This document shows, piece after piece, positions 1 through 64,000 of a stretch of 64,000 bases of DNA; within the stretch, counting starts at the first letter, position 1, and each line of letters opens with the position of its first letter. The DNA lies in NCBI GenBank assembly GCA_021209875.1, contig JAGYVD010000003.1:1364001-1428000 (forward strand), written 5' to 3'. The notes beneath the pieces are model-generated. The model had not been told where the DNA came from and did not search any database. It saw only the letters and a program-made list of their open reading frames with translations. The position numbers were made by a program, and so were the translations under genes. This stretch comes from Rosellinia necatrix (taxonomy: Eukaryota > Ascomycota > Sordariomycetes > Xylariales > Xylariaceae).

Positions 1-890
1 GTTTATTCCTGGGGGGGTGGAAGGAACATATAGGGCTGCACACATGTGCCCGCCAAGCGGCACTTCGTGTCTAACCGCGTTCGTCCCAGTGGTAAGACTT
101 ACAAACCTCGGTGGAGACATAAGAAAGTGAAATCGAAAGGCATTCAGTGTTCGTCGCGAAGGGGGGTAAGAGGAGGAGGGGGAGGGGGAGGGGCGATTCT
201 GGTTACCTGGGGGGGGGGAAAAGTGCCCACGCACGCTACCGAAGGTGTGATATACACAAGCAGAAAGAACCATCAGCCCAGGCGGAGATGGCAGAACAGA
301 TCGGCTAACACAGGCATGCGGCCACCTCAGCCCTGTTTCGCCACGCCCGCCCCGGGATGGGACGTGACGTGATAGATGCATGCAAGTCGCATGCGTGCGT
401 TTGCACCGCGCGAGGGCGCTGTCGAAGTCTCATGGTCACGGATCATGTCCATGTCTGGCTTTATTAGGTAACGAGCTGAAGCGCGTGCGTGTGGGCGGAG
501 TGTCGCCTAGTTCAGCAAAAAGGGACTGTTGGCTGTATGAGGGCACTTCAGCTGCTTCCTCGGTACAGTGGTTGGTGGTTAGTGGTTGGTGGTTGGTGTG
601 ATATAAGTGTTTGGGGGGCTTGGGTTAACTATTGGTGCGTGGATCAGGGGATGGATGTAGCACTGAGCCATTCTATCATCATCGTAGGTCGGAGGTAAGC
701 TTATCACCCCGCTATGTTCCGCTATATCCCCCCTGAGTTATGCTATCAATAGTTCACCACCCCGCCATCCTTCCAGCTACATATAACTAGCTGTCGCTGT
801 ACCTACCCACCTATCTAACTGGGCATTTACTTTTCTAGTGTCTATTCAGATTGGAATTATCTACCAAGGCAGGTAAATAGGTGCCTAGAT

Positions 891-924
891 ACCTACCTAC
901 CTACCTACCTACCTACCTACCTAG
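891..924. repeat. (ACCT)n microsatellite
   Basis: About eight uninterrupted ACCT units, followed directly by the inverted form AGGTAG, so the right end is palindromic. Confidence 0.9.
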
Positions 925-3281
925 GTAGCATCTACTTGATAAGGGGATATGATAAGAAGACATGAGAGATGATAAGAATAACTACATATGATTTAAAAAC
1001 TCCACTTACAAAGTTCCATGTGGTTAAATGTGTTATGTCCTGCCTAAAACATGACCCATCCACGACTCAGCGGCAGGCTGCGCGTGGACAAAGGGATTCA
1101 CGTCCACGATAGCCACGGCTCACCCACACGAGTTCCCTGACGAGCACTGCCCAAGTGCTTTATCAGCATGAGTCTGTTATGGTTATGAGTATGAGGTAGA
1201 TAGATACGTGGTACCTGTCTCGAGTCGACGTGGGGAGAGCCCGGTGTTTCGGGCCTTGCAGCATGAATGATTCGAAACGTGCTATTATCCGGGTAGGTGT
1301 GTAATCTATCTAAGATACCTAGTGGTGGCATATACGTAAGTCGGGGACTTCCATTTGGCATGTGCCTATCGATTGGACGAGCAGCTCTGAGGCGCGCGCG
1401 GTTTGCTCCTACGATACCCGGTGCACTCATGACGCAATTCAAATCGGGCATTGACGAATGATACAGTCGATAGGTAAGTAAGCAATACCTAATGTCATGC
1501 ATACAGCTGCGTCGTCGGGGGGCCGAGGCTTGGAAAACGGAGGGAGCTCGAGTCCTCGATAGACCACTTGTCTATAGGTACCTAACCACTGGCACTGAGC
1601 ACAGTAAGTAACTACCTACCTAAACTAAAAGGTAATCACCGTACCCAAGGTCCACAGGTCCTGCTTTGCTCAGACAGCGCCAGAGGGCGCCTGCTTGCTC
1701 AGACAAAACACAGGGACCTGACCACGTGTTTGGGGGACAATAATAACCCGAATTGGCTAACCCCGACTAGCTAAGCCCGACTGCACTAGCTATTTCGGAA
1801 TTTGTCTGGGGTGCCAAGGTGTTGACACATGCCCGATCCCACCATCTGTCTGCCTCTTCTCCCCACGCCGGCCGAGTCAAATAAGCTAACGAGCGATCAC
1901 AATATGTACGATATACATACCCGTTAGGCTAGGCAAGGACCACAGCAGGTCGAGACGGCGGTCGAGACGGTCGAGACTGGGCACCTACCCAGGTAACCTG
2001 GATGGACTTCCCCTGACTGAGGTTCCATTCACACTGGATGAATAACTAGTTACATTAGGTGTTTAATTTACTATAATACAAAGTTATGATAGGTTGCTGG
2101 TGATAGAGAAGGGTCACCGGCTTGCCATTCAGCCAGCCCACTCGTATTGTTCTCGCTGCCCATTGGCTGGCCGCCTCCAGTTTGCTCGAGATGGCTGTGT
2201 TCACCAATCATCGGTCGTGGTGTGGTCATATGGCCAACATGTTAGGTCCGGCAGAGTCTGGCTACGCTCAGGCTCCGTCCGTCCAGGCGCCGCATCATCA
2301 TCAATTGTCTTACTAACAATGGCATCATGACCCTATTACTTAGATTTCGTAACAGGCCGTGGCGTATGTAGTGCAGTAGCTTTTACGGGTAGGTTTATAG
2401 GTGTAAGAGACCTTTAGACTTGGATAGTGCCTTGAAAAGACAAGAATCAAATGAGAGATTGATGAGGTCCCTCTCAAGATTTGTTGTCGCATTATGCAAA
2501 GCTCGGGGCACTGCATCGCCATGGTAACTACCTACCCAGGTAGTCTTAAGAGGGACTGTGAACAACGCGCGGCCACGGCTGCAAGGCTTACCTGCTGAAT
2601 AAAGTCGTCCCTGACATCATATTCGATCATATTTTTCCAAGAACCTCCAAGAATCTCCAAATTTCTATGCGATTACCAATTGTGCCTCGTCGCTGAACAC
2701 CTAAGTATTACCTAAACTATCTAGGTACCTCATCCATCTACCACTTACACGAGAGCGTGCCATGGTTCCTCAACTTACTACACTGCCTAGTAGGTGCCAG
2801 CTGCTCACCTACAAAGGCACCTTCTGCAAGCGTCTCGTCTATCGATGGACACCAATCACGATTGGGTACCTACCTAGGTAGGTCGGTGGGTAGGCATCAT
2901 CAACCCCCTGCACTCCTCTAACCTCCAAAGAAAAGAAGTACATAGATGGGTATGTACTCAAGTACCTTATCTGTCGGCCTGTCTGGACGCCTATCGCTGG
3001 CCCATAGCTGCACCCTAGATTTCCTAATCCGTCACATTCCCAGCCTAGGCCGTTCCTCTATCTATCGGCTCTTGCGGCTCTTGGGGCCTCTCGGGTCAGG
3101 TCTTATCTGAGTCACACGGTCTGAGCAAGCGATCGATTGCGAGCGCGCGCGAGGAAGGAAACGCCAGGTCCCTTTCACACTGCTGCTGTGACTGACTGTG
3201 TGACTGTTCTACCTCTGAGATACTTCCCTTTGCCCCTTACCTAAATGCCCTTTTCCTATTGTGGTGTGAGATAAATAGGTA

Positions 3282-3315
3282 CTCTCTCTCTCTCTCCCTC
3301 CCTCTCCCTCTCTCT
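3282..3315. repeat. CT-rich simple repeat
   Basis: Run of (CT)n and CCCT units inside a pyrimidine-rich region of about 1 kb upstream of the gene at 4295. Such tracts are common in promoters and leaders of filamentous ascomycetes. Confidence 0.8.
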
Positions 3316-4294
3316 TGACATCTCTTGGTCCGTCTTAACAAACCCCCTTCCTAATTCCTGACACTCACTACCTTACGTGCCTACATACCTACATACCTAC
3401 ATACTTACATACTTGCATACCTAACCAACCTCTGTTTGTGCTCCCTATCCGTTACATACTTCCTCAACAAAGCCACCGACTGCCCTTGTCCTTGCCCTTA
3501 ATCCCCTTCCCTAATCCCTTTCTCCATACTACCACCACCACCACAACCACTGGCCTCGCCTCATCTCACTGCACATTGTACACGTACCTCATTCCCCCTT
3601 TTACACCTTTTACCTCTCTTGTCTCCTGACCAATTGTCTCTCCGCCATATACACTTCCATCGCACATACCTCCATCGTACCATACCTTGCCGTACCTTAC
3701 CTTGCCGTGCCTTGCTGTGCCTCGCCGTAACTTTCTTCCCCAGCTCTGTTCTTTCGTCCCCTGGAAATAACCATTCAGCCGCCCAGCCGCAGAAAGACAA
3801 AGCAGTGTCCACCTGTTTCGCAAACAGCCACAGACCGACGAGGCCAAGACTTGCCTTACCGTGCCTTGACCGGTCGTCATCAGCTTGTCACGCGTGATCC
3901 GGATCCCCCTGCTGCCGCCTCTCCATCTATCCATTCATCCATCCGTCGTTTTCTCCGGGTCCTCCGCCCAGAAAGTGATCCATCTCTCACGTATACTTCC
4001 ATCGCATCTTCCACCTCTCTTGCATCCTATAGCCAACATCTCTCACATACCCATCCCTATCAAACATTGTCGGCCATCTACCCATTCCACCCGGTATCTG
4101 TCGGGTTTGCTCCGGCATCGTTTTCTCCTCTCTTGATTTCCCATTCAAAGGGATCCTCCTTGCCTCAGCACTGCTTGGAGAACGGGGACAGCAATACTGC
4201 CATCGCAACATTAGCGGCCTTCACATATAGCAGGCCCATTCGCGACTGTAGCCGTACCTTTCCTAGCCCAGTATTCTAGTATCCCGACTCCGCC

Positions 4295-4972
4295 ATGGCT
4301 TTTGAACAGGTCCGAGATCTGCGAAGCGACACCCGCGACACGAAGCGAGTCAAGGACCACAACCACAAATGGGCACGGGGCAACCGGCCGTCCCCTGGCG
4401 TCAAGACCGACATCTTCAGTCCCGGGGACTTCTTGACCGGTAGCGAGGAGCAACAGGAGAAGATTCGACCCCATCGATTGCCACAGTGAGTCGCGACCAG
4501 TCTGCATACCGAGCAACCCGAGCGCTAACAATTGGACAGTGGTAAACACATTCGGTCGCCCAACATTACCAAGTCGAATGGATATTGCCGCGGGGCACGT
4601 ATAATCACACACAGCTCCTGGCGGTCCAAGGCCGACTCGCTGACCGAGCTGCACGACTCGTCCAATATGTCTCAATCTTTGCGCGAGTTGCTTCCATCTC
4701 TCTCCAGCCGACGGAAGCAAAGCGTATCCGACGATGTTCTCTACAGCTTTGACCACACCGAGAGCCCGGGGAAGCCGCTGTCACTTGACATCTTCGTTAA
4801 GACCAGCACCAAGGAGACGGAGAAGTTTGTTGAGAAGGAGTACGAGATTTTGGATTACAACGGAGAGGCGGTGAAGGGCCGAAAGGCCCTCAAAGACCTA
4901 CATCGCGGCAAGATGATACCTCCGACGGAGGAGCCTGAGCTCGTCGAAGACGAAGGTTTCGAGCTCGTGTAG
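4295..4972 (+). CDS. Uncharacterised fungal protein, 207 aa
   Basis: Two exons, 4295-4485 and 4540-4972. The 54-bp intron has a GTGAGT donor, a GCTAAC branch point and an ACAG acceptor. The join turns a premature stop into a continuous frame, which supports the gene. The product is hydrophilic and charged, with an N-terminal half rich in Arg/Lys/Asp, a Ser-rich middle (SLSSRRKQSVSDD) and an acidic C-terminus (EEPELVEDEGFELV). I see no signal peptide, membrane segment or catalytic motif and do not recognise a named family. The long pyrimidine-rich leader upstream fits an expressed housekeeping-type gene. The 181-residue frame on the opposite strand is a shadow. The gene model is fairly sure; the function is unknown. 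Confidence 0.75.
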
Positions 4973-6813
4973 GTGGTTGTACCGGCTTGTTGATTCGCAT
5001 ACTGCCGTTTTCTGGTTCCATTCTGCTGCGCCTGCCCTATTCACTGCCTTGCTTGTATAATTCCTATTTTCAGCATTTGATCTGTCGGCCTTCTGTTTCT
5101 ATCGGCGAGGGCGCTTGGTTTTCTCCGTTTTCGAACGAGACACTTGTCAGCGTTTGGTCACGCCGCGTCCGATTTTTGGTTTATGCATTTACAGCTGGGT
5201 CGCATTTTCGAAGGCCGACAGAAACCCCATTCTAGATTCCCATAGCATCGCTGCAGATGGTCACGACATAATGAGTCTTCACGACCACGCACCTGACGTT
5301 AGCATGCCTTATCCTTGTATGCACCTGCAAGCCCTACCTCGAGCGAGGGAGCTCGGGTGGGTGGTGTTGTTTAGCCTAGCTCCGCCCAGGTGAATGGGAC
5401 GAATGGAGAAGGATGGCTTGCTGCATTTGACGCTCTGGGAAGAATTTCATCATAGACGATGGATGGGTTCATGGCTTAGACCATCGAAGATAGGTGTAGC
5501 TTTATCGCGTTTGTCAAATAATGATAACACTCAGTAAGAGTTGCTTTCAGCGACGATTTGCAGGCTACTGAATTTCTTCGATAAAATGCGCTATGCTCGA
5601 GCGTCATGACATGTCGATGGCGAAGCGATGCGGATCACTATTGCTCAAGAGATTGTTCCTCGAAACGGTAAGGGAAAAATGAGGGATGCTGGTGAGAATT
5701 TCACCAGTTAAGACCAATAAAATAGTTATCATGGCTTTGTGGGACGATCCGGCTGTGGTCTGTGCGCCATCCCATCCGCTTTTTCTCATCTTCACTTAGA
5801 CATGGCCCTCTACAGGGTGAGTTCGAAAGTAGAAAGAAATAGTCGGATACAAATTGGACAGAATTTTGACGATTTCATAAAATTTACCTTAAAACTATAT
5901 ACTGTGCTTAATTTTAATCTCACGAGAGGCGTAGTCGAAGTTGTTATTTATGTATTAAAACATCACCTCTCACCAGCATCCTGGATATCTAAAATTCCAA
6001 TCACTCCCCCAAAATCTCCGACCAAGGACGACATTTTTGCCTTGAGAAGGTGCGTTCTACAGTTTCTAGACTAGATTCAGCCAGAAGAAGACCGTTAGTC
6101 CCTATTTTTTCATGGATACTTTACATGGACTGCGGCACGTTGAAGGTATTCTATCTCCATTGATCCAACGACTGGATTGCGTCCGGCCGTCGGCGCTGTG
6201 AACGATGGGCCCATTGGGATCAAAGGTCGTTCCGTCCATTCATAATATATATATAGACAAGACCCTTCTCGATATAGATTTCGCGTCCGCTGCTGACGTA
6301 CCGATGCCCCCTCACAGAGCGGGTAATAACGGGGGCCTGGTAGCCCATGACCACCGGATGTCTAGCCTGTCGACAATGTTGCCCCCCCATCCCCATCCCC
6401 CCCCAAGGGGGTTTATTTGCCTTGCCTGCTCGGCACACCATAAAATGTATGTGGCCCTTGGGGTGGTGTTATTGGGCGGCGTCATCTGAGTCTTTGACCT
6501 AACATCGGCGGGTTTTTCTCCGAGATGAGAGGGGATGTGGCGTGTCCTCTCAACACTTCTTTTAGTTATACAGCTAGGTTGGGTGTGTGAACCGTCTGGT
6601 ACCTACTTCGACGTCGCTGTTGCATGCGTCGGTTAGGTATACCGCACGGCCGGCCGAGAGCCCGAAACTGGTGCGGCCGGCTGGGTCAAGGATGCCCATA
6701 GCCTGTCTTTGCGGGTCGGGTGGGCAGGTCGCCCTGTCCTATTTCGTTTGGGATACGGCGTTTACATTCATGTGTGACGCGGCAGGATGGGTGTGGATTC
6801 AGAGGGGCAGTTT

Positions 6814-6861
<48 letters not shown>

Positions 6862-8142
6862 AAACTCATCTCGGAGAGCTACGAATACCGGGACCCGTGG
6901 TGGAAGAAAACGGGCTTCCCCGTTGGCGAGCGGTACACTTGGCGGGTTCCAGTACGCGGCCGTCGTCGCGACGCTTCTGCTGCTGCTGCCGCTGTTGTTG
7001 GTGGAACAGATTCTAGCGCTGTCTATGTTTTAGTGTAGCTATGTCGGTTAACACGTGCAGTTGTTGTGGATGCGGAAGGCAAAGTGCCAGTCGCATCTGG
7101 AGCCTGGTTCTTTGTAAGCCAAGTCTCTAATCCTCGCTTTAATAATATCTCTTTTGTCAGTCAAGACCGCAAGGAGATGGATGTGGATAGTGGTAAATTT
7201 CAAAATGTGCAAATCGCAATAAATTGGTGTTTTAAACACGGTCCTCGAATAAGGATGCTTGATATCTTGAGTAATCTCGTCTTGTATGTTTGCCCTCGGG
7301 GTATATTGATATAGATGCGGTTTCTAACTGCTATGCTCGGTATTGCATTGTCGTGGCCGGTGGGCGACCCACCGCTATGACTGTATGCATGCAAGGAATT
7401 GGCCGCCCGCCCGTGAATACGGCGTATTCCAGCTCGACATAATGTTACAGTGTACTCGGCCGAACGGGGGATTATTCTTCCTGTTTACCTCATGACGAGC
7501 GGTCACTCTTTAATAGTAATCAAACGGCGGTTCTGGGTGACGCTTTCCCATGTTTGGTTTGCCCAGCAGATGCCGGAAACTTGCGAGACAGGAAATACCG
7601 GCGCTTAAACTTCATGTAAGATAACCATCAGGCCTAGGAATTACACCTTTGGGATGACAGGGACGTGCAACTGTGTTCTTATTAAAAATATTTCTTCTAC
7701 CAAGAAGAGTGAGAGCACCTCAGAGCTACCATCCCTCTAGTCTTAAACTGTATGGATCATCGCTATGTGATGCAATAGTAAGTAATTATGGAAGGCACCT
7801 TGCGATTGCTGTGATGCAAAGTGCCTATGGAATTTCGGCTGCGTATTCTTGTTGTGCCGTAACCAAACTACCTCCGCGCTTGAAGAGGCGCGATGGTCCC
7901 AAATATATCGGGGCTCTATATCGAGCTCGCCGTTCCTGCCTTGTTCAAGCGAGCTGCTTATTCCTCGCCGCGAATTTTGTTATCAGTCTTTCTTTGCCTA
8001 CCGGGTAGGGCCACATAAGTTGGGCATCACTTCTTTCGCCTCACGACAGAAAGATTTCGAAAAGTAGCTTGGCAGCCCGTCGTTTCGTATCATTGAAGAA
8101 CACACGTCGGGTGTCTTATTCCCTATGCACCAAACGCGTCCA
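4973..8142. other. Non-coding region
   Basis: About 3.2 kb with no gene I can support. Frames near 5739-6074 and 7673-8008 are AT-rich, lack domain motifs and have no splice context. It contains an adjoining GT and GA microsatellite at 6813-6861. Confidence 0.55.
6813..6861. repeat. Compound (GT)n-(GA)n microsatellite
   Basis: About 13 GT units pass directly into about 12 GA units. Confidence 0.95.
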
Positions 8143-10603
8143 TCATGGGAATCTGCGTGGTTGGAAAGGGGCGCATTGTTTATTCCACGTCTCGTCGCAC
8201 ACTCTCCTCATCAACCTTCGGGGTGGGTTTCGACCCGTATACAGCTCGAATGCTTCCATAGCCATCTCGCCTACTACCTCCAGGCCATCGATAAGCACCC
8301 AGGACGTGTTTCCATCTTCGCGGACCTTCCGCATTTGAATGATTAAGGGAGTAATGAGGGGTTCGTAGGCCAACTATATTCATCAGTCTAACGCGGTCGA
8401 GATCGAGGCTAGGTGAAACACTTACCTCGATTACTACGCCACCAGTGGGACTCTGCAGCCACTGAGATGGCATTCGGAAATCCACAGAAGGTCTGTCGTC
8501 GAGGCCGAATGAGGGAATACATGATATGAGAATTGTGGGCTGCTGGTACCCTTCGGGCCAAGGATCGCCCGCGGATTCTATGACATGGCAGATCCGCTCT
8601 GGCCTATGCCTCGCCGCGTAAGCATTGAAATGCGCTGCAACACTCTGTGCCTTCGCTAGGGTACGGTTGAATATAAAGATTTTCCTGCAGCCGAGTTTAA
8701 TTAGTGCGTAAATGGCAGCACGTGCCATCCCGCCGGCGCCAATGATAAGCCCAGTAGTCCGCGACGGTTGGACGGAGTTTCGAGGGCTGATGGCCCGACG
8801 GAGGCAAGTGGCTATCGAGTTCCAGTCCGTGTTGTCGCCGTAAAACTTGTCCGTTACGCCGTTACTATTCCGCGCATTTGCGTGATCAATGATGGAAGAC
8901 GTTTTGCCGCGAAGAGGCAGAAGGGTATTGGCTGCTCCGATGGCGATGGCATGCTGGCTAGCGTGATCTAGGTGGTCCATGATGGCTATTTTGAAAGGGG
9001 CCGTGAGCGACGCACCCCCAAAGTTTTCATCCCGTCGGATTCGATCCAACTCCGCAATGGTGGTACATTGCTTCGCTTCAAACGTGTGCGGCATCATGTA
9101 ATGTTCAAAGGCAGCTCGGTGCATGGCAGGCGAGGCGGAGTAATATACGTTGGCGCCTAAGACGTAGAAGTTGAGCGGCTGGAGCCATCCTTTTCGGAAG
9201 AAATTCCGTATAGTTCCGCGGGCCGTGCTGACGCCGGCCATTTGCTCGCGGCCGGTCGTTTCCAAGCGCTCGTGGCCGGTCGGGTTTAAACTTAGGCCTC
9301 GGAATGGACTGACCATCCCGAAGACAGAGAAGTCGTAGGCGACTATATGGGGTTTGGGTTCCGGGAGAGCTGCGATTTTGTCTATGAACCTCTGCCGACG
9401 TTCGTCATCCCGATTCCCCGCACAAAACCTGGCAATCCGGACAATATGGCAGCCCAAGCTTTGGGCACGTAGATAGCGCTGAACATAGACGTCCTCGTCC
9501 CACTGCGGGGTGGCAAAACCCCTGACCACGTAATTGCCAATTATCTTGGTTCGACCGCGCATGGCAAGGACCTTGTAGACAAGCTCTTCGCTACGCTCGA
9601 GGTCGAGACTCAGATAATCAACGCCGAGGCGAAGGCCATGAAGCATCAGCTCGAAGTCCGAGGCATCTCTCTCTTCAAGCGGCCTTCGACGCTCTTCCCG
9701 AGGATTCTCCTCGACATAGTATATTATAGGAATATCAAGCTTCCGTCTTATGAGGGCTACTTGCGTGGCTATAAAATCGAACATATTATCCGGCCATGTG
9801 TCGATGATGAATTCCACCACTTCAGCTGGTGCCTCCAATTGCGCTAGATCGTTGCCGTGCTCGATTAGGACCGAGAGTCGTAGGTTCAGCACGAATGTGT
9901 ATAATCGATATTCTGGCGGAATCGCCTTCACGGAGAAGGGGTTCTGGACCCAAGATCGTGTGAGAGCCTGGCCGGAGACATGATCAAGAAAGCTGATAAA
10001 CTCTTGCTTGGCGTGGACCAACCTGGCGGAATGGATAGAAGCAGAACGCAATGGTGATTCTCCATCGGTTTGACAATCAGGACTGGTGTCTAGAAGGTTG
10101 AAGTATTCCAGGTTACAGACTTCTCGATGTTTCTGATCGGCCGTCAATAGGCGTTCGGCATCGTAAACAGGGAGTCCAAGAAGCTTGTATAAGTCCTCCT
10201 TATCCCGATGGACATAAATTACAGGGTTCGTCTCCGCATATGCGGAGAGCACGTCTCGCGTCTCCCGGGTCAGGGTTGCGCTACTGCATTCGACGACACA
10301 GTTGACGCGATTTGCCTCCAGTGTCTGTGCCAGCACAGCGCACACCTGACTATTGAACGTATCGGTCCCATACCTTTGGAGGTAGGTCGTCCTATTACAG
10401 CCAGTGAGGTGTTCGAAATAATAATCCTCAGTAAGGAGCCTACGGCCCAGGTACTTTGCGGCGATGAAGCCCAATGTCCGCTTTCCGGCGCCACGACACC
10501 CGACTAAGACGATGGAGGCATCAGAGGAGAACAACCTCAGATTTGTCCTGGCTGGTGCGGTCACAGTCTCTGTGTCAACTAGGCCATACTGGGCGCCTCT
10601 CAT
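8143..10603 (-). CDS. qutR: Quinate repressor QutR-like protein (AROM-derived), 802 aa
   Basis: Exons on the minus strand: 10603-8426 and 8373-8143. The 52-bp intron (GTAAGT donor, ATAG acceptor) joins GGVVIE to LAYEPLITPLI, the usual end of a shikimate dehydrogenase domain. Domain order is that of the last three AROM domains: shikimate-kinase-like (residues 30-200), type I dehydroquinase-like (about 230-450) and shikimate-dehydrogenase-like (about 478-802). The Walker A has Arg42 where Ser/Thr is expected. The dehydroquinase Schiff-base Lys aligns with Arg389 and the catalytic His motif reads IIGNYVV, so that site looks dead. The third domain keeps NTL, GDNTDW and GAGGMARAA motifs. QutR/qa-1S proteins are known repressors of quinate catabolism recruited from AROM, so repression rather than catalysis is inferred. 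Known relatives are about 920 aa; this one has a shorter N-terminus, and an upstream exon could be missing. Confidence 0.88.
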
Positions 10604-10930
10604 GGCGAAGAGTGGGGCCGTTGGAGGCTCGGGGAGTGTAATGTTGAATCGATGACAGCCAGCCGACGTTGGGCCCCGGAACAGTCGGGTTTCTTGTTAT
10701 TCCAACCCAGAGGCTCCAGATAGATGTGCGGGGATTGAACGTGCCGCCTCAAAGCGCATACAAAGGACAAGAAATGGACGTTATGAATAAACCGCAGGGA
10801 GGAAGCACGGGTCGTTGGGAGCAGAGGGAGTCTCTCTGTGGCCAAGGAAGAACTTATATCCTGTCGTTCGACACCTGAGCCAGGCAGCCTCGGCTGTTAT
10901 AATGTGACCGATACCCTTCCACACGTTGGG

Positions 10931-10970
10931 TGGCAGTATATGGCAGTATGTGGCAGTATACGGCAGTATA
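10931..10970. repeat. 10-bp tandem repeat, four copies
   Basis: Four adjacent copies of TGGCAGTATA with two single-base differences, about 330 bp upstream of the repressor start codon. Confidence 0.85.
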
Positions 10971-11065
10971 GGCTATACCCCCAGTCTCGAGTCCCAAATA
11001 AATGCCTTGAGCTTACACGCTCGCTTTAGGATGTTCACCGCGACTCTGTCATGATCCGAGCCGGC

Positions 11066-11130
11066 GATGAGAAGGGTGATGAGAAGGGTGATGAAGAGCG
11101 TGATGAGGAGTGTGATGAGACGGGGTGATG
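11066..11130. repeat. 12-bp degenerate tandem repeat
   Basis: Two exact copies of GATGAGAAGGGT followed by three degenerate copies. Confidence 0.85.
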
Positions 11131-11499
11131 ACATGCATGATACAACCAATTCCTCTCAAATTCAGCTCAACCTCGACTGCGCAGCAGCTGAGATGGAAAT
11201 CCCGTCTTCCTATGGTGGGTCGAGTGGCGCGTTGAGCGGCAGGCCCATCGGCAGCACGGGTGGAAAGATTGGCCCGTTGTGATTGATTTTCTTTGGTTGG
11301 GCGGTTTTGAGTGATGCATTGCCTACAGCCTACATTACCTACATTACCTACATTATCTGCCTACATTGCCCACAACTGGGCACGCTGCACACGCTGCAAG
11401 TCATCTTCAGGGCGCTCACTTAGTACGTGCCTAAGGTGCCTACCTAGGTAGGTAAGTACCTGGTTACGCTGCGCGGTGGCGTCCGCCACATACCTACCC

Positions 11500-11500
<1 letters not shown>

Positions 11501-11558
<58 letters not shown>
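11501..11558. repeat. (AGT)n microsatellite
   Basis: About 19 uninterrupted AGT units. Confidence 0.95.
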
Positions 11559-12136
11559 TATTAACGTCTAATCTAGGTGTCTGAACACATACCTACCCTA
11601 GCTAGGTACCTACCAAAATTGATCAGCTTCTCACAGCCACACGGTTGCACGGTTACATCGTCGCTCCACCGTTTGGTGTATGTTTGAATACTCCGAGTTC
11701 GCTTGGCTGGCCCGGTCGAGCTCCCCTATCGCGATATTCCGCTTTGCAACCTCCTTCGCCCGTCGGAATGCATATACCAGGCGTATCACGCCCCTCTTTT
11801 GTCATATACCCGTTGAGCCGGGTAGCTCATCTAAGATTACCCGTACTTGGGCACAGGACGCTTGTTCCCATTCGCCATTACTAAGCCACCTATATCCATA
11901 CTTAGTCGTGACTTGTTGTAATTCATCATATATGAAACCTCTCACACCAGTGCGACGCCGTCCAACTCATGGGTGCTCACACAGGACACGGCGCCTAGTT
12001 CTGCACTTGTCGTACGATTTGGCCTCACACAGAGTAACAGACAGGCTCGGCCACTTTTCATCTATTGACGGTACCCGTTACCCGCCGGCGGCAGCGTGGG
12101 TCACCGGTACCTCGACTTCACCCTGGCGCGGAGGCT

Positions 12137-13313
12137 ATGAGCGATGGGGAGAGTGATGAGGGCAGGCGGGCGGTGAAGAAACGCAAGGCGAGCCGCGCTT
12201 GTGACCGTTGCAACTCCCAGCACCAGCCCTGCGATAATGCCGTCCCCAAGTGTAGTGTTTGCGTCCGCGCCGGGACCGACTGTACTTATAACCGACCCGT
12301 GCGCAAACGAGGGCCGCGCAGTGGCTATACAGGCCAGAACGGCGAGCGTCTCTGGGCCGTGGTGCTTCAGGCTCGGCCCGACATCGAGGACGTCGTGCTG
12401 CAGGTGCTTCGTGGCGGTACCTTCGCCGCCACGGGCATCCCCAACCTGGAATACTATCGCAATACCGACAACCAGGCCGAGCTGGTGAACAGGTTCAACG
12501 AGAGTCGCATTGGCCGGTTCTTACAACACGGCGAGTCGCCTGACTTGAATCTCCCGCCGCTGGATCAGGAGTTTCCTCTTATAAGGGGCACCGAGCGCCC
12601 GCGTAATGAGCCGGACTTCGAACGAAACAGCAATGCCCGAAGGCCGTCATCCGTTACCCCCACCGCGTCCAATCAGCGCGACCAGACATCGTCGTCCAGT
12701 CCCAGGGCAAACTCCGCTACCATCAACCCCCACGGCGCTCCCCAAAATCCGGGTGACATATACCTCCAGAGTGAGGATATTCGGAGACGTGTTTTTGACC
12801 CACCGCAGGATCAGCTGCGACGCTCTTATAGCAGTCATAGTCGTCAAGGGTCGCCGATCCTTCAGGGCGCGGTTTTCGGACCGGATAATTCGGTGAGCGA
12901 CTACCATGGTCCTAAACCTCACATATCCGACATGGAAACACCCGGAAACTTGAATGATTTCGGTCCACTACCCAGCTTGCCACGCACCTCATCTCAACCT
13001 GGCGAGCGAAATGGTGTGGAGCGGGAGTTCGTTGACCTGGAGGCAGCTTATCAGACGCGGTGGCAAGTAGACCCACTATCCCCTCTCCCGGCACGAGATG
13101 TTCAGCTAACTCCCGACCAGGCTCGAAGCGGTTCCAAAAGACACTTTGCTCAACCTCGGATTTGCTCCTGGGGAGGGAATGGAAGAGGACTTTTTCGAGC
13201 TCTGTGCTAATCCGGATCCGATTGACTCGACGCCCACAGACTTGACGGCTGATAAAGATGAGGATGAAGAGGTAATCTGGCGCCGTTTAGTCATGAAGGG
13301 CAGGTTTGTGTGA
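12137..13313 (+). CDS. Zn(II)2Cys6 transcription factor, 371 aa
   Basis: Exons 12137-13059 and 13121-13313. The first ATG of the open frame is used. The N-terminal zinc cluster is canonical, Cys-x2-Cys-x6-Cys-x6-Cys-x2-Cys-x6-Cys (ACDRCNSQHQPC, then CSVC and the last Cys), preceded by a basic stretch (KKRKASR) and followed by the linker RPVRKRGPRSGY. This fold binds CGG-type DNA half-sites in the nucleus. The remainder is Ser/Pro/Asn-rich and probably disordered, with no middle homology domain visible. The 61-bp intron is inferred from a GCTAAC branch point, a CCAG acceptor and a switch to an acidic C-terminal frame (GMEEDFFELC); its GTGGCA donor is weak. Without splicing the protein would end at 13210. 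It lies between a QutR-like repressor and a ring-cleavage dioxygenase, so a role in aromatic catabolism is possible but unproven. Confidence 0.85.
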
Positions 13314-14058
13314 AAACCAGAGCGCAAAAAAGCCCATCTATTAAAATGTCGATAACGAGAAATGAGAACTTCGAGTCTCATCATATCGTCGCTACTCCGC
13401 TAGCCTATTATTGAAGCTATCGCAAACTCGGTTGCTGAAGGTATGTGTTGTTACTACATTTCCGTAACGTGGATGACTAATACTGTTCCCTAGGTAGTTC
13501 GCTACAAGATTACTTAGTTCTATCGGAACAAGTATGCACGAACCTGATTTAGTGGTAACAAGGGGTCCGGACCTTCGACTCGTCGCGCATACGAAGCTAG
13601 CTCATCTCAACGAATGCATAAATAGGGCGATGGCTTTAAACAGGCGCCTCAAATTAATGCTGGCGATAGCCTGGTATAGCAGCCTCGCACGTTTTCCAAA
13701 TATGCCGAATTGTACGAAGGGATTCGGTCCAAGATTCGGTTTGGAATGGAAATTCGGGGCTCCCTCCCAGCAGATGCCACCGGAAAATTGTTTTTGACAG
13801 CGAATTTAGCGAGAGTTGCACCGCGCGACTGCGCTGCAGGGAATCCAGCGTCTCGCATAACAGGCTGCTTTTAATTATCCCCTTTCGCCCCTAAAATACC
13901 TATAGGTAATAAAATCACGTTGCCATTTAGATAGGGCACGATTGTATATAGCCCGACGGGACGATATCACCGTGCGTTGAATAAACCCATCCACTACCAA
14001 TTTCACTAAGCATCTAAGCGGCAATAGTACTTCTGCACAGATCTACTCTAAGAACGAA
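13314..14058. other. Intergenic region between converging genes
   Basis: 745 bp between the ends of two converging genes. Nothing recognisable; the small frame at 13534-13797 has no motif. Confidence 0.5.
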
Positions 14059-15480
14059 CTAGGGACATCGGGACCTGTCATCACGCGTCAGCCAGCTTCG
14101 ATCCTCCTCGTTCTCAAGTTTCCATTGATGGTCTGTTTGCTCATCGTACTTACCCCAAGCGTGCAGGCTTCCAGGCCCGGCTTGTGAGCGATGAGTCGGT
14201 TCATCGGCAGTCACGAGGTCTCCATCGACGTAATGTTCGAAGATGAATCCGCTTGGGTCGAACCTTTTGTTTTTACGCAAACGCCGGCGACGATGATTAG
14301 CCCGGGTCCAATCTGCCGATCCCCTTTAACACACCAAGGAGGAACGGGGGAAAAGGGGCGCGGGGAGGGAGAGGGGGAGGGGGAGAGGACTCACCAGTAG
14401 TCGAAGATCTGGCTTCCCAGGACATGACGTCCAACGCCCCAGCAGTTCTTGTGCCCCTTCTCCCGCAGCCAGTCGTGGCCCAGGACCTGCGTGTCGAAGT
14501 CATGCGTCTCGTACGAGGAGTGGTGGACCTTGTAGGACGCCCCCTCAGCCAGGAAGAACGAGTGGTGGTCGACCTCCTCGTTCCCCCTGTTCAAGCGGTA
14601 GAAGACGGTGCGATCGATTCCTTCGGCATCGTGGACGATCTGTTTGAAAAAAAAAAAAATGAAAAACACATGCTGTGAGTTTCCGGTACAGGTGCACCCA
14701 GGACTTTCCCCGGTCTGCGCGAGGTTGGGGGTTGGGGGTTCTTACATCACTCGCGATGAGATTGAAGCGAGAACAATAGAACTCGTGAGCCTTCGCAAAG
14801 CCCGTCGTGCGCACGCCGAAGTGGCCCAGCTTGTGGATCGGCGCCGGGCGCTTCGTGAAGCGCTGGGTCTTGTTGGCTGGCCGGTTCTTCTCCGTCGGCT
14901 TCACTCGACGGAACGCCATACTAATCAGCCAGTTCTCCACGCATACGATACGACAGACGGGATATGGAAATCTACATCGATTTGCACACACATCTCATGC
15001 AGGGAGCAAAAGGAATGCGATGAGACGAGAAGGTTTATGGCTCACGTAATTGACAGGTGTACGAGGCAGAGGAATGTCGAGCATGTCGACGCTCCTTTGC
15101 CCGTGGACGAGATGCATCGGCCAGCCGTCGATGGGGTCATGGAACGTGACGCAGCGGCCACCGCCCGGCGCATCCACCAACTCGTACACCGCCGACGCTC
15201 CGGGCAGCGTCTCGGCGGCGATGCGCAGGTCCTCGTCAGACTCGACGACAAAGGCGGCGCCGCCGAACTCGGGCTGCGCGGCCCTCGTGGCGCAGAGGAC
15301 CCAGGGCTCCGTGCCGTAGCCGCGGAAGTAGATCGTCTCGCCCTCGCCGCCGATCTTCTTCTCCTCGCTGAAGCCGAAGTCGAGGAGGAATCGCCGCGCG
15401 TCCTCCAGGTCCTTGTACTTGTAGTACACGTGCGCTATGCGCACCAGCTGGATCTTGCGGGGAGCTGCTGCGGCGGCCAT
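14059..15480 (-). CDS. Extradiol ring-cleavage dioxygenase / glyoxalase-fold protein, 345 aa
   Basis: Four exons on the minus strand: 15480-15046, 14898-14746, 14639-14395 and 14263-14059. All three introns (147, 106 and 131 bp) have good donors (GTGAGC, GTAAGA, GTGAGT) and phases close exactly. The vicinal-oxygen-chelate fold has two modules. The N-terminal module starts at KIQLVRIAHVYYKY and the C-terminal catalytic module carries KLGHFG, EVDHHSFFL and FIFEHY. These supply the two His and one Glu that bind the active-site metal in catechol 2,3-dioxygenase relatives. The pattern GVGRHVLGSQIFDYW before the FDPSG-F motif is typical of the family. Substrate is unknown; a catecholic ring is likely. 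Intron 3 contains a polypurine tract (about 14341-14389). The proximity of a quinate-type repressor hints at a ring-catabolic role. Confidence 0.88.
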
Positions 15481-17003
15481 GACCCTTGCCTTATCTCTAA
15501 CGTTAATGGTCAGAATAGAAGGGGCGCAACGGGGTTGGAGAAGCTGTGTAATAATAACACCTGGAATAAAGCCAGATTCGAGACTCCTTATATACACTAG
15601 AAATTTGTGTTCTACAAACAGCCAATCAATTGTGATACATGAGACGTATTTATGATATCCTGCGCATCCTCCGGGCAGAGGAAGAATAGCTGAAGGAACC
15701 GGAATCGAGAGTGGAGGAGTCCGTATGCAACCGGTACTCTTATTTATAACGGGATATTTTATTCATGAAAAAAAGTCTACAGCTAGTAGTTTGTTTATAA
15801 CAGACCTGTGCGGTGATGGAGTTATGGCCGCATAATTGCATGGGAACGTACCGTAATCTATATCTGGCGTGGGCTTGGTTCTATTTGGCGTTTTTTCGCA
15901 AGACTCATGTCCAAAGCGAGGTTGGTCTCAGTTGTCTCTGAAATGAGCGCCTGCATGTCAGCTTAAGCGGTGCGGCTGTCTTTAGTTCCACCCAGCAGCA
16001 GCCTTTTTTACCTTTCTCGGTGTGACTCGTTTTATTAGTATACTTCCTACAAACGGGAATAACGGAACTGGTACTGAAGATGCTGCTTCCCGTGATGTAA
16101 CTACGGTCTGTTTTGTCTGATTGACTAGGTAAGATTTGCCGCATTGCCATGTCACAGATGGTGCTCTTCAAGACGAAAAAGGGGCATATGGGAAAAGGAC
16201 CATGGGGTGTCCGGCAAGGGAGCAAGGTTTATATGATGGCAAGTGCGTATCATTTTATCATTCTATCATTTTGGGGAAAGAAAGGGATGGATACAGCCTG
16301 ATTTAGGCTCATATAGGAGTGACAGCGATTGCATGACCTGAAGATATGCTCATCACGGACAAGTTGGAAGATGATAACCAATTCAGAAAACTCAGGGGTG
16401 CATACAACGGCGGAAGATAATTCACCCTAAGGATGTATATAACGGGGTCTGGCTGGGCATCCTTTAGGCTAGTCGTAGATTCAATTTGCTGACTTATATA
16501 CTTAACTGGCCTAACCTAGATTAGTAGTAAATACCCAGGTAGGTAACATCTGATTCAACAAACATAAAGGAAGCACCGCCGACCGCGGGGGTTTTCTTAA
16601 CCATCTATACATACCTAGTTGTTTAGAACCTACCTAGACAATGAAACAATTAATCTGTTGGTACTTAAGCGGGAACCAGGATGCTTGTGTAAAGGTCAAA
16701 GCTGGAAGACAACGCTTCACGCATTATCTCCTAGCCTAGTCTAAACTACGGCGAACCATTCTTACACCTACCTAATGTACCTGCTGTCTGGTTCCTACCC
16801 TCCAAGCCTCTCCCCCTTCAATTGCGCTCAATGCTTTAATTGACATGAATGAATAACCTCATCCGATCCAATCTAATCCCGCTCACATAACAAAACCAAA
16901 CTAAACCAAACCTAAATTGAAAAAGATTCCCCCCCCGCACCTCCCCCCGCGCCGGAAAAATAAATAAAAATAGAATAAAAAAACATTAAAACCCCCCCAA
17001 AAA
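15481..17003. other. Intergenic region
   Basis: Divergent promoter region of about 1.5 kb with no supported gene. A TATA-like motif lies near 15586. A C7 run and A-rich leader directly precede the start codon at 17004. Confidence 0.55.
15586..15594 (-). promoter_or_regulatory. Probable TATA box of the dioxygenase gene
   Basis: TATATAAGG read on the minus strand, about 106 bp before the ATG at 15480. Position and sequence fit a core promoter; there is no expression evidence. Confidence 0.5.
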
Positions 17004-17762
17004 ATGCCCCGCAAGCTCTCCAAGCAATCGACAAGCACATCCCTCTCCTCCTCGACCTCGACAAGCAGCGGCCCCTACCTGCCGGCAATCCTCACAGACG
17101 GCCTGCCGCTGCCGCGGGCGGTGGTGTTCGACCTGGACTACACGCTCTGGCCGTTCTGGGTGGACACGCACGTGAGCCCGCCGATACGCGCGGACGGCGG
17201 CGGCGGCGGCGCGTCCTGCACGGACCGGGTGGGCGAGTCGTACGCCTTCTACCGCGACGTGCCGGGCGTGCTGCGCGGGCTGGCGCTGGCGGGCGTGCGG
17301 CTGGGCGTGGCGTCGCGGACGCACGCGCCGGACGTCGGCCGCGACATGCTCAAGCACCTGCAGGTCCCGCCCGCGAGCGCCGTGCTGCTGCCCCTGCCCC
17401 CGGCGCGCGGCGACTCGCTTGACGACGGCGTCCCACCTACCCCGCCACCGACAACGACGACGACGACGGTGATGGGGATGGGGATGGGGATGGGGAAGGG
17501 CGGGAAGGAGAAGGCGCGCCGGGCGCTTGATCTGTTCGACGCCGGGCTCGAGATCTACCCGTCGTCCAAGATCCGCCACTTCGAGGCCCTCCAGAAGCGC
17601 ACGCAGATCCCCTACGCCGACATGCTCTTCTTCGACGACGAGAGCCGCAACCGCGAGACCGAGGCCCTCGGCCTCACCATGTGGCTCGTCCGCGACGGCG
17701 TCACCTGGGCCGAGGTCGAGAGCGGCATCCGCGAGTGGAGGCGCCGGAGGGGCGTCGTGTGA
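17004..17762 (+). CDS. Magnesium-dependent phosphatase-1 (MDP-1) type HAD phosphatase, 252 aa
   Basis: Single-exon gene. HAD motif I is VVFDLDYTLWPFW (Asp43 nucleophile, Asp45 acid/base). Motif II is in GVASRTHAPD, the Lys motif is SSKIRHFEAL and motif IV is MLFFDDESRN with paired Asp. The YTLWPFWVDTH context is typical of MDP-1. These are Mg-dependent protein- or sugar-phosphate phosphatases, often acting on tyrosine phosphate or fructosamine-6-phosphate in relatives, and soluble. The protein differs from short MDP-1 enzymes by a Ser/Thr-rich N-terminus (residues 5-23), a Gly stretch after PPIRADG and a low-complexity insertion containing TTTTTT and four MG units, encoded by a GGGGAT repeat. 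The insertion lies between motifs II and III and is likely a surface loop. Third positions are very GC-rich. Confidence 0.92.
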   Translation: MPRKLSKQSTSTSLSSSTSTSSGPYLPAILTDGLPLPRAVVFDLDYTLWPFWVDTHVSPPIRADGGGGGASCTDRVGESYAFYRDVPGVLRGLALAGVRLGVASRTHAPDVGRDMLKHLQVPPASAVLLPLPPARGDSLDDGVPPTPPPTTTTTTVMGMGMGMGKGGKEKARRALDLFDAGLEIYPSSKIRHFEALQKRTQIPYADMLFFDDESRNRETEALGLTMWLVRDGVTWAEVESGIREWRRRRGVV

Positions 17763-17805
17763 AAGGGTGATATATATATATGCGACTGCTACACACATAC
17801 ATACA

Positions 17806-17837
<32 letters not shown>

Positions 17838-18317
17838 CACGCACACAGCCCGCATCAAGGAGATGAAGAGAGGCGGGGTATTATTTTATGGATGAAGGCT
17901 CGATTGGCGTTTACTGGCGTAAAAGAGTTTACTTTTGACACATGAACACTGAACACATAGCACACGGGGACTACTACATAGAAAGAGAGCCGAGCATGGT
18001 TAGATGATAGATGGACAGGCCACATCGTACGTTTCTCCGCTGGCGGGGCGTTTGGCGTTGTATGGCAGTAGACTATGCACGCTGCCGTGATAAGAGAAAA
18101 AAAAAATCATCGCAATTCTATGTAACAGAATAACAAGACTGCGCGAGAAGGGAAAATGCCTCTTCTTCCATCCTATATGCATCATCCAATAATACCTTAA
18201 GGTTCATCCTTAAGGTTCATATCTCCCAGATACGACATGCTATAGCCATCTAAACCGGTTTGGATGTAAAGAATGCTCCCTTGTATATAAATAAACCCGA
18301 CCCTACGTGCGGCATAA
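17763..18317. other. Intergenic region between converging genes
   Basis: 555 bp with a (CATA)n microsatellite and AT-rich sequence that probably holds both 3' ends. Confidence 0.55.
17796..17835. repeat. (CATA)n microsatellite
   Basis: About ten CATA units just after the MDP-1 stop codon. Confidence 0.95.
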
Positions 18318-19981
18318 TCAATGTGCTTTCGTTTCAGTGGCCGCATCGGCTGCCTCAGCAACCTTCTCGGCGAGGTTTTCGGAGGAACCCTTGGCGTCGG
18401 TAATTGCCAGGCCTGCCACGGCATCGGCGGTCGTCTCAACCGTGGTAGCTTTTGTGATTTCGGTTTTCATTGACGAAACTTTGGACGTAGCTTCTGTCTT
18501 GTCTTCTACCCCGGGAGTGGTCGCCTCCTCTTTCTCGCTGTCGGCCGAGGCATCCGATTTAGGAGGGAATGCCTTTGGAATGGTACACACCCGCACCCGT
18601 CGCTCCTTGCCATCCTGGCTCCCGACGGCGATGCACTCCAGCCGTGTCCCGTCCTCGGTAGGCAGCCAGTAGCAGGGTCCAAAGGGGAAGCTTGTATATC
18701 CGTTCTCCCACTTCGCTAGGCGCATGATCTCGTCGTCGAAGGCGGGCTCGTCGAAAAAGCTCCACTCGAGTTTACCGCCGTAGTTCTTCGGGATATTCTC
18801 GAGGTCCATGAAGGTCGTTAGGACGGGGAGCACGTCGTGATCGCTAAGAATGAAGATCTTCGATACGGTGACGGGGTCGAACCATCGCTTAATCCAGCCC
18901 CAGACGGTCGAGAAGAAGTAGGGCGCGCCGATGATGAAGATCCCTGGCGAGGATGCGCGTTAGTATCTCAGGTCCACTCGCCCATCCGTTTCGACAGAGG
19001 CGCCCGGTTCGAGGAATGCACTCACGATCTAGGGTCTCGGGGTAATGCGCCGTAGCTAACTGGCTGGCGGCCTGCATATGCGCCTTGAGGTTCCAGAACA
19101 TGCGCAGACTGACCTGCGAGATATCGACGATGTTGGTGCTCATGGTGATGGGCGTCTGAGGGTTCGTGCGATCGACGCATTCCGACGACAGAGGCTGGAC
19201 GAATCTGGTCAAGTTCTCGTACAGCGCAAACAGGCGCAACAACTTAGGCTGCGTCTTCCCATCGGTCTTGGCCTTGCTATAGGTGGTCTCGGTGGACCTC
19301 TCGTAGTCCGCGACGGCCTTCGAGTCCAGATGTCGGATCTGGAACACATAAATCGGTATGCCCCTAAACAAGACACACCCGCCCCGTTAGCATTGGATTT
19401 GGCGAAAGGGGTCTGGACGCGGTGGGAGGCTCGTACCGCTTGTCCCGCCGACCGGTAAAGCGCGGGTACTGCGCATGACAACATTGTTAGCTACCGGTGT
19501 ATCCGAGCATCGAGGTGAGCAAGGAGAGGGGGGAGGGAGGAAGAGAGGGAGGAAGGGAGAGAGGCGTGTGTACCAGCTTGCGCGAGGATTCGTACGAGTC
19601 GATGTCGATGGTGTCGTAGAGTTTACCGATCTCATTGGCATTCCGGAACTTCTCCGTCTCAGAGAACTGCACGTACGCGTCCTGTGGCACCCATTTCCGC
19701 GCGCGGAGAAATCGGCTGGTGCAAGATGTGACCGGTCAGCAAGATTCGTCCAGAGCCATTGGTTGGGCAGGGATGCATCCATGCACCGTCGCGACGCACA
19801 GTAACGTGGGATCATCGTGTGATGGGGGGGAGCCCGGCGTGTAGATGCCCTTCTCTTCCACGAGGGCCTTGAATTCCGCAAGTGCTTGTGCCTCGTGTTC
19901 CGTGAGGTGGCCGAGATGCCCTGTCGGGTAGCCGACCTCGACAGCGCCGGACGAGGGAACTCGGCGGAGATCGCTGGCCAT
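18318..19981 (-). CDS. Sec14-like CRAL-TRIO lipid-transfer protein, 439 aa
   Basis: Five exons on the minus strand: 19981-19800, 19715-19574, 19468-19437, 19363-19026 and 18943-18318. All four junctions keep phase; the last intron has a TACTAAC branch point. The N-terminal CRAL-TRIO-N helices read TEHEAQALAEFKALV then DDPTLLRFLRARKW. The lipid-binding domain follows: YPRFTGRRDKRGIPIYVF, then IVDISQVSLRMFWNLK, HYPETLDR, IFIIGAPYFFSTVWGWIKRW and ENIPKNYGGKLEW. These are the expected blocks of phosphatidylinositol/phosphatidylcholine transfer proteins at the Golgi and plasma membrane. An extra tail of about 80 residues is rich in Ala, Thr, Glu and Lys and likely disordered. A pyrimidine-rich leader on the coding strand (CTTCTTGGT repeats) lies just upstream of the ATG. 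Confidence 0.93.
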
Positions 19982-21084
19982 GGCGAAAGAGTACTGTATA
20001 AGAAAAGAGGGAGAAAAATAAAAAAAATGAAGAAAACCAAGAAGACCAAGAAGACCAAGAAAAAGGGAAGAGTGCTAGATAAACCGAAACACGGGGATCC
20101 CTCTGGCTTTCGCGTTGAATTGGAAGCTCGAGAGCAAAGAATATTGCTGATAAATAACAGCCCGCTGAAGATCAGCGACAAGCAATCTACGGCGCCTCTA
20201 CAGTGCTGTATGACACCATCGCTACCCCTATACAGGCAAAGTACCTTAGTTGTACCTTGGCTCCCTATCGTGGGCAACGGCCAAGCGGTCGTGGAGTCCG
20301 CGGTACTTAATACTACTTACTTAAGTAAACATTGGTGTTAGTGAGGGATAGGAATTTACGTGTTTGGCGACCCTGGCGGCGATCTTTCAGCCTTGTGATC
20401 GCATCAATATGCTTGGCATTATTATATAATGGTATTAAATTATCTATGTAACTAATCGTATGTGGCAGAGTAAGTTACCCACAACTTACAAGCTGTTGAC
20501 ATACCTCCGAAAGTTCCAATGCATCGTCAATAAATAATTAGACTTCCTCTAACTATGTATGTTCCCTCCACTTTTAACCCATCAGACAGCTAGCTACCTA
20601 AATAATTCAACTTTATGTTGACTAGTTACTTGGAACTGTGTCAAGTCGAGCTAAATCGTTTTTTTTTTTGTTTTTTTTTTTTCCCCATTCGAAGACCCTT
20701 TGACTATACCTATAAGTCACTTATCTCGGCCACGATTATGCCAACGCCCCCCTCCCAGACAAAACGTCAGAAGAACTTGGGCAAGTCGGATCCATTTTGT
20801 CCCTTCGTTCTCTCTCTTTTCTTTCGGATAGCCTATCTCTCCTAGAAATAGAAATACAACATGGTGATAGGGTATCTGCGATTACCATCTCGAGCAATCC
20901 AGGCAAACACCTATGCTCGGGTATTATAGTAACACGCGCGGCGCTTCCCCTGCATGAACGGTTTACCGAAGAGCGGGTAAGAACATCCACAAGGTGCCCC
21001 AATCTGTGCTACAGTAGGCTTAGACCGTGACCTGGCTTCCTCTACCCCATATTGCCCACGGCATAGGGTGGGGGAAAGTGCGGG

Positions 21085-21209
21085 CCATGACACTTGAGCT
21101 ATAACACTTGCAAGTACCTACACTATGACATTTATACTATGACATTTTACATTATGACATTTACACCATCACACTTCCGCTATGACACGTCCACTATGAA
21201 TGACACTTA
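21085..21209. repeat. Degenerate repeat of a CTATGACATTTACA-like unit
   Basis: About eight diverged units of 12-16 bp, each centred on TATGACA or ATGACAC. Confidence 0.75.
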
Positions 21210-21499
21210 GAAACCCACTGTGACCGATGGGGGAGTATCAACAAGTCTTGACCTCTATGACCCCTGGATGCATCAATATGTGCTTCACAATCATCATCGA
21301 CGGCCGGCTTCAACCCCGACCACTACTTCAAGGTCAACTGGTATAGCAGAGCCAGGCAGGGCTTCTAGATGCCGCCCTAGAATGCGGATCAGAGGGCATG
21401 AAAGGGGACCGGGTTTGCCTGTTCGGGTATCCCTATCTATCCCCTGATTTCCCTCTGCATATACCCAGAGCCCCGAGCCTCCCCCGCAACCCCGGCGTT

Positions 21500-21550
21500 C
21501 ACGGGTGTCCGTAGTTCACATGTGTCCCTACCTCACAGGTGTCCCTAGCC
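21500..21550. repeat. 17-bp tandem repeat, three copies
   Basis: Three adjacent 17-bp units sharing the frame CACNNGTGTCCNTA. Confidence 0.8.
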
Positions 21551-21966
21551 CGTAGGTACTCCTCTGGAATACGTTCCGTGCCTTACACGTGTACAAGTAA
21601 GTTCTAAACCACGTCAACTCTTCCTACCTAACCGTTAATAGACAATGCTCGCGTCCGAACGCGGGGAACGTGCCTACTTATTAGCTGTCAAGCTCACCTA
21701 GCTCTTGGCGTACGGAGCCACAATCGGCGTGTCTCTTGTACACTATCAATGCGTGCGAGCGTATGTGTTATGTCTTCAGCTGATATGTATGGCTGGGCAT
21801 CGATGATGTGTGTCAGTTGTCCCCCAATTACGTGGGGGGTTGTTCTCCGCATGTGCTCCGAGCCCGAGTGTATAAACGAACACCTGACTCGGCACAATCG
21901 GTGCCCTGATATGTGCTCTAACAAGGCATACCCAGTCGACCAGAACATAGTAGTCTCGGCTAAAAT

Positions 21967-24166
21967 ATGGCAACGACAACGTTGGTGACGGATCGGGTTC
22001 CCTCGAGTGAACGGGTGGTACCTGGATCCATCAACATCCCAATAGCATCATGGCCAACAACGACGAGCATAGACAAAGGAGCCACGGATGCCGTCGCGAT
22101 CTCATCCAAGATCATCGATAATTTTAATCAATCGCTAGGGAAGAAGGACTATAAAGCCATCGCGGACCTTTTTGTCGATCAGGGATACTGGCGCGACCAA
22201 CTCGCCCTCACATGGGACCTTCGAACAGCCAAAGGTAAAGAGAAGATTATAGCCTTGCTTCAGGGGGGGCATCATCTAGTCAGCGTCGACGTAAATCGCT
22301 CAGAACCCAATACCATCCCACAGACAGCCGACCTGAGATCCGATGGCTCGGTTCGCGGCATCCGTTTCTTCATCACAAGTACCACAGCATTTGGCTCTGG
22401 GCCGGGCGTCGTGCATCTCATACAAGAGTCCGGACAATGGAAGATCTGGACATTTTTCACTACAGTGGATAAACTCAAAGATCATCCCGAGGCCATAGGG
22501 CCCAATCGTTCCAACGGTGTACAACATGGCGCGCGGACGGGGAGGAAGAACGTAAGTTATGCCTGGGGCTTTTTTTTATCCTCACACAAATAGGCACCCC
22601 GCTGATCCCGTTCCATTCCTACTCTTAAACCCTCAAATGTTTACTGACTTTAGACTTCATAGTGGCTTGATAGAAGGCGAGCCGAGGTCAACTTCGAGAA
22701 TTCAGAGCCTGACGTACTCATAGTTGGTAGGATATACCCCGGTTCTCAAAATCTATTGTCCTAATATCATCTAGGCTCTGGCCAGGCCGGCTTATCGGTT
22801 GGTTCTCGGCTAAAGATGTTGAATGTGCCGACGCTCATCATCGATCGAACGGACGAGATTGGTGATGCCTGGCGGAACCGATACCATCAACTCGTAATCC
22901 ATGATCCAGTTTGGTATGACCACAGTGAGTACTATTTTGATTTAATACAGAATAACGAGCGATATCGTCTCACCTCTTATCTACAATATATATATATATA
23001 TATATATCTAAGTTTGAACGCAATGTAGATCGCAGTATTAAATTAATTTAAATGTTAAACTAATAACTCTTTATTTCACAGTGCCTTACATACGGTTTCC
23101 GGAATTCTGGCCCGTATTTACGCCCAAGGACAAGATGGCCGACTTCTTAAAATCATACGCTCATATGCTAGAATTGAACGTGTGGACCAAGACCGAACTG
23201 GAGTCTAGTGTCTGGGACGAACAGAAGAAGCAATGGGTAGTGGTACTGAAGCGGAAAAACGTTGATGGAAGCACGGAGACGAGAACCTTTCACCCCAAAC
23301 ACATAATCCAATCGACCGGTCACTCCGGTAAGAAGAACTATCCCGATTTTAAGGGCACCCAAAACTTTAAGGGGGACACTCTCTGTCATTCCTCGGATTT
23401 CCGGGGTGCTAAGACCGACGCCAATGGACGGAAGGCAGTCGTCATCGGATCGTGCAACTCGGCCCTCGACATTGCACAGGATTACTATGAGAATGGCTAC
23501 GACATAACCATCATCCAACGGTCGTCTACATGTGTTATGAGCAGCAACGCCGTACTTAGGCTCCTCCTGGGGCCCCTATACTATGAAGGCGGTCCGCCGG
23601 TCGAACTGTGTGATCTTCTAGATTGGAGCGCACCTCGAGAGGTATCTAAGGCTCTACATGCGGACATTAATACGCAGCAGCAAGTTGATGACAGGGAACT
23701 CCTAGACGGGCTAAACAAGGCCGGATTTAAGACAGACAGGGGCCCGATGAACTGCGGCCTCTTTTACAAGTATATCCAACGCGGCGGAGGTTACTACATC
23801 GATGTCGGGACGGCCCAACTGATAGTCGACGGCAAGGTCAAAGTCAAGCATGGACAGGGTATCGACGAGATCCTACCAAACGGCGTTCGGCTTGATGACG
23901 GAACTGTGCTGGAGGCTGATGAGATTGTCTGCGCTACGGGGTATCAGAACATGAGGACGGCGACCGAAGCCATCTTCGGTACTAACGTAGCGAGCAAGGT
24001 CGGCGAGGTTTGGGGCCTAGACGCCGAGGGCGAGACGAGGATCATGTGGCGCCAGAGTGGGCACCCTGGTCTCTGGCTCCATGGCGGGAATCTTGCTATG
24101 TGTCGATATTTCTCGCGGGTAGTAGCACTGCAAATCAAGGCTCGGTTAGAGGGTCTGACCTCCTGA
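21967..24166 (+). CDS. Flavin-containing monooxygenase with N-terminal NTF2-like domain, 627 aa
   Basis: Exons 21967-22551, 22663-22726, 22775-22924 and 23082-24166. Splicing restores the FAD Rossmann motif DVLIVGSGQAGL, whose codons are split by a 48-bp intron. The last intron (157 bp) contains an AT repeat. Residues about 45-175 form an NTF2/SnoaL-like module (AISSKIIDNFNQSLGKKDY, then DQGYWRDQLALTWDLRT and GVVHLIQESGQWKIWTFFT). The rest is a flavoprotein monooxygenase: FAD site, HMPYIRFPEFWP, the STGHSG motif, a second Rossmann site AVVIGSCNSALDIA for NADPH and the ATGYQNM motif near the end. It should use NADPH and oxygen to oxidise a small molecule; the substrate cannot be told. In the second Rossmann motif Cys replaces the usual second Gly. 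It resembles fungal YUCCA-like enzymes. No PKS or NRPS is present in the window. Confidence 0.92.
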
Positions 24167-25153
24167 GTATAGTTAGGGTCGGGCTAAAATCTACAACATC
24201 GGCATCCGAGTTCACGAAGAGAATTATAGACCTAGACATGGTTCTATTGCAAAAGGACTGGCCTACAAGCTCGTTGTCATATAGAGCAACTTGATCCCGG
24301 CAGTGTAGCTTGATGATGTGAAACCTTTGGTTCTTTACAGCTTGCTCTCCGGTCAAGATAAAGCACCAACAGGCGGGAATTAACATGGTGAGACTATGGT
24401 ACGTCTCAACGTATCCATGAGGCTTGTTCTTCGTAACCTATCAAGTAATCGGATGAGCTATGTACTGGCGCATGCTTGATGCCATGGTTGGCGACTAGAT
24501 GGCAGGACATATACAAACGGGCATAACACCAATCTTGCTTACTCACGTCCGTTATTACTCTCGAAAAAGCCTGCTTTTTGACAGCCCATACACCACCCGC
24601 TACCTTTTCCATCTCATGTGGATGAGACTGTGTAAGTTAGGTTTCATGGCTACCTTGAGAGGCCGTTGAGCTTCTTGAAAAAAACTCAAATCTCGCTATA
24701 TAATGTGGTACTGCTGAATACAAACACAACGACGACAAGGTGGGGGCCTTGAGATTCGGGAATCAAGTTATCGAATGAAAAGGGGGTATCCAAGGCAACG
24801 CTACAACTTAATGATTTTACAAGAATTGATCGGGCGCTTCCAAAGCTTTCCCTTATGCGTCATCACTAACATCTAGGTCACTCCCTGAACCGGCATCCTA
24901 TTTGGTTTCCGCGATAGTTTGGCGATGAGAAGGCCAAACGGCAGGTCCGTAGTCAAAATCCAACCCCTCCATGATGAGAATATCCCGGGTCTGATGAAGC
25001 CCGGAGACCAGCTCTCGACCCGACTAAGCTTATAAAAGGGCCATTCGATATTCGACTCTGCACATTTACCTTTTCCAAAACAATCTCCCTCTGACTCACA
25101 ATATATACCCTCGTTGACTCAACAAAAAGCCCAACACATCACATCCACTCACA
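24167..25153. other. Intergenic region
   Basis: Almost 1 kb without a gene. The right end is the promoter of the wall-protein gene, with a clear TATA box. Confidence 0.55.
25031..25038 (+). promoter_or_regulatory. TATA box of the GPI-anchored repeat protein gene
   Basis: TATAAAAG, 123 bp upstream of the ATG at 25154, followed by a pyrimidine/ACA-rich leader. A strong TATA box is typical of highly regulated wall-protein genes. Confidence 0.7.
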
Positions 25154-25897
25154 ATGGAGCTCTCATTCACACTCGTCTCCCTCCTGGTCGCCGGGGCGGA
25201 GGCCGGCGCCCTCGCCGGCCTGGTCGGCAACACGCTCGGCCACCAGGTGGCCCTGATGCCTCGAGTCGAGGTGAGCATCCAATCCACGCCCGAGCCGCAG
25301 CCCGCCGACGACAGCCACGGCGAGAACACGAACCTCCCCTTCGACGAGGCCCCGGACGACTCGCCCGTCGCCACCTCCACCGCCACCACTACCGAGGAGA
25401 CCACCGTTTCTGCTACAGAGACGTCCACCTCTTCTTCTTCTTCTGAGACGTCCGCTCCCGCCGCCACGCCCACCGGCCCCCAGGGCGGCCTGCCCTTCGA
25501 GTCCAGCTGCCCGTGGCCTGGACACGGCGGTAACGGTGGCGGACCCGGTGGCGACCATGGCGGTAATGGTGGTGACCATGGCGGTAACGGTGGTGACCAT
25601 GGCGGTAATGGTGGTGATCATGGCGGTAATGGTGGTGATCATGGTGGCAACGGCGGTGATCATGGTGGCAACGGCGGTGACCATGGCGGCAACGGTGGCG
25701 GACACGGCGGAGACCATGGCGGTAACGGTGGCGACCACGGCGGGGATCACGGCGGCAACGGCGGTGGACATGGCGGCGAACACGGCGGCCACCCTCCCGT
25801 CCCGGTTATCGGGAATGGCGCGGTCGCTCGCGGCGTTGGCTACGCCGGCGCCCTTGTCGCTGGCGCCGGCCTTGTCGCCTCCATTTTGGCAATGTAG
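25154..25897 (+). CDS. GPI-anchored-type cell-surface protein with His/Gly/Asn repeats, 247 aa
   Basis: Single exon. A hydrophobic signal peptide (MELSFTLVSLLVAGAEA) is followed by an acidic segment and a Thr/Ser-rich stretch (about residues 75-100) likely to be O-glycosylated. Residues about 120-215 are a tandem repeat of HGGNGGD/HGGDHGG units. The C-terminus ends with a hydrophobic segment (GYAGALVAGAGLVASILAM) after a small-residue site, the pattern of a GPI attachment signal. The protein is therefore expected at the plasma membrane or wall. Regularly spaced His and Asp residues could bind metal ions, which is inference. No enzymatic domain is visible. Repeat number is likely to vary between strains because the DNA repeat is also near-perfect. 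Confidence 0.85.
   Translation: MELSFTLVSLLVAGAEAGALAGLVGNTLGHQVALMPRVEVSIQSTPEPQPADDSHGENTNLPFDEAPDDSPVATSTATTTEETTVSATETSTSSSSSETSAPAATPTGPQGGLPFESSCPWPGHGGNGGGPGGDHGGNGGDHGGNGGDHGGNGGDHGGNGGDHGGNGGDHGGNGGDHGGNGGGHGGDHGGNGGDHGGDHGGNGGGHGGEHGGHPPVPVIGNGAVARGVGYAGALVAGAGLVASILAM
25520..25793 (+). repeat. Coding minisatellite (GGTGACCATGGCGGTAAC-type units)
   Basis: About 15 units of 15-18 bp encode the His-Gly-Gly-Asn/Asp repeats of the surface protein. Synonymous differences between units show moderate age. Confidence 0.85.
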
Positions 25898-27761
25898 ATA
25901 TCTAGATATCTTCTACTACTAGTTATAGGTAATATCAGAATTGATAGTTTTACCAAGAACCATTCAAATTGCCTTTGAGACTGCCGGGCCCCCTATGGCT
26001 GATGTGAATGAGACATAGGCATCGTTATTCTTAAAAGTTTAAAAAAAAAAAAAAAACATAAGACGTGGATGGTGACACCTAGGGTAAGCTCCGCTTGCGG
26101 TGTTGGGGCTGAGGGCATAACGTCATCTTGGAGGGGTATGCTGTTTAATTCGCAGTCCGGAATTGGGCGGCATGTTCTCTTGGTGAAGCTTGAGAAGTTA
26201 AAAAATAAAATAAAAAATAAAATAAAAATAAAGAATGGGGGACCCTATCACTATCAAAAGGACATGATTTAGCTGTGCAAGATAGACCTCGAAATTGTTA
26301 CTAGTGCAAATCTTTTTCATTCTCATCCTATCGTTAGAAGCTATGTAGGTAGAATATGTATCTGGTATGAAACCTACGCTGCTCTATTAGTGAACTTTTT
26401 CAAGGTTAAGTGGCATTTCCATAGCTTTGAGCTATGAACTCATGCCAACTGGTCGGGTTGGATCTAAACATCCTGCAAGGATACCTTGAAAGGAAAGACG
26501 TGCACTTTTATTTGGATATCCCTTGTGCTGCGGTACAGGATTCCATAGTTGGCTTAATCCCTGTACAGTTAGTTATTCACACCATCCGAGAGTTGGTGTA
26601 GCGGCATTTGGCAATATGCCTTCGGGAAGCAGCCAAGCTGAACTTGAGAATCTCTGTGGCGTTGCGCTGCCGTGTGTTCAACTACCTAGGCAACTAATGA
26701 CCTCGACAAGAGCCACGCCCGCAGACGACCTTTTAACGCCGTAAGCGACTGCGGTTACAGTACTGGCCGACGACATGTCCCGCAAGACCGCCTTAAAATA
26801 GCATAATGCGGCACTAGGCATATCGACAGACGGGAGAAATAAATGCCTTACGGATCCGGTGGAAGCATCTCGGCGCCGTAGTTGGGCGATCCAGGCGTTG
26901 ACGCGGTTGCATTGGGAGACGTGACGGCATGCACTCGGCGATATGGGCATTTCTGGTTCGTAGAAACCAACGTTGGGCACTAGTACCCTGGCTGGGAGAC
27001 CCCGGATGGCAGGGAGATGGGGGTTACATTGTCTGTCGGGGGGGCGCTCATATTACCGAACCCGTGCCCTACCACGATAAACAGCACTCGATTATGGTGC
27101 CTTTTTCATCCAATGAGGGAAAACCAAACATCCGCACATGCTGCGATGTTCAGCTAGCGTGCTGCCAACCTGTGCCCCGACCAAACGTTGTCCAGATCGG
27201 ATGAAGAAGGTAGTATATCCGAGCTGACGGTGATGAGGGCAGTGGGCGGCATACATGCTGGGAAGAAGATCGTTGACTTATATCCGCTAACCAGATGGCA
27301 TGGGCTCTATATGAATACCTCACGTGCGAAAATATAGGGGTATGGAAGCGAGGCAAGCCACCAGAGTCTTCATAGGATCTTTGATTTTGGGCGCGGGACG
27401 GCTGGGGTGTATTTTGAATTCTATTTTCGGGCTGAGAAAGGGATATTGCCGGATTCCGGAAAGAAACGCCGTAGGACTTTGCGATATTTTAGGAGGCACG
27501 CTCTGGCTTACGATGTATGTGGAAGCCTATGATCACGCGGTCTACAGGTCATACGAGAGGGTGTGAAAACCCCGTGTCTCATCGAAAATGCAAGGGGGTC
27601 TAGATGCCGTCCCTGACGCATGGCCGTCACACTGGTAAGTAAAGGCATTGCGGTCCATTGAATATATATCGAAGCGTCTAGGCTGGCCACCGCTGACTGG
27701 GTACTAAAGCACCCGAGGACTGGGTTTTCCCCTTTCTTCAATTAAGGGGCTATTTATTTAC
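25898..27761. other. Intergenic region
   Basis: About 1.9 kb. It holds an A17 tract near 26041 and an AAAATA-rich stretch (about 26198-26236). No gene is supported; the small frame at 26678-26980 (minus) has no recognisable motif. Confidence 0.5.
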
Positions 27762-29480
27762 ATGAAGCATATAGACAGCGTAGAAATGGTGGCACTTTGG
27801 ATCCTCATCGTCCTGGGTGCATGCCTTACGGCCTCTTGGCCGGTCCCCATCGCCCGACGCGCAGCCCCCAGCTGCTCCGTCGACTACTTTGCCAGCATTC
27901 TACCGGCCGGGGCGCGCGTCGAGCGCGTCCAACATGTGACCGCCGGCTTCTTCGTCGAGACGGGCAACATCGGGTACCCGACCTTCCCCACCGGGTTGCC
28001 GGAGCTCTGCGCCGTGATCGTGCACAACGTCACGTCGGACTACCGGTTCGGCATGTTCCTGCCGGACGTCTGGAACGCGAGGCTGCTGACCATCGGCTCG
28101 TACGCGTTCCTCGGCGGGATCAACTGGCTCGAGATGGGCGTCGGCGTCAAGTACGGCGCCGTGACCCTATCGACGGACACCGGGCACAGCTCGGGGGCCG
28201 GGGACATCACGTGGGCCAACACGACGCAGAAGCAGGTGAACTGGGCCTACCAGGCGCTGCAGGGGTCGATCCACGCGGGGAAGGCGCTCGCGGCGGCGTA
28301 CTACGGCCGGGGCATCGCGTACACGTACTTCAGCGGGTGCTCGACGGGGGGGCGGCAGGGGCTGAAGCACATGCAGCTGGACCCGGCGGCGTTCGACGGG
28401 GCGCTGATCGGGGCGCCGGCGTGGGACACGAAGCACCTCATGCCGTGGGTGGCGCGGGTGGCGGCGTGGAACCTGCCGGAGGGGGCGGCGCACAGCCTCG
28501 ACGACGCGCGGCTGTTCGCGCGGCTGCAGGCCGAGGTGCTGGCGCAGTGCGACGGGCTCGACGGCGTGCGGGACAACATCGTCAGCGCGCCGGACGCGTG
28601 CCGGCGGGCGTTCGACATCGGCCGGGTGCGGTGCGACGTCGCGGCCGACGGGGCGGCCTGCTGGACCGCGGCGCAGACCGAGACGGCGCGCCGGATGTAC
28701 GCCGACTACGTCGCCGCGGACGACGGCCGGCTCGTGCACCGCGGGGCCGAGTACGGCTCCGAGCTCGAGTGGGCGACGTACCTGCTGCCGGCGCCGGCGG
28801 GCGACGAGGGGCCGGGCAACGTGCGCCGCGGCTTCGACGCCCAGTACGAGCGCTACTTCATGGGCTACGGCCCCGCGTGGCCGACGGCGGCGTACAACGA
28901 CTCGGTCGTGGCCGACGCCGAGGCCCGCGACGAGCGCGGGCCGCGCGCCAGCGCCGACGCGTTCGACCTCGGCCCCTTCCGGCGCCGCGGCGGCAAGATC
29001 CTCATGTACGCCGGGCTCGCGGACAACGTGGTGCCGGTGCGGCACACGACGCTCTACTACGAGCGCGCGCGCGCGGCCACCACCGCCGCCGCCGCAGGGG
29101 GCGAGGGCGTGGACGACTTCTTCCGCTACTTCCAGATCCCCGGCATGGGCCACTGCTGGGGCACGCCGGACAACGTCAAGGCGCCGTGGATGATCGCCGG
29201 CGCGGGCCAGTCCGTGCAGCGGCCGCCGTACGCGTCCGCCTGGTCCGTCCCGCTCGGGCTCGGCGGCGACGCCACGCACGACGCCCTGCTCGCGCTCGTG
29301 GCCTGGGTCGAGGACGGGCGCGCGGTCGAGCGCGTCGTCGCGTCCGAGTTCAACTTCACCGACGCCGCGAAGCAGAACATGGTGCTGCACCGGCAGCGCC
29401 CCATCTGCGTCTACCCGAAGACGGCGAGGTGGGATGGCCGGGGGAATCAGGACGATGCGGCGAGCTGGGACTGTAGCTGA
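27762..29480 (+). CDS. Secreted tannase / feruloyl esterase family protein, 572 aa (564 from the second ATG)
   Basis: Single exon. The second ATG (27786) gives a better signal peptide (MVALWILIVLGACLTA) than the first, so the mature protein likely begins after ASWPVP or the dibasic RR. Family features: the nucleophile elbow SGCSTGGRQG (Ser194), acid Asp421 in GLADNVVP and His464 in GMGHCWG. Cys193 and Cys465 flank Ser and His; this CS-D-HC arrangement, in which the Cys pair forms a disulfide, is characteristic of the tannase family. The lid region contains a CDGLDGVRDN motif that resembles the calcium-binding loop of the family. The enzyme hydrolyses esters of aromatic acids such as gallate or ferulate in plant material, outside the cell. 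Third positions are extremely GC-rich, which creates long false frames on the other strand. Confidence 0.95.
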   Translation: MKHIDSVEMVALWILIVLGACLTASWPVPIARRAAPSCSVDYFASILPAGARVERVQHVTAGFFVETGNIGYPTFPTGLPELCAVIVHNVTSDYRFGMFLPDVWNARLLTIGSYAFLGGINWLEMGVGVKYGAVTLSTDTGHSSGAGDITWANTTQKQVNWAYQALQGSIHAGKALAAAYYGRGIAYTYFSGCSTGGRQGLKHMQLDPAAFDGALIGAPAWDTKHLMPWVARVAAWNLPEGAAHSLDDARLFARLQAEVLAQCDGLDGVRDNIVSAPDACRRAFDIGRVRCDVAADGAACWTAAQTETARRMYADYVAADDGRLVHRGAEYGSELEWATYLLPAPAGDEGPGNVRRGFDAQYERYFMGYGPAWPTAAYNDSVVADAEARDERGPRASADAFDLGPFRRRGGKILMYAGLADNVVPVRHTTLYYERARAATTAAAAGGEGVDDFFRYFQIPGMGHCWGTPDNVKAPWMIAGAGQSVQRPPYASAWSVPLGLGGDATHDALLALVAWVEDGRAVERVVASEFNFTDAAKQNMVLHRQRPICVYPKTARWDGRGNQDDAASWDCS

Positions 29481-29788
29481 CGGGCGTGAGCGATCTTACC
29501 ACTAAGGGGGGAAGAAGGGGAGGGGAGGGGTTTAACTTCGCCGAGATAAAGATGAGCTTACTGGATATATATGGACTTGTAGCTACCGAGAGTGTACTCG
29601 GGCTTTCAAAGAAGAAGAAAAAAAAAAGGTATTTTCTTGAGCAACGCTCGAAATTGTCTATAATACAAGCGCTTCTATTCTATCAGCAGTTCAACCACAC
29701 GTGTATGTACCCAACCTAAATACCAAGAAATGACACCCCCTTTCTATACACAGACACATATCCATCTTCACGGATAGGTATTATATCT
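29481..29788. other. Intergenic region between converging genes
   Basis: 308 bp, AT-richer than its neighbours, with an A-rich purine run near 29611-29627. It likely holds both polyadenylation regions. Confidence 0.5.
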
Positions 29789-31231
29789 CTATAGCTTCCC
29801 CTTCTCCTTCTCCCCGCTGCTGCTGCTGCTGCTGCCGCTGCTGCCGCTGCTCTCGTTCTTCCGCCGGATGATGCCGTCCTGGTACTCGGTCGCGACGTGG
29901 ACGCCGCGCGGGCTCCAGATCTTGCAGTAGACGATGCCGCGGCCGGCGTGGACGCGCGGGAAGGACGTCTCCTGCAGCCACCACACATCCCCGCCCTCGG
30001 CGCCGGCGTCGGCGTCGGCGTCGCCGTACGCCATGACGGCGTCCGCGGCGTTCACGTGCACGACGAACGAGTAGCTCAGGCTCGCGGCGCGGCCGAAGGC
30101 GTGCCCGTAGCCGGCGTGGTCACCGATCATGAGCAGGCCGTTGCGGTCGGCGGCGTACGCGTGGGCGGCGACGTGGGCGTCCGGGCCGGCGATCGCGCAC
30201 TCCCCTTCATCCCCCGTGGTGGCGACGGTGGCGGGGAGCGGGGCCAGCAGCCTGTACAGGACGAGCTCGCGGCGCTCGTGGAACGGGCGGCCGGCGTTGT
30301 ACGCGCGCATGTCGACCTTGCGCATGTCGAGCCCGGGGAACATGCCGACGGCGCGGCGGGCGCCGGGGACCGCGTCCAGCACGCCGGCGATGTCGACGGC
30401 GGGCGCCGGGTCCCACTGCGCCGGCCGCCGCGACCCCAGGACGGCCGCGAACCGGCGCCACGCCGACGGCGCCTCCGCCGCGTCCGCCTGCGTGACCCCC
30501 GCCGGCCGGAACGACACCAGCGCGCTGAAGCACACGGGGCCCAGCGGGAGCGCCGCGTCCGCCGCCGCCGGGTAGTGGTCCCCCGCCGCGCTCGTGCTCG
30601 CCCGCGCCGGCTGCCGCGCCGTCACCAGGTAGCTCGGGAACAGCGCGTTCGCGGACAGGTTGGTCACCTCGTACACGAACGGGCGGTCGGTGCGCCCGCC
30701 CTCGGAAAAGAAGCCGTGGATCGTCTGTTTGTTTCGGGACCGTTAGCTTTTTCCTTCCCCACGCTCTCTCTTTCTTTTTTTCTTTCTCTCTCTCTCTCTG
30801 TCTGTCTTTCTCCTCCACTAGTGGACCGCGACGCGACGAAACGAACGCGCCCGGCATGGCTTGGTAACGGGATAGTCATGGGGGAGCGTTTGTTTTCTTA
30901 CGTGGATTCCGAAGTCCTTCCCCCGCAGGCCGGGGTCCTGCGCAGCCCGGTACGTTAGTGAGGCGGCGAGCCCGGACTGGCTGTAGACGTGACCGCCGTA
31001 CGCGCCCGTGCCCGGCGAGCGGTAGTCGCTGGCGCGCTCGGCCATGGCGAGCGAGACGAGCTCGTCGCCCGTGACCCACACCCTGCGCCGGCTCATGTAC
31101 CGCTTCACGACCTTGCCTCCGCCGTTATCGTCCGCCATGACCTTGTCCGGCAGCGGCGTCAGGCTCATGGCCTCCTGGAACGGCAGGCGGCCCTGTCCCG
31201 TCCTCACCTGCTCGGCTGGTAGAAGCGCCAT
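29789..31231 (-). CDS. Acyl-CoA thioesterase II (TesB-like double hotdog), 421 aa
   Basis: Exons on the minus strand: 31231-30902 and 30724-29789. The 177-bp intron (GTAAGA donor, ACAG acceptor) contains a GA/CT-rich microsatellite. The junction recreates DFGIHTIHGFFSEGG, a family signature at the end of the first hotdog. The second hotdog includes LMIGDHAGYGHAFGR and AASLSYSFVVHVNAAD, and the end reads WLQETSFPRVHAGRGI. Such enzymes cleave fatty acyl-CoA to free acid and CoA, commonly in peroxisomes. The C-terminus is a Ser-rich tail encoded by a CTG/CCG repeat and ends in GKL, close to but not a consensus PTS1 signal. Very GC-rich codons, like the neighbouring tannase. Confidence 0.9.
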
Positions 31232-31822
31232 CTCGGTCCTAAACGCGGCATCCGTGTCGGGGCCGGGTGACTTTTGGTAAACGGGTTTTTTTTTTTCCTT
31301 TTTTTTTTTTGTCGACGAAACGAATATTACATTAGATAGATACTAGGTTAGGTAGGTAGTTATGTATATACTATCATTTTATCCTGCGAAGAGATAAGCC
31401 GGTTTGGTTGTCTTATGGCCGGTCCGGCAATGTCTTGGGGAATAACACCTTGCCCGGTTGGGTAAGTACCGAGGCCGACTATGAAAAAGTGGGTCACATA
31501 CTCGTCAAAAGATTGGATATATATTTCCGGTTCACCATTGTACGGAGGAGCTTGATGCATACATATATGGGTGCCCGTCACCGCGTTTTATTCGGTTCGG
31601 TTATGTGAAAATATGGGGGGAAACACAACATGTAGTTTATATCATAATCAATGCCTACTATGCTTCGCTTTGTTCTTTATCATGGACTGCAGAAAGATAT
31701 CTACCGATGGTTATGATGATTATGAAAGGTCAGTGCGGGATCGGCGTTGTATTTGTTCGGTTTGACTGTTCTTTGGATCGTGGGGCCAGCCTGCCTGCAC
31801 TCGGAAGCCATGGTATTTATCC
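31232..31822. other. Intergenic region
   Basis: About 590 bp with poly-T tracts near 31287-31310. It lies between two minus-strand genes. Nothing else is seen. Confidence 0.5.
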
Positions 31823-34101
31823 TTACACACATCGGCGGGCTGTTGGTTCGTCACCCTCTAGGGATACGCCCTGCTCCTCGCTCGGCTCGGCTTTCGTCTT
31901 TTCTGCCTCCGCCATTATGTTCTGTATTCGTTCCTTCCTCCACTTGGGCCCGTGTTTCATAATGATCAAAAGGACTGGAGAAGATAGCGTGAAAATGAGG
32001 GCAAGCAGCGTGAAAGCCCAGCCCCTGCCGATGCTTTTGATGAGAGGTTCTATGGATGCTGTCGCCACGGCACCCGACAAGCAGCGGACGAGATTATTGG
32101 CAGCAGTGGCCGTCGCGGGAGCTTCTGGGTATGAGTCAACGATCAGAAGGTTCATGATTTGAAATGGCCATGTAATGCATAGGCCGATGAAAAAAGATAG
32201 AACAAGAGGCACTGCGACGTTAGCTTTGCGCTCAAGAGCCCACCCATACCCGATACAAGCTCCCGTTCCTACAAAGATGAGCGGAATAATTAGCTGTATG
32301 CGTGCTCTCTCCACGGGAAACTCCATCACTGTAACGGGCCGAATTAGTAAATGCAGTTTTATGTGACGTCAAAATCCTCATTATAACCAGGACCGTTCGG
32401 GTTTGGGCCGATCCGGGAGTCCCATCAGATGCCACGGCGGTTCGATAGGGTTGCTTACTATCATTTCCTCGCTTATGGTCGACCTTAACACCCATCTTCT
32501 TAGCAATCCTTCGGAAATTCCAGTCGGCAACGAAACCACCTCCAACAGAGGCGATCGTCGTCGAGCCCCCAATTGGAAGATATAGCAGACCAAGCGTCAG
32601 ATCACTGTAGCCGTAAATTTGTTTAAATTGGGTAGCTAAGGTGGCAGTCACTGTTGAGAAAGCAATGAACAAGGAAGCGTTATAGAACAGGATCATAGCC
32701 ATACTGTTTGATAGAAAAGTTAGCCATTGCTCCCTGTAGACGCACTTTCATGATCCTGGAGTCTGTGGGAGAATGTGCTGGCACAGAATGCCTGATTCGA
32801 CGATTATTGATTCTAGCAAACACCACGAAGCTGGCGGGTAATGGAGAGGGGCCGTACTTCTTGTGACGTAACACTTTTAACGTATTGAGGGGATTAGGAA
32901 TAGGTATTTTCTGCCTCGGCAGTGCTGCCGATTGGTGTATGTTTTGGTGACGGAACCGTATATAATCAACGAGGGTCATATTCCACCCCTGGGGCGGAGT
33001 TGATCCGTTGCCAACCACTTTACGGGCTGTCTCTGGAACCGTTAGAGTATACTATAACATCTGTGGTCAGCTTTTTCTCGTGCGGTGGGATTGATGTATT
33101 TGGCGGGAAAATATAGGATATCTGGGTTGATTGGTATATGAATTCAGGGACGGGCTTCTGTGATCCTAGCCGCGGATGGCATAGAATTAAGCCAATTCCG
33201 GGTGTGCTTACCGGGACCAGAAAGGCAACTGTCAGTATTATTAAAAACCAGAATATCCAAGGCCAGCCAAGGAAGGCATTCAACAAGCCACCCTATAAAT
33301 CGTTAGTAAATACTGGCCCCTCGTCCACATGGGCCTCACTCTGCATAAATGGAGGATATTAAACGTACTAAAGCAATATTAGTGATAGAACCGTGACGTA
33401 ATGTTATAATGTTCGGGGGCAATTAAGGCGGCGTCTGCATCGAGACCTGGCTTACCAATTACCGGGCCAACGGCTGGCCCGATAGTGATACCCGAACCAA
33501 CAATTCCCATCCATTTCCCCCTCTCGGAGCTCGGGGCGATGTCTGCCACCACGGCGTAGACCAAGGCAATAGTCCCGCTGCTCCCACCACTTTGCAACAT
33601 GCGTAGGACGAGCAGTGCGGCGTAGTTCCTCTGTAGGGCCAAACCGAGATTGGCGCCAAGATAGATGACGAAGGCGATGAGGAAAGCAGGTCTCCGGCCG
33701 GCGATATCGCCAAATTCGCCGAAAAGAGTCGGGGCAAGAGCCTGGAGGATCATATACGTTGTCAATGTGAGGTTAATTTGGGTTATGGTAACGCCCAAGT
33801 CACGCGCTATAGTGGGAATAGCTGGGAAGTAAATGTTGGCCGTTATCGGTGATATAAAAGCTGCGATACAGTTCATGGCAACAATCCATCTCTTCATGCC
33901 CGGCGAGAAAACACTATACGGGGGTCCGCTGGAGACACGCGACAGAGTCGTCCCGAGCTCCCGATCCTCATCTTGGCCATCAACCCCGCCGCCGGCCTCG
34001 TCCCGGCAGCCATCTTCGGAGGCACGGCCATCTTCCTCAACCTCGGGGGGTTCGGGTGGCGGCGGCGGTGGTAGAGGAGACGAACTCGTTGCGACGGCCA
34101 T
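31823..34101 (-). CDS. MFS transporter, DHA1 family (12 TM), about 547 aa
   Basis: Model on the minus strand: 34101-33463, 33292-33212, 33030-32858, 32703-32459 and 32328-31823. The N-terminal cytosolic part has Pro- and Glu-rich runs. TM1 starts at KRWIVAMNCIAAFISP. Motif A is FGDIAGRRPAF and motif C is GSGITIGPAVGP. The second half has DWNFRRIAKKMGV in the central loop region and late helices such as ANVAVPLVLSFFIGLCITWP. The family exports drugs and metabolites by proton antiport at the plasma membrane. The two junctions around the 81-bp exon are uncertain: the stronger GTAAGC donor at the first junction would break the frame, and the in-frame options remove one or two expected residues. 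It could export a product of the nearby monooxygenase or esterase, which is only inference. Confidence 0.85.
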
Positions 34102-35467
34102 GATTAGAGGGCATAGTAGGCCTGTGGCGTATATAACCGAATGCTGGTTAAGAATGTTGTGGTATACTGTTACAATAGAGCATTCCGGACATCACGAGTG
34201 AAAAGGGCAGGCTAGGGAGGTTGGCGAATACAGCAGCAGCGTCGGAAGAGACGCGCGAGGACGACATCGGCCCCAGCAGAGACGCGCGATGGGCGGGTCA
34301 GGCAGGCATACCGCCGTCTCGTCGTTCAACCGGCTGTTATTTCCGGGTGGCACCGACAACGCATACGGGTAACGCATACGGGGCGTGGAGCGTCGACGGG
34401 GCCTTGACTGTATCGAGTTTAGTAACGGTTTGATAAGACCGGACCGAGAGGACGAGTGCCGGGGTGTGGGATGAGATGGTCTGCTTCTTTAATCTAAACA
34501 TTGGCATTGGACAGGACAGGACAGGCCGGTCGCGCCTTGGATGATAGCCGTCTGAATATCCCACGCATAATTAGTAGGTAGTTACTGGGCAGTAAGTAAC
34601 CAACCAACTGCCGGCGACAGCAATGGCGGCAGTGGCGGCCGAGGGCGTTTCGTCACATGGCAACCTACCCCTACCCAGGTGCCTGAGATATAGTTATAGT
34701 TTGACGGTGTAAGTAGCTACCTGTGGCTGGTTTGATAGCGAGATGGAAAGAAGACTCGTGGATTGTGCTGTCGATCCGTCCCCTGAGGCAGTTACCTCCC
34801 GTCGGACAAGCCATGTGCAACCGAGTGTGGAGTCTCGTGACCATCTCTATGGTGCCCAGCATCCTCCTCCCGGTGGCAGTTGGAGAGGCATGGCCTGAGG
34901 TTAGCATTGAGATAATGCTTATTATATACATCATCGCTGGATCATGGCTATTACGGGCAAGCTAAGCGGTCAAGACGACATATTGGCATGTATCTGCTGT
35001 CGTTATCAGTCATCGCAGTCTCATATTTAACTCAAGTATTTCGTAGTATTTCGTAGTGGGGCATTATTTCCCTTTTTTTCCGGATTCTCCTTTTCTTTCG
35101 GGGGAGGTATTGACGATGGATGATGCTATTTCATTTAGGAGAGCCCCGAGCGGGCCGAGGTGCACCGAGGTGCACAAGCCACAAGCTAGGTTGGACTGTT
35201 GCCACAATTCCCTAGCCACATACTCATTCATCACTAAGGCGATTGGGCAGAAGTGGCATGAAGTCACGCCAAGCATTTCTAGGGTACCTACCTCCAGCGC
35301 TCTTGTACGTAGTATCATCCGGGCTTCCTCTGAATTGAACAGATTGCATGGTCAACGACTATGACGTTTCCCCACAGTCGCGAGACCGCCCTTCGACGTG
35401 CTCGACAAAGAATTTAGCATAAAAACAATTACGTATCAATGTAAATCGACTGAGCGACAGCAGCAGC
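34102..35467. other. Intergenic region
   Basis: Divergent promoter region of about 1.4 kb between the transporter and SNARE genes. I see no gene. Confidence 0.5.
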
Positions 35468-36677
35468 ATGGCCGACGTTACCCCAGCCTTCAATGGCTTC
35501 CTCAAACAGCATGAAGTATCCCGTGCCAGAGGGAGCTTCAGCGTGGATAACCTCGAAGACTTCCTGAAGGAAGCTTACAGAATCGTCAGTGCCCACAGCC
35601 GGCGCCCTAGGCTGGGCCTGCATAGCCGAGTCCTTTGAGGTTGTTGACTCTGGTCAATCTAGAATTCCCACATCACTTCGCTCCATGCCGACCTCAGGAA
35701 TATCCGACGATCCTACCTCTCGACTGCACAGCCGCGAAAGACCCTCATCCTGTCCACGCATCAGGACCGGACCGTACGACCCTTGTCGGACCGAGAACGC
35801 GAGGAAATCGACGCAAATTCGAAGAAAATGCTACGAGAGCTCAATGCGAGCATACGGAGGCTGGCCGACATAGAACAGGCTCGAGCAGATATAGAGAGCA
35901 AGGTCATACAGAAGAAGTTTGTGCGCGGACTGGGTGCGCTGGGTGCCTGGGCATCGGGTGGCGTGGTGGCGAACAAGTCCCCTGAGCACACGGCAGCCGA
36001 GGAGCGGGCTAAGACCATAAGGACACACCGTGACAGCGTACTATGGCTTTTGCGGCATCGTTTGCAAGAATGCGTCAAGACACAGCAAGATATGATGGAG
36101 ATCCGCCTCGCGCGGGAGATGGAGAAGAGCCGTAGTGTCCTAGCGAAAGCACGCGGCCAGGATGCCATCTATTTAGACCAGACAGCGAGTTTTGTAGAAC
36201 AAGCGGGTAGTGCTGGGGATTGGAAGAAGGGAAGCAGTCACACACAGCCCCGGGACGAGGCATCGACCTACGACCCTACGAACGATTTAACGCCGGAACA
36301 GCTCCAGATGTTCGAAAGGGACAACCAGGACATGCTGAAGCACTACGAAAGCACATTGGACCAGGTCAGGTAAGCAGTCACTTGTAATGCCGTAACGCCG
36401 TATTACCGCGAGATCCGAGGTTAACGGGCGATGCAGAACAGCAGAGAAATCGCTGATAGAAATATCGGAACTTCAAACTCAACTTATAGACAGCCTCACA
36501 ACGCAGTCGGCTGGAATTGAACAACTCGTGGCCGACTCGGATGCCACGGCGGGAAACGTGGAAGGGGGTAACAGGCAGCTTACGCAGGCAACCAAAAAGG
36601 CGAGCCCGGCTAAGTACACGTTCTTTGCGACATGTGGGCTGTGCGCGTTTTTAATCGCCTGGGATCTGATAATATGA
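35468..36677 (+). CDS. UFE1: ER t-SNARE, syntaxin 18 / Ufe1 type, 354 aa
   Basis: Exons 35468-35584, 35663-36369 and 36437-36677. Splicing joins FLKEAYRI to NSHITSLHADLRNIRRSYL, the standard N-terminal block of syntaxin 18. The middle (DREREEIDANSKKMLRELN) continues the helical N-terminal domain. The SNARE motif lies in the last 80 residues (TAEKSLIEISELQTQL, then IDSLTTQSAGIEQLV with the zero-layer Gln in this region). A single C-terminal membrane anchor (YTFFATCGLCAFLIAWDLII) follows, with no lumenal tail, as in tail-anchored Qa-SNAREs. Ufe1 acts in fusion of Golgi-derived COPI vesicles with the ER and in ER homotypic fusion. All junctions keep phase. Confidence 0.93.
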
Positions 36678-38233
36678 AATATCAAAATATACTTCTGCCC
36701 TCGTGACGGCCTGATGCCAATGCGTGACATATGTCGGTCGGTCTTATGGATTGATAGGCAGTGTCTCGAGTTGGTCTACAAGACTATAGAAGTGACTTGT
36801 GTAAGTGGTGTGGCGCTACCTAATGTTACGGTACCTGCAGTACAATCACATGCTCTCCAATGGCCGCTATCATATAGAACGGGGTAGTCTGGGGCAGCCT
36901 GGGGTTAGGCTTTGGTGTCAGTGAGATCGGCTAATTGTCCGATGAGGTCAGTAACTCGGAGGGCGATGATGAGGCGAACCTCGGCCCAAATATGGAAATT
37001 ACACTTCAGATGCCTACTCGGGAACTTGTCGATAAGAAGAATGGACTCTCGAGAAAAAGTCGGGCCCCATCCTTCGTTGTTTATTAGTACAAGCTCAAGA
37101 CATGTTTTATTTGACGTTGACTTTTGAAATTAAACATTTTCCTACTCCTCCCTACCCTGACTCGCATTACCATCATCTTTCTTTAACAAGCAAATCCAAC
37201 ACAGGACCTGTGTCGTGTTGTCTTGGTTGTCCTGCCCCGTTGTGTGCCAGATCCGATAAACAGCCAGGTCCTGTCTACCATCCGCCCCGGCCCGGTATCG
37301 CCATAGCTCACTATCGAGTAACTGGTTGTTTGTTACCTACACGTTAGTAATTGTCGAGAAAGCGCCGACAAACGCCGATTTTAGTCCGTGTGTGTGTGCA
37401 AAGCACGGTAAGTCACAATACCCAACTAATTCGCCAGGTTGATATTGATCGGGTTCGTGTGATAGGTTCATAGAAACATCGATACGTTGGGCTTTGCTTT
37501 CTGCTGAAGAGCGATTACAAGTTTCAAATCGAAACGTACCTGCAGCAGGTGAGTAATTATCGGGAGGCTTCCCGCTGTTGACTACCCCGCCAATATCCCT
37601 CACGTCTGCCCGCCAAACCCGCTGCAAGCTGCCTAGAGCTTCCCGCCCACTGCCCAGGGGCTAGGTACATCTTGGGCGGGCGCTGTTGCGTCACCTCCGG
37701 GCTTGCAGAGGGCACCAGCAATTTCCGTTGAACAGACACCGGCCAACCGGAAATTCACTCACTGTTAGCACCTGCCCAGTTGCCATCTCCCCAGGCCTAT
37801 CATGTTTACTGTAATTCCTTCTGACTAGTACCGATGTACCTGCCCATGTACTCGCAGTGTACTCGCCTATTCCTCGCCTATGCACTTACCTAATGTCACC
37901 CGTGCGTGAGTTCCTGCCTGGTACCTGCTCTGACCATCGACAGCCACCCAGGTCAGCCCACATCGGAGAGTCACTCCACGGCGCACTCCACCCCCGTGCG
38001 TCCGCGATTGCTCGACATTCCATCCGACCGGTGGAACGAGCCAGAGGGAAACAACGGTCAGCTTGGGCCATTGCCAGATCGGATCAGTCGTGCTGATGCG
38101 CTGAAGGGCGAAGTGCTACGGTAGTATCGATATCGAAGCCGCCCAGACGTACCTCGTACTTGGAACCCCAAACCCTCCGACCCCGCTGTAATAATAATCA
38201 TCATATATCTATCTCTCCTCTGCTCCCGCCACC
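36678..38233. other. Intergenic region
   Basis: About 1.55 kb with no supported gene. The last part is pyrimidine- and CCA-rich, as expected for the leader of the aminotransferase gene. Confidence 0.55.
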
Positions 38234-39813
38234 ATGCCCCTCCAACCTTCCCACCACGCCAAATCCGTTGCCAGAGTCCAATCCCTAGTCAACCAAATGT
38301 CGCCGCCATCCGCCACCAGCTTCTCTGCCGATATCGTGCCTCAGGCACCCGAGGACCAAATGTTTGGCCTCGTGGCCGCCTTCAAGGCCGATAAGCATCC
38401 CGACAAAGTCAACGTGGTATGTGTCATCATGACTCGTGGGATGCGTTCGCTGCATTGACTGACCTGCCTGCAGAGCGCTGGCGCCTACCGTGACAACGAT
38501 GGGAAGCCTTGGGTTTTGCCCGTAGTCAAGAAGGTATGATCATCTTTCTCGGGAATCTCGTTCCCTTCCACCCACGCCCATAATCCCCCCCTCGAAATCC
38601 CATGATCCCATAATCCCAGCAGCCCAACGCCCCAACACCCCTTAACGTCTCACATCATCTCATTTTGATTGGATGTAATATATGTGCCCTATATCCGTCG
38701 TATGTTAGCTCACCGCACTCACCCCTTCGGTCTTGACCACAGGCCGATGAGATCCTGCGCAATGACCCCAACCTCGACCACGAATACGGCCCGATTGCCG
38801 GCAACCCAGCCTTCACGACCAAGGCCGCCGAGTTGATCCTTGGCGCAGATTCCCCTGCCATCAAGGAGAAGCGTGTCACCTCGGTGCAGTCCATCTCCGG
38901 CACCGGCGCTGTCCACATGGGCGCCTTGTTCCTCTCCAAGTTCTACCCCGGCAACAAGAAGATCTACTTCTCTGACCCGACATGGGTCAACCACCACCAG
39001 ATATTTTCGAACGTCAGTATACCCGTCGCCTATTACCCCTACTTCTCCAAGGAGACGAGAGGTTTGGATTTTCAGGGCATGAAGTCTGCCATCGCCGAAG
39101 CCCCGGAACGATCTATCATTCTCCTTCATGCCTGTGCCCACAACCCAACCGGTACCGACCCTACCCTGGACCAGTGGAAGGAGATCGCTGCCGTGATGAG
39201 AGAGAAGAACCACTTTCCCTTTTTCGACTCTGCATACCAGGGTTTCGCCTCGGGGAACTTGCTGCAGGACAGCGCCGCCGTCCGCTACTTTGTTGATCAA
39301 GGCTTTGAGCTCGTCATAGCGCAAAGTTTTGCCAAGAACTTCGGACTGTATGGCGAGCGAGCTGGCTGTTTCCATTTCGTGACCGGCCCGGCACCCGACG
39401 CGACGGAGACCACCACCCGTGTTGCCTCTCAGCTAGCCATCCTACAGCGATCCGAGATCTCCAACCCTCCACTATATGGTGCTCGAATCGTCAGCACGGT
39501 GCTGAACGATCCCCAGCTCTTTGCCGAGTGGGAGGATAACCTCCGTACCATGTCGAGTCGGGTTATCAAGATGCGCGAGGCATTACGCGCGAAGCTTGAG
39601 GAGCTCGGCACACCCGGTACCTGGAACCACATCACAGATCAGATCGGCATGTTCAGCTTCACGGGTCTCACCGAGCCGCAAGTGCTAAAGCTCCGGGAAG
39701 TGGCTCACCTGTACATGACCAAGGATGGCCGCATCAGCATGGCAGGGCTCAACACCAATAATATAGATTATTTTGCCAAGTCGGTCGACAAGGTTGTCCG
39801 CGAGATCCAATAG
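38234..39813 (+). CDS. Aspartate aminotransferase (class I PLP enzyme), 437 aa
   Basis: Exons 38234-38416, 38474-38533 and 38743-39813. The donors are GTATGT and GTATGA, with CAG acceptors. The 60-bp middle exon encodes SAGAYRDNDGKPWVLPVVKK. Domain features: the sugar/phosphate contact SISGTGAVHMG, the HNPTGTDPT cofactor region, DSAYQGFASG and the Schiff-base lysine at residue 279 in QSFAKNFGLYGER. The substrate-binding Arg near the end is likely in GRISMAGLN. It interconverts aspartate and oxaloacetate with 2-oxoglutarate/glutamate and serves amino-acid metabolism and the malate-aspartate shuttle. The N-terminus is about 20 residues longer than in compact cytosolic forms but is not clearly a mitochondrial presequence, so a cytosolic location is the likelier guess. 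Confidence 0.96.
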
Positions 39814-40613
39814 TTTATACCTGGAACGGGAACGCGATGCTACGGCAGTTGGAGGGGGACACCATCAGCCCCCTCGCGGCCCCTCTCCGGTGAGGGTCAA
39901 GTCCCACTTAGTTGCGGGCAGGTCTAGACTACTTTGGCGTATGGGCAGGATAAAAAATGGATGGATGATAGAGGTCGTCTCAAACGGATTGATAATAATA
40001 TGAACCGACGGCTTGAAAGACAGCTTGATAGACGATGCTCGGTATGTCCCTCTCTACTCTTTGGTGGCCTTGTATAGGGTCCATTTCCACTGAGGTTTTC
40101 GGTTCTATGCATGACATGCCTATGGAAGTAAATAACTATTTACACGCCACTCAGCCTCAGCTGTGCTTGGCGATATAAATGACGTAAGTCCGAAGAAGAC
40201 AGGCCACTCACGATGGGATACGTCTAATCCACCACCGTGTCATCTTCCCCTTGCTCCCTTACATAGATTTTCTGTCTGGCGAATAAACGCAATGGGTTAC
40301 TAACGATCATTGTTACAGTGAATTATGTAACCAGTAAAGATATGTAACTCAAGTCCAAGATAACGAGATAATGCGATATTTCGAAGCTATAAAAACATAT
40401 GCTAAGCATTTCCTCGGAGCGACGTTGTTAATGCAAGTATACTATTTAGCCCCCCGGAAACGACCTGATTGTATAATAAGCATAGCCTCCTAGCCGGCCG
40501 GCTACCCATTCCCGTTTGACCCTATTCCATTTTCCCATTTCCCATTTCCCATCCCCCCCCTGTAAGCCCCCATCACCCCTGAGACCGGGGTAGCCCCTCC
40601 TCTGTCACCGGCC
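39814..40613. other. Intergenic region between converging genes
   Basis: 800 bp, AT-rich, holding the two 3' ends. A CCCATTTCC-type run occurs near 40530-40560. No gene is seen. Confidence 0.5.
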
Positions 40614-43157
40614 TTATAAACTACCTACAGCGGCGGGGCGTTGGGGTCCATCATGCACTGGTCGACGCGCATGAGCTGCTTGCCGGTGGCCTTGGCGATC
40701 TGGATGAACTGGGGGGAGGTAGCTGACGGTGCTCTCGTAGAGGTAGTGCATGACGGTGATGCTGCCGCCGGCGGCGACGTCGCGGCGGAAGGCGTCGATC
40801 TGCTTCTCCGGGGTCGGGGTCTCGGCCCAGAGCCAGTCCTCGATGTCGACGCTCCACTGGACGATGTAGGGGTCGGGGACGAGGGCGGCGTAGCGCTGGC
40901 GCATGCGGGCGCCCTCGGTGCCGAAGGGGGGCCGGAAGTAGCGCGTCCCGTTGAACCCGGCGCCGAACACCTGCTGCACGGCGCGCAGGTCGTTGCCGTA
41001 CTCCCAGTCGATGGCGGCCTCGGACGGCAGGCCCTCGAGGGCCGGGTGCGTGTAGCTGTGCAGCGCGATCTGGTGGCCCTTGGCGGCCATCTCCTGGTAC
41101 ACGTTGCTGAGGTTCGTGGACGGGTCGAGCAGGGGGGCGCCGACGGTGAAGAAGGTCGCCTTGAACCCGGCGTCGTCGATGATGCGCATGACGCGCTGCG
41201 CGAAGGCCGGGTCGCCGTCGTCGATGGCGAAGGCGAACGAGTTGGGCCGCTTGCAGGCGAAGGCGAAGGTGCCCGAGGGCAGCTTGACGGGCACCTTGAA
41301 GGACGCGGGCACGCGGTTGACGACCTCGATCTTGGTGAAGGTGGCCGGGTCGGCGGTGTAGAAGCCCTTGAAGGCGACGCCGACGACGCGGCTGCGGTCG
41401 ACGTTGAAGTGGTTCATGGGGATGTAGATGTCGGTGGCGGTGGCGTAGCGCGCGGCCTCGAGCGAGTCCCACGTGGCCGGGAACGGCTGCAGGTCGCCGT
41501 TGCAGGCCTCGTTGTGCTGCTGCAGCGCCACGCTGAACTTGTTGCTGCCCGTGTAGGCGATGTGCAGGTACGCGCCGTCGAAGGGCCGCATGTCCCGGCA
41601 CGTGGCCGACACCTGCGTCTGCCAGGTCAGGTCGGCGTCGCTCGTCTGCAGCGTCATGCTGCCGCGGCGGTACGTGACGACGAGGCCCTCGTCGTCGGAG
41701 CCGTGCCAGTTGCCGAGCGCGTTGGTCTCGGCGCTCGCGAACGCGTCGATCACGAGGTTGGTCGCCGTCGACGTCGGCGCCGCCACCGTGCCCGTCGGCT
41801 TCGTCGGCCCGCTGACCGGCGGTGGCACGTACTCGGCCACCGTCGTGCCGCAGTACAGCGCCATGGGACCCAGCGTCACCGCCCGGCTGAGGCCCGAGAG
41901 GATGATCATCGAGAACTTGCTGTAGTCGAGCCCGGGGTACTTGCTGAACGGGATACTGTACAGCTGCTCCCGGCCGTTGAAGGTCCAGCCGAGGCTGCGC
42001 GACGTCACCGTCACGTCCGTCGTCGCCTCGCCGTTGCACGACCCGTCCCGGCTCGACGACAGCTGCACGTTGAGGGTGGTCCCGGCCGCCGCCGAGATCC
42101 GCAGCGAGATGCCGCCGTGCTCGCGCGCGTCGAAGCACCCCAGCTGCGAGTAGAAGTACGAGTCCGTGCTCGCCGGCGTCAGCGTCACCCGGTTGCTCGC
42201 CGACACCACCACCGACGTCATCGTCCCGTCGTCGCTCGTCGGCTTCAGCATCGCGTTGTAGAACAGGAACGTCAGCCGCGACTGCGACGCCCAGTCGTCG
42301 ATCGGCGTGAGCGCGCACGCCCGCTTGTCCGCCGCCGCCGGGCCCGCCGCCGCCGCGTCCGCCGCCGCGCGGAGCACGAGCGCCTGCCGCTGCTCGTCGC
42401 GCCTGCGGTCCTCCTCGCTCCTGCTGGCGGGGTTGGGCGTGGGCGTGGGCGTGGGCGTGGGCGCAGGCGTGGGCGTGGGTGTAGGTGTAGGTGTGGGATC
42501 GCTGGGCGGCGCGGCGTCGGCGCAGAGGAGCTTGAAGTCGTCGAGCTGCCATTCGGTGACGTTGTCGCTTACGCCGTACGAGAAGCCGAACCACACCAGC
42601 CCCACGACGGCGTCGAGGTTCGCGCCCGTCCAGCTGCTGAGCGGGACGGTGATGGTCTCGAGGGAGCCGCTCAGGCCGTTGACGGTGTAGTAGGAGCTCT
42701 GGTACTCGGTCGCCGAGCAATTGGCCTTGGTCTGTAGCTCGAGCGAGACGGAGGCCGCCTCGGGGCCCTTGATGCTGAAGGAGAAGCTGTCATACCGGAG
42801 GGCGACGGCGTCGACGCAGTCGAACTGCTCGTACACGTACGAGGAGTCCCTATCCTTGGGCACAAATTTCAATGTGCCAGTACTCGTGTCGGTCGAGTTT
42901 AGGGTGCCATCGTCTGGGTTTATTTAGCTCTATTCAAGTACACTAGCCTCTAGATAAATTCGAGTTTAAGGAGTGGTCTTACCGCTGGTAGCCCCCGCTA
43001 GAGTATTTACCCCGGTTGACCACGACGAGAAGTCGTCGATCAGGAGATGGCTCTTGCATGCCGTAGTAGGGATTTGCCGTCTATGGGGCACCGCCGTCGA
43101 CGATACCTCGCCGACGAGTAGCGCCGCGGCGACGCTGCCGACGATAGGGAGCAGCAT
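40614..43157 (-). CDS. Secreted multi-domain polysaccharide (chitin) deacetylase, frameshifted at the 3' end
   Basis: Exons on the minus strand: 43157-42983 and 42913-40614, joined through a 69-bp intron (GTAAGA donor, CCAG acceptor). A signal peptide (MLLPIVGSVAAALLVGEVSS) precedes three similar beta-sandwich modules that begin LLIDDF, ALTPIDDW and LVIDAF. The first two are separated by a (PT)n linker. The C-terminal NodB domain has all motifs: AIDDGDP with the catalytic Asp pair, HSYTH for the metal, RYFRPPFG, a WSVDIEDW segment and ITVMHY. It should remove acetyl groups from chitin or a related polymer in the wall or medium. After YESTVSYLP the frame is wrong: deleting one G from the G6 run at 40711-40716 gives a natural end with stop codon at 40627-40625. 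As read, the protein is 824 aa with an aberrant Arg/His-rich tail. All catalytic motifs lie before the break. Confidence 0.88.
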
Positions 43158-43267
43158 TGTCTATCCGGGTTTGATAAACTAGGCCACGGGTAAAGAGAGT
43201 CTAGCCACAGAGCCGTCGGCTGAGGGGTGCTGGGACGGAACCGAACAACGACGGCAGCATATCTCGT

Positions 43268-43275
43268 ATTATATA
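43268..43275 (-). promoter_or_regulatory. Probable TATA box of the deacetylase gene
   Basis: TATATAAT on the minus strand, 111 bp before the ATG at 43157. Confidence 0.5.
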
Positions 43276-43626
43276 GGGCGACGGCGCTCAGCTCCTTCGC
43301 ATCCGGGGCGCCGATCGACAGGGCCAGACCTCCTAGCTTCACGGCCTTGGGTTACATGACATACAGGACAGGCACAACGCCCTCGGACTGGGCCCTCGAG
43401 CTGCCGACTCTGTCTCTCGACAGGGTTCTCCACATATCTTATACACAATCTCGAAGGGACCCGGCAGGGTCGCCTCTCCCCAACGACCGTTGGTTCCGGA
43501 TTCCAGAGTGCGGCCAGTCTCTGCAATGCCGTGTCACCGAATTTCCCCGGTTTCTCTCCCTCGCAGCGAAGCTTTTTCGGCTGCACTCGCTCCCAAGTTT
43601 CCAACTCGATCGGGACCTGATTATGG

Positions 43627-43680
43627 TGTGCTGTGCTATGCTATGCTATGCTATGCTGTGCTGTGCTGTGCTGCGCTGTG
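43627..43680. repeat. (GCTATG/GCTGTG) pentanucleotide-type repeat
   Basis: About ten units of TGCTA or TGCTG in tandem. Confidence 0.9.
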
Positions 43681-44080
43681 CCGTAGCTCCACGGCACTGG
43701 TGCAACGGCTAACCGTTCTGGCCATGTCGTACCTACTTGTACATGAGCGATCTCGACATATCCGACATCGTGTTGAAGGCTTGGTGTCTGCGCCAAGGCC
43801 GGCCTTACCCAGATCGGGGGTTTTTGCGCGGTTCAGCTATATGCGGACGGCTATAGAGCTTACCGATTGCATCCACGTTTCCTCGCAACACGTTCGAGCC
43901 GCACATGCTTGGCGTGCCTGGAAGCGAAGGATTTAATTCGTATCTACCGAGTAAGGGAGACGAGACATACACTACTACGTAGGGTGACACCCGAAGGGTA
44001 GCAGTCGTCCCTGGCTCTTATATATACGAGATTGCAGGACGAACGGCGAGGCGTCCACGCACATACACGCACATACGCAC

Positions 44081-44113
44081 ACATACATACATACATACAT
44101 ACATACATACATA
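44081..44113. repeat. (CATA)n microsatellite
   Basis: About eight CATA units within a CA-rich stretch. Confidence 0.95.
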
Positions 44114-46379
44114 CACACACACGCAGTGCACGTTTTTCTCTTTTATTTTTTTATCCCTCGTCCGATGCGAACTCCAAAGGTCGAGAAGGCGAGAGAACGG
44201 TAGGTGCGTAAACGGGTATGGGGCCAGCGGGCGTCTGGCCGTTGTTAGCCTAATATATAGACCACGCTCGGGCGCATGAGGACATGCGCGACACGATTCG
44301 CTCCAGGGCGGAGAATTGGCAATGATCGGCGTCGGGGAGGAGGCGGGCGCTGCGCTGTTTTGCTACGCTGTACTGCACTGCGCTGTGCCTGCTGCTACTA
44401 CTGTTGTGTACTCTCGCGTCTTCGTATTTTTTTTCCTTTTTTTCTTTTCGGGCTCCTGGGAATCCTGGGGACGCCTTTTCGAGTGCGACGTGAACGTTGC
44501 TTCGCTTAGGCCTTCGCCGCATGGCGGTTGCATGAAATATTGGCCTCGATCCCGCTCTGGTTCTGCAATTTAACCATGCATGGTTCAGCCGTCTTGGCCA
44601 GAAGGAAAACATCTGGAAATGCCAGCCGTTTCCCATTCTGTTCCCCCCTCTGGCGTGCCATTGGGCCGTGATCTCGCTAGATTACGTGTGGGAATCCGAA
44701 TCGCGATCCGTAATGTTGCATCTCGAAGTAGGATTGATTGGTGGTGTGATCCCGTCCCCGATCTGCTGGGAATAATAAAAAGGTTGGGTTATTTGTATTT
44801 CCGTAAGAACGGGGTATTATGTACCTCTCTGTCTTTATAGTATTATACCTCACATGGAGTCTTTTTGCTGCAAGGGGTGCTCGTAGATTGAAGAGAAAAA
44901 CTACCACTCTTTTCTCATTATCGGACACTCCTCTAACAAACTCATATATATATATATGTGTGTGTGTGTGTTTGTAAGTAATCAATCAAATTCGTTCTTG
45001 AAGCTCTGTGAGCCCGCTTCCGAGGGGTGATGCCCAACCCCTCTAAGCTGACGCTCGGTTACCGAAAACGGCGATGGAGGCGCTTATTAGCCAATCAGCT
45101 CAATTCCGAAGCTCTACCACTGAGTTGAAGACGCTACGCTGACCACATAACCAAATCTCCCACTGGTGCGCCGAAAAGGGCACCTGGTTGCGAGAATGCG
45201 TCCTGCATACTGCACTCTGCATACTACGTATGATGTTCCCCTGCCGTTCGATGCGTCATTCTCCGCAACCCTTTCCAACAGCACCCGTACGTTCCGGATC
45301 GTCGCTAACCGTCGGTCCCGCCCACTACCGGCGATGGGGCGACGTCCACTTAGGCTTGGCCGGTAAATCGGATGAATCGCTTGTGGCCGGCAATAATCTC
45401 CGTGTCCCGCCGGTGATCGTTACCGTAACGATGTCTAATTGATTTGCTATGTATATGTATATATATATATCGAGAGTTGGAGGCTGCTTTTCTCGATCCC
45501 CCCAAAGATGCAACGTCTCATCTCATGGGAGGAATCGTTCGATCGTCGGCTCCTCTACAATCGGCACTGCGGCGAAACGTCAGGTTGCTCTCGCGTACGA
45601 CACCGATCTGATGACCTCTCATTCTAGATATTGACCCTGCATTCTAAACTCCGAGCCGAGATCTACCGAATACACGAGACGGGTATGAGATTTACGTAAG
45701 CAGTAAGCGATGAGTGCGCTCGCTGCACCCTTCAATATTAAACTCAAGGGTGCTTCGGTAGCAAGGCGATCGAAAATATATTTAATTCAATAAAAATACG
45801 AGAAAGTTTTCCTCGGCGCCATTTCGCCGTTGGCTCTGTGGCACATGGCTAATGAGACTGCTGAATGATTTTCGTAATAGGGTTAGGGGGCATGTATATA
45901 CTGAGAATTGGATACATGGAATATGCCGCTCTGCGGTAATTCATTCAAACTGTTGGTGTATTCCTTTTCGTCCATTATCAATGTATATATTTCTTGCGCT
46001 AGACAAGGCATTCGTTTCATATATCCAACCTTGTTCGGAAAGGGTTGAGCGCCTTCATCTCGTTGTAAAATCGTCTTCTGTTACCCATCTGAATTCACGT
46101 CTGGAATCATTCTCTTTTACTCGTGGCTATCTGACAGGGTCCCCAGCGGACGAATTCAATTCAATCAATTCAATTATCTCAATCCATCCTCTTAAGCTGT
46201 GGCGGTCGGTGCTCTCAGCTAGATGTGATAGTAATGTGCTGGATATACCATCGTATTTCGTAGAAGGGGCCGTAACAATAACCAAGGGATTAGCCATGTA
46301 GTTTATATTCTTTTATTACCCTTGAAACAACTTAAATGTGGTGATCAGAGGGGTTTACGGCCATTTCCCGGCAATGTTC

Positions 46380-49300
46380 TTAGTCAATGATGATCTGTGG
46401 GAGATGCGGCTCAGGATACGCGTAATGGCGAGCCAAGCATTTCCAGCACAGATTGGCGCCTCCGATGAGGAGCGCGGAATATCCCTTGTTCTGTTGAATA
46501 AGTATTGAGCAGACTGCGAGCCGAGCGACCCAGTTTGACCTTGCCCGAAAGATTCCTGCCGAAGGCGGAGGGTCAAGCAATTCTTCCCAGTCATCCAAGC
46601 TAATTATTTCGTTCGCAGTCGTAGCTGCTTCAACCCCTTCATCCTCGCAGTCCCCCTTGCATTCTGTCTCAAACACATCGAGGGGCATCTTCTCAAGTCC
46701 CAGCACATTGATGTCACTTACCCATTCGCCGTTGTGCATTACTGAAAGAACGGATTCGAGAAGAAAAACCTCTTGGTCGATCTCTCCGGTGCTTTCCCAG
46801 TCTATGGGCATTTTCCATTCTGTGAAAGACAGGTGAAGAGAGACACCTTGAAACTTATCCTCCCGACGACCATCGTAGGGCTTGTGTTCTACGAGACTCG
46901 GGTTGTATTTTGTTGGGCGTATCCGGGGGTCCAGAGGAGAGATCAGCAGTATGAGTCCTGGCTGGCCAATGCTGCCAACTAGGCGGCGAACTTGGGGGCC
47001 CAATGCTGGCTCGGCCCCTGGGTCACGCAGCATTATCCCTGCCACAAATATCGAATCCTCATGGCAAAGGGCCACAGCCTCAGCGAGGTGCTCTGGTTTG
47101 ATGTTGAATCTACCTGACTCAAACATCGCGATACACCCAAACGACTGAGCCCTTGTCATCTCTTTAAACAGAGTTGTAATAGAGACTTTCGCTAACGAGT
47201 GAGATTCTACCTTGAAATCGGTCTCGTCCATCCCTCTGAATGTCTTTGGTAGCCATTCAGCGTCGCATAGTTGGAAATCGACGAGGCGCAGAGATACTGT
47301 GGCCCCCGAGAGCTGTTCATATAATATGGATGCAATTTGCAACGCCACAACGGATTTTAGCCATCGCATAGAGGGCCGGTTATACTGGATCATCAAGATG
47401 CTTTCGGCACCGACAATACTTCCTACATCGGTTTCGGAACGGTCATCGCCGGTCTCATTGATGGGCCGCTTCCTCTTTTTAGGCCGAGGCGCTCGAGAAA
47501 GCTAGGATGACAACGAAGGTTAGCATTCTACTAGTCATAGAACACCGAGAACATACAGGATTGATACTCCCCAGATAGCTCACTATTGCCGCTGCAAATT
47601 TAGGTTGCCTAATAAATGCTAGCGACTTATCAAGAGAATCATTCGCACTCATCTCAGAGGAGACTTTCCGAAGGAGGTAGTCACTCAGAGTAGCCTCCCT
47701 CGCCCAAATGGAGTATCCTCTTCGAATTTCATCGATGCTACTGAACACCTGCACTCGGGAGAATCTGATTTCATCGCTCGCCTCTACATCGATGAGCAGT
47801 GATCGTGGCGGGTGACGCCAGATAACGAGAGACCCTAGCTCGCGCTTCGAATGGGGGGTATTCAGGCGATGCAGAATAATCTCGCATGTTTCCCCTGTTT
47901 TCCGTATCGCGTCGCACCTCGACAATAAGATGTTTCGATTTCTCTCTGAGAGGGGTTTGTGATTACTGAAGTGTATCCATCGATGTTGATGCTCGCCTTG
48001 TGATCTTCCGGTATAAGCCGTTGCCCATTCATAATAAAGTTCGTCCTGCACGGGCTGAGTAAAGGACACCAAAATATGTCTCCTATCCGACCCGGTTTGA
48101 GATACGAGCCCCCGAAGATACGTAATACCTCTACTAATGGCATCTTCCTCCTCTAAAGCCCTCGACATGTGTGGGTTCCGGAGCCCGAAGTAAGGCAGGT
48201 GAATACCATGGTTTTCGCCAAACAGGTGCAGCGCACGTCGCCACCCAAACTTAACAAGCTGAAGACCTATACTTTGGCTTTTATCGTCGCCACTTAGATA
48301 TCTTTTGGCCGTATCACAGAAAGAACGAATCCAGCTGATCTCCGCGGATCCTTCGTTAACTTCAGCAGATATCAGGTCGCTCAGAGAACTAAGCCATGTG
48401 ATAGCATCTAACATCTCAGATGCCTGCAGTCCCCACGTCCTAAAGAGTGACCCCAAGGCCACCAACCAAAATTGTGGCATACTGACACGCGCCAGGTCTT
48501 CGTTACTTCGGACCGCAACTGGGTCACCATAATGACGCAAGTGCGACAGGGCTAAAGACCATCGGATGTTTGCGCCATCCTTCTGGTCTTGACATTCGAG
48601 CCCGAGGCTCAACACAGCCGAGGAGGGGAACAATGGGTCTTTGAAGTCAACCTTTGTCGCCGTGCGGTGAAAGACAAGAAGGTTTGGGTGTAGATGCCAA
48701 GAGGAGATAGCCAGGAGTACCGCGCGGTCGCTGGCCTGCTGCGGGAGATTTCCTAAGAGGTTGTTGAGCACCTTCATTGATCCGATCCATGTGGCGATGA
48801 CTTTAGAATATGTTGTCCCAAGCGAAGTATAGGGCAGATTAATGTTCTCGGCTATGAGGGCGAACTGATGCTTTTCCCAGGCCTTCGACTCATCCGCCCT
48901 CCTTAACCAGGCACGAGCGCTGGTGTCCCAATTGGACAGCTCCGCGCGGCTTACGGCCTGCTTCGAAGCCACATACGTATGCGGATGGACCATCTTGCCG
49001 TCCTCGACGAGCCTCGTGACCTGCTTCTTCCGCTCCTGCACGACCTCGGACCAGATCGAGGTGGCGGTCTTGCGGTCGAACGCGCGGGCCAGCACGCACG
49101 CGAGCAGATGGATCGCGATGGACGCGTCGCTCGAGGTCGCCGCCGCCCATATCGAGGTGCCGTCGGCGCCGACGAAGGACCGGAACGGCCCGTCGCTCGC
49201 GGACCCCCGTGGGTTGATGTCCGGCCGGGCGAGGATCTCGGACACGCGGCGCCCGTAGGCCTTGACGAGCGCCGGCACGTCCGGGAGCATCTCCTGGAAT

Positions 49301-49509
49301 AGGAACCCGAGCGCGCACGCGGTCCGGTGGATCTCCCCATTCTCGGCGTCGTCCCTCCGCCGCACCGTCAACGCCGGGCCGATGGACAGATACTCGGGCT
49401 TGGTGTCGCACCGGTACAGCGAAAAGTCCAGGTTGACATTGATGAGCGCGGCGGTGTTCTCGTTCGTGACCGAAGCGAATGAGTTCTGCAATTTCCCGAA
49501 GCTCGCCAT
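46380..49509 (-). CDS. Large fungal protein of unknown function, 1024 aa
   Basis: Exons on the minus strand: 49509-47557 and 47501-46380. The 55-bp intron has a GTATGT donor, a GCTAAC branch point and a CTAG acceptor, and phase 0 is kept. I do not recognise a domain. The N-terminus (MASFGKLQNSFASVTNENTA) resembles long uncharacterised proteins that I recall from other Pezizomycotina; this is from memory and unverified. The first half is rich in short hydrophobic helices (WAAATSSDASIAIHLLACVL) but does not look like a transporter. The start of exon 2 encodes a basic cluster (RAPRPKKRKRP) that resembles a nuclear localisation signal. The C-terminal third has Trp- and Asp-rich patches. No signal peptide is visible. 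Several paralogues per genome would be expected for such families. Confidence 0.85.
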
Positions 49510-50515
49510 GTTGGTTTCTGGTAGTCAATGGGAGTTGCGATTGAGATGTTTGGGGGTTGGCGGGGTGTATGTCGAGCCATCTGCTGAAGTGGCAATAAGG
49601 CAGGTCCAGATACCCATGAATAAATACCCCTCCTTGTCGATGGCCAATCGAAGAAAAGATCAGCTTTCGCGACATGGTTGGCGGCGCTGCTGCCTGCCGC
49701 AACAACCCTGGATTCCAGCCTTAATTTTTCAACCACTTCCCCCTACCAAGCAAACGGTTTACCGATGGCTTACCTTTATTATACCAGCTACATCATATAA
49801 CTCACCGCGTAACAAGTCACGAGTCGCTAAAATCCAATTTGGGCAGTGTGTTTTGTTATTTTCATACCTACAGGGATTTAATAGTACCAAATGACTGTAC
49901 GTTATTTAGCGTAACAGATTGCAAAAATCACTTGCCTTTCAAGCGTTTACGGGAGCTTTGGTACCTTAGAGCCTTGCTAGTGGTTTGATAAACAAATTAC
50001 CCCTGAACAGCTGTCGGCAACCATTTACTGAGCCCCAAATATACGCAACCTGTATTATTTCTGCTGACAATAGAAAAAAATTATATAGCCTGAAATATCC
50101 ACTGCCGAACCAGTCACAGCTTTACGAAGTATTATCTCCGGGTCTATATTGGCAGTATTGACACCAACCGCCGCCTCAACTACGACAGCACTTCTATAGC
50201 TGTTCATATTTCTGACAATACCTTTCCTGCATTTCACATTCTAATCGGCTAATTACGGTGCTGGCTTTATTACTAGGCGTTTTTGAGGTTTTGAAGGATG
50301 CTGTTTCATGAGATGCTGAGGCTGAGATTAGAGCAACTGCCAATGGGATATTTAATGACCGGGAAGCACAAGCCCCCCAAGGTATGACGATTGAATCAAG
50401 CATATCTCCTGCAATCATTGTCGTGGTGGAAATAGACCCCAATGAGTTTTATAAGTAGTCGGTAGAGGGGCCCGAGGTTCAAGAGCCCGAGAATGTTAAC
50501 TTCGATCAATTACTA
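49510..50515. other. Intergenic region
   Basis: About 1 kb, AT-rich, with no gene. A short frame at 50194-50442 on the minus strand is not convincing. Confidence 0.5.
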
Positions 50516-51287
50516 TCATAATCTCCCTTTCCATATCTTTTCTACAACCATACTCTCGGCAGTGGCATATACAAGCCCACCAGCACCCTCAAAGCTTGCG
50601 GTAACAATAATCTTGCCTTTGGTACTTTGAAGCTGACTAACATGGGTCTTCACAAGTATCGTGATTGTTCCATCCTGATCGGCTATCATAGGTTTGATAA
50701 ATCGAGTGTTCGTATATGCAGTATAGATTTGGTTCGTAGGGTCTCTGTGCATGAATGCTACCCTGCCACATATACCATCCGCCAATAAAGCGAGAACGCC
50801 GCCATATATTGTCTGTGGAAATCCCTGTAGCCCTTGGCCAAGGGTGAAGACATCAAGATGTATAGGATATTCGTTATTTGCTGTATTAACAGCGCTTGAA
50901 AGCTCTAAGGTTGTTGAAGAAGTAACTGGGTCAAGGCCAACGACCTGGTCTGAATTATTTGGACGGAGGGTGCCGGGCTCAGCAAGAAAACTTCCGTACT
51001 TCATGACACCTCGTTCCCTAAACACTGCGCCGTCCGACGTTAGGAATCTACACCTCAAGCAATATTTATCCCTTCCCAAACGAAGACGGCACCAAAAACT
51101 ACTTACTAAAGCCGTGGATGACCGGGTCCATTCCCCTCTCCTGCCGAAGAGCAAAATCTCCTCTGTATGCCTTGACTCCTGGCAAATTGATGATTTCGGC
51201 GCACCATGGAATATTTTGAAAAAAGCGCAGATCGGCTTCCGACTCTGGTTCCCAGGCAAGGATACTATGTGCCGTTACTCTAACCAT
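50516..51287 (-). CDS. Hotdog-fold thioesterase superfamily protein, 229 aa
   Basis: Exons on the minus strand: 51287-51107 and 51024-50516. The 82-bp intron has a GTAAGT donor and a CCTAACG branch point 11 nt before the GCAG acceptor; phase is kept and the result is FMFRERGVMKYGSF. The first ATG in frame after the upstream stop gives MVRVTAHSILAWEPE. The core hotdog signature is LQGFPQTIYGGVLALLADGICG, in which the helix after GGV carries Asp as a likely catalytic residue. Strands follow at TRFIKPMIADQDGTITILVKT. Such proteins hydrolyse acyl-CoA or related thioesters. The N-terminal 60 residues (DLRFFQNIPWCAEIINLPG) match the helical extension of fungal members. Substrate unknown. Confidence 0.82.
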
Positions 51288-53534
51288 CTCGCTAATTTTA
51301 GGCAAATTTTAGGGGAGACCAATGAAGAAAAAATCGGCGGACGGAAAGTGAGACACGAAAAAGGATCTTCTAGCTGTAATATGCACCTTGATATGTAAAC
51401 AGCGATAACACGTCAAGACATCCTAAATCGTAAAGGTTGGTTACCAGTTATGAAAATTTTTCAAGATAGGAGGTCATCTATAAATACGATGAATTTTAAT
51501 GCTTGTAAGGTAAGTAGCGGATTCTCGCGCTTGTACCGTGCTGGAGACGACGGCCTCGGTAACACGTATTCGTTGCTCCAGAGTTTGGTGATTTACGTCG
51601 CTGAGCGACTGTGCCTTGACAGAAGCGGTGAATCTAACGATAGCTCGATAGCCCAGGCGCCTAAGCACATAAAATCTTAGAACTTCAATAAATTTACGTA
51701 AAAGCGGACTCTTATCTGTACCCCCACATTCATTTCATTAGGAGTCTGTTGTCTAGGCCTCATCTTCATATTCGACGATTGGTATGGTATGTTACCCACC
51801 TAATATTACTACATACATGAGTCTATACTAGCTCTATAGAAGGCCCCACTCTCAGCTGGGAAAGATCACAGTCTTGTAAAAAACCACGATGTCATGCCAT
51901 GCGTCGCCTTCGTTTCATCTCATAGCTCCCATGATAGTATTCAATCGAAGGTATTAATGACATTTGTTGCTATTGCTGGCTCAGTACGTCAGTTATTGGT
52001 AGAAAATGGCAGATGATGCATGTAAATTTAAAATATGACTAGAATAGATTCGGGTATGATAGCAGTCTTAGGGGTTTTATTAATAAGCGGTGCCTAGCAT
52101 TGAATATCCATTTTGATAAAGCTGTAAACGCCCTAAGTAGAGTTCGAAGGAACACAGTAATTCGGGTACCAGTTTAAGTGAAATGCTAAATTGAATACAC
52201 GTAATGGTCAAAAAGCATGCCAATAATGAATGCGACGATAAAGTGAATCGTCTGGATGACGATGACTGGTGATCCTCGCGGTGCATATGATCACCTGGTC
52301 CCGGCCAATCACGAGTTGAGCAAGCAATGATTCGACCGACTTCTAGATATATGAGTGATCGCTAGAATCCTGATAACTAGAACAGGCCGTTTTCTTATAA
52401 TTGCCCTAATCATTTCGCTCGTCTTTGGCTGTCTAGTAGTTACTGCATTTCCCGAAGTCTAACTTGGAAAAATGGAGCATGATCTCTAGCAGGAGGTGTT
52501 ACAGTTACTGGAGCATACTTGTATAAGAAAACAGGTAGAGAGCGTTTGCCTGGTAGCACCAACAAAAATAAAAGGATCTACGGCCAGGATGCACATGGCC
52601 CCGATCCGGGACCATTGGCTCATACCCTATCGTGAGCAGCTTAGAGTAATGAAAGCGGCTCACATGAGTGTCCGCTGAGGTTGGCGATCCTACCCAGGAC
52701 AAAACATCACAGTTGGTTAAATGAAAAAGACAATAGAGGTGCTTTTTATGAAATACAAGGCCCGTGAAAATCACCTCAACTTTCCGGGATAGTGAGATCA
52801 AGATGAGTTGCGGATCCTTTTTGCATTGCCTTTGCTCCAATATCTTGGGGCCTAGCTGGGACGTTGATTTCTCACCACCTAATAGCTTCATAGATCATAA
52901 ATGTAATAATGATATGGTTCGGTCGGCTTCGTGATGATAGCAGATTGGCCGATCTTATACTAGGAAAGTCTTCCAACAAAAGAAGAGTGATTTAAAGTCG
53001 GCATGGTTGGTAATATCAAAAAGGCTCGTCTTTAGTTGGGTTCCTCCCTCAAATCCACCTATTCGGGGGGTGGAGTTGGTAGGCGGCTTGTGTTATATAA
53101 TCACGTAGTATCGGGTGAAGTAAAGACTGCCAGCATTTTGTTCCCCTTAAATCGGGTTGCGCGACCCGAATACGTCATGAGACGAAGGGCGGATTCATGT
53201 TCAGTACCTGCTAGAAAAAGGATTCCGTGCTATACGTGATTAGGTTATACGAGCGGCGCTCACATTTACAGGCAGGTATTACCATTACATTTAGCCCTAT
53301 AAACCCATGCGTTTATAGTTAGCCCATCTTACTTTGATATCGGCATTTCTTATTTATCTCGAGGTGATTATCATTGACAATGCTGCTCGATGGGACTAAC
53401 TCAATGCATCCACTAGTAGAAAACCTGTGATATGATTGGATATCCATCCTTGCATATTGGTCTTGGTATGTACTGGCGCGGATTCGTACACTACCTCAAC
53501 CAGGGGATAGCACCACTGTATAGCAACCATAGGT
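51288..53534. other. Intergenic region, AT-rich
   Basis: About 2.2 kb with no gene I can support. Short frames on both strands have no motif or splice context. Confidence 0.55.
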
Positions 53535-54760
53535 CTACGGCAGCTCTGAAACTCGCTCCCGATATGTCTGTTCTGCGCGGGTCCAAACACCCTCCGTTTT
53601 ACGGTCCCGCAGCTTCAAAAGACTAGGGAGGAGCAAGCCGGAATACTCATCGCTTGCCTCACGAGCAATCATGGTGGGAAGATGATCAATAGCAATGATG
53701 CGCAGCTCAGGCCCGTCTAGTGTGCCCGATGCTGAAATAGTCGGGTTGTCGAAAGAGCTGTATCCGGAATAGACAGGGATTGGGTTGTTCTTGTTGTCCG
53801 GGTCACAGCTCACATCACATATCACGCGAAGCCGCCTCTCCGGCGTCGACAGCGATTCGAGCGTAGTAAAAGGCGGGATCCGGTGTGCCCCTAGATAGAC
53901 ACAGTTGAGGAGGATATCCACGCCGACAATCTCGGAAAAGGGACCGCCACGGCGGGTTTCTTCCAAGTCCCATTTGAGAACGGAGTCCTCGGGGATTCCC
54001 ACAGCGCGGCAACATTCAGTCGCTCCTTTCCCGCAACGACCCAGGGCCCCAATGATCATGAGGCGGGGATATTTGCCGTCATTCAGTGGCAGCGCTTCCG
54101 CGACGGAAGATCGAACGAGTTCTACCAACTCAGAGGCGGAGTCGAATGCTGGTACTGCGCCTTGGGGAGCCCCGGGGTGAAGGAGTTGATGCGCCCAGGA
54201 CAACAGGGCCAGCGCAGCACCAGAATAGCCGGCGCTGAAGCCGAACGCCGCTACGCGCGTACCTCTTTCATCCACGAGAAATTCCAGGTCATAGAGCAGA
54301 CCGCCGGCCTTGGCAAAGCGCGAGAGCTCGGTGGCCCATTTGTCCTGCTTCTTAAAGCAATGGGCAAAGTGAATATATACGTGTGGCAAGGGCGCTAGAA
54401 ATGGTGTTAGCAGCCATATCCGGGCTCTAGGCATGATCGTACGCACTGCCGTCTGCCGGAAGCTCTTTCAAGCCCAGGATGACGTTATCCACGGGGGCGT
54501 CGACCCACGACCCGGCAGGGACCATCTCAGCACCGGCAGCCTCGAATTCGCTATCACGATAGATGCGATCTGGCGACGGTTCGACTCGCACGACGTACCC
54601 GGCATTTATAAGAGCCTTGGTCGTCTCGGGCGATACTGGTTGATTTTGTCAGTCTGGTGTATGTGAACTTGGGACTCGGGGGGTTAGTTTTTCTGCGCAT
54701 ACATGGAGAACGCCGCTCAAAGGGCTTGGTCTCGGCCCTCAGGTGAATAATAGGCGACAT
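53535..54760 (-). CDS. LYS1: Saccharopine dehydrogenase (NAD+, L-lysine-forming), 368 aa
   Basis: Exons on the minus strand: 54760-54703, 54635-54447 and 54394-53535. Splice phases fit exactly and give HLRAETKPFERRSPLSPETT, the N-terminal signature of LYS1. Further blocks are GAEMVPAGSWVDAP, NVILGLKELPADGT and PLPHVYIHFAHCFKKQ, the last with the catalytic-region His. The NAD-binding part is near YPRLMIIGALGRCGKGA, and CDVSCDPDNKNNPIPVY follows. The length is near the 373 aa of the yeast enzyme. It performs the last step of the alpha-aminoadipate lysine pathway: saccharopine + NAD+ + water to lysine + 2-oxoglutarate + NADH. A CAT/CAC microsatellite sits directly upstream of the ATG. The protein appears intact. 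Confidence 0.96.
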
Positions 54761-54771
54761 GGTGATGATGG

Positions 54772-54812
<41 letters not shown>

Positions 54813-54822
54813 GTGGTGGTGT
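54761..54822. repeat. (ATG)n/(CAT)n microsatellite abutting the LYS1 start codon
   Basis: About 18 trinucleotide units on the plus strand (GATGATG...). On the coding strand they read as a CAT/CAC repeat in the 5' leader, ending next to the ATG. Confidence 0.9.
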
Positions 54823-55866
54823 GCAACGAATTGGCGGCTGTTCGACTTGCAAAATCGAAGGTAAGCCTTGGTTTCTGTCTGTAGCGAGTCACAACCTCTG
54901 GTGTCGTTCGAAGTCTCACGGAGAGTTGGGCGTATTAGTAGGATAAGTGCCAGAAGCAGTGCGTTTGCGATCTCGGTGATGTACAGTCATTCGGGTGAGA
55001 GAAAAAAAGGGAACAGGGAGCTTACCTAGCGAGTACCTGCGTCACAGCCCCCCCCACCTGTTGGGCTTGTAATGTCTCTTTCACTAAAAAATGAAGGCAT
55101 AGGCCCTGGGTAGCCTTCTGGTCGCTGAGCTAAACACTCTGTTAGTGGACGACAGAGGTAGTACCCACGTGATTTTTGGTGTATAACCCCGCCCTGGAGT
55201 GTTCTGAAGCGCCCTAGAGGCTTGAGCCAGGCATAACAGTCCACCTCCCAATAACTACTTAAGTAACTACCTGCTTGAACTAACTATTTGATTTCGTTCT
55301 GTTTTTCTACAAATATGTTTGCTTCGGAGAGCGAAATAGCAAGAACCTTAATCAACAACCCCGTACGCTAGGGCACGCATATGTCAGACTCTCAAGTTGG
55401 CTTACGCATCCGTAGCTGCTGCGATGCACCGACCGTGGACTGCTAACAACTTTCGCAGCGGGGTGACATACTCATGCTCCAGGACTCCTCCAAGAGGGGT
55501 GAAATACAGTACATGTCACAATACTGCGTTATGGGGGCCGTCTCCGGCACAATCCACCCGTGGACCTATCTGAACGGCCTGAGTCATCCTGCACCCAATA
55601 GTTAACGTGCTGGTGCGGGGCAAATACCCGGAACCTGACATTGAGATTTCATCATAGATCCTAGGCGCTCGACCTCGCGGGCTGAGGCCTAGAGGCCCTT
55701 GCTTGAATGTGACTGTCGCACGGGATAATTATCTATGGAAAGCCGACCTCGCTGCGAGGTACGCGTCAAGGACTCACCCGTACGCCTACTCCGGATGGTG
55801 TTTACTCTGGGTGGTGTTTACTCTGAGTGGTGTTTACTCTGAGTGATGTTTTACTCTGAGTGGTTT
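54761..55866. other. Intergenic region
   Basis: About 1.1 kb between LYS1 and the bacterial-type remnant. Apart from the two repeats listed I see no gene; the sequence does not clearly continue the bacterial homology. Confidence 0.5.
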
Positions 55867-55877
55867 TTACTCTGGGT
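55797..55877. repeat. 16-bp tandem repeat, five copies
   Basis: Units at 55797, 55813, 55829, 55845 (17 bp) and 55862, with consensus GGTGTTTACTCTGAGT. The last unit overlaps the 3' edge of the hldE remnant. Confidence 0.9.
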
Positions 55878-57022
55878 TCAACGGGTCATATCGAGACACC
55901 AGGAGTATGCGAACGTCGCCGCCGTCGGCACACACTTCTATTCTTCCCAAAGTATCCTCTGGCTTGTAATCGCCGCCTTTTGCCAACAGGTCACGCAACA
56001 CACTCACCGTCAGGTGCTGCCGCGCGTCTTCTTCCGATGACACAACCCAATTGACGTATTCTAGCGCTGCCAGCACCATTATGTGCTTCGTTAACGGGTT
56101 TACTGGCCGGCCTTCCCCCTGAGACGTCTAGTAGATGTATCGCTATTCACCGCAACAGCCGATCGATCGCCTGGATGCCCGGCATTGACGAGATAGGGAA
56201 CGTGACCTGCATGTAGAAAATCGAATACGCCGTTGGTTGGTCATGACCACCTTCTCTCCACGCTCGCCCGCACGCCCGATGGCAACTTCCAACTGCTCTT
56301 CGCTCACAATGCCGAAGCCCTCGCCAGGATACGCGTAGATGATCGTTTCCAGCCCAGCCGGCCTGACAGTTGAGACGCCCAGTGTCCCGGCCACGACGCC
56401 CGCCAAGCTGCCGACCCATTGGCGAGGAAGCAGGCCTCTTCGAGCGAGTCGCCTACCTCCAGCGCCGGTCACGTCGCGCACCCCCGCGCCTGGGCGACAA
56501 GATGCGGAGGCGGCTTACCGGTATGTAGCGGGACCATGCTGCTTTCGGATCGCGCAATCAACAGCGCGGAAAATTCATGTTCCACCACCAGACACATACC
56601 ACGGCTGACTATCTCATCAACGCTGTCGCATTTACCTACGACCACCTCGAACTCTGTCGGATTTGGCGCCGGTAGTGCCGCCCCCCCGGCGACGCTCAAA
56701 GTCAGCCCCTTTCGGGCCGACTAATACAGGCACCTTCGTCTCACGCGCCAGCTTGACCATGCCTTCCACGCCGTTGAGCGCGCCTTTTGCATACCGAGTC
56801 AGAGAGCACCAATACGCCGGCGGCCAGGGACTGGCGCAGGCGCTGATGGACCAGCACGGGATCAGCCTGGCCGAAACCTTCAAAATCGAGACGGATCAGC
56901 GGCTGGTCGCCGCGACACCACGTGTGTTTTGGTGATGGTGGGACGTGCCTCCACCACAGCGATATCATATCCCCGACACTGAGCACCGAAGCGCGGTCAA
57001 ATGTGGGCAGGATAACTCTCAT
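55867..57022 (-). pseudogene. hldE: Decayed bacterial hldE (heptose-7-P kinase / ADP-heptose synthase) remnant
   Basis: Read on the minus strand in shifting frames, this matches HldE from end to end. The start MRVILPTFDRASVLSVGD lies at 57022; then come [59 protein letters not shown], the kinase signature DVTGAG, LGVSTV, GFGIVSEEQLEVA and GEKVVMTN. The nucleotidyltransferase part has [36 protein letters not shown] and LLAKGGDYKPED. It is broken: I count at least five frame changes, one in a C/G run near 56682-56690. About 90 codons of the kinase domain are deleted after the first 25, and about 14 more after DVTGAG. The protein makes ADP-heptose for LPS, which fungi lack, so the copy must come from a bacterium (closest in feel to Enterobacterales). 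It cannot encode a working enzyme. Single-gene match from memory, but over many independent blocks. Confidence 0.9.
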
Positions 57023-58698
57023 TCCAGGTACTGAAGCGAAGTACTGTGGCATCAGCAGTGAAAAGGGGGGATATAGGGGGGATATAGGGGGGGGTATAGG
57101 GGACCAATTCGTCTGGGTTTGTTTATACAACGAATGGTGTTTATTGCTCTGGCTGAGGATCTTTCGAGGTATCTTTTCCATCGCCAGTGAGCCATTTGGT
57201 TCGAATCCCATTTTCCTGGACCTTCGTTGGTCAAAGCTAGCAGTGCCAGAAGTGCCAGCCGTCGGCCTCACAGTGTGGAGGGACTTCACCGTATACAGTG
57301 GCATTTCTGAAACTGTGTTGTCATCCTTTGTGACTATGGGCGGTGCCAGACATGTGATGAGATATTAGCCCGCATTACGGCGGCAAAATATGCATGTATC
57401 ATCGACGTACTTCTCCTCTTGATTGCTACTGACAGCAACCTTCGGCATGAGCACATCACCGGACGGTATAAAATGGCTGACAGCGACAATTTCAGCTGCC
57501 AAGATTGGCGCCAGGCGCTACCCAAAACTCTGAGACTGTAACCAATATCTTGCCAGAGCCAAAGAGTAGCCAGGAAGGGGTGTCTCGGAGAGGGCTGTGA
57601 TTCGACGTGGCTTTTCCTTTGCTGAACTTATGGCGCCTCTGGACTATTTAAATCCTTCAACTACTTCTATTGCTTGCTTGCCACCATCGCATCGTGGCGT
57701 ATATACGCGGGTCTTTAGCCCATCCTCCTTGAGCTGTAAGCCCTAGCAAGCGCCGGTTAATGATATACCGGCTGGGTGAATCTATGTATTTATGGCCCCC
57801 TTATTTCTTATTTAGGAACTGCGGTTCCTATGCCGGGTCGTGTAGCGGCGTGCTCTAGTCTTTGCGCTTGAATATCGCTACTTGCTTATAAGTCTAGTTG
57901 TGTGGTAAGGCTGGAGATAAAAGTACCCAGGTTTGCCTAGTAAGGCCTGCCATAAGCGCAGTACCTTTATGTAATGTCAACCCGAAAGAAAACTACAGAG
58001 GCCCACTGTTAGCCTACCATATGCACGATGTCAACTATTAGCTGAATAACGCCTGCATGTGGATTGACAGGTCTATTGCCGAGTCCAGCCTCTCTGTAAG
58101 CCTCTTTGTTTTAGTCTTCCGTGTTTAGACGTTCAGCAGAATGCAGATCTATCCTTAATGATGCAGGATAAACCAACGGTGTCTGTTCGAGTCAGCCACC
58201 CCCGCTTCCTTCCCCTCGGATTCAATCTTTCACTGGAGTTTTATTCGATGATGGCACGGCTATGTGGCGGTCCGCACAGGGCCGAGACCTGAGTCTCGAA
58301 AGAGTGTGCATGCATCCGCCAGTCTCACTTCCGTAAGATCATCATCCAGTATTGTAACGATCTTGGCGATGGAGGCTTGGGTGAACCATATTTCTTCCTT
58401 TTCAGGCATAAAATACGGGTGTCACATAACCTGAGATGCTCAGCAGGTGAAAATGCTCCGTATCCATGGTTGGCCGAACCAACTGACACTTGAAGATAAC
58501 CTGCAGAGGTAGTAAATCTATCGTCAGAGATCTAGGATGCCAAATCTCTCTGTAGGTAGACCCATAAAGAACCTAAGCAATTTCTAATATCACGTTTTGT
58601 GAGGACTGAAATAAGTCAATAAATTTCCGAAAGGTAGAGTCAGCTATGTAAACTGTAGAATGTATCAATTGAATATGGACTTGCAATATCACTGCTAT
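57023..58698. other. Intergenic region
   Basis: About 1.7 kb with no supported gene. A G-run repeat lies at 57065-57102. A tRNA B-box-like string at 57198-57208 was rejected. Confidence 0.5.
57065..57102 (+). repeat. (GGGGGGATATA)n G-run repeat
   Basis: Four runs of at least four G separated by ATATA/TATA spacers, just upstream of the hldE remnant; potential G-quadruplex. Confidence 0.8.
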
Positions 58699-60152
58699 TT
58701 ATTCACAGTAATTAGCGCAGGAAACCTCTGCCTTCTCCACCACGATTTCCACGTCGTATCGATCGCCATGGATCGTGCCACGTTTGAACAACCCGGGACT
58801 AATGACCATGTCGACCCAGACGTGTGTATAGACATTATTCGCCCGGGCCTCGTCCTCATCCTCGTTCTTGTCTCTCATAGAGTTCGGGTCAAATAGACAA
58901 TCCTCGCCGATGTTGGATTGTGGGAATCGAACACACCACGATGCTCGCTGTCGCCGGAGGAGTTTTGAAAGCTCAAGGGCCGGCTTGAACACGTGCTCGA
59001 ACAATTTATGAGTTGCCTCTTCCCCATTGACATCCGAGTTGACGAAGTCAAGAACATCTCGCGCTCCTTCAAACATAAATTCCAATGCTTCGCTGGGGAC
59101 ATCGGGGTACTTCTGGGCGAATAAAGACATAGTAAGAGCCCGCCAGTGATGGAAATCACCGAGTATGATTGGATGACCTGTTTCAAAGTGTCAGCCATCA
59201 ATTACTGGTTATCCGTAGTATGGGGCTTGTTGGCAAACCTGTACTGAGTAACTCCTGTTCAAGTTCCTGTATGGATCTCCGAATTCCCGAATTTGGAATC
59301 CAGATGTCGGTGTTTGGGTCGACCGGGTGTTTTTGAGGAGGCGGCGTGCGAAGGATTGTGGTAGCTACTTGGTAGCCTATCCAACCCCTGACAAATGTTC
59401 GCCTGAGCTTGCGGCTGTCTAAAAAACTGAGATAGTCTTCATAACTCCTCACTACGGGCAAGATTTGATGAACTTTATACTGCAACTCCTTGGAATAACC
59501 ATTGCCTGACACAGCTGTTGGGATCAGGGCTTGGGAGGCACCCCCGCAGAACTTGTTCGCCCAGGTCTTGATCTGACCCATTAACTCTCGGAACTTAGTG
59601 AGGATGGCTTCATCTGGGAGCTGAGTCCCTAGAGCTGCTTCATCGTTGTCGAGATGGTCTTGGAGTTTGTCATTCCGTCGTTTGAGTATGTTGTACTTCT
59701 CTTCACTTTCGAGAAGCTGCTGCTGCAACTCGCCGATGCGTTTTCGCTGCTCCGCCGCCTCGTATTTTTCTTGCTGTAGCAAGCTTGCTAAACTTTCTAT
59801 GTGCCGCTCGAATTCCGATACTATCTGATCGTCTTTATCCCTGACGCGACGTTGGACCCCTGAAAAGCCTCCCAGCCAAGATCCTCCTCGGCTTGCTCTG
59901 GGGCTGGCGTGGTGTTTATCATCGTATTCGGAGAAGTGAGGGTCTTGACCGAGATCTAATAAATAATCGATTAGGTACACTCAGCGAGGTGTGATGCAAA
60001 ATCTTACTAGATTCCGGAGCGGCGACCAAGGCATTGTGTGCTTGCTTCGAATTTGAACCATTAATGTAGCTTGAGCCTCTTTGTTTGCCCGATTTCATTT
60101 GTCGGCGGCGATCCGTATCTGTAGAATCCATATTCGACTGTACGGAAGACAT
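58699..60152 (-). CDS. Coiled-coil fungal protein of unknown function, 446 aa
   Basis: Exons on the minus strand: 60152-60008, 59955-59239 and 59177-58699. The introns of 52 and 61 bp keep phase; the second has a weak GTTTGC donor but its junction gives a sensible LLSTGHPIILGDFHHWRAL. The N-terminal 60 residues are polar and Ser-rich. A long coiled coil follows (residues about 85-150: RDKDDQIVSEFERHIESLA through EEKYNILKRRNDKLQDHL). The C-terminal half is globular and alpha-helical, with LQYKVHQILPVV, RTFVRGWIGYQVATTIL and MSLFAQKYPDVPSEALEFM. I know no name for it. It sits beside an AIG1-like GTPase and an Hsp70-like gene, so a shared role is possible but unproven. No membrane segment or signal peptide. 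Confidence 0.85.
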
Positions 60153-60718
60153 TTCTGCCAGGTAAATCTGGGTAAAGGATAGAGGATTTCCTTCCCCGTG
60201 GTCTGCTTCTTGGAACTTTAGCAGCAGGTCATAGAGATATGCGCGTGCAGAGGGTTGCTGGTGGTGTCACGCCACGGCTGTGACTGTATATTGGTGGCTG
60301 CAGGCGATCGGGTGCTCGAGTTGGCAACGTTCCACCTTTGCCGCTGATAACAGCGCTGTTGTATTTTGTTGTAATGGCTGCAGTATTTATTCGTGATAGC
60401 CCGATGGGTGGCGGCCGCTTCGAGTGGTTTTGTTCATGTAGGCTGGGTGCTAATAGTAATTAGCATCAGGGTAACCCAATTGGCTATATGCCATCTGCCA
60501 TGATCGCACTACTGTCGGGCTCAGGGTCCTTGTAAGCCACCAGGCATTGCGCATGCGGACATGGCCGAAGGAGGGCCAGAACCATTGCCGCAATACTACG
60601 CGCCATTATAAATAGAACAGCGCAAAGCTGAATGCAGAACGCCGCATGTAGGTTAAATGCATATTGGATAAACTATGTAACTGCACAGCGTATGAGTCGA
60701 TGGAAAACGCTGTTGATC
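60153..60718. other. Intergenic region
   Basis: 566 bp between two minus-strand genes; promoter of the coiled-coil gene. Nothing else is seen. Confidence 0.5.
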
Positions 60719-61837
60719 CTAATTCGGATCGTCGTCGAAGAATGCCGCGAGATGGCTCACCACATCACCGATTGGTGGCCCTCCAAGAATAACAAGGAGC
60801 AGATTTATCGCCAACGGAACGTACGGTAAAACTTTTTTGAATCCCGTGGTGAGCCTTGACCTTTTAGTCTCTCTCTTAATCTGCTGTTCAACTTCCTCCA
60901 CGATATCTCGCTTCAGACTCACTTGTTGCTTCTCCGCGTCCTTCAGATTCCCACTTCGTAGCCGCATATCTGCTTGGATCTGACGCCCCATAATGCGATC
61001 GTCTTCTCGGAGCTGCGAGCGTAGAGTCTCGAGATCTCGCAACTCTTTCTCGAATTTGGCCCTTTGTTCGCTCAGGCCATCGCTCACATAAGATCCAGCC
61101 GCGGTCTCGTCTAAGTTCTTTCCTTCGTTGGCCATCTCATCCTGCAGTTGTAGCAATACGTTTTCTTTGACGAGGATTTGCGCTGTAATGGCTCGTGCTG
61201 AGCCGCTATCGCCGTGATACCGACACAAACTAGAACCGTGGCCTAGCATGTAGGCCCAGAACTGTTCTCGGAGCTCGCGTTCTCTGGCCGCCCCAGTTGA
61301 CTCGTCAACATCACCCCATCTGCTGGTCACTAGAACTACATTTCTCATCGCGTTGATCCCGCAAATACGCTTGAAGACTTCAAAAGTCTTGATTGCTGAA
61401 CCAGCGTACCTGTTGTCCGTAATTCTGTGGATATAGATAATACCCTTGAGCTGCACACCGAGGGCATGTTGACCCGCAAGGAGCTTTGCAATTTCGGTGA
61501 GAATTTCAGAGTCTTTGCGATTGCTATCATCAAACCCCGGGGTATCAATTATCAATGCTTTAGTGCCGCCCACTGACACTGGGATCGGCGTGCACTGTTG
61601 TGTGCCTAGAGGAGAGCCCATGATATTAGCAAGTGCGTTTTCAGTCCAAGTATTACCACTGTGGCCATACTTACATGAGTTTAGCGACGCGCCTTCTGGA
61701 ACGACAGTTCTGCCAGCTAGTCGATTGATGAAATAGCTCTTGCCGGATCCAGTCACCCCCATGATAAGTATCATAGGAGGGCCACGATCGGCGTCGAGCC
61801 GAATATCGGCAATGTCTGGGGACTCGGCTCTGCTCAT
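60719..61837 (-). CDS. AIG1/IAN-like GTPase with coiled coil and C-terminal membrane segment, 349 aa
   Basis: Exons on the minus strand: 61837-61675 and 61605-60719. The 69-bp intron (GTAAGT donor, CTAG acceptor) contains no stop and is a multiple of three, so unspliced RNA would still code for 372 residues. The spliced form reads LNSCTQQCTPIPVSVGG, which fits the family better. Motifs: G1 GVTGSGKS (residues 27-34), switch Thr in the TQQCTPIPV region, G3 DTPGFDD and a G4-like VLVTSRWGD without the usual NKxD. A coiled coil follows (DETAAGSYVSDGL through EEVEQQIKRE), then a hydrophobic segment near the end (VPLAINLLLVILGGPPIGDV) and an acidic tail DDDPN. AIG1-type GTPases work at intracellular membranes and in plants and animals are linked to immunity; the fungal role is not known. 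Confidence 0.86.
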   Translation of the reverse strand: MSRAESPDIADIRLDADRGPPMILIMGVTGSGKSYFINRLAGRTVVPEGASLNSCKYGHSGNTWTENALANIMGSPLGTQQCTPIPVSVGGTKALIIDTPGFDDSNRKDSEILTEIAKLLAGQHALGVQLKGIIYIHRITDNRYAGSAIKTFEVFKRICGINAMRNVVLVTSRWGDVDESTGAARERELREQFWAYMLGHGSSLCRYHGDSGSARAITAQILVKENVLLQLQDEMANEGKNLDETAAGSYVSDGLSEQRAKFEKELRDLETLRSQLREDDRIMGRQIQADMRLRSGNLKDAEKQQVSLKRDIVEEVEQQIKRETKRSRLTTGFKKVLPYVPLAINLLLVILGGPPIGDVVSHLAAFFDDDPN

Positions 61838-62493
61838 AATCGTAGCAATGGGATACAGTGGTAACCGTTATGTTTTCTAACTCTCCCTAGGCTATGGCGT
61901 TGCGTCTTTTTATTATAATAGAATACTATTGTTCTTGCCAAATATATCTTTATCAGAGTATCCCGCCTAATGAAGCCTTGGGGAAGCTTCATGGCAGAAG
62001 AAATGATAATGATGGGAGTGCTACTGGGCGGCCGCATAAGCGGGAGTGCCACTGGGCGGCCGCATAAGCAGGCTCGCCACTAGCGTCTTATCACAAGAAC
62101 CCGTGCAGCGGCTGCGACTGGAGGCGTGAAAGTGTACTTACTTCTGGGCATTTTTCAATAGATGGGATTGTGTTCCGCCGTTGTGGGCTGGGTGACCATG
62201 GGTTGATTGGTGCGAAATAGAGTAGCTGAAATTCAGCGATTGACCCCGGTTCTTGACTATCATTATATCACACAGTGAAGACTATAAGCACAGTGTTCAG
62301 GACATATTTACGATGACGCAGCTATAAGCACCATCGAAACGCAGTTGTCCAATCCTTACATCCCCTTACCTGGTGATGTCCCCCTATAGCTCTACTTTAC
62401 TGTACTATTCTGTATCTTCCGTATCTTCGTCCTCCAATCTTCAACAACCGGCTTGAAACCAATCCATAATAACCCCCTATCACATTTACCAGC
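61838..62493. other. Bidirectional promoter region
   Basis: 656 bp between divergently transcribed GTPase and Hsp70-like genes. It holds a 28-bp tandem duplication at 62014-62069. Confidence 0.6.
62014..62069. repeat. 28-bp tandem duplication containing GCGGCCGC
   Basis: Two adjacent 28-bp copies (62014-62041 and 62042-62069) with one T/C difference; each starts GGGAGTGC and contains CTGGGCGGCCGCATAAGC. Lies in the shared promoter of two divergent genes. Confidence 0.9.
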
Positions 62494-64000
62494 ATGCCAC
62501 GGAGTTCGTACTTACCGCCTGGGTCGAGTTCCCTCTTCGAAGCGACTAGTACCAATAGTGCGCAGACTTCCACCGCCGGGACATCGACCAGCATGGGGGA
62601 TTCGACCATAGTAGTGGGCATAGACTTTGGGACAACGTAAGATTCCATCGGCTCAATTTGAATATCCCGTCCCATCTTGTTGATGTAATTCCAGACACTC
62701 AGGCGTTTGCTGGGCGCTCAACGAAGGCCAAAAGAAGCTCCGGGTGATCATGGACTGGCCGAACCCACAAGCTGCTAATGCTAATGCGGAAAAAGTGCCT
62801 TCGACGATTTCATATCAAGATGGCATTGTGCATAGTTGGGGGTACGAAGTAGATATCAGGGCAGAGAGCTTCAAATGGATCAAAATTCTTCTTGAACCGG
62901 AGAAAAAATATTCCCAGACTGTCGCTGAAGTAAGGGATAGCAACAACCTTCTTACGAAACTCGGCAAGACGGCGGACGAAGTAGTGACAGACTACTTACG
63001 ACAGTTATGGGAATATACGCGGGAGGACATTCGGAAGCGTATTGACGAGGAACGTTGGGAAGACATATTCAGGGTTCACGCCGTACTGACTGTCCCAGCG
63101 ATGTGGTCGCATAAGGCTAAAGACAGAACACTCGCCGCCGCTCGCAGAGCAGGTTTCCCGGAACATATAGAAATTGTCACGGAGCCTGAAGCAGCCGCTC
63201 TAGCGACACTGAAAGGCAAAGAGCAAGAAAACACCCTTAGAGTAAGTTCGTCCGCCGAGGATTTGGAATAAACGCTAAGAAGTCAGCCCGGTGATGCTTT
63301 TGTTGTTTGTGATGCTGGAGGTGGCACTGTGGTAAGTATTCTCGCCGAGAATTCCATCGTATACTACTCACCGCTGCTAGGATCTTATAAGCTATAGGGT
63401 TAAGTCTATAAATCCGTTAGTTCTTGAAGAGTGTGCTATCGGAGATGGTATGCAATTGGAGCCACTTAATGAATTTGCTTGCTGACTGCCGTTCTAGGGG
63501 GCCTATGCGGATCAGTATTTCTCGATTTGGCTTTTGAGAAGTGGGTTATTCAGGTGGTTGGCAAAGAGCAATACTCAAGAATCAAGGTGGCCAGCCGAAA
63601 TAAGATGCTGCGCGAGTTTGAATATGGCATCAAGAGATCTTTTAATGGCGACACCGGTAAAGATTACTCTGTTGATCTCAGGGGGGTAGAGGATAACCCA
63701 AAGGAGGATATTCTAGATGATAACATCCCTGTGAAACCGTGAGTTGTCTTTTCATAATTTTTGATAATGTGTGTACCGTTCCCTAATCCTTGAGTCTCAA
63801 ATGTTAGGACAGTTCTGCGGACGATTTTCGACCACATATACTGCAAAATCGACCAGCTTGTTCAACAACAGGTCCGGGAGGTTCAGGAAAAGAACCTCAA
63901 TGTCAAGGTCAGAGCCTTTGCTAAGCCACATATATTTTCATGACTCACCTGACTCCTATTAGAGCATCCTACTCGTGGGGGGGTTTGGTGAGAACAGGTA
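62494..64000 (+). CDS. Hsp70-like ATPase domain protein, partial (3' end outside the window)
   Basis: Exons 62494-62636, 62695-63241, 63287-63331, 63381-63447, 63498-63738, 63808-63907 and 63963-63997, with a donor at 63998; the gene continues past the edge. Each of the six introns (45-69 bp) keeps phase. The product has a Ser/Thr-rich N-terminus, then phosphate motif 1 VVVGIDFGTTHSGVCW, the VLTVPAMWSHKAKDRTL segment, EPEAAALATLKG, phosphate motif 2 VVCDAGGGTVDLISY and the adenosine motif SILLVGGFGENR. This is the divergent actin/Hsp70 ATPase family common in fungi, not a canonical Hsp70, and usually without a classical peptide-binding domain. Roles in stress or non-self responses are suspected. 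It is divergent from an AIG1-like GTPase gene across a short promoter. Confidence 0.92.

Follow-up and report, generated by a model that had tools for sequence, protein, structure and literature searches.

This locus raises the question of how a stretch resembling the bacterial gene hldE came to lie beside LYS1 in the genome of the fungus Rosellinia necatrix, and whether it is a contaminant, a fungal gene or a bacterial gene that entered the chromosome and died there. All positions below refer, where not otherwise indicated, to the window, i.e. the whole 64-kb stretch of DNA that was analyzed (contig C7, 1364001-1428000, in an assembly of 49.1 Mb and 12 contigs). Our analysis revealed that positions 57022-55903, on the minus strand, are a degenerate copy of bacterial hldE. 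We consider it highly probable (about 0.9) that this copy is a pseudogene that came from a bacterium and became fixed in the fungal nuclear chromosome, with one hldE-sized, Pantoea-type piece having been captured upstream of LYS1 and having decayed since. The features of the locus are as follows:

53535-54446, minus strand: LYS1 (saccharopine dehydrogenase) ORF, host flank, with no Pfam match of its own
55796-55874: 16-bp minisatellite, 4.9 copies, ~30 bp or less from the 3' edge of the fossil
55903-57022, minus strand: hldE fossil (D-glycero-beta-D-manno-heptose-7-phosphate kinase / 1-phosphate adenylyltransferase), start codon to ~codon 455 of 474
55903-56240, minus strand: adenylyltransferase-domain remnant with HAGH, in two frames
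56320-56944, minus strand: kinase-domain remnant with DVTGAG, in all three frames; domain end approximate
56945-57022, minus strand: 5' hldE remnant, first 20-25 codons, with a 223-nt internal deletion relative to Pantoea septica
57023-57037, minus strand: putative bacterial upstream remnant, CTGGA-ATG also present in P. septica; short, and recognized by eye
57064-57102: 11-12-bp G-rich tandem repeat, 3.2-3.5 copies, near the 5' edge of the fossil
60719-61837, minus strand: P-loop GTPase-like ORF, with MMR_HSR1 above its cut-off and AIG1 and Dynamin_N below theirs

An earlier note, made from the sequence alone, had described blocks of HldE on the minus strand in the right order over almost the whole gene, and this description is borne out by both profile and tblastn searches. 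All six minus-strand frame pieces tested matched the NCBIfam HldE model NF008454 in colinear order, at profile positions 113-151 (E 0.0012), 149-189 (5e-10), 179-254 (4e-16), 290-346 (5e-10), 345-386 (1e-15) and 384-457 (2e-22). With tblastn, residues 113-151 and 149-456 of P. septica HldE were found on the window at E 1.6e-54, and residues 1-25 at 57022-56951 (E 2e-4); the reversed window, as a control, returned nothing at E <= 1 with the same protein. At the DNA level, the fossil is 68.2% identical to P. septica hldE over 1,103 bp (E 9e-153, blastn against 80 bacterial loci). The N-terminal PfkB-type (rfaE type) kinase domain is recognizable from profile positions 113-254 and 290-346 together with residues 1-25, with ~74 codons deleted near the N-terminus, and two C-terminal pieces matched TIGR02199 (E 7e-14 and 6e-15); the DVTGAG and HAGH motifs named in the earlier note are both retained. 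Homology begins at the A of the ATG (57022), perhaps ~15 nt farther upstream as judged by eye, and ends around codon 455 of 474 (55903), the last ~19 codons being absent. Accordingly, 55903-57022 of the stretch originally delimited as 55867-57022 holds up, but 55867-55902 has no hldE homology and overlaps the 16-bp minisatellite.

The fossil is colinear with the HldE of P. septica and P. piersonii (NF008454) over almost the whole protein, but it differs from them by nine frame-changing indels, deletions of 223 and 35 nt, the loss of an aspartate and the ~19 missing codons. The best fossil piece scored 113.8 bits against a curated HldE cut-off of 521 bits (NF008454, PRK11316), which was thus not reached. 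The aspartate following DVTGAG, which is presumably the catalytic base, has been changed to glycine; given this loss and the nine frame-changing indels, we regard the copy as a pseudogene of hldE and not as an HldE. It cannot encode HldE, and most likely has no function at all, since the frame is broken throughout, the aspartate is gone and no fungal substrate is expected for HldE alone.

With respect to the donor, a protein search with the read-through translation scored a capped set of 7,997 candidates and returned 2,218 matches; the 120 of these that were listed were of HldE length, the legible names among them were all bacterial, with Pantoea among the first, and the bacterial relationship proposed earlier is upheld, the relatives being bacterial HldE. 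The read-through is 65% identical in amino acids to P. septica HldE over residues 38-385. Among 295 genomes drawn from the family of P. septica (243 matched), P. septica itself was the best scorer with 401 bits, followed by 386.5 and then 369.1 bits or less. Separate scoring gave 399.8 bits for P. piersonii and 392.3 for the Plautia stali type-B symbiont. The blastn runners-up among the 80 bacterial loci were P. piersonii (68.1%), the type-B symbiont (66.6%) and P. dispersa (66.3%), with the remaining rows among the best 60 alignments at 65.9% or less. In trees that contain only bacteria besides the fossil, the fossil groups with P. septica, P. piersonii and the type-B symbiont (FastTree support 0.993; the same grouping in a quick IQ-TREE run of 28 rows, SH-aLRT 89, not starred) and is placed outside this trio (0.858 in FastTree, 86 in IQ-TREE). 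Constraining it with P. dispersa was rejected (AU p 3e-5), as was constraining it with E. albertii, K. pneumoniae and Serratia (AU p 2e-4), both groups having been chosen after the first tree. The fossil branch is very long (0.54 in FastTree and 1.06 in the quick IQ-TREE), hence its exact position within the tree is unsure. As judged from these scores and trees, the fossil is nested in a bacterial clade and the donor clade is Pantoea, on the P. septica/piersonii side.

The decay is more extensive than first described. Frame breakage had been recognized in the earlier note, but its minimum of five frame changes plus two deletions was too low: relative to P. septica we counted 11 indels, of which 9 are frame-changing, comprising deletions of 223, 35, 3, 3, 1 and 1 nt and insertions of 8, 4, 4, 1 and 1 nt (sizes depend on the alignment), the largest being the 223-nt deletion behind the first 20-25 codons. 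The fossil differs from P. septica at 0.198 of first, 0.191 of second and 0.474 of third codon positions, vs. 0.066, 0.050 and 0.366 for P. dispersa. Since living Pantoea differ mainly at third positions and the fossil equally at first and second positions, this pattern reads as two phases, with divergence of the donor under selection followed by decay that would have struck all positions alike; the excess at third positions would stem from donor divergence before the transfer. Where the 80 Enterobacterales show no variation, the fossil is changed at 29 of 196 first positions and at 42 of 252 second positions (Fisher p 0.60), and 53 of 192 invariant amino-acid columns are altered as compared to means of 57-61 in neutral simulations, with the radicalness of the amino-acid changes also within the simulated neutral range. 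On these comparisons, the decay looks neutral, as if unconstrained.

Of the 544 first and second positions that are conserved across 22 Erwiniaceae-type loci, 89 have changed, 71 of them by transition, corresponding to ~0.19 substitutions per site (Kimura, by hand), as against 11 indels. If fungal rates lie between 1e-9 and 1e-8 per site and year, the age would come to roughly 20-190 million years, a figure on which we put no weight. The decay is not recent, and on this ground the fossil should be present in every R. necatrix strain and probably in other Rosellinia as well. An old transfer into the fungal genome, as put forward in the earlier note, is thus supported, with "old" resting on how far the copy has decayed and on the assembly.

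One feature of the substitutions ran against expectation. At conserved first and second positions, AT-to-GC changes (53 of 266) exceeded GC-to-AT changes (26 of 278; p 6e-4); this lean was more marked in the 5' half, with a p of 0.001 vs. 0.12 in the 3' half, and had, at columns common to the three P. septica-clade loci, a p of 0.003 at first and second positions, 0.57 at third positions and 0.20 overall. The local intergenic DNA is 48-51% G+C, and PMC10796067 puts published R. necatrix assemblies at 45-46% GC and R18 at 45.5%. Given the GC content of the host, an AT-to-GC lean is unexpected, and we offer no explanation for it. Repeat-induced point mutation (RIP) was considered as the decay agent and rejected: GC-to-AT transitions showed no CpA excess (CpA 3/38, CpG 14/124, other 7/128), AT-to-GC changes exceed GC-to-AT changes, and only one copy of the fossil was found.

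The surroundings of the fossil appear to be those of a fungal chromosome. Across 94% of its length, the LYS1 ORF shows 99% identity to Rosellinia necatrix, the next best being Xylaria polymorpha at 89%, confirming the fungal flank that had been assigned to this side; the GTPase gene assigned to the other flank likewise finds a counterpart in the P-loop GTPase-like ORF recognized by Pfam. On the latter side, which belongs to the same contig and was examined by Pfam only, two ORFs at 58.7-60.0 kb had no Pfam match. A junction-spanning ORF, in a protein search with 145 candidates, had no match at E <= 0.001, a result that weighs neither for nor against a transfer. The fossil is embedded among these host genes on a chromosome-sized contig, which has matches up to 5.18 Mb and is hence at least 5.18 Mb long; a published R18 assembly (PMC10796067) likewise has 49.1 Mb, in 11 contigs made up of ten telomere-to-telomere chromosomes and one mitochondrial contig. 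A single copy of the fossil was found in the genome. A repeat carrying the fossil was rejected, as each flank had one match in the genome; this search passes over simple repeats and very frequent words, so that a short, common element could have escaped it. Short tandem repeats adjoin the fossil on both edges, and 18 tandem copies of ATG lie at 54759-54812, upstream of the LYS1 ORF.

A ~1.1 kb bacterial gene fragment in a single assembly could in principle be contaminant DNA stitched into a fungal contig, but such a chimera is very improbable here, as it would need two joins 1.1 kb apart with no neighboring bacterial gene alongside, and as the best match among the 80 bacterial loci reaches only 68%; the nine frame-changing indels, together with differences at ~16% of those first and second positions that are invariant elsewhere, amount to a kind of decay that no live contaminant would show, in line with the earlier argument from the lack of an open frame. 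Descent from a fungal PfkB or nucleotidyltransferase gene might be entertained insofar as both superfamilies have further members in this genome; however, the two other matches to the HldE model scored 23.6 and 23.5 bits vs. 113.8, 110 and 34 for fossil pieces, and together with the 68% DNA identity to Pantoea hldE these scores led us to reject a fungal origin, to which we give practically no credence. Arrival by way of a phage or plasmid, instead of as a piece of bacterial chromosome, would suit a small, single-gene fragment, but this route appears even more doubtful than a chimera. A search of plasmid and phage records found matches in just nine plasmid records and one phage record, with none from Pantoea among those listed; of the eight plasmid records listed, four exceed 4.7 Mb and four have 354-791 kb, while the phage record is of 691 kb and is named Salmonella enterica, and because of these sizes and this name the records look like chromosomal pieces. 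Their identities were 64.1% for the one covering more than 80% of the query and 66-70.5% for the others, over 32-58% of it. Phage or plasmid carriage thus found no support in this search.

The alternative that we rate least remote, although still improbable, is that an intact gene arrived, served the fungus for some period and only then died. A fuller version, in which a transfer tens of millions of years old and genus-wide in Rosellinia once yielded a working enzyme, we judge just as improbable. If it were true, a fungal lineage would once have carried part of the bacterial ADP-heptose pathway. The fragment does begin at the start codon, and there are no in-register stops in 341 codons when neutral simulation expects 2.2-4.1 (P 0.10 to 0.017, depending on the spectrum), which mildly favors some period of coding constraint. 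Against this, the frequency and the radicalness of changes at invariant columns come close to those of the neutral simulations, with first positions faring as second positions do, and the supply of substrate to HldE depends on GmhA, such that HldE alone should, on general knowledge, have none.

Returning to the pseudogene reading, we propose that DNA from a bacterium of Pantoea type, whose lineage is sister to the P. septica/P. piersonii clade and which lived in, on or near the hyphae, would have entered an ancestor of R. necatrix, and that a gene-sized piece (approximately start codon to codon 455) may have been end-joined into the intergenic stretch upstream of LYS1, next to the present minisatellite. 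End-joining at a fragile place would fit with this 16-bp minisatellite, which however proves nothing. To our knowledge, no heptose-7-phosphate is to be expected in fungi, and from what is known of the ADP-heptose pathway HldE alone should be without a substrate there; for this reason, we surmise that the captured hldE escaped selection and decayed through transitions, small indels and the 223-nt deletion.

Transfer from bacteria to fungi is already known. In yeast genomes, passages of PMC2715888 describe single bacterial genes inserted in syntenic regions between conserved fungal genes, likewise a case of bacterial DNA among fungal genes, but those transfer candidates are treated there as genes, in contrast to the decayed relic in Rosellinia. 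For the chytrid Batrachochytrium dendrobatidis, the abstract of PMC5005798 gives 19 transferred bacterial genes, again moving from bacterium to fungus as in Rosellinia. We did not find the Rosellinia hldE case in print among the open-licence PMC papers listed for horizontal transfer in Rosellinia, for Rosellinia together with Pantoea, for horizontal transfer of hldE in eukaryotes, for fungal pseudogenes of bacterial origin or for transfers in Xylariales. The main text of PMC10796067 contains no word starting with "horizontal", and passages of PMC3782478 and PMC13315312 name no Pantoea partner of Rosellinia; in the latter, Pantoea is named once, for Massospora, and Rosellinia is unmentioned.

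A Pantoea donor also suggests that the ancestors of Rosellinia may have had a bacterial associate. As far as we know, surveys of gene transfer in fungi start mostly from predicted proteins, and would therefore see those transfers that stayed open. Pieces that were dead on arrival, like the present one, represent the missing denominator: they could reveal the rate at which bacterial DNA enters fungal chromosomes whether or not it is of use, and could provide a clock for such entry where loci are dated.

As for further bacterial DNA, the bacterial hldE neighbors glnE, ribB and zupT were absent from the 64-kb window at E <= 1, and a larger bacterial island was rejected on this basis. We also searched with four DNA queries from P. 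septica, which total 66 kb, or ~60 kb once overlaps are removed, and represent ~1.4% of a 4.3-Mb genome; hldE was recovered, so an identity of 68% is within reach of this search. Besides hldE, these queries yielded a 51-bp match in what we take to be an aldo-keto-reductase-like gene, a match that we take to be ketoacyl-synthase-like, and an intact GH88 gene, with one query being without matches. Given the small share covered, further relics may lie elsewhere in the genome. The GH88 ORF (L135:1432-2559; contig C10, ~774.8-775.5 kb) is open and uninterrupted over 375 aa, with 58% protein identity to the P. septica GH88 gene and 69% DNA identity over 629 bp; it may, on this resemblance, be a separate live bacterial transfer or a member of an ancient common family. 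Within the window, G+C rises to 62-68% in 2-kb windows at 27762-30676 and 40614-42872 vs. ~50% around them, with long ORFs open on both strands; these GC-rich peaks at 27-31 and 40-43 kb were first suspected as bacterial DNA, but the long ORFs in them are provisionally taken for host genes.
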